From contig JAQUIG010000012.1 of the NCBI GenBank assembly GCA_028683435.1, forward strand, positions 1-64,000: DNA of 64,000 nt, read 5' to 3'. Of this stretch, positions 1 through 64,000 are shown in pieces. Within the stretch, counting starts at the first letter, position 1. Every line of letters begins with the position of its first letter. Both the position numbers and the translations under genes were made by a program. Origin of the DNA: Desulfuromonadaceae bacterium. Lineage in GTDB: Bacteria > Desulfobacterota > Desulfuromonadia > Geobacterales > Pseudopelobacteraceae. The notes below the pieces were generated by a model, which made no database searches, had not been told where the DNA came from, and saw only the letters and a list, made by a program, of their open reading frames with translations.

Positions 1-2
1 TC

Positions 3-758
3 TGTCTGGAGTATCTCCAGGTGGAACACGTTTATGCGTCGGCGCTGCCGCTTGGGAGCGGTTTTGTCGAGACCGCCCACGGGCGCCTGTCTGTGCCTGC
101 CCCGGCGACTGCCGGACTTTTGAAAGGGTTACCGGTGCATGGCGATTGCGGTCCCGGAGAACGGGTGACGCCGACCGGAGCCGCCATTGTGGCGGCTCTG
201 GTCAGCGGATTCGGGAAACAGCCTGCCATGTTGCTGGATAAAACCGGTTGCGGCGCCGGAGGGAAGGATTATCCGGACTGTCCTAACATCCTGCGCGCTT
301 TTTTGGGGATGAGTGCCGAAAAAACTGGCCACGTCGATGATGTAATTGTTGTTGAGACGAATATCGACGACTCTACGCCCGAACTGCTCGGGTACGCCAT
401 GGAGCGCCTCCTTGAAGCGGGGGCGCTGGACGTATTTTTTACGCCGATTCAGATGAAGAAGGGTCGTCCCGGCGTGATGATGTCATTTCTCTGTCGCCCG
501 GAGCAGCTTGATCTGCTGTCTCAGGCTCTGCTGACCGAGACGTCGGCGATCGGCCTGCGCTATTACCGCGCGGATAGAATCGTCCTGCAGCGCCTGGTTG
601 TCGAACGGCAGACCGAATTCGGCCCGGTGCGGTTTAAGCAGGTTATGGACAGCAGCGGGAAGCTGTTGCGTACATCGCCTGAATACGAGGATTGCCGCCG
701 GATTGCCCGCGAAAAGGGAATCCCTTGTCGCTTGGTCATGGAGCGGTTGCAGCGCTGA
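3..758 (+). CDS. larC: Nickel pincer cofactor biosynthesis protein LarC, C-terminal part (5' truncated by window edge)
   Basis: Frame stays open to the window edge (LEYLQVEHVYASALPLGSGFVETAHGRLSVPAPAT...); HGRLSVPAPAT and VVETNIDDSTPE motifs are typical of LarC. Confidence 0.85.
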   Translation, partial: CLEYLQVEHVYASALPLGSGFVETAHGRLSVPAPATAGLLKGLPVHGDCGPGERVTPTGAAIVAALVSGFGKQPAMLLDKTGCGAGGKDYPDCPNILRAFLGMSAEKTGHVDDVIVVETNIDDSTPELLGYAMERLLEAGALDVFFTPIQMKKGRPGVMMSFLCRPEQLDLLSQALLTETSAIGLRYYRADRIVLQRLVVERQTEFGPVRFKQVMDSSGKLLRTSPEYEDCRRIAREKGIPCRLVMERLQR

Positions 759-772
759 GGAGTGACTGAAAT

Positions 773-2020
773 ATGAAAATTTCCACGTTAAGCATCGGCG
801 ACGAACTGATCTGCGGCCAACTGACCGACACGAATGCCGGCACGATCGCTTCCGCATTCCTTGCCGAAGGGTTGCGGATCCAGCGGCACCTTGCGGTAGG
901 TGACAATGAACCTGATATTATCGGGGCACTTGCCGACCTCGAACGGGTCAGCGATGCAATTATAGTAACCGGAGGGCTCGGACCAACCGCCGATGATTTG
1001 ACCTCACTGGCTGCGGCGAGAGCCACCGGCAGGCGTCTGGTTATCAATGAAGATGCCCGCAGTCATGCCCGCCTGATGTCAGGAAAACTGAAAAACCTGA
1101 TTTTCTGTCCCCTGAGTGACAAGCAGGTGATGATTCCGACCAAGTCTGCTCTGATCCCTAATCCGGGCGGCACCGCCTCCGGGTTCCACCTGATGCACAA
1201 CGGCTGTTTCATGTTTTTCCTGCCGGGTGTCCCGTCAGAGATGATCGTCATGCTGCATGACACGGTTATCCCTTTCATCCTTGAACGGGTAGGCAGAAAA
1301 CGGGTAATCCGTACCAGCACCCTGAACCTGTTCGGACCGTGTGAAGCGGAGGTGGATGAATTGCTGCTGGGGATCGCACAACCGGACCAGGGGCTTACGC
1401 TTGGTATCTGCGTGACGTTCCCCTGGATGAAGGTGACGCTTCGGGCAGAAGCGGATACTATCGAGGCGGCAACCGACCTTCTTCTGCCGGCGGTTAGCGC
1501 TGTGCGGGAAAGAGTGAAGGAGTATTGCTTCTCCTCCGGTGGCAGCAGTATGGATGATGCCGTGGCGGAGCTGTTTCGTGATCGGTGTCTGACTATTTCT
1601 TTGGCCGAGTCGTGCAGTGGCGGCCTGATCGCGAAACGGCTGACCGATATTCCCGGCAGTTCCCGGTATTTTTGCGAAGGCGCGGTGACCTATTCGAATG
1701 CTGCTAAAACGAGGTTGCTCGGGGTTCCTGCCGAACTGTTGAACAACGCCGGTGCGGTCAGTCCCGAGTGTGCCTCGGCGATGGCCAAGGGGATCAGGCA
1801 TGCTTCCGGCAGCGACCTGGGGTTGGCGGTTACCGGCATTGCCGGGCCGGATGGCGGTAGCGAAGAGAAACCGGTCGGCACGGTCTTCATTTCACTCGCG
1901 GCACCAGACGGTTGCTGGACCAAGCGTTTTCAATTCAGCGGTAACCGGGACGAGATTCGTACCATGACGGCGTGGACGGCTCTGGACTGGTTGCGACGGT
2001 ATCTGATGAAGAGGGGGTAG
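773..2020 (+). CDS. cinA: CinA family protein (competence/damage-inducible; nicotinamide-nucleotide amidohydrolase)
   Basis: 415 aa; N-terminal MoCF-like domain ([26 protein letters not shown]) and C-terminal amidohydrolase domain ([29 protein letters not shown]). Confidence 0.93.
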
Positions 2021-2067
2021 GGCTGTGGCTTTCTTTGGTATCCCGGAGGGATGCCCTTGAGTGCGGT

Positions 2068-2103
2068 GAGGCTGACCGGGCTGGTTTTGGCCTGGTCAGC
2101 CTC
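2068..2103. repeat. Perfect 10-bp inverted repeat (GAGGCTGACC ... GGTCAGCCTC), intergenic
   Basis: Read directly; arms at 2068-2077 and 2094-2103 with a 16-nt spacer, downstream of cinA; no T-tract. Confidence 0.7.
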
Positions 2104-2241
2104 GTGTTATGGAGCCAGCTTGACGGTCATGCAGAATACAAAAACGGACAATAGATGATGCAGCATTCTCAGAGACAAGATGGCGTTTATCGGCAAAACT
2201 TTGTTGGGCCTCACAAAACCCCGTCCTCTGGGCGGAGTACT

Positions 2242-3039
2242 TTACTGTAACGACGGTTCATAAAAAAAGACCGGGTCCTTGCGTTCGCTACAGTTTTTGA
2301 TCAACATCTCGCGTCTGCCTTCTACCATGGGATGCTTCAGCTCTCTCGCTTTTTCGGGACAATATTTGACGCAGGCGCAGCACATGATGCAGTTCTTCGC
2401 ATCCGTTATGACGTCACTATTCACCGTAATGATAAAGGTTGGGCAAACTTTGGCGCAAATTGCACAAAGTGTACAGAGCTCGCGGTCGGTTTCGGGGGAA
2501 ATACCACCTAATGGAGCCCTTTCCTTGTAGGGTACGTCGCCAGGAATTTCCGGGGTTGCCTTGCCGCTTTGTTTCTGCAGTTCCTTGGCAATGATTGTCC
2601 CGAACTCCTTCGCCTTTTGCAGATCTGCCATATCGGGACGGTTGACGGCGATAGGCTGTTTGCTCGTTGAATAAGAATGCTCCCCGATAAAGGCACCGGC
2701 GGCGACTACCGTAAATCCCTTAGAGACAACAACATCCCGCAACTCAACAAGTGCATCTTCGAATGCGCGGTTGCCATAGAGGGCGACCAGCACGACAGGA
2801 ATACCGGTTGCTGACAACTTTTGTATCCGCCTCAGGACTATTTCCGGAGTCCTCCCCGCATAGACAGGAATACCGATGATGGCAAGGCCATCGTCAAGTT
2901 TCATGTCGAGACCTTGTTCCATCTGAGTCAGGTCGTAATGTTCACTCACAGGAGCATTGAGCCCTGCTGCAATCTGTTCAACAATTTTCTTAGTGGTTTT
3001 GGTCGGCGAAAAATAGATCAGGTGGGTTTTAGATACCAT
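2242..3039 (-). CDS. EFR1-type flavodoxin / 2x[4Fe-4S] ferredoxin fusion
   Basis: Flavodoxin-like N-terminus (IYFSPTKTTKKIVEQIA) plus C-terminal CTLCAICAKVCP and CIMCCACVKYCP. Start set at MVSKTHL, preceded by GGGGAA. Confidence 0.85.
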   Translation of the reverse strand: MVSKTHLIYFSPTKTTKKIVEQIAAGLNAPVSEHYDLTQMEQGLDMKLDDGLAIIGIPVYAGRTPEIVLRRIQKLSATGIPVVLVALYGNRAFEDALVELRDVVVSKGFTVVAAGAFIGEHSYSTSKQPIAVNRPDMADLQKAKEFGTIIAKELQKQSGKATPEIPGDVPYKERAPLGGISPETDRELCTLCAICAKVCPTFIITVNSDVITDAKNCIMCCACVKYCPEKARELKHPMVEGRREMLIKNCSERKDPVFFYEPSLQ

Positions 3040-3107
3040 GGTTCCCCTTCGTTTCTTGTGGGCGTTAAAGTCCACTGGCAGCTATACATCAGAGATTCAA
3101 ACATAAC

Positions 3108-3779
3108 CTACCTCGTACGTTTTTTAGCCCAGTATTCCCGTTCAAAAGGCCAGTAGTCCTTCATCATGTCAACGAGACCAGACATTCGTACTTTAAATTC
3201 CGCACGAAAACCATCCTGTTCAGGGTAGACCCGTTTGTCCTTGATACTCTTGCAGAGATCCTGACCGAGGGCACGGGCTTTAGCGTAGAGGTTTTCTTCA
3301 TCCGGAAATGTCCGGACCCCGGCTATCGGCGATCCGGCACCGCCGACAGAGGTGGCACCGAGGGTGTTCACGAAGCGGCTCATATATGAGAGCACTTCAT
3401 CATCCCCTCCTCCTCCAGAGGTTTCAACCATGGCGACATACTTTCCTTCCAGAGCCATGCAGTGAATCAGACCGTTACAACGATCGAACAGGGCTTTCAT
3501 CTGAGCAGAGACACTGAAGATGTAGTTCGGGCTGGCCAGAATAAAACCGTCGCACGCGAGCAGCTTCTCTTTGATAATTTCATAATCATCATTGATGTTG
3601 CAGATACCGGTTTTGTGACAGAGGTCACAGGCGACGCAAGGCTGGACATTCAAGGTTTTCAGGGAGAGGATTTCTATTTCTTCTCCTGATTCCTCTACGC
3701 CGACAAGTACTTCATTCAGCAGCCTGCCGGTGTTGCCCTGCATACCTTTTGGGCTGGCTATTACAGCGAGTATTTTCAT
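3108..3779 (-). CDS. Flavodoxin family / iron-sulfur flavoprotein-like NAD(P)H-dependent oxidoreductase
   Basis: ASPKGMQGNTGRLLNEVL FMN-binding start; CVACDLCHKTGIC cysteine motif; ASPNYIFSVSAQMKALFDRC. Confidence 0.85.
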   Translation of the reverse strand: MKILAVIASPKGMQGNTGRLLNEVLVGVEESGEEIEILSLKTLNVQPCVACDLCHKTGICNINDDYEIIKEKLLACDGFILASPNYIFSVSAQMKALFDRCNGLIHCMALEGKYVAMVETSGGGGDDEVLSYMSRFVNTLGATSVGGAGSPIAGVRTFPDEENLYAKARALGQDLCKSIKDKRVYPEQDGFRAEFKVRMSGLVDMMKDYWPFEREYWAKKRTR

Positions 3780-4150
3780 CAGTCATCTCCCAATGCCATC
3801 TAAGTAAGTTTGTTTTTCATAATCTGTGGAATATATTCAGACACGTGATGATACTACCATTATTCTCGTCCATTAGGAAGCGGCCCCTAGGTTTTGCGGG
3901 GTCGGACCAAGCTAACTGCTTTAAATGCTGCGTTTTATATTTTCCCCGGTGGGCTGTATCTATTTGTGCTGTTCCTGAAAATATACCCGCAAATACCCGT
4001 CTGTTTCAGATATAACCAACCTTTATATTTTCCATGCTTGTAATTTCCCTGCCAGCTGAGCAACAATATGCAGATGCACATCCTTTCCTCCCATAACGAC
4101 ACGACCGTCGGCTGCACACTTCAGAAAACGCCGGAAACTGTGGGCACAGC

Positions 4151-5110
4151 ATGACGGTGCTCCCGTGGCAAACCGGAACCACACCGCTGATGCTGGCGCC
4201 GATGCAGGGGCTGACCAACCGGGCCTTGCGCTCCTATTTCATCGAACATGTCCGGCCCGACGTTATCTTTACCGAGTTCATGCGTGTCAATACAGCACCG
4301 GCGGGAGCGGGGCTCACCGCTGCCGACCTGCGGGATGTCGCCACCGAGCAGGAGGGTGTGCCGCTGGTGGTGCAGTTGGTGGGGCATGAGCGGATAGCGC
4401 TGGTCCTGGCGGCCCGGGTCGCACAGGGTGCTGGCGCCGCACATATCAACCTCAACATGGGGTGCCCCTATGGCCGGATGGGGGGCGGCCAGACCGGTGG
4501 CGGGATGCTCCGCTGTCCGGACAATCTTGCGGAGGTCATCCCCGCCTTGCGGGATGCGGTCAACGGCTCCTTCTCCGTCAAGATCCGGGCCGGGTACGAC
4601 GATCCGGACCAGATCCTGTCGCTGCTGCTGCTCTTCGAGTCGAGCGGGGTGGATTTCCTGGTGCTGCATCCCCGTACCGTGGTCCAGAAGTACGAAGGTA
4701 GTGCCGACCATGCAGTGACCGCCCGGGTGGTGCGGGAGACCCGGCTGCCGGTGATTGCCAACGGGGATATCCGGAGCGCTGTCGATGGCGAACGGCTGCT
4801 GGGCGAGACCGGCGCTGCCGGACTGATGCTGGGACGGGGGGCGATTGCCGACCCGGCGCTGTTCCGGCGCCTGCGGGGAGTGGTGAACCGCGAGCCCGGC
4901 CGGGAAGAACGGAGATCGGAGCTTGACCGCTATCTGCGGGAGATGCTGATACGCTATGGCCAGCTGTTCTGCGGCGATACGCAGGTGCTGAACAAGGTCA
5001 AGGAGATCATCGCGTACCTGGATGATCCGGAACTGTCAAAACTGCTCAAGGAACTGCGGCGGGCCAAAACCGTGCGTGCGTTTGAAACTGCTCTTCACGG
5101 GCTGCGCTGA
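4151..5110 (+). CDS. tRNA-dihydrouridine synthase family protein
   Basis: LAPMQGLTNRALRSYF, NLNMGCPYGRM, VKIRAGYDD, HPRTVVQKYEG, VIANGDIRS, LMLGRGAIADP: Dus family hallmarks. Confidence 0.9.
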   Translation: MTVLPWQTGTTPLMLAPMQGLTNRALRSYFIEHVRPDVIFTEFMRVNTAPAGAGLTAADLRDVATEQEGVPLVVQLVGHERIALVLAARVAQGAGAAHINLNMGCPYGRMGGGQTGGGMLRCPDNLAEVIPALRDAVNGSFSVKIRAGYDDPDQILSLLLLFESSGVDFLVLHPRTVVQKYEGSADHAVTARVVRETRLPVIANGDIRSAVDGERLLGETGAAGLMLGRGAIADPALFRRLRGVVNREPGREERRSELDRYLREMLIRYGQLFCGDTQVLNKVKEIIAYLDDPELSKLLKELRRAKTVRAFETALHGLR

Positions 5111-5160
5111 TTCTGTGAAATTTCTGTAAAAACGTCTTGACCCGTCTACCGTTTCTCTGT

Positions 5161-5433
5161 TTAGCGTTGTAAATTACCAACAAATTGCAGCCCGATTTGA
5201 TTAAGATTAATTCTGACAACTTTGCATAAAAATTTAACTGGAGCTAATATTACAGTGTTTAAAATGCCCGTTTCGCCAACCCGAATGTGCTCTTGTTCTG
5301 CAGCGGTCACTTCAATCAATGCTCCACTCGTTGAGATATTATCAACCAGACAATTATATGTTGTGCCATTAATATCCATCTGGCCCTCTGATATAAATGT
5401 GAATCTTTCATCACTTCGCTTTTTATTGTGCAT
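5161..5433 (-). CDS. PilZ domain protein (putative c-di-GMP receptor)
   Basis: RxxxR (RSDER) near the N-terminus and DNISTSGALIEV (D/NxSxxG). Start set at MHNKKRSDERF, preceded by GGAGATCTTT. Confidence 0.8.
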   Translation of the reverse strand: MHNKKRSDERFTFISEGQMDINGTTYNCLVDNISTSGALIEVTAAEQEHIRVGETGILNTVILAPVKFLCKVVRINLNQIGLQFVGNLQR

Positions 5434-5508
5434 AAAGATCTCCATGCTGTGAATCGGACTGAGGTAGTCAACAACGGACACGTTGTACGGAATATGATGA
5501 AGGCAAAA

Positions 5509-5760
5509 TTATGTGAAAGTAGAGAAGTTCTGCTGCAGTAACTTAATAATTTTTTCTGTTGGAAGCGATGTTCCGGCAAACATCACAATCCCATTTATTA
5601 TCAGTGCAGGTGCCGATTTTACCCCATATAACATAATGGTCTTGATATCATTTATCATAACAACTTTCCCGTTCACGCCGCATTCTTTTAAGGCTTCCAA
5701 TACATTGCCAAATATGGAATTGCGGATTTTACCAACATTCTCGATGACTTCAATTTTCAT
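5509..5760 (-). CDS. Small thioredoxin-like protein (redox-active disulfide protein 2 type), active-site CXXC absent
   Basis: MKIEVIENVGKIRNSIFGNVLEALKECG...DIKTIMLYGVKSAPALIINGIVMFAG resembles the family, but the expected G-C-x-x-C is V-G-K-I. GGAGG precedes the ATG. Confidence 0.7.
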   Translation of the reverse strand: MKIEVIENVGKIRNSIFGNVLEALKECGVNGKVVMINDIKTIMLYGVKSAPALIINGIVMFAGTSLPTEKIIKLLQQNFSTFT

Positions 5761-5871
5761 TTTATCCTCCATCGGGATAGTGTTCTTTACTCTTGCACGT
5801 ATATCGTTAACATCAAAATATGGAGTGAGTATGGAAGAAATGAGGAATTAGAAAGGTATCGTAATAAGATT

Positions 5872-5915
5872 AAAAGGGGTTAGGCTGCTTTTCGGAAATA
5901 TAACCTGCCCCTTTT
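5872..5915. repeat. Intergenic hairpin (AAAAGGGGTTAGG ... CCTGCCCCTTTT)
   Basis: Inverted repeat read directly; A-run before and T-run after, so it could terminate in either direction or be a REP-like unit. Confidence 0.6.
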
Positions 5916-5932
5916 AAAGTCCGCTGGTATTG

Positions 5933-5996
5933 AGGATAATTAGTGGAACGCCCCATATTTCTTGATAAGAGGCGTTTCACTAATTGTGGCCCTGTC
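5933..5996. repeat. Short intergenic repeat, copy 1 (AGGATAATTAG ... CTAATTGTGGCCCTGTC), with internal imperfect 15-bp inverted repeat at 5938-5985
   Basis: Ends match copy 2 at 7096-7146 (11/11 on the left end, 15/17 on the right end). Confidence 0.6.
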
Positions 5997-6019
5997 TATT
6001 AAGCCTAATAACGCCTGCC

Positions 6020-6778
6020 TTACGGGGCAGAAATGGTATTTGCGATTAAAGTAACCGCGGTCTGTGCCAACGCTCTACCGCTCAGCGTTGCGCCGGTATT
6101 CATCGAGATCAGCGTTTGACTCAAGATAATTCCCTTGACGTCAGCCGTTGTTCCAAGGGTCGCTTTGCCAGAAACCTGCCAGAATATGTTCTTGGCCTGC
6201 GCACCGCCGACAAGGTTAAACTTGGCGGCATTGTTCACAACAAGATCTCCAGCTATCTGAAAGATCCAGACGTCGTTTGGGCCGCCCGCGAGAGTGATTC
6301 CGGCATTTGTGATTAAAACTCCTGTTCCCCATTTGTAGAGGCCGGGCAGAAGTGTCCGCCCACTAATATCTCCGCCGCCCAGTTCAATGAAATCAGGTGA
6401 TTTTCTCCCGGCGGCGTCAGTGAACGCGGTTTTCATGTCGCTTATAGCAGTGGTCATTTTAGTAGGAGTAGGCGGAGCATAATCAGCTGCATATATTTTT
6501 TCGGTCACTAATGACGACGTAGAAAATGTATTCGTGGAATCCGCGATCAGTCCAAACCCCGTCATGGCAGTTGCGGTGATAGGACTAACTCCCATATCTC
6601 CAACAACTGTGGTGGTTCCGGTGGTTGTGATTCCTGTTTCTGTCAGAATGGTAAAACTCCCGGCTGTCCCAAGGTCTACTGGCGTGGGACCTGCTGCAGT
6701 TGCACCTGTGGCAAAGGTCAAAACACTCATAACTGCCATACTTGCAAGGTAAGCTTTCTGTCGCTTGAATCTTTTCAT
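6020..6778 (-). CDS. Secreted DUF3494 / 'ice-binding family' protein
   Basis: Signal peptide (MKRFKRQKAYLASMAVMSVLTFATGATAA) then VDLGTAGSFTILTETGITTTGTTTVVGDMGVSP...LPGLYKWGTGVLITNAGITLAGGPNDVWIFQIAGDL...NIFWQVSGKATLGTTADVKGIILSQTLISMNTGATLSGRALAQTAVTL. Start set at MKRF, preceded by AAGGAGAT. Confidence 0.85.
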   Translation of the reverse strand: MKRFKRQKAYLASMAVMSVLTFATGATAAGPTPVDLGTAGSFTILTETGITTTGTTTVVGDMGVSPITATAMTGFGLIADSTNTFSTSSLVTEKIYAADYAPPTPTKMTTAISDMKTAFTDAAGRKSPDFIELGGGDISGRTLLPGLYKWGTGVLITNAGITLAGGPNDVWIFQIAGDLVVNNAAKFNLVGGAQAKNIFWQVSGKATLGTTADVKGIILSQTLISMNTGATLSGRALAQTAVTLIANTISAP

Positions 6779-6899
6779 GGAAATCTCCTTTTTTGAGCTA
6801 CTGTTCATAACATGAAGCCGGTCGGTATAAATGTTTGCGCCGATCCGGACGCTACAACTGAGTTGTTATGGGTCACCTCCCGTGTCGAATTTTGAACAC

Positions 6900-6949
6900 A
6901 AAAAAGCCGGGGCCTTGTATCGTGTGTGCGATATTTCGGCGACCCGGCT
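6900..6949 (-). terminator. Intrinsic terminator (riboswitch expression platform)
   Basis: Minus strand: AGCCGGG tc GCC gaaa TATCG cacaca CGATA caa GGC CCCGGCT TTTTT; nested complementary arms followed by a T-run. Confidence 0.85.
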
Positions 6950-7013
6950 GTCTCGTTGAGACCCTTAGGTTTTCCGTCCTATCCTCACGGATAGTTTAGT
7001 ATTGTCGTGTATC
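6930..7013 (-). ncRNA. GEMM-I riboswitch aptamer, predicted 3',3'-cGAMP-selective (GEMM-Ib)
   Basis: Minus strand: GATACACGACAATACTAAACTATCCGTGAGGATAGGACGGAAAACCTAAGGGTCTCAACGAGACAGCCGGGTCGCCGAAATATC. Has CTATCC-GTGA-GGATAG, GTCTC-AAC-GAGAC, GGACGGAAAACC and AGCCGGGT.GCCGAA; base preceding CTAAAC is A. Confidence 0.88.
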
Positions 7014-7095
7014 TGTTGTAACTTTTGCAGTGATGCCAACCGTACACCCACGTGAAATTAAAGCAAGCATAAAATTTTCAGGCAAAAGCCAGCGA

Positions 7096-7146
7096 AGGAT
7101 AATTAGGCGGATTAATAAGGGGAGTGCCCCTGATTGTGGACCTGTC
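7096..7146. repeat. Short intergenic repeat, copy 2 (AGGATAATTAG ... CTGATTGTGGACCTGTC)
   Basis: Ends match copy 1 at 5933-5996, same orientation. Confidence 0.6.
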
Positions 7147-7212
7147 GTACATTTGACCTGTGCGGGAACTTTAGGTATGATGCGGGAACGAAACGAAGGG
7201 ATCAAACTGCAG

Positions 7213-7803
7213 ATGCATCATTTGAAATATTTAGCCGGCTATTCACTGCAGATAACGGCCCAGGTGGCGGAACTGGTAGCGGAAAACCGATTGGGCAGCG
7301 TTATTGTGCAGAGATATCCGAAAGCGCACGATGTCAGAACTGATAAGGCACTCTATGACTTTACCGTCGATATCAAGAACGAGTTCATGCGCACCGCCCA
7401 GCCGCTGAGCAGGGTTCTATACGACGGGAAGATCCATGTGATCAACAACGCCCTGGGGACCCACACATTTGTATCACGTGTACAAGGTGGCAAGCTGAAG
7501 GCAAAGCACGAAATCCGCATAGCGTCGGTCTTTCGGGACGCTCCGGGAGAATTTCTGAAAATGATTGTCGTGCACGAGTTGGCGCACTTGAAGGAGAAGG
7601 AGCACAACAAGGCTTTCTACCAACTCTGCAGATATATGGAACCCACCTATCACCAGCTGGAATTTGATACGCGGCTGTTCCTGACCCATGTGGAGATGGC
7701 TGGGTCACCGTACCTATCCCGAGGAACTTCTGCGGGCCGGTCGTCAGCCCGCAAGAGCCTGAATAGTATGAAGTCTGAGACAGGTCTTTTTGAATGTAGG
7801 TAA
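7213..7803 (+). CDS. YgjP-like / M48-type (DUF45) metallopeptidase
   Basis: VVHELAHLKEKEHNKAFYQLCRYMEP zinc protease motif; start set at MHHLKYLAG because the upstream part overlaps repeat copy 2. Confidence 0.75.
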   Translation: MHHLKYLAGYSLQITAQVAELVAENRLGSVIVQRYPKAHDVRTDKALYDFTVDIKNEFMRTAQPLSRVLYDGKIHVINNALGTHTFVSRVQGGKLKAKHEIRIASVFRDAPGEFLKMIVVHELAHLKEKEHNKAFYQLCRYMEPTYHQLEFDTRLFLTHVEMAGSPYLSRGTSAGRSSARKSLNSMKSETGLFECR

Positions 7804-7824
7804 AAACAGCTTTTAGAGGACGAT

Positions 7825-8628
7825 ATGCCGGAACTCCCGGAAGTGGAAGTAACCCGTCGCCGGTTGGAGCGCGAGCTGGTGGGGAGCCGATTCAAGGAGG
7901 TGGTACTCCGCGTTAAGAAGCTCCGCCTGCCGCTGCCGACTGATCTTGCGCAGGTACTGCCGGGATTGAAAATATTGAGCATTGACCGGCGAGGGAAGTA
8001 CCTGCTGTTCGACTGTGAGGTGGGCTGGCTGCTCGTGCATCTGGGTATGACCGGGTTCCTGCGACTGCTGCGTGGCACCCCCCCACCGGGCAAACATGAT
8101 CATATCGATTTCATCTTTGACGACGGCCACCTGCTCCGTTTTCATGACCCGCGTAAATTCGGGACAATAGCCTGGATTTACGGTGATCCGCAACTGCACC
8201 CGCTCCTCAAAGGGATCGGTCCTGAACCGTTGAACGATACATTTGATGGTTCGTATCTCTTTGGTGTCAGCAGAAACAGGAAAGTTTCGATCAAGCAGTT
8301 GATTATGAACAGTTCTGTTGTGGCCGGGGTGGGAAACATCTACGCAAACGAGGCGCTGTTTCGTGCCCGCATCCGCCCGGATCGTGCCGCCGGGACTCTG
8401 ACCCTTCTGGAGAGTACAGAACTCGCTGCGGCTATCCGCGAGGTGCTGGAAGTCTCAATCGGTGAGGGGGATACCTTCCGGGTAGCAGAGGATACTGTTG
8501 CCTATTACCCGCAGGCGTTAAAGGTTTACGGGCGGGGTCGGAAGCGCTGTCCCAGCTGCGCAGAGCCTCTTGAAGAGACCAGACTCGGGGGGCGGAGCAC
8601 GGTTTTCTGCCGCAGCTGTCAGAAATGA
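7825..8628 (+). CDS. mutM: Formamidopyrimidine-DNA glycosylase
   Basis: MPELPEVEVTRRRLE start, HLGMTG, GVGNIYANEALF, C-terminal zinc finger CPSCAEPLEETRLGGRSTVFCRSCQK. Confidence 0.97.
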   Translation: MPELPEVEVTRRRLERELVGSRFKEVVLRVKKLRLPLPTDLAQVLPGLKILSIDRRGKYLLFDCEVGWLLVHLGMTGFLRLLRGTPPPGKHDHIDFIFDDGHLLRFHDPRKFGTIAWIYGDPQLHPLLKGIGPEPLNDTFDGSYLFGVSRNRKVSIKQLIMNSSVVAGVGNIYANEALFRARIRPDRAAGTLTLLESTELAAAIREVLEVSIGEGDTFRVAEDTVAYYPQALKVYGRGRKRCPSCAEPLEETRLGGRSTVFCRSCQK

Positions 8629-8632
8629 TTCT

Positions 8633-9811
8633 TTAGAGTTTGAACTTTCCCACCAAGTGCTGGAGCTCTTCGGCCACCCTGGATAGTTCTGAAGATGCTG
8701 AGGCGGTCTCTGTTGCACCGCCGGCGGTCTGCTGCACTACATCGGTTATCTGCTGAATGTTGGCGGTGATCTCTCCGGTGGTTGCTGTCTGCTCTTCGGC
8801 CGCGGTTGCAATCTGGTTGACCTGCATGGTGACATCGTTTATCTGGGCCAGTATCTGCTCCAGCGCCTGTCCGGAGCCGATGGAATACTCGGTCCCTTTC
8901 TCAACCTCTGCCACACCTTCTTCTATCGCGGCAACTGCCCCCTTTGTTTCCTTCTGGATGGCTTTGATCATCTCGCTGATCTCGCGGGTGGCGCGGGTCG
9001 TGCGTTCGGCAAGTGCCCGCACTTCGTCGGCGACTACAGCAAAACCACGGCCCTGTTCACCGGCCCGGGCCGCCTCTATAGCGGCATTGAGCGCCAGCAG
9101 GTTGGTCTGGTCGGCAATGTCCTCAATGGTGCCGATGATCTGGCCGATCTGGTCGGAGCGGGCACCCAGTCCTTCGACTGTTTTTGCCGCATCCTTTACC
9201 TTGGCGGCGATGCGGTCCATGCCGTCGGTCGCCCGCTTGACGGTTTCTGCGCCGGAACGTGCAGTATCGCTGGCGCGGTTCGATGTATCGGCTGCGCTCA
9301 GGCAGTTGTGGGCAATGTCATTTGAAGTGGCGGCCATTTCCTGACTGGCTACGGCAACTGAGTTGGTCTTGTGCGCGACCTCTTCGGTCCCGGTTGCAAT
9401 CTGGCTGGCATTTGCGTGGAGCCTGCCCGATGCCAGGGTCATCTGCTGCGATGTCTGGGAAATCTGTCCGATGATTTCACGCATGGTCGACTGAACGGTG
9501 CTGATGGAGCGGATTATAATGCTGATTTCATTGTTGCGTTTGGCATTTATTTCCTGTGTCAGGTTCCCTTCTGCCATGCGGGATAGAAAACCTATTATCC
9601 TTTGCAGGGCGTCATTGATTGTCCAGAAGAGGAGGCCGCTGAACAGTATGCCAAGCAGCACGAAAGTGGCAGTAGAGAGGATGGAAATAGTTTGAGAAAA
9701 TATTCGCCCTGTAACGACCGCAAAAATGATGCAAAAGCTATAGCAGGCAGAGAGCAGGATAATACGGGTACGAATCTTCAGTCTTTGATAAAGATCAAGC
9801 AGGAAGTTCAT
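8633..9811 (-). CDS. Methyl-accepting chemotaxis protein, two TM segments, no sizeable periplasmic sensor domain
   Basis: HAMP-like region plus signalling hairpin [40 protein letters not shown]. Confidence 0.95.
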
Positions 9812-10126
9812 GGAGGCTCCTCTACATCAATAATGTGTATATAAATCGGTGCCGCATGTAACCTTGTATATACCAAATTTAAAGCAATTGGAGGTCCTCG
9901 CAAGATCGGATAGGTCTATCCCGTAACGTGCAAATACGTTGCTTTATAACATGGATTTATTGAGATCCCAAATATTAATTGCAGATCGATATCTGAGGTG
10001 AACTTAGGGTCATGGATATACCACTGCAGCAGGATCAGATAAAACCTTGCGATACATCAGTCGGATATGTTATTTTTGCATCCTTTTAATCTGTACACCT
10101 CTATTCATTCAGGAGATACCTAACTA

Positions 10127-11182
10127 ATGGCTGAAAAAAATAACGCGCTGGAGAAGAACAAGGCGATAGAGCTGGCCCTGAGCCAGATCGAAAAACAGTT
10201 CGGCAAGGGCGCAATCATGCGGCTCGGTAATGACGAAGCGCTCCCGGGGGTGGATGCGATTTCCACCGGTTCCATTTCTCTCGATATGGCACTGGGAGTC
10301 GGCGGTGTTCCGCGCGGCAGGGTAATTGAGATATATGGTCCCGAATCATCGGGGAAGACTACGCTGGCGCTGCATATAATCGCTGAAGCGCAGAAAACCG
10401 GGGGGATTGCCGCTTTTATCGATGCCGAACATGCGCTCGATATCGGCTATGCCCGCAAACTGGGGGTCAAGACCGATGACCTGCTGGTGTCGCAGCCGGA
10501 CACGGGGGAACAGGCGCTGGAAATTACCGAAACCCTGGTTAGGAGCGGTGCGATTGACATCCTTGTCGTTGACTCGGTGGCCGCCCTCGTACCCAAGGCC
10601 GAGATTGAAGGGGATATGGGTGATTCCCACATGGGGCTGCAGGCCCGCCTGATGTCACAGGCGTTGCGCAAGTTGACCGGCATCATCAGCAAGTCAAACT
10701 GCTGCGTGATTTTCATCAACCAGATCCGCATGAAAATCGGCGTCATGTTCGGCAATCCCGAAACGACTACCGGCGGCAATGCTCTCAAATTTTACGCTTC
10801 GGTGCGGATGGACATCCGCAAGATTGCGACACTTAAGCAGGGAGACCAGATCATCGGCTCCCGTACCCGGGTCAAGGTTGTTAAAAACAAGGTTGCCCCC
10901 CCATTCAAAGAGGTTGAGTTCGATATCCTTTACGGTGAAGGGATTTCGCGCACCGGTGATGTGCTTGATCTGGCTGTTGATAAAAATATCGTCGAAAAGA
11001 GCGGCGCCTGGTACTCCTACGGCAAGGAGCGGATCGGTCAGGGGCGTGAGAATTCACGTGGCTGGTTGACCGAGCATCCTGAAACGCTGGCTGAGATTGA
11101 AAGCAAACTGATGGACCTGCTTAAGCCGGCTCCGGCCGCTGACAAGACTGACAAGGCAGACAAGGCAGACAAGGCAGCATAA
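10127..11182 (+). CDS. recA: Recombinase RecA
   Basis: [58 protein letters not shown]. Confidence 0.99.
11142..11177 (+). repeat. 9-nt tandem repeat (GACAAGRCW-type, 4 units) in the recA 3' end
   Basis: GACAAGACT GACAAGGCA GACAAGGCA GACAAGGCA, encoding [12 protein letters not shown]. Confidence 0.85.
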
Positions 11183-11197
11183 GCAACGGAGGTAGCT

Positions 11198-12355
11198 GTG
11201 GAGCTGAACGAGATACTCACCATTGCGTTTAAGGCCAAAGGTTCTGATATCCACATCAAGACCGGGCTTCCGCCAATTGTAAGGATTGACGGGCGTCTGC
11301 ATCCGATCCCAAACGCGTCACGTTTGTCGCCTGACTTTGTTTCCGATACCGCCCTGTCGATGATGAATGATCGCCAGCGTCGCATGTTTGAGGAAAATTT
11401 TGAAGTCGATCTTGCGTATGCCGTCCCCGGTTTGGGACGCTTCAGGGTTAGTGTTTACCGCCAGCGCGGCACGGTGGCGATGGTTTTTCGCTCGATCTCG
11501 TTTATTATCCCGACGCTGGAAGGGCTCAATCTGCCGCCGGTCATGCAGAAAATCTGCCGGGAGGAGCGGGGGCTGATTCTGGTAACCGGAACGACCGGTT
11601 CCGGCAAGTCGAGTACGCTGGCAGCCATGGTTGACTGCATCAACAGCCAGCGCACCTGTAACATCATCACGATAGAAGATCCGGTGGAATTCCTGCACCG
11701 CGACAACAAGAGCATCATCAGCCAGCGCGAAGTCGGCACCGACACGCCCACCTTCTCCGCCGCCCTGAAAGGGGCCCTGCGACAGGACCCGGATGTCATT
11801 CTGGTTGGCGAGATGCGTGATTACGAGACGATCGAAACGGCGATGACCGCTGCCGAGACCGGCCATCTGGTCATGTCCACCCTGCACACCATGGACGCCG
11901 CTGAAACCATCAACCGCATCATCGGGGTTTTCCCCCCCTATCATCAGCGCCAGGTACGGATTCAGCTGGCCAGCATTATCAAGGCGGTAATTTCTCAACG
12001 GCTGGTACCGAAATCTGACGGTAAGGGGCGTGTCCCGGCGGTTGAGGTCATGCTGGCCTCCGCTCGGGTCAAAGAATGTATCGATGACAAAGACAAGACC
12101 AAACAGTTGAACGACGCAATTTCCCAGGGGTATGTATCGTATGGAATGCAGACCTTTGATCAGTCGCTGATGAGGCTTTATTCAAACAAACTGATCACCT
12201 ATGAAGAAGCGCTTCGCCAGACCTCGAATCCTGACGACTTTGCCCTCAAAATCTCCGGTATTTCATCAACTTCGGACGCATCCTGGGAAGGGTTTGAGAA
12301 TAAGCCTGATGACCCTGCTGCGGAGCCTGACAAGCTTGATATCGAAAAATACTGA
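11198..12355 (+). CDS. PilT/PilU-type twitching motility ATPase
   Basis: GTTGSGKSSTLAAMVD, EDPVEFLH, LRQDPDVILVGEMRDYETIETAMTAAETGHLVMSTLHT. Confidence 0.93.
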   Translation: MELNEILTIAFKAKGSDIHIKTGLPPIVRIDGRLHPIPNASRLSPDFVSDTALSMMNDRQRRMFEENFEVDLAYAVPGLGRFRVSVYRQRGTVAMVFRSISFIIPTLEGLNLPPVMQKICREERGLILVTGTTGSGKSSTLAAMVDCINSQRTCNIITIEDPVEFLHRDNKSIISQREVGTDTPTFSAALKGALRQDPDVILVGEMRDYETIETAMTAAETGHLVMSTLHTMDAAETINRIIGVFPPYHQRQVRIQLASIIKAVISQRLVPKSDGKGRVPAVEVMLASARVKECIDDKDKTKQLNDAISQGYVSYGMQTFDQSLMRLYSNKLITYEEALRQTSNPDDFALKISGISSTSDASWEGFENKPDDPAAEPDKLDIEKY

Positions 12356-12818
12356 GCCGTTATCATCTGCCCAGCTTTACCAGTATGCGTTGCGGCTGCT
12401 GACCGGTCGTGATTATTCGACCGCCAGAATAAGGCAAAAGCTGGCGACACGGGAAGCCGCTGAGGGGGGGATTGATGATGTCATAGCCCGCCTGCAGCGT
12501 GAGGGGTGGCTGGATGACCGGCGTTATGCAGTCCGGTTCGCAGAATCGGCGCTTTCCTCCGGCCGTTATTACGGGGCTCGCCTCCGTATGGAGATGCGCC
12601 GCAGAGGGTTCACCGCCGATTTAGTGAATGAGACGCTTGCGCCTCTTCTTGCAGAGGGTGATGAAATTTCCGAGGTCAGGTCGGCGGCAGAGCGGCGCTA
12701 CCCCGGATTTTCCTATTCAGCGGCGAGTGATCGCGACAAGCGGCGGGTAATCAGTTTTTTGCAGCGGCGCGGGTTCGGCTTTTCTGCGATAATGCAGGCG
12801 TTGCGGACAGAGGAATAA
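12309..12818 (+). CDS. recX: Regulatory protein RecX
   Basis: [42 protein letters not shown]; position next to recA. Start set at MTLLRSL. Confidence 0.85.
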
Positions 12819-12838
12819 CTTATTTTGACGAGGGCACT

Positions 12839-15475
12839 ATGACAGGCACAGAAATTCGCGCACTTTTCCTTCAATATTTTGCCGACCGGGGTCACACGGT
12901 CGTTCCAAGCTCCGGGATTCTCCCCAAGAATGACCCGACCCTTATGTTTGCCAATGCCGGCATGAACCAGTTCAAGGACTGTTTTCTTGGTCTGGAGGAT
13001 CGCGGCTATGTCCGTGCCTGCAGTTCGCAGAAATGCGTCCGGGCGGGTGGGAAGCACAATGATCTGGAAAATGTCGGCCGGACGGCCCGACACCACACCT
13101 TCTTTGAAATGTTGGGAAATTTTTCCTTCGGTGATTATTTCAAAAAAGAGGCGATCGCTTACGCGTGGGAGTTTTTGACCAAAGAGTTGAAACTTGATAA
13201 AAATCGCCTGTATGTGACGGTCTACAACGATGATGATGAAGCTGCCGACATCTGGCACACCCAGGAAGGGGTGCCGCTTGAGCGGATTTTCCGCTTCGGC
13301 GAGAAGGACAACTTTTGGTCGATGGGGGACACCGGTCCCTGCGGCCCCTGCAGTGAAATATTTTATGATCAGGGGGCTGCCGTTGGCTGTGGCCGTCCCG
13401 AATGCACGGTCGGCTGCGAGTGTGACCGTTATATGGAGATCTGGAATAACGTCTTCATGCAGTTTAACCGCTCGAGTGACGGCACCCTGACGCCGCTGCC
13501 GAAGCCGTCGGTTGACACCGGCATGGGACTGGAACGCGTTACGGCTGTTATGCAGGGTGTCAGCACCAACTACGACATCGACATCCTGCAGGGGATTATC
13601 CGCCATATCGAGCGCCTGGTAGGCAAGCGTTACGGAGCGGATGAAAAAGACGATGTTTCAATGCGGGTCATCGCCGATCATGCCCGTGCGGTAACATTCC
13701 TTATCTGTGATGGGGCGCTCCCCTCCAACGAAGGCCGGGGGTACGTCCTGAGGCGCATCATGCGCCGTGCGGCACGTCATGCCAAGATGCTCGGCTGTGC
13801 CGAACCGATGCTCTATAACATGGTTGATGCGGTGCGAGAGGTCATGGGGGAAGCGTATCCTGAGTTGGCTGAGCGTGAAGAGTATATCAAAAAGGTTGTT
13901 CTTGGCGAAGAGCAGCGGTTTATTGAAACACTCGACCGTGGGCTTGCAATTCTCAACGATGAGGTTGCCGCGCTGCGGAGTGCCGGCAAAAATATCATCC
14001 CGGGTGATGTCCTGTTCAAGCTCTATGATACCTACGGTTTCCCGACCGATCTGACCGGAGATATTGTCGAGAGCGAAGGGTTTACGATCGATGACGCTGG
14101 TTTTGAAATCTGCATGGAGCGGCAGCGGGCACAGGCGCGTGAACATTGGAAAGGTTCCGGTGAAGAGGGGATTGATCAGGTTTATAAAGAGCTGCACAGC
14201 AAAGGAGTGCGCGGCCGGTTTGTCGGCTATGATGAAATGTCGGTCTATGCTCCGGTGCTGGCTATTATCCGTGATGGAGTTCCTGTTGATGCCGCTGTTG
14301 CCGGAGATACGGTTGCGGTAATCACGGAACGTACTCCTTTTTATGGCGATTCCGGCGGCCAGAAAGGTGACTGCGGGACGCTTTCTACCGGTAACTCACA
14401 CCTGTACGTTACCACTGCAAGTCGCCCCTTTACCGATATGGTTGTTCACCACGCAGTCGTTGCGGAAGGGGTCATAAAAACAGGTGATGCGGCTGATCTG
14501 AAGATCTCCCTGGCAGAACGCAATGCCACCTGTCGCAATCATACGGCGACCCATCTTCTGCAAGCTGCCCTGCGCCAGGTTTTAGGTGCGCATGTCAAGC
14601 AGGCCGGTTCGCTGGTGTCGGAGGGCCGCCTCCGTTTTGATTTTACCCATTTTGCCGCAGTGACTGATGAAGAGCTGCGGCGCATTGAAACAATGGTGAA
14701 CAGTTTTATCATGGCAAATGATCAGGTGGTAACCCGTGAGATGAATATCGCCGAGGCTATTGACGCTGGTGCTACGGCGCTCTTTGACGAAAAATACGGT
14801 GATTCTGTCCGCGTCGTAAGGGTCGGAGAGGTCAGTATGGAGCTCTGCGGCGGGACTCACGTACGTGCAGCTGGTGATATCGGCCTGTTCAAGATCGTTT
14901 CGGAAGCGGGTATTGCCGCCGGTGTACGCCGTATCGAGGCGTTAACCGGGACCGGGGCGCTTGATTTTGTCCGGCAGATGGAGGATGAACAGCGGGAAAT
15001 CGCCGCGCTGCTCAAGGCGGAAGCGGGCAATTCACGCGATCGGCTCGAAAAGCTGCTGGTCCGCCAGAGAGAGTTGCAGCGGGAAATCGAATCGCTGCAG
15101 ACAAAGCTGAATGTTGCTGCTTCCGGAGACCTGCTGTCACAGGCGGTTGAAGCTGCGGGTGTCAGGCTGCTGGCCGTACAGGTGCAGGTAGAGGATGTAA
15201 AGGCGCTGCGGGACCTGTCAGACACTCTGAAAGAGCGCATCGGCGAGGGGGTTGTTGCTCTTGGTGCCTCCATCGGCGGCAAGGCAAATCTGCTGGTAGC
15301 CGTTAGCAAAAGCTTGAGCAGTACAATAAAGGCCGGCGATATAATCAAACAGATTGCGCCGATTGTCGGCGGCAGCGGCGGCGGCAAGCCGGAGCTGGCC
15401 CAGGCGGGTGGAAGCCGGCCGGACAAGCTTGATGAAGCTTTGGCAGCGGTCTCCACTATTCTTTCCGGGCGTTAA
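12839..15475 (+). CDS. alaS: Alanyl-tRNA synthetase
   Basis: Full-length 878 aa; [67 protein letters not shown]. Confidence 0.99.
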
Positions 15476-15484
15476 GGATACGTT

Positions 15485-16363
15485 ATGAAAAAGCTGATTG
15501 AAAAAGCGAATACATTGATGGAGGCGCTCCCCTATATCCGGCGTTTTTCCGGAAAGACCTTTGTCATTAAGTATGGCGGCCATGCGATGGCGGACGAAAA
15601 GCTGAAGGAATCATTTGCCCTTGATGTCGTCCTGCTGAAATCTCTCGGGATCAACACCGTTATCGTTCACGGCGGCGGCCCGCAGATCAACGACACCCTG
15701 AAGCGCTACGGTATCGTATCGGAGTTCGTGCAAGGCATGCGTGTCACCGATGCCGAAACGATGCAGGTGGTCGAGATGGTGCTGGCGGGTCAGGTTAACA
15801 AGGAGGTCGTCGGCTATCTCAACCAGCATGGTGGGCGGGCGGTCGGACTTTCCGGCAAAGATGGGACGCTGCTCCTGGCGAAGAAGATGCTGCAGGAGGT
15901 CAGGGGGGATGACGGTACGACCGCGATGGTCGATGTCGGCTATGTCGGCGATGTCGTCAAGGTCAACACCGATCTGATCGCCACGCTGGAGCAGGGGAAA
16001 TATATTCCGGTTATCGCCCCGATCGGAGTCGGGCTTGGCGGGGAAAGCTACAACATCAACGCCGACTTGGTGGCCGGCAGGGTCGCGGCGGCTCTTAATG
16101 CTGAAAAACTTATCCTGTTGACCGATGTCAATGGCGTGAAGGACAAGGGTGGCAATCTGCTGGAGAGTATTTCAGTCGCAGATCTGCACCGCCTGATTGA
16201 GGAAGAAGCCATTACCGGCGGCATGATTCCCAAGGTGATCTGCTGCGCTGACGCTCTCAAAGAAGGGGTCAAGAAAGCACATATAATCGATGGCCGCATG
16301 GAGCATGCCGTGCTGCTGGAAATCTTCACTGACGTAGGTATTGGAACGGAGATAGTCAAATGA
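15485..16363 (+). CDS. argB: Acetylglutamate kinase
   Basis: [38 protein letters not shown]. Confidence 0.98.
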
Positions 16364-17556
16364 ACTCTCAACAATGGATAGAAAAATCAGATAAATACAT
16401 CATGAAAACCTATGGCCGCTACCCGATCGTTCCTGTCAGGGGAGAAGGGTGCCGCCTGTGGGATGCCGACGGCAAGGAGTATCTCGATTTTCTGGGTGGC
16501 GTTGCGGTCAACAACCTGGGGCATTGCCACCCGAAAGTCGTCGCTGCCCTGCAGAAACAGGCCGCCGAGTTGATCCACTGCTCCAACTATTACCATATTC
16601 CCCAGCAGATCGAGCTGGCAGAACTTCTCTGCAACCACTCCTTTGCCGATAAAGCATTCTTTTGCAACAGCGGCGCCGAGGCGAACGAGGCGGCCATCAA
16701 GCTGGCCCGCAAGTACAGCCTTGATACCTACGGTCCGGAACGGTACGAGATCATCACCGCCGCCGATTCCTTCCACGGGCGCACCATGGCCACCGTGTCG
16801 GCAACCGGCCAGGAAAAGGTACAGCGCTTCTTCGACCCGCTCCTGCACGGCTTCAAGCATTTCCCTTTCAATGATGTGGCTGCGCTGGAAGCGGCCGTAT
16901 CCCCTACCACCTGTGCCATTATGCTTGAGCCGATTCAGGGCGAAGGCGGCATAAACATGCCGTCTCCCGGCTACTTTGAGGCGGTACGGGAAATCTGTGA
17001 CCGCCATGATCTGCTGCTGATTTTCGACGAGGTTCAGGTTGGGATGGGGCGCACCGGCAAACTGTTTGCCTATCAGCATTTTGGCATTGAGCCGGATATT
17101 ATGACATTGGCCAAGGCGCTGGCCGGTGGGGCGCCTATCGGCACGATGCTGGCAAAAGATAAATATGCCGCCGCTTTTGTTCCCGGCACTCACGGTTCCA
17201 CCTTCGGCGGCAACCCGCTTGTCTGTGCCGCTGCTATCGCCACGGTCAGGACAATTCTGGAGGATGGGCTGCTGAACCGCTGTGAGGAGATCGGCGAATA
17301 TTTGACCGGTGAGCTGGAAACGCTTGGGAAGAAGTACCCTTTTGTTAAAGAGGTGCGCGGAATTGGCCTGATGATCGGTATGGCGCTGAATATTCCCGGC
17401 GGCGATATTGTCAAGAAGGGGCATGATCGCGGGGTGCTGCTTAACGTAACACACGATACGGTGCTGCGCTTTGTGCCTGCACTGACCGTGACCAAGCAGG
17501 AAATTAATGCAATGATTGTAATTCTCGATGGAATATTTGCAGAAATAGAAGTATAG
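16360..17556 (+). CDS. argD: Acetylornithine aminotransferase
   Basis: Class III aminotransferase ([38 protein letters not shown]); 4-bp overlap with argB. Confidence 0.97.
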
Positions 17557-17565
17557 GAGAGATAC

Positions 17566-18477
17566 ATGACTCGTCACTTTTTATCGCTGCACGATTATAC
17601 GAAGGATGAACTGGATGTTCTGCTAATTCTTGCCGCAGATCTTAAAAACAAGCAGAAGGGCGGCATTCCGCACAGGCTGCTGGAAGGCAAGACGGTAGCG
17701 CTCCTTTTTGAAAAGGCGTCAACCCGCACGAGGGTCTCCTTCGAGGTAGGTGTCTTTCAGCTGGGTGGCCACGCTCTGTTCATGCCGTCGGCAAATTCAC
17801 AAATGGGGCGAGGCGAGCCGATCAAGGATAGTGCCCGTGTCATGTCACGTTATTGCGACGGGGTGATGATCCGCACTTTCGGGCAGGAGATTGTGGACGA
17901 GTTTGCGAAATACTCGGATATTCCGGTCATCAACGGCCTGACCGACCTGTTCCATCCCTGCCAGATCATGGCTGATCTGCAGACGGTGATTGAGCACAAG
18001 GGGGCATATACCGGGTTGACGTTCGCCTGGATCGGTGACGGCAACAACATGGCAAATACATGGATTGAAGCGGCGGCAATCTTCGGGTTTGAATTGCGTC
18101 TCGCCTGTCCTGCTGGGTACGAACCGGATCGTCGGGTCATGGCATGGGCCCAGGGTAAAGCTCCCGGTTTGATCACGCTCACAACCGATCCGAAGAGCGC
18201 TGTGGCCGGTGCGGATGTCATAAATACTGATGTCTGGGCAAGTATGGGGCAGGAGGCGGAGCAGAAGGAACGTGAGAAGGCTTTTGTCGGCTATTGTCTG
18301 GATGACGCGCTTCTTTCCTTGGCAAATCCGGACTGTATAGTCCTGCACTGTCTCCCTGCTCACCGTGGCGAGGAGATATCCGACTCGGTTATTGAGGGGA
18401 AAAACTCCGTTGTCTGGGATGAGGCGGAGAACCGGCTGCATATACAGAAGGCTATCATGGCCACGTTAATCAAATAA
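17566..18477 (+). CDS. argF: Ornithine carbamoyltransferase
   Basis: FEKASTRTRVSFEVG, HPCQIMADLQT, HCLPAHRGEEI. Confidence 0.98.
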   Translation: MTRHFLSLHDYTKDELDVLLILAADLKNKQKGGIPHRLLEGKTVALLFEKASTRTRVSFEVGVFQLGGHALFMPSANSQMGRGEPIKDSARVMSRYCDGVMIRTFGQEIVDEFAKYSDIPVINGLTDLFHPCQIMADLQTVIEHKGAYTGLTFAWIGDGNNMANTWIEAAAIFGFELRLACPAGYEPDRRVMAWAQGKAPGLITLTTDPKSAVAGADVINTDVWASMGQEAEQKEREKAFVGYCLDDALLSLANPDCIVLHCLPAHRGEEISDSVIEGKNSVVWDEAENRLHIQKAIMATLIK

Positions 18478-18504
18478 TATCAGCACCTAAAGGAGAGTAA
18501 AACC

Positions 18505-19728
18505 ATGGCAAAAAAACAGGAAATCAACAAGATCGTTCTGGCCTATTCCGGCGGGTTGGACACCTCCATCATCCTCAAGTGGCTGAAAAACGAGTACGGC
18601 TGCAAGGTGGTCGCATTTTCGGCCGACCTGGGGCAGGGGGAGGAGCTTGATCCGGTTCGCGAAAAAGCTCTGGCCACCGGCGCTGACAAGGTCTACATCG
18701 ACGACCTGAAAGAGGAGTTCGTGCGCGACTTCGTTTTCCCGATGTTCCGTGCCAACGCTATCTACGAAGGGCACTACCTGCTCGGCACCTCCATCGCCCG
18801 CCCGCTGATCGCCAAGCGCCAGATGGAGATCGCTGCCAAGGAGAAGTGCGACGCCGTTTCCCACGGCGCCACCGGCAAGGGTAACGATCAGGTCCGTTTC
18901 GAACTGGCGTACTACCATTTTAATCCTTCCATCAAGGTTATCGCTCCCTGGAGAATGTGGGACCTTAACAGCCGTCAGGCGCTGATCGAATATGCCAAAA
19001 AGAACGATATCCCCATCCCGACCATCAAGAAGCGTCCCTGGTCGTCCGATCGCAACCTGCTGCATATCTCCTTCGAGGGGGGCATTCTGGAGGATACCTG
19101 GGCTGAAGCGCCGGAAGAGATGTACGTGCTGACCAAATCACCGGAAAAAGCTCCCAACAAACCGCAGTATGTGGAGATTGAATTTAAAAACGGCAACGCT
19201 GTCGCTGTTGATGGTGAAAAAATGACACCGGCTCAGCTGCTTGCCCACCTGAACTTCCTCGGCGGCCAGCATGGTGTCGGTCGTGTAGATCTTCTGGAGA
19301 ATCGCTCGGTTGGGATGAAGTCGCGCGGCGTCTACGAGACCCCCGGCGGTACAATTCTATTTGAGGCACATTCGGCGGTCGAGCAGATCACCATGGATCG
19401 TGAAGTCATGCGTATCCGCGATGGGCTGATTCCCGAATATGCCAAACAGATCTACAGCGGGTACTGGTTCTCACCGGAGCGCCAGATGCTGCAGACGCTG
19501 ATTGATGATTCCCAGAAATGCGTCAACGGTGTCGCCCGCGTCAAGTTATACAAGGGGTTGTGCCGCACCGTCGGCCGCAAGTCAGAGAGCGATTCGCTCT
19601 TTAACCTCGACTTTGCCACCTTCGAGAAGGATCAGGTCTTCAACCAGGCCGACGCCGAGGGGTTCATCAAGATCAACTCCCTGCGGCTGCGCATCAGGTC
19701 GCTGATGAATGCTAACAGAAAGAAGTAG
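18505..19728 (+). CDS. argG: Argininosuccinate synthase
   Basis: [32 protein letters not shown]. Confidence 0.99.
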
Positions 19729-19731
19729 GGA

Positions 19732-20193
19732 TTGACAAAGAAGCGCTTCAAAAAGGAGCACATCGTTACCTCTGTTGTGGCGGTGATTGTAGACGATGAC
19801 GGGCGGGTACTCCTGACAAAGCGGAGTATCCCCCCCTTCCTCGACCTGTGGGTTATGCCGGGGGGGAAGATCGATCTTGGTGAACCGATCCTGGAAGCGT
19901 TGAAGCGAGAAGTACATGAAGAGGTGGGGCTGGAGATAGAAGTCAATGGATTGATAGATGTCTTCGAACACCTTACCCCCGGCGAGGAAAACTGCCACTT
20001 CCTGATCCTCTATTACCGCTGCCGTCCGCTTTATTGCGATGTTGTCCACAACGAGGACGAGGTAGCCGAGTTTGCATGGGTCCCCTCACTCGAATTGTCC
20101 CGCTATGCCATACCCGCCGGTGCGAGCTATATCCTCGGAAAGGTGTTTCCGGAGTTCTGCTCATGTAACATCACGAACAGCGCCGATGCCTGA
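19732..20193 (+). CDS. NUDIX hydrolase (TTG start)
   Basis: Nudix box GGKIDLGEPILEALKREVHEEVGLEI. Confidence 0.92.
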   Translation: MTKKRFKKEHIVTSVVAVIVDDDGRVLLTKRSIPPFLDLWVMPGGKIDLGEPILEALKREVHEEVGLEIEVNGLIDVFEHLTPGEENCHFLILYYRCRPLYCDVVHNEDEVAEFAWVPSLELSRYAIPAGASYILGKVFPEFCSCNITNSADA

Positions 20194-21355
20194 AATTATT
20201 GACAAAAAAGTAAATCTCGAATTTCCCCTCGGTCACCACCTGCACTGCATGATCGCCCAGATTCCCAACCACCTCAAGCGGGCTGATATAGGTTTCTCTC
20301 TGGAAGATCCGGAAGAAAAGTGGCGTCTGGTCAGTTCGGTACTGAATCTGGTGGCGGCAGGGGAAGGGAACCTGAAGAAGCTTCATTTTTTGCTGTTTCC
20401 CGAATCAAGCATCCCAACCGCCCGTTTCGATAACGTGTTGACGATGATCGGAGAACGCTTTCGCCCGAATACAGTAACCGTTTTCGGTGTCGAGCATATC
20501 CGGCTTCGTGACTACCGCGCCCTGCTTGAGCGTTTCCGTGGGGATAACGCCGAGGCGCTCGGTTTAGTGGACCATGATATCGATTCCGGCGATGTGCTGG
20601 ATATGCCGGTCAACTGGTGTTGCATTGCCGTCAAGGAAGCCGACGGCCGTCTGCGGGTCTTCCTTGAAGCCAAGAGCCATCCGTTCCACGGCGAGGAGTA
20701 CATCGACAAGTTTCATGATCTGTATCGTGGCAGGCATTTTTATCTCTTCCGCAGCCGCCCGTCCTGTTTCAACTTCATGGCCATTATCTGCCTTGATTAC
20801 CTGTACCGCGACCTCTATATGTCCAACATACGGCAGATTATTGACCACTCAAACCAGATCTTCTTTACTACACGGCAGGGGCTGGACGCCCTCTTTGTAA
20901 TCCAGTGCAATCCCAAGCCGGAACACCGCGCCTATCGCGATGTAATCAGCGGATTCTACGGTGAATACCTGGAGGATACGCCGGGTGTTCGCGAGACAGT
21001 AACCGTCTTCGGCAACGCATCTGACGAAACGACGATTGAAGGTTCCCCCGCGAAGGGGGCTTTTGGCAGTTCGTATGTCGTCGTCAACCATAATCACCGT
21101 CTGGCACAGGCCAGCTTTTCAGAATTTGCCACGGATGACTTTGATGGTGCCCCGGTCTGTCGGCTCCGTTTCGGCAAGGGAACCCGGCTGTTCTATTTCA
21201 ACCTCCCTCCGCAGCACGAGATTGACCCGCGCACCTCGCGGGTTCCGCTCAAGGTTCATGCAATCATGGCTGTCGATGATAGAGGGGAGTGGCGGAAGAT
21301 CGATGTTGATGATTCGGTGGGTGGACATGTGACAGGGCAGGTTTCCGCTGCATAA
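20186..21355 (+). CDS. Nitrilase-superfamily-like protein of unknown function
   Basis: LLFPESSIP (possible catalytic E), EAKSHPF (K), FMAIICLDYL (C) in nitrilase-like order; ATG overlaps the Nudix stop by 8 nt. Confidence 0.55.
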   Translation: MPEIIDKKVNLEFPLGHHLHCMIAQIPNHLKRADIGFSLEDPEEKWRLVSSVLNLVAAGEGNLKKLHFLLFPESSIPTARFDNVLTMIGERFRPNTVTVFGVEHIRLRDYRALLERFRGDNAEALGLVDHDIDSGDVLDMPVNWCCIAVKEADGRLRVFLEAKSHPFHGEEYIDKFHDLYRGRHFYLFRSRPSCFNFMAIICLDYLYRDLYMSNIRQIIDHSNQIFFTTRQGLDALFVIQCNPKPEHRAYRDVISGFYGEYLEDTPGVRETVTVFGNASDETTIEGSPAKGAFGSSYVVVNHNHRLAQASFSEFATDDFDGAPVCRLRFGKGTRLFYFNLPPQHEIDPRTSRVPLKVHAIMAVDDRGEWRKIDVDDSVGGHVTGQVSAA

Positions 21356-21521
21356 AGCTTACCTTGTGGTAATTTTGAAATGCGCAACAGTCCCGTTGCA
21401 GTGTTATGTGATGCAACAAGACGGTCCCCGGTAAATACAGTGTCTGCACTTTGTTTTTATCCCTTTATAGGGTATAGTGCGGACTCTTTAATTTCAAATC
21501 AGGCACAAGGAACAATACATT

Positions 21522-22898
21522 ATGTCTAAAGATAAACTCTGGGGCGGCCGCTTCACCCAGCCCACCGATAAGTTCGTTGAGGAGTTCACCGCTTCCATTC
21601 AGTTCGACAAGCGCCTGTACCATCAGGATATCCGTGGTTCCATCGCCCATGCCCGCATGCTGGGGAAACAGGGGATCATCTCGCTGGAGGATATGGAGCT
21701 GATTGTTCACGGCCTGCAGAAAATTCTGGAGCAGATCGAGGGTGGCGAGTTTGATTTTTCCATCAGCCTCGAAGATATCCATATGAACATAGAAGCGCGT
21801 CTCTCGGCCGCAATCGGTGAGGCTGGCAAACGTCTGCACACGGGACGTTCACGCAACGACCAGGTGGCGCTCGATATCCGGCTTTATCTGCGGGATGAGA
21901 TCGTTGAGGTTACAACCTATCTTGATCTGCTGCTAGATGCCCTGCTGAATCAGGCCGAAGCCAATATCGATACGATTATGCCCGGTTTTACCCATCTGCA
22001 GACCGCCCAGCCGATCCTGTTCGCTCATCACTTGATGGCGTATGTCGAGATGTTCAAGCGCGACAAGGGGCGTCTGGAAGATTGCCTCAGGCGGGTCAAT
22101 GTCCTCCCCTTGGGGGCCGGTGCGCTGGCGGGTACGACCTTCCCGATCGACCGTGAATATGTAGCCGAACAACTTGATTTCCCGTTAATAACCCGCAACT
22201 CGCTCGACGCGGTTTCCGACCGCGACTTTGCCTTGGAGTTTCTTGCTGATGCCTCAATTATGATGATGCACCTGTCCCGTTTTTCGGAAGAGTTGATCCT
22301 CTGGTCAACCAGCGCATTTCAGTTCATTGAATTGTCGGACGGTTTCTGTACCGGGTCATCGATCATGCCCCAGAAGAAAAACCCGGATGTACCGGAACTG
22401 GTGCGGGGCAAGACCGGCCGGGTATATGGCAATCTTATGGCGCTGCTGACGACCATGAAGGCTCTCCCTCTCGCCTACAACAAGGATATGCAGGAGGATA
22501 AGGAGCCGCTTTTCGATACGATCGATACGGTCAAGGGGAGCCTTAAAATATTTGCCGATATGATCCGTGAGATGCGGGTTAATACTGAAAATATGCGCAA
22601 AGCGGCAGGACAAGGGTTTTCAACCGCCACCGATGTTGCCGATTATCTGGTACGAAAGGGGCTTCCGTTCCGTGATGCACACGAAGTGGTCGGTAAGGCG
22701 GTCGCGTACTGTGTTGAAAACGAAATGGATATTGCCGATCTTTCACTGACCGAATGGCAGCTGTTTTCGGCTAAGATCGATACCGATATCTTTGCCTGTA
22801 TTACCGTAGAGGCCAGTGTCAATGCCCGAAACATCCCGGGTGGAACGGCTCGTGAGCGGGTATGGAATGAAATTCAGAACGTGCGGTCGGGGAACTGA
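21522..22898 (+). CDS. argH: Argininosuccinate lyase
   Basis: [53 protein letters not shown]. Confidence 0.99.
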
Positions 22899-22904
22899 TT
22901 TACC

Positions 22905-23768
22905 ATGTATTGTGATTTCTTCGGCTTTTCTGAAAAGCCATTCACGATTACTCCAAACCCTCATTTCGTGTTTTTGAGCAGTATCCACCGCGAGGCGTTT
23001 GCCAGATTGCTCTACGGCGTCGATAGTCATGCCGGTTTTATCACTCTGACGGGCGAAGTCGGAACCGGCAAGACAACGATGCTCCGCACGATGCTTGCTC
23101 AACTCGATCCTGGGAAGTATACAAGCGCTCTTATCTTCAACCCATGCCTGTCAGGCGAGCAGCTTCTGGCCGGTATTTGCCGCGAGCTTGGTGTAGAGGC
23201 TGCTGAAAGTAATCGCTCCGGATATCTGGACGCACTCAACCGTTTTTTGATCGAGCAAAACAGTGTTGGGAGGACGGTTGTCCTCGTTATTGACGAAGCC
23301 CAGAATCTGGCTCCGGAAGTGCTGGAACAGGTGCGGATGATCTCCAATCTGGAGACTGAACGTGATAAGTTGATCCAGATTATACTGGCCGGGCAGCCGG
23401 AATTGAATGATGTTCTCCGTCGCCATGACCTGCGCCAGCTGAATCAACGCATTACGGTGCGCAGCCGTCTGACGCCGATAAAACTTGATGACGCCTCCCA
23501 TTACATCAACCACCGCCTCAAGATATCCGGCAGCCGGATCCCGGATATCTTCTCACCCGCAGCGGTAAAACGTATCTACCGGTTTTCACACGGCATCCCC
23601 CGGCTGATAAATGTGGCTTGCGAACAGGCGCTGGTCATGGCCTGGACGCGTGAACTCCTTTCCATTTCCTCTTCAATGGCTGCGGAGGTTATCGCGGAGC
23701 TCCAATCCGTTGATGGCCGTGAAGGGTTCTGGAACCGAATATCGAGACGGCTGTTTGCCGGAAGGTGA
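22905..23768 (+). CDS. ExeA/GspA-like AAA ATPase
   Basis: MYCDFFGFSEKPFTITPNPHFVFLS; GEVGTGKTTMLRTML; VLVIDEAQNLAPEVLEQVRMISNLET. Confidence 0.9.
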   Translation: MYCDFFGFSEKPFTITPNPHFVFLSSIHREAFARLLYGVDSHAGFITLTGEVGTGKTTMLRTMLAQLDPGKYTSALIFNPCLSGEQLLAGICRELGVEAAESNRSGYLDALNRFLIEQNSVGRTVVLVIDEAQNLAPEVLEQVRMISNLETERDKLIQIILAGQPELNDVLRRHDLRQLNQRITVRSRLTPIKLDDASHYINHRLKISGSRIPDIFSPAAVKRIYRFSHGIPRLINVACEQALVMAWTRELLSISSSMAAEVIAELQSVDGREGFWNRISRRLFAGR

Positions 23769-23777
23769 CCTGACATT

Positions 23778-24473
23778 ATGAGTTATATTCTTGACGCTCT
23801 GAAAAAAATTGAACATGAAGAAAACAAAAAAAACCGATCAGATGGAAGAATCAGTATCTCCGGCGATCTTTTCCAGGAGCGGAAACGGCCAACAACCAGA
23901 GCCGGAATCTGGAAAATAATGATGCTTATTGCCGTGGCATCGCTGCTGACTTTTACGGGTACCTGGTTTCTGCTTCAGGGAAACGTCAAGAAAAACAGTG
24001 CTGACAGTGGCCCGGCCGTAGTTCCGCCGGCTGTTGTCTCACATCCTCCGGCTATGCAGACGGCCACGGCCCCTCCCTTGCCCCTCCAGCCTCAGTCAGC
24101 ACCAACACCTGCAGACGTGCCGTCTGCAGATAGTCACATGGTACCTAAAAGGGCGGAAGCGGTTGCAGAGGACGGACCTTCTGCGCGGAGTATCCGGAGT
24201 CCGCAAAAAGAGATCAAGGTTCAATCCTCTTCTGTCATACAAACTGCTCAAACCGTGCAGACACCAGCCGGTATTATGCTGTCCGGTATTGCCTGGCAGG
24301 AGTCGCGCGCAGCCCGAAGAGCTGTTGTCAACGGCTTTCTCCTTAAAGAAGGCGCCGTTGTTGCGGGTGCCAAGATCACCGATATTCAGGATGACAGGGT
24401 CCGTTTTTTATCCTCTGACGGTTCGTTCGAGATAAAGCTGGACGCCGTGCTGCCTGCAGAGGTGAAGCAATGA
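23778..24473 (+). CDS. GspB/ExeB-like general secretion pathway protein
   Basis: MSYILDALKKIEHEENKKN start, one TM, Pro-rich linker, C-terminal GIAWQESRAARRAVVNGFLLKEGAVVAGAKITDI. Confidence 0.8.
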   Translation: MSYILDALKKIEHEENKKNRSDGRISISGDLFQERKRPTTRAGIWKIMMLIAVASLLTFTGTWFLLQGNVKKNSADSGPAVVPPAVVSHPPAMQTATAPPLPLQPQSAPTPADVPSADSHMVPKRAEAVAEDGPSARSIRSPQKEIKVQSSSVIQTAQTVQTPAGIMLSGIAWQESRAARRAVVNGFLLKEGAVVAGAKITDIQDDRVRFLSSDGSFEIKLDAVLPAEVKQ

Positions 24474-25240
24474 TGGTAAGTGGGCGATCTGTACTGTTAG
24501 CTGCCCTGTTGCTGGTGACACCCGCCTGTGGCAAGAAGGGTCCGCTGATCTATCCCGATATGCTGCTCCTGGCGGCACCGGCTGCAGTTACCGTGCAGCA
24601 GAGCGGTGCTGCGGTAAAGCTCCAGTTTGCCCTCCCTGAAAAGGACCGGGCTGGTCGTCCGTTACGGGATGTTGCCGGTGTAAAAATCAGCAGACGGGTG
24701 ACTGATGCTGTCAAAAAGGATCTCTGTCAATCCTGTATGGCTGATTTCAGACTGTTTCGCACTCTCTACCTTGATCACCTGCCGACTGATACCCAGCGCT
24801 TCGGGAATCGCCTGGTACTGCTTGATGGCGATGTGACTGCAGGGAATTTATATTCGTACAGTATCGTTCCATTTACCGCTGATGGTGTGGATGGTGCCTC
24901 CTCATCAACCGCGTCTGCTCGTGTGGCTGCGCCTCTTCCTGCACCTGTCCTGAAAGTTGAGTCACTCCCTACGGAGGTGAAGCTGCAAATCTACTCACAA
25001 CCACCGAGGTCGGGGCAGTTGCTTGGCTATAACCTGTATCGCCGGTCCGTAACGGCTGCCAGGTCGTATCAGCCTCTTAACAGGGAACCGCTGAAAGGCA
25101 GCGAATATGTGGACGCTGCCCCTGAACGGGGTGTGCAGTACCGCTATTCTGCAAGGGCGGTGATTGTCTCGGAATCTGGAGATATGATAGAAAGTGCTGA
25201 ATCAAATGAGGTTGACGGCATGCTGAAGGACGATGAATAA
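24470..25240 (+). CDS. Lipoprotein with LptM/YifL-like N-terminus and possible fibronectin-III-like repeats
   Basis: Lipobox-like LLLVTPACGKKGPLIYPD; downstream beta-rich YSIVPFTADGVDGASSSTA and YSARAVIVSESGDMIESAESNEV. Confidence 0.7.
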   Translation: MMVSGRSVLLAALLLVTPACGKKGPLIYPDMLLLAAPAAVTVQQSGAAVKLQFALPEKDRAGRPLRDVAGVKISRRVTDAVKKDLCQSCMADFRLFRTLYLDHLPTDTQRFGNRLVLLDGDVTAGNLYSYSIVPFTADGVDGASSSTASARVAAPLPAPVLKVESLPTEVKLQIYSQPPRSGQLLGYNLYRRSVTAARSYQPLNREPLKGSEYVDAAPERGVQYRYSARAVIVSESGDMIESAESNEVDGMLKDDE

Positions 25241-25271
25241 ATCAATATGTGGTTTGTGCCGATACAAGAAT

Positions 25272-25303
25272 AAAAAGGGCATCCATAAATGGATGCCCTT
25301 TTT
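25272..25303. terminator. Bidirectional intrinsic terminator between convergent lipoprotein and atpE genes
   Basis: AAAAAGGGCATCCATAAATGGATGCCCTTTTT. Confidence 0.93.
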
Positions 25304-25329
25304 ATTCAACAACTGCCTTAAATCAGAAG

Positions 25330-25605
25330 TTACTTGGCTACCGTTTCAGCGAGTTTAAGAGCGATATCTTTGTAGGGGTTGGCGAACAGAATGATCAGGC
25401 AGACAACCAGTGCATAGATTGCCAGGGACTCGATCATGGCCAGACCGATCATCATGGTGGTCAGAATCTTGCCTGAAGCGCCGGGATTGCGGGAAACGCC
25501 TTCAACGGCGCTTTTAACTGCAAGTCCCTGGCCAATGCCGGTGCCTACGGTTCCCAGTGCCATACCAATACCTGCTGCCAGAACGCACATCGTGAAAAAA
25601 TCCAT
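25330..25605 (-). CDS. atpE: ATP synthase F0 subunit c
   Basis: GTGIGQGLAVKSAVEGVSRNPGASGKILTTMMIGLAMIESLAIYALVV. Confidence 0.98.
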   Translation of the reverse strand: MDFFTMCVLAAGIGMALGTVGTGIGQGLAVKSAVEGVSRNPGASGKILTTMMIGLAMIESLAIYALVVCLIILFANPYKDIALKLAETVAK

Positions 25606-25680
25606 CTTTATTACCTCCGTTTGGTTTGTCTCCTAAACAGTATAGGAGTAGAAAAGTCGAAATCGATGTTGTTAATATAA

Positions 25681-26370
25681 TCAGTGCGCTTCTTCCAGTG
25701 AACCCTGAATGTATATCATCGCCAGGAGCATGAAGACGAAGGCCTGGATAAACGAAACAAGCACACCCATAAGCATCATCGGCAGTGGCACGAGGAAAGG
25801 CGCCAGCCCGAAGAAAATCATCAGCACGAGTTCGTGGCCGTTCATGTTGCCGAACAGACGCAGTGTCAGTGAAACCGGGCGGCTCAGGTGGCCGATGACT
25901 TCAATGAAGAACATGATCGGAGCCAGCCAGGCGATCGGACCTAAGAAATGTTTCAGGTAGTGCAGGCCGTGATGCTTGATCCCGACCACATGGGTGGAGA
26001 CAAACACGATTACCGCACAGGCCGCGGTGGTGTTGATATTGGCGGTCGGCGGGAAAAAACCGGGAATCAGACCGATAAGGTTGGACACAAGCACGAAAAT
26101 TGCGAGCGTAGCGATCAGCGGGAAGTAGGGTCGGCCATGCTCTCCCATTGTGTCGACGATCATAGTTTCGATGCCGCCGATGACAGTTTCCATGAAGTTC
26201 TGCAACCCTCCTGGAATGGCCTTCAGTGCCGATGTGGCCAGTAGCGAGAGGACGAGCAGCAGTACGATGATCAGCCAGGTGTAGCTGATCGCATCGACGC
26301 TTGCTTCCGGTAAATGGAGCGGTGCCAGCAGCTTGCGGAAAAATTCAAGAAAAAGTAACGGGTGAACCAT
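25681..26370 (-). CDS. atpB: ATP synthase F0 subunit a
   Basis: [45 protein letters not shown]-type motif; start at MVHPLLF. Confidence 0.96.
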
Positions 26371-26374
26371 GGAG

Positions 26375-26755
26375 CTAACCTCCTGCGCGCATGGCGCTGT
26401 ATAGTGACAGTACAATTATGTTGATTACAATGACGGAGAGCCCGACAAAAAGCCCTGCCAATGAAAATAAACCGGAAGTTATAATAAAATAGAGAAACAG
26501 TCCCGTGATGCTCAAACGACCAATAAACCTGACCTGTGCATACATGGCGGCCCTGACGGGAAGTGGCCCGAGAATGCGCTGCAGGACGTTGCGAATCCAG
26601 AAAAAGTTGGTTATCGCAATGCATCCGCCAGCCAGGGCGCCCAAAGCGAAACGTTGCGAAAAGAAAACCCAGCCTGCGAGCGTCAAAAAAACCAGCAATG
26701 CCAGGCTCCCCTTGATGATGACAGCAAAGAGGTTATCCTCGTTGATCGTTATCAT
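26375..26755 (-). CDS. ATP synthase subunit I-like membrane protein
   Basis: Four predicted TM segments, upstream of atpB; start set at MITINEDN. Confidence 0.75.
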
Positions 26756-26975
26756 CACTTTTGCGGATCTCCCTGCCGGCAATAATGTACACATTCTTGA
26801 AACCGGCCCCAATCCCTATAAACAGAAAAATATAAAAGAACCATGGTCCCGTGCCAAGCCAGCGGTCAAGAGCCAGTCCGAACCATACCCCGATGGCAAT
26901 CGCCAGCACAACGGAAATGCCCATACTGGAAACCATGGCTAGGCTGCGAAAAAGCTCTCGATTGTTACCAGCCAT
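26733..26975 (-). CDS. AtpZ/AtpI-type F0F1 ATPase assembly protein
   Basis: GVWFGLALDRWLGTGPWFFYIFLFIGIGAGFKNVY, operon position. Confidence 0.85.
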   Translation of the reverse strand: MAGNNRELFRSLAMVSSMGISVVLAIAIGVWFGLALDRWLGTGPWFFYIFLFIGIGAGFKNVYIIAGREIRKSDDNDQRG

Positions 26976-27059
26976 GGGAAGTCACCGGTGAAAGAAGCGT
27001 AAAACCGGTATTGCTTACCATAGATACAGCCGATATGTCAAACAGAAAGTAAACATTCG

Positions 27060-28346
27060 TTACGCGATAAGCTTGAAGCATTTAGCGGCGGCTGCAATCG
27101 TACTTTCGATGTCGGCATCGCTGAGAGCAGCAGAAACGAACGTCGTCTCGAACTGGGATGGAGCGAGATAGATCCCCTCATCAAGCATGGCGAGAAAGTA
27201 TTTTGCAAAGGCTTTTGTGTCGCACTGACTGGCAGTGGCCCAATCAAAAACCTCACCTTTGCTGAAAAAGGAACAAAACATGCTGCCGACACGGGTCGAA
27301 TATAGTGGATACCCGGCATCCCTTGCCGCCTTGGCGATGCCGTCGGCAATAGCACGACTTTTTACTTCGAGTCGTTCATAAAAACCAGGTTGTTTGAGAA
27401 TATTCAATGTTGCAATCCCCGCCGACATGGCGAGCGGGTTGCCGGACAGTGTACCGGCCTGGTAGATTCCGCCGGATGGCGAAAGTTTTTCCATGATTTC
27501 ACGTTTTCCGCCAAAGGCTCCGACCGGAAGACCACCTCCGATGATTTTGCCGAGAGTTGTTATGTCCGGAGTGACACCGTACAATTCCTGGGCGCCACCG
27601 TAGGCTACCCGGAAGCCGGACATGACTTCGTCAAAAATCAATAGTATACCTTCGTTGGTACATATTTCTCGAAGACCTTCCAGAAAACCCTCGCGGGGCG
27701 GGATCGTCCCCATGTTGCCGGCGACCGGCTCAACGATGATACAGGCGATACTATTTTTGTTTTCGGCAACCAAGCTCCTGACCGAAACGAGTGAATTGTA
27801 TTCGGCGGTCAGTGTTAGTTTGGCGATCTCGGCCGGGACACCGGGAGAGTCGGGTACCCCGAAGGTGGCGGCACCGGAGCCGGCCTTGACAAGCAGTGAA
27901 TCGGCATGGCCGTGATAGCAGCCGGAGAACTTGAGAATCTTGTCTCGACCGGTATAGCCGCGGGCAAGCCGGATGGCGCTCATGGTAGCTTCAGTGCCGG
28001 AGCTGACCATGCGCACCATTTCGATAGAAGGAACCGCTTCTATAATCAGATTTGCAAGAATTGTTTCTCTTTCAGTCGGCGCCCCGAAGCTCGCACCGCT
28101 GGCCATTGTATCCTGTACCGCTTTAATAATATCCGGGTGACAATGGCCGACGATCATCGGTCCCCATGAACCGACGTAGTCAATAAAGGCATTGCCGTCC
28201 TCGTCGTATAGATGGGAGCCGAGACCCCTCTTGATAAAGAGGGGGTCGGCGCCGACCGATTTGAAGGCGCGCACCGGGCTGTTGACGCCGCCGGGAATGG
28301 ATGCTTTGGCCTGCCGGAAAAGTAAACTGGAGCGTTCGTGATTCAT
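27060..28346 (-). CDS. hemL: Glutamate-1-semialdehyde 2,1-aminomutase
   Basis: [73 protein letters not shown]. Confidence 0.98.
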
Positions 28347-28512
28347 CAGTAGATAACCCCCGTGTAGAAAATTAAAATGGTGATTAATTGCCTGTTAAAG
28401 TGCCGTGTTTATCATACAGTGTCTGCTGATGTCAATGGTAAAGCTGTAATTTTATTTGTAATTTAGGAATGCAGGCGGTTTATATGCAAATTTGATAACT
28501 GTAAAAAAAACG

Positions 28513-28541
28513 TTGACAAAGAAATTCAAATAACCTATTAC
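28513..28541 (+). promoter_or_regulatory. Sigma70-type promoter of the nuo operon (TTGACA-N17-TATTAC)
   Basis: TTGACA at 28513-28518, 17-nt spacer, TATTAC at 28536-28541, 49 nt before the nuoA start. Confidence 0.7.
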
Positions 28542-28550
28542 AAGCGTCGT

Positions 28551-28565
28551 TGTATACAGTATACA
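28551..28565. promoter_or_regulatory. Perfect palindrome TGTATAC-A-GTATACA overlapping/after predicted +1 of nuo
   Basis: Read directly; ~10 nt downstream of the -10 box. Confidence 0.6.
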
Positions 28566-28589
28566 GTAACGCAGTGAGGAGGTTTATCG

Positions 28590-28946
28590 ATGCTTGGTGC
28601 ATATTTACCAATATTACTTATGGTGCTCGTGGCAGTCCTCTTCGGGCTGGCATCCCTTGTCTTTTCATCGCTGATTGGCCCCAAAAAACCGTCAAAGCTT
28701 AAGCTGCAGCCGTATGAAAGCGGTTGTGATCCTGTCGGTACAGCCCGCGAACGTTTCTCGATCAAGTTCTATATGATCGCAATGCTCTTTATTTTGTTCG
28801 ATATAGAGGCTGTGTTCCTTTATCCCTGGGCCATTCTCTATAAAAAACTGGGAGTGTTCGGATTGGCAGAGATGGGAGTCTTTATTGTTATACTCTTCGT
28901 CGGTTACATATATGTCTGGAAAAAAGGAGCGCTGGAATGGGAGTAG
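28590..28946 (+). CDS. nuoA: NADH-quinone oxidoreductase subunit A
   Basis: [40 protein letters not shown]. Confidence 0.98.
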
Positions 28947-29449
28947 ATAATCCGCTTGGCGAAAACGTTATAACCACGTCACTTGATGCACTTGTGAACT
29001 GGTCACGGAAATCGTCTATCTGGCCGATGACCTTTGGTCTGGCATGTTGCGCTATTGAGATGATGGCTACCGGCGCCTCTCATAATGACTTGGACCGTTT
29101 TGGTATCATTTTTCGCGCTTCTCCTCGTCAGGCAGACTGCATAATTATTGCCGGGACAGTTACCAAAAAGATGCTGCCGGTTATCAGAACAGTCTATGAG
29201 CAGATGCCTGAGCCTAAATGGGTCATCGCCATGGGAGCCTGCGCATGCTCTGGCGGTATATTTGATACCTACAGTGTTGTGCAGGGGATTGATGAAGCGT
29301 TGCCGGTTGATGTCTATATTCCGGGCTGCCCGCCGCGCCCCGAGGCGCTTCTGTTTGGTCTGATGAAGCTGCAGGACAAGATTATGAAAGATAAGAACTC
29401 ATTCGGTTCCACAATTGGTCTGGGTGAGAGGGTTTCTTCAGTCGCCTAA
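28937..29449 (+). CDS. nuoB: NADH-quinone oxidoreductase subunit B
   Basis: [64 protein letters not shown]. Confidence 0.98.
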
Positions 29450-29509
29450 ACTGTAGCAATCATGGCACGTTGTTGTATAAATCAAATCCCAGAAAAAGGG
29501 TTGAATATC

Positions 29510-29998
29510 ATGGCAGAAAATAATCGCGCATTAATCCAGTTGCAGGGGAAATTCGCTGCTTCAATTATTGATGTAGTGGAGTTCAGGGGTGAGGTGACGG
29601 TTACCGTCAAAAAGGATGCAATCATTGATATCCTTTCGTTCCTCAAGCAAACACTTCAGTACAATCTCCTTACAGACCTCACCGCAATCGACTATTTGGG
29701 GAAAAAAGAAGAGCGTTTTATGATGGTGTACCTCCTCTATTCGATTCCCAACAAAGATCGTTTGCGTATCAAGACCCCGGTAACTGAGGCTGATTGCCGC
29801 ATTCCGACAGCATCCACAGTATGGAAAACGGCAAATTGGCTGGAGCGCGAAGTCTATGATCTTTTCGGCATCACGTTCGACGGTCATCCAGACCTCCGGC
29901 GTATTCTTATGGCTGATGACTGGGTGGGACATCCCCTTCGCAAGGATTATCCATTGCAGGGTCCGGACCGCCAACCCTATAAAGGGCGTTTGTCATAG
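29510..29998 (+). CDS. nuoC: NADH-quinone oxidoreductase subunit C
   Basis: WLEREVYDLFGITFDGHPDLRRILMADDWVGHPLRKDYPL; start set at MAENNRALIQ. Confidence 0.96.
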   Translation: MAENNRALIQLQGKFAASIIDVVEFRGEVTVTVKKDAIIDILSFLKQTLQYNLLTDLTAIDYLGKKEERFMMVYLLYSIPNKDRLRIKTPVTEADCRIPTASTVWKTANWLEREVYDLFGITFDGHPDLRRILMADDWVGHPLRKDYPLQGPDRQPYKGRLS

Positions 29999-30042
29999 TT
30001 TTACTACATCGTTCTGTAATTCGATCATAGAAGAGGCGATAC

Positions 30043-31215
30043 ATGGCTACTACTGAAACAATGACACTAAATATGGGTCCTCAGCACCCCAGTACACACG
30101 GAGTTCTGCGGCTCGTTCTCGAACTTGACGGTGAAGTTATCGTCAAGGTGACCCCGCATATCGGTTTTCTGCATCGCGGCGTTGAAAAGCTGGCTGAACA
30201 TCGTACGTATCACCAGATTCTGCCGCTGACTGACCGACTCGATTACCTGGCGCCTATGAGCAACAACCTCGGATATATTCTGGCAGTTGAAAAGCTGATG
30301 GCGGTAGATGTACCTGAGCGCGCTGAAACTATCAGGGTAATCATGAACGAGTTGACCAGGCTTGAATCGCATCTGGTCTGGCTTGCTTGCCACGCGCTTG
30401 ATATCGGTGCCATGACAGTTTTTATCTATGCATTCCGTGAGCGCGAAACTGTCATGGAGATCTATGAACTGATCTCCGGTGCCCGTATGACCTCAAACTA
30501 CTTCCGTGTCGGCGGCCTTTCTCAGGACGTCCCGGATGAATTTGTTAAAAAAGTCGGTGACTTTGTCGACTCCATGCCCGCCTATCTGGATCAGTATGAA
30601 GGTCTATTGACAACCAACCCGATCTGGTTGAAGCGTACGGTCGGTAATGGCATTATATCCGCCGAAGATGCCATAGATATAGGGCTCACCGGTCCCGCAC
30701 TGCGCGGATCAGGGGTTGATTGGGATCTGCGCCGCGATAATCCATATAGCGGCTATGAAAAGTACCAGTTCAAGGTGCCGACCGGAGAAAACTGCGATAC
30801 CTTTGATCGCTATAAAGTACGTCTCATTGAGATGCGTGAAGCGTGCAAGATTATTCGTCAGGGTCTTGATAAACTTAAACCGGGACCGGTGCTAGCCGAC
30901 TTCCCGCAGGTCTGCTACCCACCTAAGGAAAGCGTATACAATAGCATTGAGGGATTAATTCATCATTTCAAGATCGCTTCTGAAGGTTTTGCCGCTCCGG
31001 CAGGCGAAGTGTACCAAGGAGTGGAAGCACCAAAGGGTGAACTTGGTTTCTATATTGTCAGCGACGGTGGCAACAAACCGGAACGACTGAGAATTCGTCC
31101 ACCGTCATTCGTAAACCTCCAAGCCATCGAACAGATGAGTGTAGGTTCCATGGTTGCCGACCTGGTGGCCGTAATCGGTACCTTGGACATCGTTCTTGGT
31201 GAAATTGACAGATAA
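30043..31215 (+). CDS. nuoD: NADH-quinone oxidoreductase subunit D
   Basis: NMGPQHPSTHGVLRLVLELDGE, HIGFLHRGVEKLAEHRTYHQ. Confidence 0.98.
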   Translation: MATTETMTLNMGPQHPSTHGVLRLVLELDGEVIVKVTPHIGFLHRGVEKLAEHRTYHQILPLTDRLDYLAPMSNNLGYILAVEKLMAVDVPERAETIRVIMNELTRLESHLVWLACHALDIGAMTVFIYAFRERETVMEIYELISGARMTSNYFRVGGLSQDVPDEFVKKVGDFVDSMPAYLDQYEGLLTTNPIWLKRTVGNGIISAEDAIDIGLTGPALRGSGVDWDLRRDNPYSGYEKYQFKVPTGENCDTFDRYKVRLIEMREACKIIRQGLDKLKPGPVLADFPQVCYPPKESVYNSIEGLIHHFKIASEGFAAPAGEVYQGVEAPKGELGFYIVSDGGNKPERLRIRPPSFVNLQAIEQMSVGSMVADLVAVIGTLDIVLGEIDR

Positions 31216-31235
31216 CTCCGCATGATCCAAAGGAG

Positions 31236-31757
31236 ATGGGGCGCATGAGCGATGTAGTAGCGCAGCAGGTTAAAGAGCAGGAACCGGAAGTTGACCTTGT
31301 CAAGGCCGATCAGGTTATAGATAAATATATTGATTTACCCGGAAATCTGATGCCGGTATTACAGGGCATCCAGGATGCATACGGCTACATTCCACGCAAA
31401 GTGGCGGATTATGTCGCAGAGCGCCTTAATGTATACCCGAGCCAGATCTATGGGGTCCTTACCTTCTACGCTCAGTTCCACCTCAAACCACGCGGCCGTT
31501 TTATCATTCGCGTATGCGTTGGAACCGCTTGCCACGTCCAGGGTGCACAGAGAATTAAAGAGACATTTTTTAATCTACTGCATATCAAGCATACGGAAAC
31601 TTCCGCTGATCTACGTTTCACCTTCGAAGAGGTCGCCTGCCTGGGTGCATGCGGAATGGCGCCTCTCGCAATGGTTAACGATGATACTTACGGTAAGATG
31701 ACTGTTCAAAAAGTCGATGAAATAGTAGCAAAATATTCAGCAATCCCGCTTGACTAA
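31236..31757 (+). CDS. nuoE: NADH-quinone oxidoreductase subunit E
   Basis: GVLTFYAQFHLKPRGRFIIRVCVGTACHVQGA; EEVACLGACGMAPLAMVNDDTYG. Confidence 0.97.
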   Translation: MGRMSDVVAQQVKEQEPEVDLVKADQVIDKYIDLPGNLMPVLQGIQDAYGYIPRKVADYVAERLNVYPSQIYGVLTFYAQFHLKPRGRFIIRVCVGTACHVQGAQRIKETFFNLLHIKHTETSADLRFTFEEVACLGACGMAPLAMVNDDTYGKMTVQKVDEIVAKYSAIPLD

Positions 31758-31783
31758 GCGGACTCACGCTAGGGGCATAACGC

Positions 31784-33571
31784 ATGAGCGATAATACAGC
31801 TATTCAAATTCTTATCTGTCAGGGAACTGGCGGGATTTCTGCCGGGGCAAAAGGTGTCGAGGCGGAGTTCAATCGTGTCATAGCCGAGCAGGGTCTGAAT
31901 GCGACTATCGGCAAACGCTGCGATGTTATCAAAACCGGATGTCGCGGACTCTGCGCGAATGACGTTTTGGTTGACATCGTCACCCCGGAACAGGGGCGGG
32001 TTACCTACGACTTTGTTTTGCCGGAAGAGGTAGAGCGGATAGTCAAAGAACATATCATGGCTAGCACTACGATCGAAAAACGCAAAGCCAAGCCTTACTA
32101 CAACACTTTTCTTGAAAAACAGATGCGTGTTGTCATGGGCAACTGTGGTGAAATTGACCCTGATAGCCTTGACGCTTATCTGGACGAGCCGTCAATCGGA
32201 TTTCAGGCTTTAGAAAAGTGTGTCAAGACCATGAAGCCTGAAGATGTGATCGAAGAGATAAAAAAATCAGGTCTGCGCGGTCGTGGCGGCGGTGGTTTTC
32301 CGACCGGCATGAAATGGTCATTCTGCAAGGCATCACCAGGGGATCACAAATATCTCATCTGCAACGCCGATGAGGGCGACCCAGGCGCATTTATGGACCG
32401 CTCGGTTCTTGAGGGCGACCCATACTGTATTATCGAGGGAATGCAGATTGCAGGTTATGCAATTGGCGCTACCTACGGCTATGTGTATGTCCGTGCCGAA
32501 TATCCGCTGGCTGTTCAGCGTCTCCAGCATGCCATCGACGTCTGCTACGAAAAAGGATACCTGGGCAAAAACATTAAAGGTTGGGGTCTCGACTTTGACA
32601 TGCGCATCAAGATGGGCGCCGGTGCATTTGTTTGCGGTGAAGAAACCGCGCTGATGGCTTCCATCGAGGGAGAGCGCGGCATGAGTCGCCCCCGCCCGCC
32701 GTTCCCTGCCGTGCGTGGTTTGTGGGGACACCCTACCAATATCAATAACGTTGAAACTTTTGCCAATGTTCGTCATATCATCAACAGGGGTTCAGATTGG
32801 TACGCTGCGCTTGGTACGGAAACAACCAAGGGTACCAAGATCTTTGCCGTCACCGGCAAGGTTAAGCACACCGGACTGGTTGAAGTGCCGGCAGGGATGA
32901 AGGTGCGAGAGGTGCTTTTCGACGTCTGCGGCGGCATCGTCAACAACCGCAAGTTTAAAGCGGTTCAGGCTGGCGGACCGTCCGGTGGCTGTATTCCTGA
33001 GGAGCTACTGGATACACTGGTTGACTATAACGCTCTTATTCAGGCCGGTGCAATGATGGGATCCGGCGGTCTGGTTGTTATGGATGAAACCACCTGCATG
33101 GTCGATGTTGCCAAGTTCTTTCTGACCTTCACTCGCACAGAATCCTGCGGCAAGTGTGTACCCTGCCGTATCGGTCTCAAGGTCATGCTCGACATATTGA
33201 CTAAAATCACCGAAGGAAATGGTGAGCTGTCCGATATCGAAACTCTGATTGATTTGGGCGAATCGATCAAAAAGGCATCTTTATGCGGCCTAGGTCAAAC
33301 GGCTCCTAACCCTGTCCTTTCAACGATTAAATATTTCCGCCATGAGTATGAAGCACATATTACAGATAAACGCTGCCCATCCAATTGCTGTAAGGATCTG
33401 CTGCTTTGGGCCGTCTCCGAAGAGAAGTGCGTTAAGTGTGGTGCCTGCAAAAAAGCCTGTCCAGTTGATGCGATTGTGTGGGAAAAAGGACAGATTGCAT
33501 TTTTAGACCAGAGCAAATGCACCAAGTGTAAATCCTGCTACGATGCTTGTCGTTTTATGGCTCTTGAATAA
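31784..33571 (+). CDS. nuoF: NADH-quinone oxidoreductase subunit F with N-terminal thioredoxin-like and C-terminal 2x[4Fe-4S] extensions
   Basis: SGLRGRGGGGFPTGMKW, NADEGDPGAFMDR, ESCGKCVPCRIG; C-terminal CVKCGACKKACP and CTKCKSCYDAC. Confidence 0.97.
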   Translation: MSDNTAIQILICQGTGGISAGAKGVEAEFNRVIAEQGLNATIGKRCDVIKTGCRGLCANDVLVDIVTPEQGRVTYDFVLPEEVERIVKEHIMASTTIEKRKAKPYYNTFLEKQMRVVMGNCGEIDPDSLDAYLDEPSIGFQALEKCVKTMKPEDVIEEIKKSGLRGRGGGGFPTGMKWSFCKASPGDHKYLICNADEGDPGAFMDRSVLEGDPYCIIEGMQIAGYAIGATYGYVYVRAEYPLAVQRLQHAIDVCYEKGYLGKNIKGWGLDFDMRIKMGAGAFVCGEETALMASIEGERGMSRPRPPFPAVRGLWGHPTNINNVETFANVRHIINRGSDWYAALGTETTKGTKIFAVTGKVKHTGLVEVPAGMKVREVLFDVCGGIVNNRKFKAVQAGGPSGGCIPEELLDTLVDYNALIQAGAMMGSGGLVVMDETTCMVDVAKFFLTFTRTESCGKCVPCRIGLKVMLDILTKITEGNGELSDIETLIDLGESIKKASLCGLGQTAPNPVLSTIKYFRHEYEAHITDKRCPSNCCKDLLLWAVSEEKCVKCGACKKACPVDAIVWEKGQIAFLDQSKCTKCKSCYDACRFMALE

Positions 33572-33619
33572 TCCAGCTTGTCTGGATACGACGATTAAAC
33601 TCACAAACAGAGGTTTTAG

Positions 33620-36091
33620 ATGGTTAATCTTACGATAGACGACAAGCAGGTAACTGCACCCAAAGATTCCACGATTTATGATGCTGCCAAGTTAAATGGC
33701 ATCAAAATTCCTATTCTGTGCCACGACAAGAAGCTTAAGCCGTTTGGTGCCTGCCGTATGTGTCTGGTTGAAATTGAGCAGATGAAGGGTCGCCAAATAC
33801 CTGCTTGTACGACACCCGCTACCGAGGGGATGATTATTCGTACGAATACACCTGACATTATAAAAGCCCGCAAGTTGGTGCTTGAACTGTTGCTGCTCAA
33901 CCACCCGCTTGATTGTCCGGTCTGCGACAAGGGGGGCGACTGTGATCTGCAGAACTTGACATATGATTACGAGTTAAACAGTAATCGATTCATTGATTCA
34001 AAATTTCAGCATGAAATTGACTATAACAACCCCCTGATTGAACGTGATATGAACCGATGTGTTCTGTGCGGTAAATGTGTACGTATCTGTGATGAGATTG
34101 TTTCCTACGGTGCTCTGACATTCATTGACAGAGGTATTGAAACAAAAATCGGTTGTGATTTTGAAAAACCTCTTGACTGCGAATTTTGTGGTTCCTGTGT
34201 CTCGGTTTGCCCTGTCGGTGCTCTGCTCGCACGTCCGTTCAAGCATAAAGCTCGCTTCTGGGCACTTACTAAGCATAATTCTGTATGTGGATACTGTGGC
34301 ACCGGATGCAATTTAACGCTTGGTGTCAAGGACGATAAAGTTCTAACTACAGTGTATGACGAAAACCAGGGGTTTCATAAGGGACAGTTATGCGTTCGCG
34401 GTCGTTTCGGTTATCAGTTTATAAATTCTGAAAAGCGTCTGACAACTCCGCTTATTCGCAAAAACGGGCGTCTGACTGAAGCAACGTGGGATGAGGCTCT
34501 GGAAATCGTTGCAGGGCGACTTAAGGGCGGCACTGCCGTTGCGGCACTTGCAACGCCGCGTTTGACCAATGAAGAGTTGTCCCTGTTCAAAAAAATGATG
34601 CTGGAAAATGTTGGATCAAAAAACTATGACCATTCCGCCGGATATGCACATAGAGCATTAACCGAGGGTTTTGCCAGCAGTTTCGGGTCATCTGCTTCTT
34701 CTGCATCAATACCTGATATTCAGAAAAGCGATCTACTGCTAGTCATAAAAACTGACTCTTATGAAACTCATCCGGTAATCGGCTTTGAGATAAATATGGG
34801 TGTCAAGAATAAAGGCATAAAGCTCAATATACTTTCCGACAAGAGGGGTAAACTCTCGAAACTTCCCGGTGCCAATACACTGGTTCATATTCCGGGAACT
34901 GAAGTAGCAGTAATAAATGCACTTTGTAAATCTGTCATTGACCAGAAGTTGGCAGATCCTTCGGTTGCATCTCTCCCCGGTCACGCCGAGTTGATAAAAG
35001 CACTGTCTGATTTTACACCGGAAACAATTGCAGCAGTAAGCGGTCTTACAGTAGAGAAAATAAATAAATTAGCTGCTGATTATGCTGCTGCAGAAAAAGC
35101 AATGATACTTTTCCCTACCGGACTTGGTTATGCCGGGCACGCAGCTGATCTCGCAAGAGCGGTAGCCAATCTCGCTATTCTTACCGGCAAGCTCGGTAAG
35201 GAAGGATGCGGAGTACTCTGCCTCTCTGAAAAAAATAATAGCCAGGGCGCCGTCGACATGGGTTTCTACCCTCAGGACGGCGGTGACAATGCGCTTCAAA
35301 TTCTGGATGCCTGTTCGGCCGGGACAATCAAGACTCTTCTTATCGCCGGTGAAAACCCCGTTACATCCTATCCTGATAACGCGAAAGTTAAAGCTGCTCT
35401 TGATGCAGTTGAATTCCTGATTGTTTCAGATCTTTTTATGACGGAAACAGCCGAACTTGCAGATGTTGTTCTCCCCGCCTGCTCTTTTGCTGAAAAAGAA
35501 GGAACATATACCAGCACAGACCGGCGTGTACAGCATGTGAAGCCCGCAATAAACAAAATAGGCCAGTCACGATCCGACTTTGAAATAATATCATCATTGA
35601 TTGTAAAACTTGGCGGCACACCGCCAACCACACCGGCAGCACAGTTTTCTGAAATAACCGCAAACACGCCTGGTTATGAAGGTATGACCTATGCGACCCT
35701 AGGGAACGAGGGTGCTTTTGCCCCAGTATCCATTCAACCAGTATTTGTTGTTCCTGTTGCGGCTCAAGTTCCTGCTGCTCAAGGGAAACTTGCCCTCGTT
35801 ACCGGCAGTGTCCTGTATCACAACGGTACGTTGTCTCAGCATGGTGAAGGTCCTGTTCATGTCTGCCCGGAAGCATATGTGGAAATATCGCGCTCCGATG
35901 CTGGTCGCAGTTCCATTATTGACAACGATCTTGTAACGGTTACATCAGAAAACGGTTCATTGCAGCTTAAGGCGAAACTGAGTATTCGAATCCCGGAAGG
36001 TGTGGTTTTTATCCCGTACCATTTCCCGGCAGCACCGGTAAACATGGTCTGGAGCGGTTCCGCTGTTACCATGGTTTCCCTGTCTAAGTAA
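33620..36091 (+). CDS. nuoG: NADH-quinone oxidoreductase subunit G
   Basis: CHDKKLKPFGACRMCLVEIE, HPLDCPVCDKGGDCDLQ, CVLCGKCVRICDE, molybdopterin oxidoreductase-like C-terminal part. Confidence 0.96.
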   Translation: MVNLTIDDKQVTAPKDSTIYDAAKLNGIKIPILCHDKKLKPFGACRMCLVEIEQMKGRQIPACTTPATEGMIIRTNTPDIIKARKLVLELLLLNHPLDCPVCDKGGDCDLQNLTYDYELNSNRFIDSKFQHEIDYNNPLIERDMNRCVLCGKCVRICDEIVSYGALTFIDRGIETKIGCDFEKPLDCEFCGSCVSVCPVGALLARPFKHKARFWALTKHNSVCGYCGTGCNLTLGVKDDKVLTTVYDENQGFHKGQLCVRGRFGYQFINSEKRLTTPLIRKNGRLTEATWDEALEIVAGRLKGGTAVAALATPRLTNEELSLFKKMMLENVGSKNYDHSAGYAHRALTEGFASSFGSSASSASIPDIQKSDLLLVIKTDSYETHPVIGFEINMGVKNKGIKLNILSDKRGKLSKLPGANTLVHIPGTEVAVINALCKSVIDQKLADPSVASLPGHAELIKALSDFTPETIAAVSGLTVEKINKLAADYAAAEKAMILFPTGLGYAGHAADLARAVANLAILTGKLGKEGCGVLCLSEKNNSQGAVDMGFYPQDGGDNALQILDACSAGTIKTLLIAGENPVTSYPDNAKVKAALDAVEFLIVSDLFMTETAELADVVLPACSFAEKEGTYTSTDRRVQHVKPAINKIGQSRSDFEIISSLIVKLGGTPPTTPAAQFSEITANTPGYEGMTYATLGNEGAFAPVSIQPVFVVPVAAQVPAAQGKLALVTGSVLYHNGTLSQHGEGPVHVCPEAYVEISRSDAGRSSIIDNDLVTVTSENGSLQLKAKLSIRIPEGVVFIPYHFPAAPVNMVWSGSAVTMVSLSK

Positions 36092-36140
36092 AAAACTGTC
36101 TATAACTGGTTACTTAATACTTGCAAGAAAAGAGGGACTG

Positions 36141-37205
36141 ATGGGAATGGAAATATTAGGTCTGCCGATGATGTATTACATCGCTATGGTTGCCAAGGTA
36201 CTAGTGACATTTATATTTGTCCTCCTTACCGTGGCGTATGCTACTTATGCAGAGCGCAAGATTATCGGCCATATGCAGGTCCGTCTTGGGCCTATGCGTA
36301 CAGGATGGCACGGTCTGCTGCAGCCGATTGCCGATGGGGTGAAGCTCTTCTTCAAAGAGGAGATTATTCCATCACAGGCCAGCACCTTTGCGTTTCTGAT
36401 CGCCCCTTTAATTGCTCTTATCCCGGCATTTATCACTTTTGCCGTCATCCCGTTCGGGGGTGTAATTGAAGTCGCCGGCTATAAGATTCCGCTACAGGTC
36501 GCGGCATACTATGACACCGCTGCCGGTCAGGTCTTTGATATTAATGTCGGAGTTCTCTATATTCTGGCAATGTCATCTCTCGGTGTCTACGGCATCGTGT
36601 TAGCCGGCTGGTCTTCAAACAGTAAGTATTCCCTGATGGGTGGTCTGCGCGCTTCGGCCCAATTGATTTCGTATGAACTTGCTGCCGGTTTGTCTATTAT
36701 CGCCGTGTTTATGCTTTCAGGCACGCTCTCACTCCACAAGATAGTAGCATTGCAATCAGGTTTTGGCGGTTTTGATTGGTATATATTCAAACAGCCTCTT
36801 GCTGCTTTCATGTTTTTCGTCTGCTCTCTCGCTGAAATCAATCGTACCCCGTTTGACCTGCCTGAAGCTGAAACAGAGCTTGTATCCGGTTTCTGTACAG
36901 AATATTCCTCCATGAAATATGCAATGTTCTTCATGGCAGAATACGCAAATATGGTCACTGTCAGCGCCATGACCGTCACACTTTTCCTGGGTGGATGGAA
37001 CGGCCCGTTCACCGCTGCAATGCCGCTGCTCGGACCCGTTTACTTTGTTGCCAAGGTTTACTTCCTCATGTTTGTCTGTATGTGGATTCGTGCTACATTG
37101 CCGCGCTACCGATATGACCAATTAATGCATCTCGGCTGGAAAGTATTTATTCCGCTTGCACTTGTAAATATTGTAGTTACAGGAATCATCGGGTACTTCA
37201 TTTAA
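36141..37205 (+). CDS. nuoH: NADH-quinone oxidoreductase subunit H
   Basis: YAERKIIGHMQVRLGPMRTGWHGLLQPIADGVKLFFKEEI; RTPFDLPEAETELVSGF. Confidence 0.98.
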   Translation: MGMEILGLPMMYYIAMVAKVLVTFIFVLLTVAYATYAERKIIGHMQVRLGPMRTGWHGLLQPIADGVKLFFKEEIIPSQASTFAFLIAPLIALIPAFITFAVIPFGGVIEVAGYKIPLQVAAYYDTAAGQVFDINVGVLYILAMSSLGVYGIVLAGWSSNSKYSLMGGLRASAQLISYELAAGLSIIAVFMLSGTLSLHKIVALQSGFGGFDWYIFKQPLAAFMFFVCSLAEINRTPFDLPEAETELVSGFCTEYSSMKYAMFFMAEYANMVTVSAMTVTLFLGGWNGPFTAAMPLLGPVYFVAKVYFLMFVCMWIRATLPRYRYDQLMHLGWKVFIPLALVNIVVTGIIGYFI

Positions 37206-37252
37206 ATCAAGGCATTGACACGCCACGCAATTACGATAACGAGGGTGGAAAT

Positions 37253-37654
37253 ATGAATCCGATTACACCGATTATAAAAGGCTTGGGTATTACATTTAAA
37301 CATATGTTCTTGAAGCCGGTGACTTTACAGTATCCAACTGAAAGACCCAGGGTAGCGGCTCGCTACCGAGGCTTGCATGGCCTGAAAGTTTCGCACGATA
37401 AAGCCAAGTGCGTGGCCTGCTATCTCTGTCCTACGGTCTGCCCTGCCAAATGCATCACTGTTGAGGCGGCCGAGGACGCTAATCATGACAAGTACGCTAC
37501 AAAATACGAGATTGACATGTTGCGCTGCATTTTTTGCGGGTACTGCGTTGAGGCCTGCCCGGTTGATGCTCTCAAAATGACCGGTGAGTTTGAGTTGGCC
37601 AACTATTCTCGCAAAGATTTTATCTACTCCAAAGAACGTCTCTTAGAAAAGTAA
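37253..37654 (+). CDS. nuoI: NADH-quinone oxidoreductase subunit I
   Basis: CVACYLCPTVCPAKCI and CIFCGYCVEACPVDAL. Confidence 0.97.
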   Translation: MNPITPIIKGLGITFKHMFLKPVTLQYPTERPRVAARYRGLHGLKVSHDKAKCVACYLCPTVCPAKCITVEAAEDANHDKYATKYEIDMLRCIFCGYCVEACPVDALKMTGEFELANYSRKDFIYSKERLLEK

Positions 37655-37668
37655 TAAAGGAGCAGTGC

Positions 37669-38172
37669 ATGGAAACCCTTTTCTTTCTGATCATAACGTT
37701 AGTCGCTATAGTTTCGGCGATCTTGGTGATCACCTGCAAAAATCCGATTAATAGCGCACTGTCGCTCATAATGACTTTTTTCTGTCTTGCCACTTACTAT
37801 GTCATGCTGGATGCTCCATTTATGGCTGCTGTCCAGGTTATGGTGTATGCAGGTGCGATCATGGTTCTGATGGTGTTCACTATCATGCTGCTGAATATCA
37901 GAGTTGATGCCTCGAAGAAACATTCTCATAAACTCTTCCTCGGTTCTATCATTGGCTTCTTTACCTTTTTTAATATAGCCTTTGTACTGTTCAAGAGTCA
38001 TGTTGCTATGCCAACAGGACCCTACAGCGTAGACATGATCAAACAAATTGGCCATACAGAACTGATCGGCAAAGAAATATTCACGAACTTTTTACTGCCG
38101 TTTGAAATTACATCAATATTACTTCTGGTTGCTATAGTTGGGGCGGTAATCCTGGCTAAGAAAAAAATATAA
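37669..38172 (+). CDS. nuoJ: NADH-quinone oxidoreductase subunit J
   Basis: [52 protein letters not shown]. Confidence 0.97.
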
Positions 38173-38185
38173 GAGGGATATATTC

Positions 38186-38488
38186 ATGGAAAACCTGAAC
38201 GGCTATCTCATTGTAAGCGCAATTCTTTTCTCTATCGGAACAATTGGCGTACTGACGCGTAAGAACGCAATTGTCATTTTCATGTGCATCGAGTTAATGC
38301 TTAATGCCGTTAACCTGACTTTCGTAGCATTGTCGCGTCATCTCGGAAATCTTGATGGCCAGATATTTGTCTTTTTTATTATGACTGTTGCAGCGGCAGA
38401 AGCAGCCGTGGGTCTGGCGCTTATCATCGCGTTCTTCAACAATAAAGAAACCATTGATGTTGATGATATTAACCTGATGAAGTGGTAG
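38186..38488 (+). CDS. nuoK: NADH-quinone oxidoreductase subunit K
   Basis: [58 protein letters not shown]. Confidence 0.98.
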
Positions 38489-38542
38489 TGCAGCGCTCCA
38501 CCCTTACGACAACGTTTAACGATTGCATAAAAGGAGTCTTAC

Positions 38543-40549
38543 ATGTTTGACAACGTATGGCTGATCCCGCTTTTACCGTTTATCGGTTTCTTGATCAACG
38601 GTCTTCTCGGGAAAAGAATCAAGAACGAAACTGTTATTGGAGGCATCGCCTCAGCCATGGTTTTGGGCTCGTTTATTGTTTCCTGCTTGACGCTCTTTAA
38701 TTTGCTCTCTTTGCCTGGTGAAGAACGACAGGTAGAGGTCAAAATATTCTCCTGGATTACCTCAGGCGTGTTTAACGCTGATGTCGCCTTCCTGATAGAC
38801 CCTTTATCCTGTCTGATGATTATGGTTGTTTCAGGAGTAGGCTTTCTGATTCATCTGTATTCAATAGGGTACATGCACGGAGAAGAAGGTTATTACCGCT
38901 ATTTTTCTTATCTGAATCTCTTTACCTTCTCGATGCTGCTTCTGGTCCTAGGTAACAATCTACTCCTTATGTTCGTTGGCTGGGAAGGGGTTGGTCTTTG
39001 TTCTTATCTGCTGATAGGCTATTATTTCCACAAAAAATCAGCTGCTGATGCCGGTAAAAAAGCCTTTGTTATGAACAGAATCGGTGACTTCGGTTTTCTC
39101 CTCGGCATCTTTACCCTTTTCTGGTATCTCGGCAGCAGCCATAATGTCTGGACTATCACGTTTACCGAGTTAGCCAATAATTCGCATCTGCTTCCGACCG
39201 GCGGAATTGTAACAGTCATAACTCTCTGCTTCTTTCTTGGTGCGACCGGTAAATCAGCACAGATTCCACTGTATACCTGGCTCCCTGATGCCATGGAAGG
39301 CCCAACCCCGGTATCCGCCTTGATTCATGCGGCAACCATGGTCACCGCCGGTGTCTATATGATAGCCCGTATGAACTATCTGTTCATTCGTTCTCCTGAA
39401 ACGCTGGCTGTCATTGCTGTAATCGGGGCCTGCACGGCGCTCTTTGCCGCGACAATTGGTACTGCGCAGAACGATATTAAACGCGTACTTGCATACTCAA
39501 CTGTTTCGCAGCTTGGCTATATGTTTCTTGCCATGGGGGTCGGAGCTTTTGGTGCCGGCATATTCCATCTGATGACGCACGCTTTCTTCAAGGCTTGTCT
39601 CTTCCTCGGCTCCGGTGCCGTTATCCACTCCATGCATGGGGCGCTGCACCACGCCCATTCGAATGATGACGCTCAGGATATGCGTAACATGGGTGGTCTC
39701 AGATCAAAGATGCCATTAACATTTATTACCTTCCTGCTTGCTACAATCGCGATTTCAGGTATTCCCGGCTTTTCCGGATTCTTTTCAAAAGATGAGATTC
39801 TCTGGCAGGCATTTTCCAATCCGCACCATGGCAGCTTGAACTTCCTGTTATGGGGTATGGGGGCACTCGCCGCAGGTCTGACCGCTTTCTATATGTTCCG
39901 CCTTGTATTCATGACCTTTTTCGGTGAGTGTCGTATAACTCCTAAGGCCAAAGATCATCTTCATGAGTCACCAATGATCATTGTCTTGCCATTAATAGTA
40001 CTCGCTGGTCTTTCTGTTGTCGGCGGTTTTATCGGTATCCCCAAGGTTATCGGAGACCTGTTTGGCGGGATCCCAAATTACCTTGAACATTATCTGGATC
40101 CGGTCTTCAAGCACTCTGAAGAATATATGGCACATCACGGTGCACACACCGGCATTCACAATATTGCACTTGAATGGGGTCTGATGGGAACTTCAGTGTT
40201 AATCGCCCTGATCGGTATTACGGTCGCCTATTCACTCTATGTTGCGAACAAAGGTATTCCGGCCCGCTTTGTTGCCGCATTCCCAGGATTACACCGAGCT
40301 GTTTATAATAAATGGTACATCGATGAACTGTATGACAACATAATTGTAAATCCGTGCAAAGCGTTCAGCCAGTTTCTGTGGAAAGGATTTGATGTTATTG
40401 TAATAGATGGTGCGGTTAACGGAGTTGCTAAAACGGTTATGGCTTGTAGTGGCGTATTCCGACTCATGCAATCCGGACTTATATCCAATTATGCATGGTC
40501 CATGGCCTTCGGCGTTGTTGTTATGCTGAGCTATTTTATCCTGAAATAA
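38543..40549 (+). CDS. nuoL: NADH-quinone oxidoreductase subunit L
   Basis: WEGVGLCSYLLIGYYF, PTPVSALIHAATMVTAGVYMIARM, HAFFKACLFLGSGAVIHSMHG. Confidence 0.98.
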   Translation: MFDNVWLIPLLPFIGFLINGLLGKRIKNETVIGGIASAMVLGSFIVSCLTLFNLLSLPGEERQVEVKIFSWITSGVFNADVAFLIDPLSCLMIMVVSGVGFLIHLYSIGYMHGEEGYYRYFSYLNLFTFSMLLLVLGNNLLLMFVGWEGVGLCSYLLIGYYFHKKSAADAGKKAFVMNRIGDFGFLLGIFTLFWYLGSSHNVWTITFTELANNSHLLPTGGIVTVITLCFFLGATGKSAQIPLYTWLPDAMEGPTPVSALIHAATMVTAGVYMIARMNYLFIRSPETLAVIAVIGACTALFAATIGTAQNDIKRVLAYSTVSQLGYMFLAMGVGAFGAGIFHLMTHAFFKACLFLGSGAVIHSMHGALHHAHSNDDAQDMRNMGGLRSKMPLTFITFLLATIAISGIPGFSGFFSKDEILWQAFSNPHHGSLNFLLWGMGALAAGLTAFYMFRLVFMTFFGECRITPKAKDHLHESPMIIVLPLIVLAGLSVVGGFIGIPKVIGDLFGGIPNYLEHYLDPVFKHSEEYMAHHGAHTGIHNIALEWGLMGTSVLIALIGITVAYSLYVANKGIPARFVAAFPGLHRAVYNKWYIDELYDNIIVNPCKAFSQFLWKGFDVIVIDGAVNGVAKTVMACSGVFRLMQSGLISNYAWSMAFGVVVMLSYFILK

Positions 40550-40586
40550 CCAACTGTTTGTAATTTGCATAAAGGAGCACGACTAC

Positions 40587-42263
40587 ATGAGTTACATATT
40601 GAGCCTGACTACATTTCTGCCAATTCTTGGGGTACTGCTGCTTTTCTTCATCCCCAAGGAGAGCAAATCAGTACTGCGCGGCTTTACCTTCGCGGTAACG
40701 CTGGTAACCTTTCTTGCGTCGTTACTGATATTGTTTGGTTTCCAAACCAACGCAGAATTCCAGTTTGTTGAAAATGTACCCTGGATCGCAGCTGGACCAT
40801 TTGTCATGCGCTATAACATTGGTGTCGATGGCATAAGCCTCTGGCTGGTTATCCTGACTACTTTTATCATGCCGCTTTCCGTACTTTCTACCTGGAAAGC
40901 TGTTGAAGACAAGGTCAAGGAGTACATGATATGCCTTTTAATTCTTGAGACGTCATTAATCGGTGCATTTATATCCATAGATATGTTCCTGTTCTATATT
41001 TACTGGGAACTGATGCTGATCCCGATGTATTTCATGATCGGTATCTGGGGTGGCAAGAATCGTTTGTATGCCACCATGAAGTTTTTTATCTATACGATGG
41101 TCGGTTCACTCCTGATGCTCGTAGCTTTCATCTACCTGTACATGCTCGGTTCACAAGCTGGCATCCCCGACTTCAGTGTTCTGCATTTCTACAATTTGCG
41201 TATTGATCCTACCATACAGGTCTGGATGTTTATGGCTTTTGCCCTTGCTTTTGCGATCAAGGTCCCGATGTTCCCGCTTCATACCTGGTTGCCGGATGCC
41301 CATACTGAAGCCCCAACCGCCGGTTCTGTTATATTGGCCGCTATCATGCTGAAAATGGGAACATACGGCTATGTCAGGTTTGCGATGCCCCTCTTTCCTG
41401 AGGCTGCTCATCGCTTTGCGCCGCTGCTTGCTACTCTGGCTGTTATCGGTATTATCTATGCCGCCCTGGTTGCCATGGTTCAGGAAGATGTTAAGAAACT
41501 GGTTGCCTACTCTTCAGTCGCGCATCTTGGTTTTGTCATGTTGGGGCTTTTTGCCTTCAATGTCCAAGGTATGACCGGAAGTATGCTGCAGATGCTTAAT
41601 CACGGAATTTCAACTGGTGCGCTCTTCCTTATCGTCGGATTTATCTATGAACGGAGGCATACCCGCCTTATTAGTGACTTTGGAGGACTGGCGAAGCAGA
41701 TGCCTGTTTTTGCCACAATCTTCATGATAGTAACCCTTTCCTCAATTGGTGTCCCAGGAACCAACGGTTTCGTTGGCGAGTTTTTAATCCTGATTGGAGG
41801 GTATGAAAGTGAACTGCGCTGGTGGGCCGTAGTTGCAACCAGTGGTGTTATTTTCGCCGCCGTATATATGCTCTGGATGTTCCAGCGGGTCATGTTTGGT
41901 GAACTCAACAACCCTAAAAATCAGAAATTGCTTGATCTTGATGCGCGTGAGATAGCAATCATGTTGCCGCTTGTTGTACTGATCTTTGTGATGGGTGTTT
42001 ACCCGAACCCATTTATTGAAAAAATGGATCCGGCTATCCAAAAGCTGGTTGCGCATATTCGTCCCGCATCGATGAACGCAAAGATTCTTCCCGCCGCTTT
42101 GCAGTCCCTGCCGGTCGGTCATCCCGCCATGCCCGGCCATTCCGGAATGGAAGAATCAACCGCTCCTTCTGCTGCGTCCGGGCAACTGCCGGCTGGGCAC
42201 CCCGGTATACCGGCAGAAGGGCAGAGTTCAGAACCGGTCGTTAATCCGCACGAATCCAAGTAA
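40587..42263 (+). CDS. nuoM: NADH-quinone oxidoreductase subunit M with GHP-rich C-terminal tail
   Basis: YWELMLIPMYFMIGIWGG, PLHTWLPDAHTEAPTAGSVILA; tail LPVGHPAMPGHSGMEES...LPAGHPGIPAEGQ. Confidence 0.97.
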   Translation: MSYILSLTTFLPILGVLLLFFIPKESKSVLRGFTFAVTLVTFLASLLILFGFQTNAEFQFVENVPWIAAGPFVMRYNIGVDGISLWLVILTTFIMPLSVLSTWKAVEDKVKEYMICLLILETSLIGAFISIDMFLFYIYWELMLIPMYFMIGIWGGKNRLYATMKFFIYTMVGSLLMLVAFIYLYMLGSQAGIPDFSVLHFYNLRIDPTIQVWMFMAFALAFAIKVPMFPLHTWLPDAHTEAPTAGSVILAAIMLKMGTYGYVRFAMPLFPEAAHRFAPLLATLAVIGIIYAALVAMVQEDVKKLVAYSSVAHLGFVMLGLFAFNVQGMTGSMLQMLNHGISTGALFLIVGFIYERRHTRLISDFGGLAKQMPVFATIFMIVTLSSIGVPGTNGFVGEFLILIGGYESELRWWAVVATSGVIFAAVYMLWMFQRVMFGELNNPKNQKLLDLDAREIAIMLPLVVLIFVMGVYPNPFIEKMDPAIQKLVAHIRPASMNAKILPAALQSLPVGHPAMPGHSGMEESTAPSAASGQLPAGHPGIPAEGQSSEPVVNPHESK

Positions 42264-42296
42264 CTAACGAGTCAATCTGACCGGAGGAGCTTTTAG

Positions 42297-43754
42297 ATGG
42301 ACATGATTACAATACCAGCTGTCAATTTTACACCCATACTCCCGGAGATCTTTCTCTCCGTTCTAGCCATGTTTCTGTTGTTGATGAATGTTTTTTCTCC
42401 CAATGGTAAAAAAACATACCTTTCATACATCAGCTTCATCGGACTTGCAGCAGCAGCCGTCCTTGTTGGATCAGGTTGGGGTGCGCATGTTGAGAGCTTC
42501 AACGGTGCTGTCGTACTCGATAACTTTGCCACTTTCTTTAAAATAATATTCCTTCTTTCTGCCGGACTGGCTGTACTCATATCTGATCAGTACATGGAGC
42601 GTGAAGGGTGTAATCACGGCGAGCTCTACCCGATAATACTGTTTACCGTCGTCGGTATGATGCTTATGGCTTCTGGTACCGACTTGATGACGATCTTCCT
42701 CGGTCTTGAGGTTATGTCAGTTGCCTTATATGTACTTTCCGGTTTCAATCGGGCAAATCGCAAATCCAATGAAGCGGGTATTAAATATTTTCTTCTCGGC
42801 TCTTTTTCAACCGGCTTTCTACTCTACGGGATGGCACTTATTTATGGTGCTACCGGTACAACCCGTATTGCTGGAATAGCCGCTATTCTCGGTCAGATGA
42901 CTCTGCCATCAACTAATATCATGCTGGTAGCCGGAATGCTGCTCATGTTTACCGGATTTGCATTCAAGGTTGCTGCCGCTCCGTTTCATATGTGGACACC
43001 AGATGTATATGAAGGTGCACCGACACCTATGACCGCCTTTATGTCAACAGGCCCTAAAGCCGCTGCATTTGCTGCTTCTTTACGTCTTTTCCTGGTTGCT
43101 CTTCCAACTCTTCAGGTTGAATGGAGCCAACTGCTCTGGGTACTGGCTGTTCTTACGATGACTGTCGGCAATATAACGGCCTTGCGTCAGGACAACATCA
43201 AACGCATGCTCGCGTATTCATCCATTGCTCATGCCGGATATTGTCTGGTTGGTTTTGCAGCCGGTAACGGTACCGGAACATCTGCGATTCTGTTTTATAT
43301 GCTCTCGTATGCTTTTATGAACATTGGCGCTTTTGCAATTATTATTCTTGTTGCGAAGAAGGGCGAGCCGAATGGCACGGTTATGGATCTGGCCGGCTTT
43401 GGTTTTAAGCACCCGGTTCTTGCGCTGGCAATGACTATTTTCATGTTTTCTCTTGCCGGTGTTCCGCCTACAGCCGGTTTTATCGGAAAGTTCTATCTTT
43501 TTTCCGGTGCCGTTCAACAGGGTTATATCTGGTTGGCTATTCTTGGCGTACTCAATAGTGCCGCTTCGGTTTATTACTATCTGCGCGTAATTGTTTACAT
43601 GTACATGAAGGATCCAACCGAGGAGTTTGAGTGGACAAAACTCACCGCTCCTGTAGCGCTCGCTCTGGTACTGGCTGTTGCCGGTACGCTGATTCTCGGT
43701 ATAGTTCCTTCTTTTGTTCTTCAGTATGCGCAGCTGGCAGTCAGCATGCTGTAG
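42297..43754 (+). CDS. nuoN: NADH-quinone oxidoreductase subunit N
   Basis: GLEVMSVALYVLSGFNRANRKSNEAGIKYFLLGSFSTGFLLYG; FHMWTPDVYEGAPTPMTAFMSTGPKAAAF. Confidence 0.98.
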   Translation: MDMITIPAVNFTPILPEIFLSVLAMFLLLMNVFSPNGKKTYLSYISFIGLAAAAVLVGSGWGAHVESFNGAVVLDNFATFFKIIFLLSAGLAVLISDQYMEREGCNHGELYPIILFTVVGMMLMASGTDLMTIFLGLEVMSVALYVLSGFNRANRKSNEAGIKYFLLGSFSTGFLLYGMALIYGATGTTRIAGIAAILGQMTLPSTNIMLVAGMLLMFTGFAFKVAAAPFHMWTPDVYEGAPTPMTAFMSTGPKAAAFAASLRLFLVALPTLQVEWSQLLWVLAVLTMTVGNITALRQDNIKRMLAYSSIAHAGYCLVGFAAGNGTGTSAILFYMLSYAFMNIGAFAIIILVAKKGEPNGTVMDLAGFGFKHPVLALAMTIFMFSLAGVPPTAGFIGKFYLFSGAVQQGYIWLAILGVLNSAASVYYYLRVIVYMYMKDPTEEFEWTKLTAPVALALVLAVAGTLILGIVPSFVLQYAQLAVSML

Positions 43755-43783
43755 ATGCTGTCTGATTGCTATACGATATAATT

Positions 43784-43816
43784 AAGGGCGGCCTCCAGTA
43801 GAGGCCGCCCTTTGTT
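43784..43816 (+). terminator. Intrinsic terminator of the nuo operon
   Basis: AAGGGCGGCCTC CAGTA GAGGCCGCCCTTTGTTTT. Confidence 0.93.
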
Positions 43817-43858
43817 TTCATTGGTTTTTAATAAATTATTTAGCAGAAAGGTGCATAA

Positions 43859-44722
43859 TTGGTAGCACAAGAAAGCTGGACAATCCTTAAAATACTGTCC
43901 TGGACGAAAGAGTTTCTTCTTTCAAAAGGTGTTGTCAATGCGCGTCTTGAAGCAGAATGGCTCCTTTCTGCAGTGACAGGGCTTGACCGCATCGGTCTCT
44001 ATCTGCATTTTGACAAGCCTTTGAATGCCGCTGAACTGGCGGAATACCGCGCCGTGGTTGTCCGCAGGGCAAAGCGCGAACCGCTTCAGCATATTCTTGG
44101 CAGTCAGGAGTTCTGCGGACTGGACTATGAAGTGACTGCTGATGTATTGATACCGAGACATGACACTGAACTACTGGTTTCAGAGGCACTCGCTCGGTGT
44201 CCTGATGCCAGATCGGTTCTGGACATCGGGACCGGCAGCGGATGTGTTGCCGTCTCTTTGCAGAAGCAGCTTCCGAATGCAGTTGTAACTGCCATAGATA
44301 TCTCGGATGCGGCGTTGACAGTTGCCCGCCGCAATGCTGATAAATATGGAGCATCAATAGAATTCGTACACGGTTCCCTTCTTGATCCGTTTGTCGGTCG
44401 TAAATTTGACCTGATCGTGTCGAATCCCCCGTATATCCCTACTGCTGATATTGAATCTCTTGATCAGGAAGTGCGAGATTACGATCCACATACTGCTCTG
44501 GATGGGGGTAGTGATGGTCTTACTATATATCGGTCTCTTATACCGGCATCCGTTGAGTTCCTTAATCCAGGGGGATGGCTTCTTGTTGAGATAGGGATCG
44601 GACAGGCAAAAGATGTTACCGCGTTGTTTCAGCACACTCGCAGCTATAATGAACCTATTATTGCTTATGATCCAGGCGGTATTGAGAGGGTTGTAGGTGC
44701 ACAGCAAAAGGAGAGGCAATGA
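43859..44722 (+). CDS. prmC: Release factor glutamine N5-methyltransferase
   Basis: VLDIGTGSGCVAVSL, DLIVSNPPYIP. Confidence 0.95.
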   Translation: MVAQESWTILKILSWTKEFLLSKGVVNARLEAEWLLSAVTGLDRIGLYLHFDKPLNAAELAEYRAVVVRRAKREPLQHILGSQEFCGLDYEVTADVLIPRHDTELLVSEALARCPDARSVLDIGTGSGCVAVSLQKQLPNAVVTAIDISDAALTVARRNADKYGASIEFVHGSLLDPFVGRKFDLIVSNPPYIPTADIESLDQEVRDYDPHTALDGGSDGLTIYRSLIPASVEFLNPGGWLLVEIGIGQAKDVTALFQHTRSYNEPIIAYDPGGIERVVGAQQKERQ

Positions 44723-45270
44723 ATATCGAAGAAGCAGGAAGGGTGCTGGCTGAAAGTGATCTGTTAGTCACAGAATCTGAAGTTGTTGCTGCTATCGCAC
44801 GACTTGCAGACGAGATGACGGCAGAGTTGAATAGTTTAAATCCTGTGCTGGTCTGCTGTATGAACGGTGGTCTTGTTTTTGCCGGGCAGTTGCTGACGAA
44901 GCTGATATTTCCGCTTCAGGTCGATTACGTGCATGCCACTCGCTACGGCCATGCAATCAATGGCGTTGCGCTTGACTGGAAGGTCAGACCGCAGACCGAT
45001 CTCCATGGCAGGACGGTTGTGCTGCTCGATGATATCCTTGACGAGGGTGTGACGTTAGCCGCCATTGCAGATTATTGCCGTCAGCAGGGAGCGAAGAAGA
45101 TAATGATGGCAGTGCTGGTTGAAAAACTTCATTTGCGCAAGGTGACTCCTGGATTGAAGGCCGACTTTACCGGTATTGAGGTTGGTGATCGCTTTCTTTT
45201 TGGATACGGCCTCGATTATAAAGGATATTGGAGAAACGCACCCTGTATTTATGCGCTAAAAGGTCATTAG
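44719..45270 (+). CDS. Hypoxanthine(-guanine) phosphoribosyltransferase family protein
   Basis: PRPP motif VVLLDDILDEGVTLAAI; CCMNGGLVFAGQL. Confidence 0.88.
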   Translation: MNIEEAGRVLAESDLLVTESEVVAAIARLADEMTAELNSLNPVLVCCMNGGLVFAGQLLTKLIFPLQVDYVHATRYGHAINGVALDWKVRPQTDLHGRTVVLLDDILDEGVTLAAIADYCRQQGAKKIMMAVLVEKLHLRKVTPGLKADFTGIEVGDRFLFGYGLDYKGYWRNAPCIYALKGH

Positions 45271-45309
45271 CCGTTGCTCGTCAATAATATCTTGCCCCCT
45301 GCGAACCTT

Positions 45310-47196
45310 TCATACACCTTGTCGAGTGGGTAGATAAACAGTATCGTTATTGTTTTTGCCGATAATCGCGTCTACCCGCGCCCCGTCCAGTGTCTCTTCC
45401 GTCTGTAGTGCCTCTGCAAGCAGATCCAGCTTGGCGCGGTTAGTATTTAAAATCTGCTCCGCCTGTCGTTCCGCTTTTTCGATAAAGTGAAGCATCTCTT
45501 GGTCGATACGCCATGCCATGGCCTCGGAGAAGCTCTTCTCCTCGGCCAGTTTCCTCCCCAGGAAGGGGTGCTCCTCACCCCGACTGAATGTCATGGCACC
45601 AACCTTTTCGCTCATTCCCCACTGACAGACCATCTTCTCCGCTAGATCGGTAACGAGTTTCAGGTCGCTCTGAGCGCCGGTAGAAACCTCACCGAAGACA
45701 AGCCGTTCCGCCACCCTGCCTCCCATGGTCACCGCCAGCCTTTTTTCCAGATAGCTCTGTGGGTAATGGTAACGGTCGTCCTCTGGGAGCTGCTGGGTGA
45801 CTCCCAACGCCATGCCTCGGGGGATAATTGTCACCTTGTGAATCGGGTCGGTGCCGGGAAGCAGTCGGGCCACAAGTGTATGCCCTGCTTCGTGGTACGC
45901 GGTGATCCGCTTCTCCTCCGGTGTGATGAACATCTTCCGCTCTCCGCCCATCAGGATCTTGTCCTTGGCCTTTTCCAGGTGATCCTGGGTGACCGCTGCA
46001 GCATCTTCCCGCGAGGCGAGGATGGCAGCCTCGTTTACGAGATTCTCGAGGTCGGCGCCGGTCATCCCCGGTGTGCCGCGGGCAACAACACCCAGATCCA
46101 CCCCGCCGGCAAGGGCAATCTTGCGCACATGAACCTGAAGAATCTTCTCGCGATCGCGCCAGTCGGGACGTTCTATCACTACGTGCCGGTCAAAGCGCCC
46201 GGGACGGAGCAGGGCCGGGTCGAGCACGTCCGGGCGGTTGGTTGCGGCCAGGACGATGACCTCCTGATGCTGGTCGAAACCATCCATCTCCGACAGCAGC
46301 TGGTTCAAAGTCTGTTCCCGTTCATCATGGCCGCCGCCGAACCCTGCACCCCGACTGCGCCCCACCGCATCGAGCTCATCGATGAAGATGATGCTGGGGG
46401 CGGCCTTCTTGGCGCTGGCGAAAAGATCCCGTACCCGGCTTGCGCCAACACCGACGAACATCTCGATGAACTGGGATGCAGAGATGCTGAAGAAGGTTAC
46501 GCCGGCCTCTCCCGCCACCGCTCGTGCCAAGAGGGTCTTACCGGTGCCGGGCGGGCCGACCAGCAGTACACCCTTTGGGACCTTGCCGCCGATTCGTTCG
46601 AACTGTTTGGGGTTGCGCAGGTAGTCAACGATCTCCTTCAGTTCCTGTTTGCTGTTTTCCATGCCCGCTACATCCTGAAAGGTTACGGAAGCCTTCTCGT
46701 GTGTCGTGTACGTGCGGGCTCCGGAGCTGGCGAAACCACCCAACATTCCACCCGGCCCCTGGTTGCGCATGGCCCGCATGCCCATCCACCAGATGCCGAT
46801 AATGATGATCCATGGTGCCATACTGATGAGAAGATTGACGAGCAAAGAGGGTTCCGTAGATATGGCAGTGACCTCCACCTTGTGCACAGTCAGGTCGGCC
46901 ATCAAAGTCTGATCAGCAATAGCCGGCATGACAGTGCTGAAGGCGCTGACTTCTCTCACCGTCGTTCTCCCTTGAACCTGTAGATTGACCTTGATCTTCG
47001 ACCGCACTTCGCCTCCGATGACTACCCCCTTGATGCTGATTTTCTTTATGTTGTCAGCCGCCAGCTCGCTGCGGAAGCGACTGTAGCTGATCTCGGCACT
47101 CTGGGCGCTCTGTTGCGCAAGGTAGGCGTAGTACGTATTAAACAAAAGCATGAACAGCATGATGATCAACATCTGTTTCCAGAAGGATTGGGACAT
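45310..47196 (-). CDS. ftsH: ATP-dependent zinc metalloprotease FtsH
   Basis: [46 protein letters not shown]. Confidence 0.97.
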
Positions 47197-47474
47197 GGCA
47201 GCGCGCCTCGCGAAAAGTTGTCTTCTGCTACAGTTTACCGTCAGCAGCGAATTTTACAAGAGGGCGTTTTATACAGGCTGAATTGGCGAACAAACAAGAT
47301 CATCCCGAAAAATAAGATGTCGCGTCTATGGCGCCTTACCGTAAGTGATGGTATAATGTCTGGCAGCTATCATCGTTTCCATCCGCGTCTTGGCCCATGC
47401 ATCGAGATTAATGCGGCATCGAAACGATCATAACCTCCCGTGGTTTTTGCGTGTCTTTAAAAAAGAGGATAAAT

Positions 47475-47690
47475 ATGACAGCCCAACTTGAAAACGATGA
47501 TTCCGATACGCTTTGCACATGTGGGGAGATGCATAAGGGACACATCTGCTGGCTCTCGCGAATGGGACTGATAATGGAAGTTCAGCATCTCAGCGACAAC
47601 CCGACGGTTTCCTGCTCGAAGTGCGGAGCAAAAGCTAACCTGCCGCATAATGTATGTTTTCCTGCCCCCCTTGATGGCTCCGCCAAATAA
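47475..47690 (+). CDS. Small Cys/His-rich (zinc-ribbon-like) protein
   Basis: 71 aa from ATG after an AGAGGAT RBS: LCTCGEMHKGHICWL...VSCSKCGAKANLPHNVC. Confidence 0.6.
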   Translation: MTAQLENDDSDTLCTCGEMHKGHICWLSRMGLIMEVQHLSDNPTVSCSKCGAKANLPHNVCFPAPLDGSAK

Positions 47691-47713
47691 ACAGACAAGG
47701 CAACACTATATCC

Positions 47714-49567
47714 ATGCTTATAATTGTTGAATCGCCCACCAAGGCGAAAAAAATACAGTCAATCCTTAAAATGAAGACCATGTCCACTGTGGGGCATTTC
47801 AAAGACCTGCCCGCAGCGCAGATCGGTATTGATCTGACAACGTATGAACCTACCTTTGTCTACCACGAAAAGAAAGTGAACCTCCCCAAGGAGCTTCGTG
47901 CCGCTGCGCGCGGTAAGACCGTCATGCTTGCCGGTGACCCGGACCGGGAGGGATATGCCATCAGCTGCCATATCTACGAAGAGGTGAAAACTGTCGCCAA
48001 AGAATGTCTCAGGATGGAGATTTACGAGGTGACCGAGAAGGGGCTGAAGGAGTCGCTTGCCAAGGCGGTGCCGTTTGAAAGTACGAACAGCGGCCTCTAC
48101 AACGCCTTCCTTGGGCGAAGAATCGGTGACCGTCTGGTAGGGTATATTCTCTCCCCACTTGCCAGTAAAGCTCTCCGTAGCTCCTACAGTGTCGGGCGGG
48201 TCCAATCCCCTGCAGTCCGCCTGGTTGTCGACCGTGAACGGGAAATCCGGAAATTCACTTCTGCCCCCTACTGGATGCTGGATATCCAGCTGGACAAGGA
48301 CGGGACGACCTTCCTGGCCCGTCACATTAACGGCAAGTTTGCACAACAGTCTGACGCAGATCGGATCATCGCCGCAATCAGTGCGGAAACCGAGGCCCTG
48401 GCAGAAAAAGTCGAAAAGAAAGAGGTCAGGCAATCCGCCAAGCCGCCGTTCACGACGGTCGATCTGCAGGCCGCCGCAGCCGCCCGCCTGAAATACACCC
48501 CGGAGCAGACGATGAAACTTGCTCAGGCGCTTTTTGACCACGGCGTTATCACCTACCACCGGACCGATTCCGTCCGGATGGACCCCGCCTTCGTGGCTGA
48601 GATTCGTGCGTTTATTGGGAATTCTCTCGGGGAAAACTACCTGCCGCTCCAGCCGAACCAGCATACATCCAAAAACTCGCAGGCCGAGGCGCACGAAGGG
48701 ATCCGCCCCACCCATATGCACTCGGTTGCAAATATCCCGGCTGTCATCAGTAAGGAAAGACTGACTCCCGACCATGCCAGGCTCTACGAGATGATCTTCA
48801 AGCGGGCTGTTGCCAGCCAGCTGGCGGTGGCACGCTACGATTCTACCGTCATGATCTTTGTCGTCGCCGGTGAGCGGTTCAAGGCAGCCGGGCGGGTATT
48901 GATATTTGATGGTTTTCTCAAGGTGTATGCCGAGGTTGATGAGGAAAAAGAAAAAAAGGGGGAGGATGACAAGCTGCAGCTGCTCCCCCCGGTAGAGGCT
49001 GGCGAGATGGTGCCGAAACTGCAGGAAATACTCGAAGAGAAAAAGAGCAAGCCGCCGGGAAGGTTTACGCTCGGATCACTGGTAAAGGAGCTTGAACGGC
49101 TCGACATCGGGCGCCCTTCAACATATGCCGCCATCACCAAGAACATTACGGACCGTGGCTACATCAAGGAAGAGAAGGGGAGGGTGGTTCCGCTGCCCCC
49201 GGGGGAAACGCTGATTGACTATCTGAGGGATAAGCATGGCTGGGTGATCGATTACGAGCTTACGGGGAAAATGGAAAATTTTCTTGATCTGGTTGTGGAG
49301 AATAAGGAAACTTGGCAGCGTTTTTGCCGGGGTGTTCACAACAAGATGGGGTTTTTTATTCCGCCAGTGAGGGCAGAAGGGGGTGGCCCAAGCGAAGGGC
49401 AGCTCAGGTATGCGCGCGACCTCGCCCAAAAAAGAAATCTGGTTGTATCCGATGAAACACTAAAGAGTAGCAAGGCCCTCTCAATGTGGATTGAAGGTGT
49501 CGTCGGCACGAAGGTGGCGACGACACCTTCAATCAAGGCCGTTCCGAAGGACAAACCCCATGTTTGA
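47714..49567 (+). CDS. Type IA DNA topoisomerase without C-terminal zinc fingers
   Basis: MLIIVESPTKAKKIQSIL, GDPDREGYAISCHIYEE (TOPRIM), GRVQSPAVRLVVDRE, GVITYHRTDSVRM (active-site Tyr), GRPSTYAAI. Confidence 0.95.
   Translation: MLIIVESPTKAKKIQSILKMKTMSTVGHFKDLPAAQIGIDLTTYEPTFVYHEKKVNLPKELRAAARGKTVMLAGDPDREGYAISCHIYEEVKTVAKECLRMEIYEVTEKGLKESLAKAVPFESTNSGLYNAFLGRRIGDRLVGYILSPLASKALRSSYSVGRVQSPAVRLVVDREREIRKFTSAPYWMLDIQLDKDGTTFLARHINGKFAQQSDADRIIAAISAETEALAEKVEKKEVRQSAKPPFTTVDLQAAAAARLKYTPEQTMKLAQALFDHGVITYHRTDSVRMDPAFVAEIRAFIGNSLGENYLPLQPNQHTSKNSQAEAHEGIRPTHMHSVANIPAVISKERLTPDHARLYEMIFKRAVASQLAVARYDSTVMIFVVAGERFKAAGRVLIFDGFLKVYAEVDEEKEKKGEDDKLQLLPPVEAGEMVPKLQEILEEKKSKPPGRFTLGSLVKELERLDIGRPSTYAAITKNITDRGYIKEEKGRVVPLPPGETLIDYLRDKHGWVIDYELTGKMENFLDLVVENKETWQRFCRGVHNKMGFFIPPVRAEGGGPSEGQLRYARDLAQKRNLVVSDETLKSSKALSMWIEGVVGTKVATTPSIKAVPKDKPHV
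49491..49532. repeat. Perfect 15-bp inverted repeat inside the topoisomerase 3' end
   Basis: TTGAAGGTGTCGTCG - gcacgaaggtgg - CGACGACACCTTCAA. Confidence 0.95.
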
Positions 49568-51119
49568 CAACCCGCTGCTGCTCGTCTGTCTTGCCATTGG
49601 TTGCGGCGCCATCCTTGGCCGCATTTCCATAAAGAAGGTGTCGCTGGGCGTTGCCGGGGTACTGTTCGCCGGTGTCATGTGGGGCTATCTCGAGCCGGCG
49701 GTCAAGCCACCTGACGTCCTGGCGACCTTCGGTCTTGCACTGTTCGTGTACGCCATCGGCCTTTCTTCGAGCGGTCTTTTGTTCGACACCTGGTCACATG
49801 GCGGGTGGCGATTTATGCTGATACCGCCGGTTGCCGTCGGCGTTGCCTTTGCTGTTAGCCTCTTCGCCGCTCAGATCTTTAATATACCGGCGAGTACCGC
49901 TGCGGGCGTTTTTGCCGGCGCCCTGACCAATACCCCTTCCCTTGCCGCCGCTACGACAGCTCTCGGACAAAGAGGGGCGGAGGCGACGCTTGGCTATGCA
50001 ATAGCCTACCCGTTGGGAGTTCTGATCCCGATTCTGTTGCTTTCCTGGCCGTTCAGGCGCGAAACTCAGGGTGCTGGCGACACACTGTCAAGCGCCGCCA
50101 TCGTGGTACGCAATGTCAAGGAGCCTGGAGAGGCGGTTGGAGGTCTGCTGGAGCGCTATTCTTTATCGGTGCGCTTCGCACGTTGTGTCCGTGGCAACGA
50201 ACAATTTGCCCTCACAGGATTTTCGGTCATTAAAAACGGCGACATCGTGACGGTTGTCGGCTTGTCTGATGACGTGCGTAATGCCACGGAGATCCTTGGG
50301 GTTGAATCCGGTGGAGACGTACTGCATGACAGAAGTCAGCTCGACTACCGGCGGATATTCGTATCAAGCCCGGCCGTATGCGGCAAGACGTTGCGTGAGG
50401 TGGGGATTTTTCGCAATTTCGAAGGCATCGTGACAAGAGTCAGACGCGGCGACACCGATTTCATCCCCAACGCAGAAACCACCATCATGCCGGGCGACCG
50501 CCTGCGGGTGATCGCACCGCGGGAAAAACTTTCGGCAATCTCGGAATACATCGGAGATTCCTACCATGAAGCCAGCGAATTCAATATCCTGACCTTCGGA
50601 CTGGGGCTCGCAATGGGCATTGCCATCGGAACCGTCAACATCACCCTGCCGATGGGGCTTGGAACGTTCGAGATCGGCCCGGTAGCGGGTTGTTTGATTG
50701 TGGCGCTGGTGCTGGGTGCACTTGGCAGGACCGGTCCGCTGACATGGTATCTGCCGTACGGTGCATCAATGTCACTGCGCCAGCTCGGCCTGGTTGTCTT
50801 TCTGGCATGTGCCGGCATTAAGGCGGGTGGCCTGCTGCACACAGCGCCGCTCAACATTTCTGCGCTGGTTTTGGGTGCCTGCATCACAACGGTGACATGC
50901 CTGGTAACAATTGCAATGGCCCGCATAATTGCCGGTAAGTCGTGGCCGTTCATCGGAGGTATTCTGGCAGGAGTGCAGACTCAACCGGCGGTTTTAGGTT
51001 TCGCTGTCGGCCGCTGCGGCAATGAACGGGTCGAGGCCGGCTATGCGGCGGCTTATCCGCTCAGCATGTTGTTGAAGATAGTTTTTGTGCAGATCTTTTT
51101 GATGGTTATGAACTCTTGA
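49560..51119 (+). CDS. AspT/YidE/YbjL-type putative transporter with TrkA-C-like domains
   Basis: ATG overlaps topoisomerase stop; hydrophobic N/C halves, VFAGALTNTPSLAAATTALGQ, TrkA-C-like TGFSVIKNGDIVTVVGLSDDV and IMPGDRLRVIAPREKL, GGILAGVQTQPAVLGFA. Confidence 0.88.
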   Translation: MFDNPLLLVCLAIGCGAILGRISIKKVSLGVAGVLFAGVMWGYLEPAVKPPDVLATFGLALFVYAIGLSSSGLLFDTWSHGGWRFMLIPPVAVGVAFAVSLFAAQIFNIPASTAAGVFAGALTNTPSLAAATTALGQRGAEATLGYAIAYPLGVLIPILLLSWPFRRETQGAGDTLSSAAIVVRNVKEPGEAVGGLLERYSLSVRFARCVRGNEQFALTGFSVIKNGDIVTVVGLSDDVRNATEILGVESGGDVLHDRSQLDYRRIFVSSPAVCGKTLREVGIFRNFEGIVTRVRRGDTDFIPNAETTIMPGDRLRVIAPREKLSAISEYIGDSYHEASEFNILTFGLGLAMGIAIGTVNITLPMGLGTFEIGPVAGCLIVALVLGALGRTGPLTWYLPYGASMSLRQLGLVVFLACAGIKAGGLLHTAPLNISALVLGACITTVTCLVTIAMARIIAGKSWPFIGGILAGVQTQPAVLGFAVGRCGNERVEAGYAAAYPLSMLLKIVFVQIFLMVMNS

Positions 51120-51154
51120 CTGGGGATATGAGTGTCTGTAAAGGAAAACGTGTC

Positions 51155-51550
51155 ATGATTACCACATTCAGCACGATACAAAAGTTTGATCATCTCGAGC
51201 TATACCGCGATTTCCTTGAGCGGGAAACTGACCGCAGCGGTACGTTGGTCCTGCACCACGGCCTCGTGAAACGGCCCGGGAAAAAGGTCCCGGACTTTTC
51301 CACCGTGGAACTGAAAGCTCTCGTCTCCGATGTTGACGACCGATTGGCAGGTATTGCTCGCCAGGCAGAGGAGATGTTCAGCCTGAATCAGGTACTTGTC
51401 GTACATCGGCTCGGGACGGTCTGCGTCTCTGATTCAGTGCTGCTGGTGATCGTTTCCGGCATGACACGTGACCGCTGTTTCGCCGCCTGTTCCTGGGTCG
51501 TTGACGAAATCAAGCGGGAAGAGTTCATAAAGTTGATCGAGCACAAGTAA
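51155..51550 (+). CDS. Molybdopterin synthase catalytic subunit (MoaE)-like
   Basis: GTLVLHHGLVKRPGKKV, VLVVHRLGTVCVSDSVLLVIVSG, CSWVVDEIKREEFIK; C-terminal motif divergent. Confidence 0.75.
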   Translation: MITTFSTIQKFDHLELYRDFLERETDRSGTLVLHHGLVKRPGKKVPDFSTVELKALVSDVDDRLAGIARQAEEMFSLNQVLVVHRLGTVCVSDSVLLVIVSGMTRDRCFAACSWVVDEIKREEFIKLIEHK

Positions 51551-51554
51551 CTGA

Positions 51555-52640
<1,086 letters not shown>

Positions 52641-52720
52641 TGAAATATCAAATACAGGTAGAACGATCCTGTCGATTTATTGCCTAATACTGTTAATCAT
52701 TGAAATATGGTTGTAGCAAG

Positions 52721-53037
52721 AAAAATCGCGCTTACTACACGGAGCCATTGAGTATCGATGACCTCGCCGCACAGGCAAGCTGAGTAACTCAACGTTTCAC
52801 CATCACTTCCGGTCTATGACCGCTCTCAGTCCTTTGCAGTTCCAGAAGCAGCTACGCCTGCAGGAAGGCAGGCGTTTAATGTTGTTCGAACGTATGGATG
52901 CCGCTAACGCGGCATTTCAAGTCGGCTACGAGAGTCCATCGCAGTTCAACCGTGAATACAATCGCCAATTTGGAGCACCACCGCTACGCGACGTCACAAT
53001 ACCGACTAAAACGACACATCTTCGCCGGCTTTTTTGA
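52721..53037 (+). pseudogene. AraC-family regulator remnant (C-terminal HTH only, frameshifted)
   Basis: [16 protein letters not shown] | frameshift at ~52780/52781 | [69 protein letters not shown]-terminal domain missing. Confidence 0.85.
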
Positions 53038-53129
53038 TGTATTTAGTAAGATATGCTTCAATCTCTTCATGTGAGCGTTCAAGTGGTCGGTAGTCTGGGA
53101 CTATGGCATCTCTATAAATTTAATCGGGA

Positions 53130-54347
53130 TCAGACAGTAAGTATTTTGCGCAAAATGACGGTAAACAGCGGCGGCTGGTCTCCTTCCGAAGCGGCAATGG
53201 CTATTTCCATCAGAGTCAGTCTGTCGTGGGAACAGCGCACCGTCTGGAAAGAGTTCTCTTTCACCAGTCTGATCCTGCCGTCTTTCAGGTATGTGGCGAA
53301 AAGCTCATTCCTGGCAGCTTCACCGATGATGAAGTCGAAGATGCTCTCACCGAGCAGACCCTTGCGGGAGACACCAAAAAGTTTCTCGGCCCGCTGGTTG
53401 GACATGATTATCCTGCCATCCTGCATGCAGGTGACCACTGCTGAGGGGACCATTTCGAAAAATGAACGATAGCGGGCATCTATTTCGGAACTCTGCTGGT
53501 CTTTTTGCTGCAGTTCCTGCATCAGGTCATTAAAGGAACCGATAAGAGTGCCGATTTCGTCATTTGTCAAGCTGGGCAGGCGGTCGGCATAGGAGCCGGT
53601 CCGGGTAACCTTGGAGATGGATACGGCCAGCTGCTTCACCGGGTCGATGATGTTCCGGCGAAGGATCCACCCCATAACGAGGATAATGATAAAGAAAATC
53701 CCCCCACGGTAGAGAAGATCCTGCTTCATGTTGGCGCCGATCTGCCGGTAGAGGCCAGCCATCGGAATGGAGACCGACACTGCACCGATGACTTCGCCCA
53801 CCTTGTAGTTGTAGGAGTAGTGTCCGCGGGGAAAGCGCGCCCGTACAAAGGCCGGAGCCTTGTCATAATCACCGTGGCATGCCAGGCATGACTCTACGGC
53901 TACCATCGGCTGCAGGTAGCGGAAGGTCCGCTTGCCATCCACCGCCTCCATGCTGGAGCTCTCGGCCAGCTTCTGTAGGCTGAAATTCTTCAGGCGGGCG
54001 GTTTCGTAATTGTCGGGCCGATTATCCGGGTTGCGGTAACGGAGTGATACCTGCCGGACATAGTACGGGCTACCGGCAGTGATTTTTTTTGCAACCTGGG
54101 TGGCTACTACCTGGGGTACCAAGTCATAATTATTCTCCGCTTCGTCTCTGACTGCGCTCGACATGTAATCTCGCGTTTCAATTATCTGCCGGGCCAAGAT
54201 GCGGGAATTATCCTCAGCAAACTTGAGTATCAGTTGCTGCTGCTTCCGGTAGGTAAGAAAAGCGGCCGTCAGGAAGAGAAAGACCAGCAGCAGTGACATG
54301 ATCAGGTTGAATTTGGTGCGCAACTGCAGGTTGTTGAACCAGGGCAT
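53130..54347 (-). CDS. DUF3365 (Tll0287-like) heme-c sensor with HAMP and PAS, no output domain
   Basis: N-terminal TM, CLACH motif in VAVESCLACHGDYDKAP, second TM, HAMP (RRNIIDPVKQLAVSISKV), PAS (FFEMVPSAVVTCMQDGRIIMSNQRAEKLFG); ends at FTVILRKILTV. Start set at MPWFNN with GGAGG. Confidence 0.85.
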   Translation of the reverse strand: MPWFNNLQLRTKFNLIMSLLLVFLFLTAAFLTYRKQQQLILKFAEDNSRILARQIIETRDYMSSAVRDEAENNYDLVPQVVATQVAKKITAGSPYYVRQVSLRYRNPDNRPDNYETARLKNFSLQKLAESSSMEAVDGKRTFRYLQPMVAVESCLACHGDYDKAPAFVRARFPRGHYSYNYKVGEVIGAVSVSIPMAGLYRQIGANMKQDLLYRGGIFFIIILVMGWILRRNIIDPVKQLAVSISKVTRTGSYADRLPSLTNDEIGTLIGSFNDLMQELQQKDQQSSEIDARYRSFFEMVPSAVVTCMQDGRIIMSNQRAEKLFGVSRKGLLGESIFDFIIGEAARNELFATYLKDGRIRLVKENSFQTVRCSHDRLTLMEIAIAASEGDQPPLFTVILRKILTV

Positions 54348-54489
54348 AAAGCCTCCAGGAAAACTATTCTTCCGTAAGTATAACCACTGGCGGATAATAT
54401 GCAACTGCTCTCATCCCCAACATTTCCAACTACGATCCCGATACCTCGAAGTTAAAAATCCATTGCAACTTCCAGTTATTCTTCCATAC

Positions 54490-56823
54490 CTAGTTTGCTG
54501 AAAAGGTGAAATAAAAGCATGCCCCTTTGCCTGGTTCCCCTTCGGCCCATATCCTGCCGCCATGACGTTTGATGATTCGCTCCACCGTGGCCAGACCGAT
54601 GCCGGAGCCTTTGAATGCTTCGGCTCCGGGCAAACGCTGGAAAGGCATAAAAAGTTTGTTCGCGGCCGCCTTGTCAAAACCGGCACCGTTGTCCCGAACG
54701 AAATAAACGGGGTTCCCATCAATCTCCGTTGTGCCAAACTCGATGAGCGCCTTCTCCCGCATGCCGGTGTACTTCCAGGCATTACCGAGGAGGTTATCCA
54801 GTACCACCCGCACCAGACTCGCATCGACATCGGCCGTAATCCCATCGGCGATCCTGAAATCAACCTGCCGATCAGGATCGCTCTTTTTCAGCATCCTGGC
54901 TACCTCTTGAGCCAGCACGCAAAGGGAAACATTCTCCTGATGCAGTTCGACATGGCCCATGCGCGAGAATTCGAGCAGGGCCTCAATGAGCTGGTTCATG
55001 TGTAAGACGCCATTATAGGCATCTTGGATATAGTCCATGCATTCCTCTGGGAGCTGGTCGCCGCAGAGCAGATCGATGGCCTGGCAGTTCATGCCAACAA
55101 CGTTCAATGGTTGGCGCAGATCATGGGCCACCGTATAATTGAAGGTCTCCATCTCCCGATTGGCGTCTTCCAGATCGGCAGCGTGTGCCGCCAGGGTCAC
55201 GTTCAGTTTCGCAATCTTCTCCTCCGCTTGTTTGCGATCAGTCACATCGATCGAGACAGCGAGCGAGCGGACGACCTTCCCCTCGCTGTCCCGTTCCGCT
55301 ATGGCGGAAAGGAGGACGTCTCGGATCTCGCCGTTCTTCTTCACGATCTGGTACGGCACTTCCTTGCAGGAGCCGGTCCGGAAAAATTCGGGGAGAACGA
55401 CCGCGGTGGCGTAGGAACGGGATGCCTCCGTGTAAAACTCCGTGGATATCCGGCCGAGCACCTCGTCTCTCTCATAGCCGAGAGTTTTGAGCCAGTAATT
55501 GCTGACGCTGACAAGTCGCCCGTCATGATCGATTGAATGGAGCATGACCGGGGTTTCATTGTAGAGCCGGCGATAGCGCTCCTCGCCGTGGCGCAGTTCA
55601 TCTTCCGCTTTTTTGCGGGCGGTGATGTCGTTCACCAGGCTCACCAGACATTGTTCCGCGCCGATGGCGATGATATCCGCTGAATAGAGGCCGATGATAA
55701 TGCCCCCAGATTTACTTCTAAAGCCGATCTCGAGGTCACGGACCGTCTTCCCTTCCGCCAGCATCTGGAGGACGGTGGCCCGGTCTTCCGGGTTCTGCCA
55801 GATGTCCTGTCCCAGCGAAGAACGGCCGATCAACTCGTCGCGCCGGTAGCCCATCACCCGTTCGAAGGCCTCGTTGACTTCCAGGTACCTCCCGTCTGCC
55901 AGGGAGGCGATGACGAGGATGCTCGGCGTTGCTTGGAAGGCCTTGGAAAACTTGCTCTCCGAGGCCCGGAGCGCTTCCTCCGTCCGCATCCGTTCGGTGA
56001 TGTCGTGCGTCACCTTTGAGAACCTGCGCAGGTTCCCGTTATCATCGCGCAGTGAGGAAATGATCACATCGGCCCAGAAGCGGCTCCCGTCCTTGCCGAT
56101 CCGCCACCCCTCGTATGCGATCCGCCCCTCGGCCGCGGCTTTTTGGAGTTCTTCTTCGGGCTTGCCGGCATTTCGATCCTCTTCGGTATAAAAACAGGAA
56201 AAATGTTTACCGATGATCTCCTCAGCCCGATACCCCTTCAAACGCTCGGCGCCCGCATTCCAATTCAGTACATTTCCCTCTGCATCGAGCATGAAAATCG
56301 CGTAATTACTCACCCCCTCTACCTGTATATGAAACTGCTCCTCTTTTTCCCGAAGACGCGTCTCGTATTCCTTGCGGACGGTGATGTCGCTAACCAGAGC
56401 CATAACGAAGACACCGTTGATGGTTTCGACTTGGCTCAGGCTGATCTCCACGGGGAACTCGCTTCCCTCCCAGCGACGTCCGGAAATGTCAAGGAGTTGA
56501 TCCGTCTCCATGGTCCTGGGCTCTGCGAAGAAAGGCACCAGATGTTCTTCATGTATTTTGCGGAAACGTTCGGGAATGAGTACGGTTTGGGGCTTGCCGA
56601 TGAGGTCATTTCTTTGGTAGCCGAACATCCGCTCGGCAGCGGAATTCACCAGCAGAATGGTCCCGGAACTGTCGATAATGACCACCCCCTTCGCGAGCGA
56701 CTCCAAAAGGGTACGTACCGTGGCATCGCCCTGGAAAAGTCCCGAGGCAAAAGCTATTTGCCGCTGGATTCTCAACTCCTGTTCATGGCGTGCCTTTTCC
56801 TGATCTAGGCCAGGTGTAGTCAT
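54490..56823 (-). CDS. Multi-PAS sensor histidine kinase
   Basis: Repeated PAS/PAC (LLVNSAAERMFGYQRNDLIG; NWNAGAERLKGYRAEEIIG; EVNEAFERVMGYRRDELIG); HisKA FNYTVAHDLRQPLNVVG; HATPase VRDNGAGFDKAAANKLFMPFQRL. Confidence 0.95.
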   Translation of the reverse strand: MTTPGLDQEKARHEQELRIQRQIAFASGLFQGDATVRTLLESLAKGVVIIDSSGTILLVNSAAERMFGYQRNDLIGKPQTVLIPERFRKIHEEHLVPFFAEPRTMETDQLLDISGRRWEGSEFPVEISLSQVETINGVFVMALVSDITVRKEYETRLREKEEQFHIQVEGVSNYAIFMLDAEGNVLNWNAGAERLKGYRAEEIIGKHFSCFYTEEDRNAGKPEEELQKAAAEGRIAYEGWRIGKDGSRFWADVIISSLRDDNGNLRRFSKVTHDITERMRTEEALRASESKFSKAFQATPSILVIASLADGRYLEVNEAFERVMGYRRDELIGRSSLGQDIWQNPEDRATVLQMLAEGKTVRDLEIGFRSKSGGIIIGLYSADIIAIGAEQCLVSLVNDITARKKAEDELRHGEERYRRLYNETPVMLHSIDHDGRLVSVSNYWLKTLGYERDEVLGRISTEFYTEASRSYATAVVLPEFFRTGSCKEVPYQIVKKNGEIRDVLLSAIAERDSEGKVVRSLAVSIDVTDRKQAEEKIAKLNVTLAAHAADLEDANREMETFNYTVAHDLRQPLNVVGMNCQAIDLLCGDQLPEECMDYIQDAYNGVLHMNQLIEALLEFSRMGHVELHQENVSLCVLAQEVARMLKKSDPDRQVDFRIADGITADVDASLVRVVLDNLLGNAWKYTGMREKALIEFGTTEIDGNPVYFVRDNGAGFDKAAANKLFMPFQRLPGAEAFKGSGIGLATVERIIKRHGGRIWAEGEPGKGACFYFTFSAN

Positions 56824-57255
56824 GGGGTTCTCCGTACTGTTACTAGTATTGCCCTCGGATCAAGAAGACGTCCTCGCCAGTTTTCTGTTATGTGACAAAA
56901 TATGCGATGCTCAATCTTATTCCACTTGCTGGTGCCTAACGGAAAATGACAGACATGGATGGCAAGCCCAAGCCTAAATCAGGACGGGAAAATTCACCTA
57001 ATTCAACACGGGACGTAACACAAAATCACGATTTAATAAAATTTTGCCAGACCGTACGCTTATGATTTCTCATTAACAACCTATTTGTTCCCATTAAAAC
57101 GAGACAGACCTGACACATTCATACATTCTATAGGTGTTAGTTCCAGGATTGTTTTGACTTGATGGAGGGGATGATTTTCAGAATAGATTGACAAGAGTCC
57201 GCTGGTTGCCTGATTATTTGGACTCGATTTGAAGGAAGGCTATTTAAATTAATTT

Positions 57256-57289
57256 GGGCGGTGAGTTTTCGAGAACTCACCGCCCTTTT
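57256..57289 (+). terminator. Strong intrinsic terminator on the + strand without an annotated + gene upstream
   Basis: GGGCGGTGAGTT-TTCGAG-AACTCACCGCCC-TTTT. Confidence 0.8.
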
Positions 57290-57345
57290 ACATCTTGGGG
57301 TGACGCCCACATAATGCATACGTGTTTGGACATCAACTCCAGAGC

Positions 57346-59784
57346 TTACAGCTCAATAATTTTATCTGTAATTTCCGTAAAGGCCACGTCGTGGCTGACC
57401 AGGAACAGCTGGTCGTACCAGTGCTCGGTCACTTCCTCGCGCCCCACGTCGATGGCGCGGAAGGCTTGGGCCAGGTTCTCACGCCGGGCTGCATCCAAGT
57501 TGGAAGTAGGCTCGTCGAAGAAGGCCACCCGTGCACCGATGGTTTGGAGCAATGCCAGGCGCAGGGCCACCACGGCGCTCATCATCTGGCCACCGGATAG
57601 CTGATCGTCACTCCGTTCGCGGATAGCGCCGTCTTGCATATCCCTGAGGACGATCTGGTAATTGTCTCCCCAGTTCAACTCCTCATCCGACTCAGCAATC
57701 GTCCGGTAGATACGGTCGGCTCGCAGGCTGATCTCTTCGCGGAAACGTTCCGAGAGCTGGGCGGAGACGTTCTTGAAGACTTGAGTGCGCAGAAACTTGA
57801 CCAGCTTTTCCTTCTCTTTGAAGCTCTTTATCTCGACCTGTTTAGCCTCGATCTCGACCTGTATCTTGTTGAGATGGTTAATCTCGCTCACCAAGCGTTC
57901 TGCATTGCGTTCAAGATCGATGATCTGTTGGCGCAGTGTGGCAACCTCTGCAAGCAGTGTTTCCTTATCCAGACGGACCTTCTGGAGCTGTTCGGGCTCA
58001 AATCCACCTTTTTTCTTTGCCAACTCGCCCTGCTTGACGTTGATCTCTCCCGTCAGAGTCTCCAAAAGTCGTTGCATCTTTTGCAGATGCAGGAGTCGAG
58101 GTTCGAGGTCCTGGGCTACGTTCAGGTTAGCGGTATAGGCATCCCTGGCAGGTTGATGCTGCAGGCGTTCCTGTTCGGCTTGGGCAATAGCCACGTCAAG
58201 GTCTGAAAAGGACTTTTTCAGATCTGCCTTACGGACTTCGACCAGTCTGGCGGCCTCGGTCAGTTGCTTTGTTATCGTCTCCAGCCCGTCCGCGCGCTCA
58301 CGGTTCCTGATGTAGCGTTCCTCCAAGCCATCCGCCTGTCTGTCCAATTCATGCAAGCGTATCGTGTGGTTGTTCAGTATTTTTTCTGCGGACTCAGCAT
58401 CTTTCAGCTTTAGAGCAAGTTCTTTGATCTGATCGTCCAGTTCTGTCACCTGGCGATCCTGCTCTTCTATGCGGCTGCTGAAAACATCGCGAGACTCAGT
58501 CCCGGCAATGTTGTGGCATTGTTCCTGAAAGTAGGGGCAAACCCCTTCTGCCAGTTTTTCCTTGCCTTCCAGCATGCTTTCTCGTCGACCATCAAGCAGG
58601 GCGCGTTTCCCCCGCTTAGCTTCCAGCTCATTGCGCAGTTCAGGCACACAGGCTGCAGCAGCGGACATCTGCGCATCCGGCTGCAGCTCCTTGCGGGCAG
58701 TGTTTATTTTTTCCTGCTCGGCATCCAGCTGTTTTCCGGCCTTCCCGATCTCCGTGCGCTCATGCTCCAGCAATTGGGACAGACGCAGCGCCTCCTGCTC
58801 CAGTCCGACAACCTCTTTTTCAACAACACGCCGTTGCTGATCCTTCTGTCGCAATTCGACAAGGCACGCCTCAATCTTGTCGAAGGCCTCCATGCCGTGC
58901 TTGGATTTCTCCACTATTTTCAGAGCCTTTTGGCTCTCTTCAATCCTCAGGTTTTGCTCAGCAATTTTGCCGTTGCCTTCCGTGATTCGACTATTCAGGA
59001 CCTGCACATCGCCGTTCAATGCCGCAATAGCCTTTTCCTGGGCTTCCAGCTGAACCAGTTGTGCATCCATGGTGACAAGAGTCGGTTCCTTGTCTTTCAG
59101 ATCTTTCAGGCGTCCGGCCGCGTCATTTCTGATGGCAGCCAACTCTACGGTCTTGTCGGGTAATACCGCCAACTGCTCCTGCTTGCCTTCAACCTCGGCC
59201 GTCAGTATCTCGATTCGCTTCTGTACTGCGTTTAGCAGACCTCTGGTTCCGATCTCAGTCTTACGCCAGGCGTCAATGCCGAGGATCTCATCAAAAGCAT
59301 CTTTCCGCTTGGTACCCTGTTTGATGATAAAAGGGCCGAGGAAGTCGTTCTGGAAGGGGCCGATCACCAGCTTGAACTGTTCCGCCAAGGGGCGACCATT
59401 GTCCAGCCCAAGGATTTCCGCCACCCGCGCCTCGGTTTCCTCGATGCGGGCATGATCCTCCACCTCGAAACCGCCACCAATCTCCTTTGCCAGCAGCCAC
59501 TTGACACCGGTCCCGACGGTTCGGCTCACCCGGTAGGTTTCGCCGTCATCCGCCCGAAAGACAACGCTGATCTCACCCTTTTTCGTGCCGATGGTAAGAA
59601 AGCGGTCCACATTGGAGACAAAATCCTTGGCATCAACCCCGAACATGGCATAGCCGATGGCCTCGAAGACCGTGCTCTTGCCCGCTCCGTTGGGGCCTGA
59701 AAGGACGTTTATTCCTGAGGAGAAGGATAGTTCCGTATCGCGGTGGGACTTGATGTTTTTGAGATGAATAGAGAGTATCTGCAT
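57346..59784 (-). CDS. sbcC: SbcC/Rad50-like exonuclease ATPase subunit
   Basis: GPNGAGKSTVFEAIGYAMFG, coiled coil, LSGGQMMSAVVALRLALLQTIGARVAFFDEPTSNLDAARRENLAQA. Confidence 0.88.
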   Translation of the reverse strand: MQILSIHLKNIKSHRDTELSFSSGINVLSGPNGAGKSTVFEAIGYAMFGVDAKDFVSNVDRFLTIGTKKGEISVVFRADDGETYRVSRTVGTGVKWLLAKEIGGGFEVEDHARIEETEARVAEILGLDNGRPLAEQFKLVIGPFQNDFLGPFIIKQGTKRKDAFDEILGIDAWRKTEIGTRGLLNAVQKRIEILTAEVEGKQEQLAVLPDKTVELAAIRNDAAGRLKDLKDKEPTLVTMDAQLVQLEAQEKAIAALNGDVQVLNSRITEGNGKIAEQNLRIEESQKALKIVEKSKHGMEAFDKIEACLVELRQKDQQRRVVEKEVVGLEQEALRLSQLLEHERTEIGKAGKQLDAEQEKINTARKELQPDAQMSAAAACVPELRNELEAKRGKRALLDGRRESMLEGKEKLAEGVCPYFQEQCHNIAGTESRDVFSSRIEEQDRQVTELDDQIKELALKLKDAESAEKILNNHTIRLHELDRQADGLEERYIRNRERADGLETITKQLTEAARLVEVRKADLKKSFSDLDVAIAQAEQERLQHQPARDAYTANLNVAQDLEPRLLHLQKMQRLLETLTGEINVKQGELAKKKGGFEPEQLQKVRLDKETLLAEVATLRQQIIDLERNAERLVSEINHLNKIQVEIEAKQVEIKSFKEKEKLVKFLRTQVFKNVSAQLSERFREEISLRADRIYRTIAESDEELNWGDNYQIVLRDMQDGAIRERSDDQLSGGQMMSAVVALRLALLQTIGARVAFFDEPTSNLDAARRENLAQAFRAIDVGREEVTEHWYDQLFLVSHDVAFTEITDKIIEL

Positions 59785-59786
59785 AT

Positions 59787-61037
59787 CTATGGCTCGCGGG
59801 AAAGAAGGCCCAAAAGTTCCTCCCCTTCCACATCCCCCTTCATCACCTGGTCGCGGATGGCCAAGGCCAGGCTAACCAGTTCATCCTTACGCTCCTTATA
59901 GCTGCTGTTGGCAAAAATCAATTCTCCCAGCACGTCCCGCTCGATCTCCGCCAGGCTCCGTTTGATATCTTCACCGGTACCGCCGCGGGTCACCAGCGAG
60001 AGGTGATTCTTGATCTCAACGTGCAGCGGGTTGCAGATCTCGTCTAGGGTCAGGCGCAACCGTTCACGACCAAGCTCGAAGGGATGAAATGCCACCCGGC
60101 CGGTGAGCCTGACTTCCAGCAGCGGGTGGCGCTCGTCGTCAGTTTGGACAAGCTTCTCCGCTATCTGATTTCGGAAGTTCTCCAGGGCCTGTTCGGCGTT
60201 CTCGCTCCCGTCCAGGTTAACGGTCGCTACCAGCATGGGGCGCGGCGAGGTAGGGCGGAACTCGTGACTGTACGTACCGCCCTCCACACTGACCAGGAAA
60301 TACCCTTTGTCGTACTTCTCTTCTCCGAAGTTGACCCGTTCCGGCGCGCCGGGATTGAAGGCATAGGCTCGGCCTTGCGGAGTGCTGACGACATAGGACT
60401 TGTGACCATGCCCCAACGCAACATAGGCAAACCGGTCCGCCAGCGGCAGCGCATCGTCAGGCTGCATATTGCCTATTTCCACCGGCGAGTAGGTCCAGAG
60501 TCCCACATGGAACAGCAGCAGGTTGTTCTCGGTCGTCACCGCCTCGCAGATGCGCGCCACATGGTTGCCCGCCTGTGTGCCAATATAGCCGAGGCCGTAG
60601 ATATTGATCCCTTTGATCTCGATATGGCCGCCCGTGCCGGTTTCAGGATCGAACGGATCGAAGCGGTAGCCGCCGTTTTCGGTGCGCGATGGCCGCAGCA
60701 AGTGGATGTAGCCCATCTGCGACAGAGCCTCCATCCACGAGATGCTGTCGCGGCGGTGTATCCAGTCGTGGTTTCCCTCCACGGCGATGCAGGGGATTCC
60801 GGCATCCTTCAAGGGTTGCAGGGTTTCGATAGTGCGGGCGAAGGTGCGGGGGAGGATTTGGCCGGTGTGAAACAAGTCACCGGCGATCAAGACAAAATCT
60901 ACTTGTTCGGCAATAGCGTCAGAAACGATGCAGCCGAGCATACGAAAGAAGTCTTCGTAACGCTCGGCTTCATCGGCAGAGGTGCGGTATGTTTTGCCGA
61001 GGTGGATGTCGGCGGTGTGGATAAAGCGATGACCCAT
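59787..61037 (-). CDS. sbcD: SbcD/Mre11-like metallophosphoesterase
   Basis: FIHTADIHLGK, LIAGDLFHTGQ, VEGNHDWIHRRDS, ALGHGHKSYVV; directly upstream of sbcC. Confidence 0.9.
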   Translation of the reverse strand: MGHRFIHTADIHLGKTYRTSADEAERYEDFFRMLGCIVSDAIAEQVDFVLIAGDLFHTGQILPRTFARTIETLQPLKDAGIPCIAVEGNHDWIHRRDSISWMEALSQMGYIHLLRPSRTENGGYRFDPFDPETGTGGHIEIKGINIYGLGYIGTQAGNHVARICEAVTTENNLLLFHVGLWTYSPVEIGNMQPDDALPLADRFAYVALGHGHKSYVVSTPQGRAYAFNPGAPERVNFGEEKYDKGYFLVSVEGGTYSHEFRPTSPRPMLVATVNLDGSENAEQALENFRNQIAEKLVQTDDERHPLLEVRLTGRVAFHPFELGRERLRLTLDEICNPLHVEIKNHLSLVTRGGTGEDIKRSLAEIERDVLGELIFANSSYKERKDELVSLALAIRDQVMKGDVEGEELLGLLSREP

Positions 61038-61091
61038 AATAAAACTAATCCCCCTCAACTTAATTGATAACCAACAATTTATCCGATTTTT

Positions 61092-63641
61092 TCAAGCGCG
61101 CCCTTTGAACTCTCCATGCCATGTGAGCAGCTTATTAATATCATCGTAAAGATCATTTGGGGGGGGTACATCTACGGGTGCTTCGGCAGACTGACTGTGT
61201 TCATAGCAAGAATATTTACCCATAAATTCATCTACCAGTAAGCAGTCATCGGATGTAATCTTAGCTAGTTTACCAATTTTGTTTTTCGTATGCACTTCTC
61301 GCCTATGGCGTTGTATCACATCTGCAAGGAATACAAGCTCAACAATTCTTTCAATGAGAATGCGAAAATCACTACAGATGCCCTTTGCAAGGGGGTAATA
61401 AGCTTCCGATCCATCTTGCTTTAAGACTTTCTCTGCTTGTTTTAAACGTTCATCGCGCAACACTTTGAGTACACCCTCTGGGTTTTTTCCGAACAAAGGG
61501 ACTTCACCTGGTTCACCTGTTCCCCATGGTTCATGTCGAATACAGACTATATCCGGTGATGCCTTATCGTTCAGAATGCCCAAAAAACTCAAACGATGCG
61601 TGAAGATCAATACTTGACGGGTTGCGCTGAGCATGATCAACCTGTCAATTGTCTTCTCTTCAAAATCCTGATCCAAAGATGAAATTGGGTCGTCAAATAT
61701 AAATGGAGCATCGTCTGTTTTACCAGTTACATCAGCCAAGAATGCTGCCAACTCAACAATCCGTCTTTCGCCTTCACTGAGTACTTCAGGTGGTGTGATA
61801 CCGTTGGACTTTAAGCCTTTAAGACGAATTCCGTGCATGGCCCTGCCCTTAGTTGTGCGGGTCTTGACCAATTCAACTTTGATACGTTTGGCACCGAGAA
61901 GCTTTAGCTCATTATTGAAACGCTCAATGTAAGCGTCAGTGATCATTTTTTCTGCAATAATTCCAGCTTGTTTCGAAATCGCAATTTGATTGGTCGAACT
62001 CATCCACTCACTAATTTTTTCGACTTGATTCAGACGCCTGAGTTCTGCCTTTATTGCTTCTGATTGTTGTGAAGTCCACAATTTGGCAAGTAACTCGTCT
62101 CGCTGCTTGTTAGCTTTTGCTCGATCAAAGGTCAACGCGTCGGCATCATGCTGTGTAGCTTGTTCTTCCAGCGCCTTACTGCGACTCAGGAGATCTTTCA
62201 ACCAAGGATAGTTTTGTGGAAAAATCCCAGCCGGAACATTCTCTGATGAAGATTTTAATTCCTCTACAAGCTGCTCAATTGCTTTCCAAGCTTCTGAAAG
62301 CCTAGATAGCCACAAATCGGTTTCAAGCCCTGCAGCTTGGCAAGCAGTGTCCACTTCATCCATTTTAGGTATTTTAGGCAGTGCATTGATCACCTCGTCA
62401 CGAGCATTTTCTGCAACCTTAGCAGCTTTTTCTATTTCACCTTTCACATAGCCTTCAAAATCCCTCAATCGCTTTTGTACTGGCGCTTCTAGTTTCTGCT
62501 GGCATAAAACGCACTTAGAGCCATCTTCAGTAAATGGAAAATCATACTCCTGATATGCTTCTATGCTTGAGTATTGCCGTGCTGCTTCCCAAAGAGCTCT
62601 CCATGTTTGGCTACCAATGCCAGCAAGTGAGGCAGATGCTAAAACGGTTTTGGCGCCTTCCACGGCAATAGTACGCTTATCTACTGCACTACGCTTAAGA
62701 TTGTGAACATGTTTGCAAGCCTCAACAGACAACTTCCCAATAGCAGCCATGAGTTTGTTTATTATCGCATCCAGTTGTACTTTTTGTGCTCGTTTCTGGA
62801 TAGCAAGCTTAGCTTGGTCGTCAGTTTTAAGCCTTTCTTCAAGGTTTAAAAGAGCCTGTTTATCTGCGTCTGTCCACAGTAATAAAGCGACCAAATCAGC
62901 TTCAGTTTGGGTTGGTTTTAGATTTAAATATGCTTTAGTTGTATCTGTGCCTGCAAAATTAGCAGGAATAGACGGTAGTTTTGATGGAAGGTTGTTTATT
63001 TCAGTTTGAAGCCGCTGTTTCACGCCTTCGCAAGCCTTGACCAACAAATCAAATAGCGCGACAGAATCAGGAATATATGAGGCTTCATTTTCTTTGCCGA
63101 GGTAAAATTTGCCACATTCAGTATCGAAAATATCTACTGGTGCCAACTCAAGAATAGCTTCGTCTTTTGTTTCCCATTCCTGCGATTGTGTCGTTCCGCC
63201 CAACTTGAAACGGATGGTACAGGAGCATTTTGAAGGTGTTGATTCAAAAACGTTGGGACGCAGATCAACTGCATGTGCCTTGCCACAGGCTTTTTTGAGA
63301 ATCCGTGTGTAGCCGGATTTACCTGATCCGTTGTTTCCGTAAATGACGGTTAGATTGCCAGAGCCAAATACTAGTGGTTTTCTTGGGGCCAAATTTTCGA
63401 TGCCGTTGATGTCACCAATTGAAACTAATCGAAGTTCATTTGTGACAGCTGATTTGCTTGTTAAGCCCGGAAAAATTCGGTTCTTTGTTTTTTTCTGGCC
63501 AGCCTCTGTTTTACATAAGGCGGTCAGATCATCAAAATCTACTGTATTAAGGTTACCATTCTTGAGAATGCGTGTTGCAGCTTCTTGTAGCCAATCATGA
63601 CGGCCATGGAGCCAATCATTTATTTCAGCTTGTATGTTCAT
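61092..63641 (-). CDS. AAA_13-family ABC ATPase with zinc-hook CXXC (RloC/PrrC-like; candidate anticodon nuclease)
   Basis: Walker A GNNGSGKSGYTRIL; CVLCQQKL between coiled-coil-like stretches; signature LSEGERRIVELAAFLAD; Walker B FIFDDPISSLDQDFEEKT; C-terminal helix FRILIERIVEL. Confidence 0.75.
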   Translation of the reverse strand: MNIQAEINDWLHGRHDWLQEAATRILKNGNLNTVDFDDLTALCKTEAGQKKTKNRIFPGLTSKSAVTNELRLVSIGDINGIENLAPRKPLVFGSGNLTVIYGNNGSGKSGYTRILKKACGKAHAVDLRPNVFESTPSKCSCTIRFKLGGTTQSQEWETKDEAILELAPVDIFDTECGKFYLGKENEASYIPDSVALFDLLVKACEGVKQRLQTEINNLPSKLPSIPANFAGTDTTKAYLNLKPTQTEADLVALLLWTDADKQALLNLEERLKTDDQAKLAIQKRAQKVQLDAIINKLMAAIGKLSVEACKHVHNLKRSAVDKRTIAVEGAKTVLASASLAGIGSQTWRALWEAARQYSSIEAYQEYDFPFTEDGSKCVLCQQKLEAPVQKRLRDFEGYVKGEIEKAAKVAENARDEVINALPKIPKMDEVDTACQAAGLETDLWLSRLSEAWKAIEQLVEELKSSSENVPAGIFPQNYPWLKDLLSRSKALEEQATQHDADALTFDRAKANKQRDELLAKLWTSQQSEAIKAELRRLNQVEKISEWMSSTNQIAISKQAGIIAEKMITDAYIERFNNELKLLGAKRIKVELVKTRTTKGRAMHGIRLKGLKSNGITPPEVLSEGERRIVELAAFLADVTGKTDDAPFIFDDPISSLDQDFEEKTIDRLIMLSATRQVLIFTHRLSFLGILNDKASPDIVCIRHEPWGTGEPGEVPLFGKNPEGVLKVLRDERLKQAEKVLKQDGSEAYYPLAKGICSDFRILIERIVELVFLADVIQRHRREVHTKNKIGKLAKITSDDCLLVDEFMGKYSCYEHSQSAEAPVDVPPPNDLYDDINKLLTWHGEFKGRA

Positions 63642-63683
63642 GGAACCCCCAAAATTGACCAGACCCATGGATCAGTGTTGTTA

Positions 63684-63730
63684 GAGGGGCTGCCCTTGAC
63701 ATGAGACATATCTCGAACAGGGCGGCCCTC
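63684..63730. repeat. Imperfect inverted repeat upstream of the AAA_13 gene
   Basis: GAGGGGCTGCCCT ... AGGGCGGCCCTC with internal GAGA/TCTC. Confidence 0.5.
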
Positions 63731-63746
63731 AGTTGGCATAAATTGT

Positions 63747-64000
63747 TTAGGAAAATTGCCCCCAATCCCTCTGAATGTGCCAGTTTGGGGGCCAAGTCAC
63801 AATCGCTCCCGGCTCAAACGATTCTTCGATGAGGGATATTGATTGGATTTGGCTAGCCTCAAGAGATTCCGGGTGTGGACCGGAAGGACTAAGAAAATCA
63901 AAGAAGTGATAACGGTTTACTTGGGATTTCTCTCTTGCTTTTGGCCCAAAATCAAATGGCACACATTTCCGAGTCACATTCATTTCGTCTTTTTTGGAGT
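63747..64000 (-). CDS. Hypothetical protein, possibly 5'-truncated at window edge
   Basis: Frame open to the window end; MNVTRKCVPFDFGPKAREKSQVNRYHFFDFLSPSGPHPESLE...; no recognisable domain. Confidence 0.4.
   Translation of the reverse strand, partial: SKKDEMNVTRKCVPFDFGPKAREKSQVNRYHFFDFLSPSGPHPESLEASQIQSISLIEESFEPGAIVTWPPNWHIQRDWGQFS

Follow-up and report, generated by a model that had tools for sequence, protein, structure and literature searches.

The window, meaning the whole 64,000-nt stretch of DNA analysed here, covers positions 1-64,000 (forward strand) of contig JAQUIG010000012.1 from a Desulfuromonadaceae bacterium (GCA_028683435.1), whose genome of 3.17 Mb in 97 contigs defined the scope of our genome-wide GEMM-I and GGDEF searches. 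Its minus strand encodes a secreted DUF3494 protein, whose gene is preceded by a leader with the anatomy of a riboswitch and followed by two small genes. The features of the locus are as follows.

4151-5110, Dus-like gene flanking the block
5161-5481, minus strand, small PilZ-domain protein (PF07238), possible third gene of the transcript
5509-5772, minus strand, small thioredoxin-like protein (PF13192), possible second gene of the transcript
6020-6778, minus strand, secreted DUF3494/Ice_binding protein of 252 amino acids (PF11999, E 5.4e-75)
6779-6883, minus strand, truncated copy of a spacer element (model R2, 35.5 bits, E 4.9e-8), truly homologous to ~6813, the rest being the leader of the ice-binding gene
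6900-6949, minus strand, intrinsic terminator predicted by folding: 5′ arm AGCCGGGTCGCC (6949-6938), 3′ arm GGCCCCGGCT (6914-6905), T tract 6904-6900
6929-7013, minus strand, GEMM-I aptamer (GEMM-Ib, A20-type), identified by RF01051, our own covariance model, and covariation; helices P1 GATA/TATC (short), P1b CTATCC/GGATAG with a GTGA loop, and a third helix GGGTCTC/GAGAC..CC
6973, minus strand, A equivalent to Vc2 A47 (Rfam alignment)
7000, minus strand, specificity base, A where Vc2 has G20 (Rfam alignment)
7030-7803, YgjP-like gene flanking the block

DUF3494 proteins are known chiefly as ice-binding proteins. The window gene starts at the ATG at 6778, a start common to the orthologues L033 and L034 (the automatic open reading frame began at 6808), and a ribosome site, AAGGAG, precedes it at ~6790-6785. 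The product begins with a signal-like segment, contains a complete Ice_binding/DUF3494 domain, and is near to solved DUF3494 structures (9lhn, E 2.9e-82). No terminator-like site was found on the minus strand between the DUF3494 and thioredoxin-like genes, and it is possible that these two and the PilZ gene form one transcript. In one other genome (G018), close relatives of the Dus-like and YgjP-like genes are separated by only a short region free of DUF3494, so the block looks inserted in the window genome.

Read descending from 7013, the minus strand is GATACACGACAATACTAAACTATCCGTGAGGATAGGACGGAAAACCTAAGGGTCTCAACGAGACAGCCGGGTCGCCGAAATATCGCACACACGATACAAGGCCCCGGCTTTTTT. A search of the window against 4227 Rfam families returned a single match above cut-off, the GEMM-I (c-di-GMP-I) family RF01051 (46.7 bits, cut-off 35; E 5.4e-6 in the 64-kb window), which covers the full length of the model (1-87) at 7010-6935 on the minus strand. 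Every motif quoted in the original prediction of a GEMM-I architecture is present on this strand, including the short P1. The window aptamer and 33 relatives, drawn from its own and related genomes, were aligned (n = 34); our own covariance model scores the window copy at 106.8 bits, as high as its relatives. Both strands change at five of the six P1b pairs (CTATCC/GGATAG); in the other helices most pairs are invariant and therefore uninformative. Across the alignment, 97.5% of cells pair in the GEMM-I structure, against at most 42% after sliding of the partner strand, and the covariation score is 0.158 against 0.117 in shuffles. The near-invariant core comprises ACGA.AATACT.AAC, GGAAA and CC after P1b, and AGACAGCCGGG..GCCGAA. 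Judged by its sequence, the leader (7013-6900) is a transcriptional riboswitch, an additional member of the known GEMM-I class. The c-di-GMP-I-GGC variant (RF03167), a family of the same clan, scored 50.0 bits in a permissive search, below its cut-off of 59; its consensus has G where the window has A at 6973 (the A47 equivalent), which rules this variant out.

In the Rfam alignment, A7000 faces the leading G of the GGC consensus (Vc2 G20), which fixes exactly the substitution that had been placed near this position. The same base is A in 34/34 aligned aptamers, and the group is uniform for A20/C21/U22, with a C21-G46 pair. Vc2 of Vibrio cholerae shares the overall architecture of this family, whose cut-off the window passes, but has G20 and a G21-C46 pair. 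Twelve GEMM-I matches occur in the genome, 11 of them above cut-off; in eight of these, A20-C21-U22 is paired with G45-G46 as in the window, and the other three have G20-G21 and are of c-di-GMP type, so both subclasses coexist. The same coexistence of A20 and G20 subclasses is found in Geobacter.

A likely source of signal is also encoded. Among 28 GGDEF matches in the genome, L157 carries a Response_reg domain N-terminal to GGDEF, with the motifs GHLVGS (Ser for the canonical Asp) and GGDEY. Among PDB entries it matches 6d9m best (E 1.9e-62), listed, with no organism printed, as an endolysin-response receiver sensor diguanylate cyclase fusion; the entry fits the lysozyme-fused GacA domain of G. 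metallireducens (PMC6456294). The Hypr signature of GacA, a cGAMP synthase, is Ser348 (PMC6456294), and L157 is a close relative of GacA in which this signature Ser is kept. With A20 in the leader and a GacA-type L157, sensor base and signal source would both be present in one genome. The original prediction of a preference for 3′,3′-cGAMP thus gains indirect support from A20, the uniform A20/C21/U22 group, and a putative Hypr GGDEF protein. We infer both the identity of the ligand and control in vivo from A20, the uniformity of the subclass, and work published on close relatives.

We consider it unlikely that the riboswitch, despite its A20, recognizes c-di-GMP or responds about equally to both dinucleotides. 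There is a precedent for dual specificity in the Geobacter omcST riboswitch, which binds and responds to both (PMC6456294), and the number of GGDEF matches makes it very probable that the organism produces c-di-GMP. Against this stand the uniformity of A20 with C21-G46 in the aligned aptamers, the maintenance of a separate G20 set in the same genome, and the finding that replacing A20 with G is by itself enough to convert the selectivity of Gmet_0970 from cGAMP to c-di-GMP (PMC6456294).

As had been proposed for the 3′ half of the aptamer, positions 6949-6938 are used twice: the 5′ arm of the terminator is the 3′ strand of the aptamer, so that the two folds exclude each other. This overlap was also found in 67 of the 76 related aptamers tested. 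As the modeled transcript grows, aptamer helices form until it reaches 6915 (-22.7 kcal/mol); once it extends to 6905, the terminator takes over (-34.4 kcal/mol). For the full leader, the ligand-free secondary structure of the aptamer amounts to ~-10.7 kcal/mol and the minimum-energy terminator fold to -35.1 kcal/mol, both being nearest-neighbor energies that ignore tertiary contacts and ligand. In the G. metallireducens pilM riboswitch, cGAMP prevents formation of an overlapping terminator and the folds are mutually exclusive (PMC9262584); ON logic has been established experimentally for Geobacter pilM and pgcA (PMC9262584, PMC6456294), and deletion of gacA lowers expression of genes behind GEMM-Ib switches in vivo (PMC6456294). 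The ON switch that had been predicted is supported by the modeled folding of the nascent transcript and by the architecture of pilM and pgcA, and is the best reading of the window leader. On this model, the aptamer would fold first during transcription, and bound 3′,3′-cGAMP, supplied by the GacA-type Hypr GGDEF enzyme, would hold its 3′ strands, allowing RNA polymerase to read through into the secreted DUF3494 gene; with no ligand, these strands would pair with GGCCCCGGCT and transcription would end at the T tract.

Geobacter GEMM-Ib systems (GSU1761/pgcA, Gmet_0970, and G. metallireducens pilM) share with the window the aptamer core, A20, exclusive folds, the ON logic, and a Hypr GGDEF protein (GacA) in the genome (PMC6456294, PMC9262584). 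Their targets are cytochrome, pilus, or lipoprotein genes, whereas that of the window is a DUF3494 gene; and the window leader, unlike theirs, runs on into a truncated spacer element.

This continuation bears on the origin of the leader. Strong DNA matches to the stretch past the terminator (6912-6780) occur in ~10 genomes of the same genus (E down to 1.6e-24), the best six at 80-83% identity over ~95 nt. In these relatives the matched stretch sits between two tandem GEMM-Ib aptamers ~229 nt apart, and the tandem leaders precede a lipoprotein-like gene; the L015 copy of this gene carries a fibronectin type III domain. The first aptamer, first terminator, and start of the spacer in these leaders (e.g., L015 and L018) are homologous to the window, at ~82% over ~95 nt, but the leaders retain a second aptamer and a second spacer half, both absent from the window, and the gene also differs. 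Homology ends at ~6813, where the ribosome-binding region of the DUF3494 gene begins. The closest DUF3494 homologs (74-87% identity) have a different leader with no riboswitch; conservation of the riboswitch-DUF3494 linkage in the nearest homologs was considered and rejected, because a GEMM-Ib model search found no riboswitch at any of 100 homologous ice-binding loci (0/100). The likeliest history is that the DUF3494 gene captured its leader from a tandem cGAMP-riboswitch leader, a direction read tentatively from a sparse distribution: the gene would have acquired aptamer 1, its terminator, and ~70 nt of spacer just ahead of its ribosome-binding region, and aptamer 2 would have been lost.

A further tandem arrangement, of cGAMP-type aptamers ~219 nt apart, was seen at L008:1366-1676 (G000:C34) before a cell-envelope lipoprotein-like gene that by eye resembles LysM/L,D-transpeptidase; we take it to be like GSU0181-0183 of G. 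sulfurreducens.

An alternative is that the leader has decayed, with an intact aptamer but with regulation lost through truncation and movement and the gene driven in another way. The truncated spacer and missing aptamer 2 fit such a history, as does the search for a promoter: no convincing one was found upstream of the window riboswitch, and no sigma-54 promoter matched within two mismatches near 7013-7150. Yet the window aptamer scores as well as its relatives, the terminator is intact, and one aptamer with a terminator suffices in pgcA and pilM (PMC6456294, PMC9262584); we therefore hold decay to be quite improbable. Hairpins by themselves are common, but an ordinary intrinsic terminator or chance hairpins with no riboswitch can be dismissed, this reading being already refuted by the full-length RF01051 match in the search of 4227 families and by the near-invariant core and covariation in 34 sequences. 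Taken together, the locus is very probably a GEMM-Ib transcriptional ON riboswitch for cGAMP that controls the DUF3494 gene, its leader derived from a tandem cGAMP-riboswitch leader.

The spacer was aligned in 20 copies over 104 model positions, some of them belonging to other genera and other families within the order; no Rfam family matched it. It opens with a conserved GGAGGUGA and contains a small hairpin as well as a UUUAUACCG/CGGUAUAAA stem. Both-sided changes occur at eight of 21 pairs and 87.7% of cells pair, in an alignment that was itself fitted to the structure; an inverted repeat can alternatively be a protein-binding site in DNA. The element lies directly before a GEMM-Ib aptamer, with or without another aptamer upstream; the exceptions are the window and L190, in both of which the following aptamer has been lost. 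At L190:1400-1660 this appears as a second, independent loss: beyond the spacer element, only the first bases of aptamer 2 of a tandem leader remain. The long stem is broken in the window, so the element is probably inactive there. Copies outside the window are located as follows.

L015:1462-1565, reference copy of the spacer element, aligned with 19 further copies (alignment A5)
L194:1462-2722, spacer element, cGAMP-type riboswitch, and second DUF3494 lineage
L196:430-1653, the same arrangement

The last two, in genomes G028 (L194) and G024 (L196), came from the spacer-model search: the element and a GEMM-Ib aptamer precede a gene of another DUF3494 lineage (PF11999, E 4e-52 and 7e-48), and with these two further cases the association of DUF3494 with GEMM-Ib is not unique to the window. 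Upstream in L194-L196, sigma-54-like sequences, TGGCAC-N5-[AT]TGCT, were seen by eye. Other homologs of the L194/L196 protein (L199-L205) showed no riboswitch in the flanks examined. A DUF3494 gene lies downstream (up to 2.6 kb) of three among 146 distinct GEMM-Ib aptamers, a lower bound, since the aptamer was found by pattern and some flanks were short. With the window and the L194/L196 lineage, DUF3494 thus recurs as a target, though rarely, and has been acquired as one at least two times. Elsewhere, at L001:357-1578, a GEMM-I aptamer of G20 (c-di-GMP) type precedes an HD-domain (HD-GYP-like) gene, an arrangement that suggests feedback control of c-di-GMP breakdown.

In the literature covered, no paper connected DUF3494 to Geobacter, or ice-binding to a riboswitch together with c-di-GMP. 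The DUF3494 target and the accompanying element may be new, although the original 2015 cGAMP-riboswitch papers could already list a DUF3494 target. More speculatively, the spacer could be a structured regulatory element, so far undescribed, that acts together with cGAMP riboswitches; the two would move as a module onto new genes, those for DUF3494 surface proteins at least twice among them, and cGAMP would thus also control DUF3494 proteins, whose role might be that of mineral or surface adhesins. We offer this wider proposal tentatively and consider it rather doubtful as a whole.

The mechanism of this riboswitch class is already solved, and the locus contributes what may be a new target in the secreted DUF3494 protein. 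The cGAMP signal controls growth on solid iron oxides in Geobacter (PMC6456294), and if a second messenger tied to contact governs DUF3494 as well, a role for these proteins at surfaces besides ice would be indicated. The locus also illustrates how a riboswitch regulon may grow, through the movement of a ready-made leader to a new gene.
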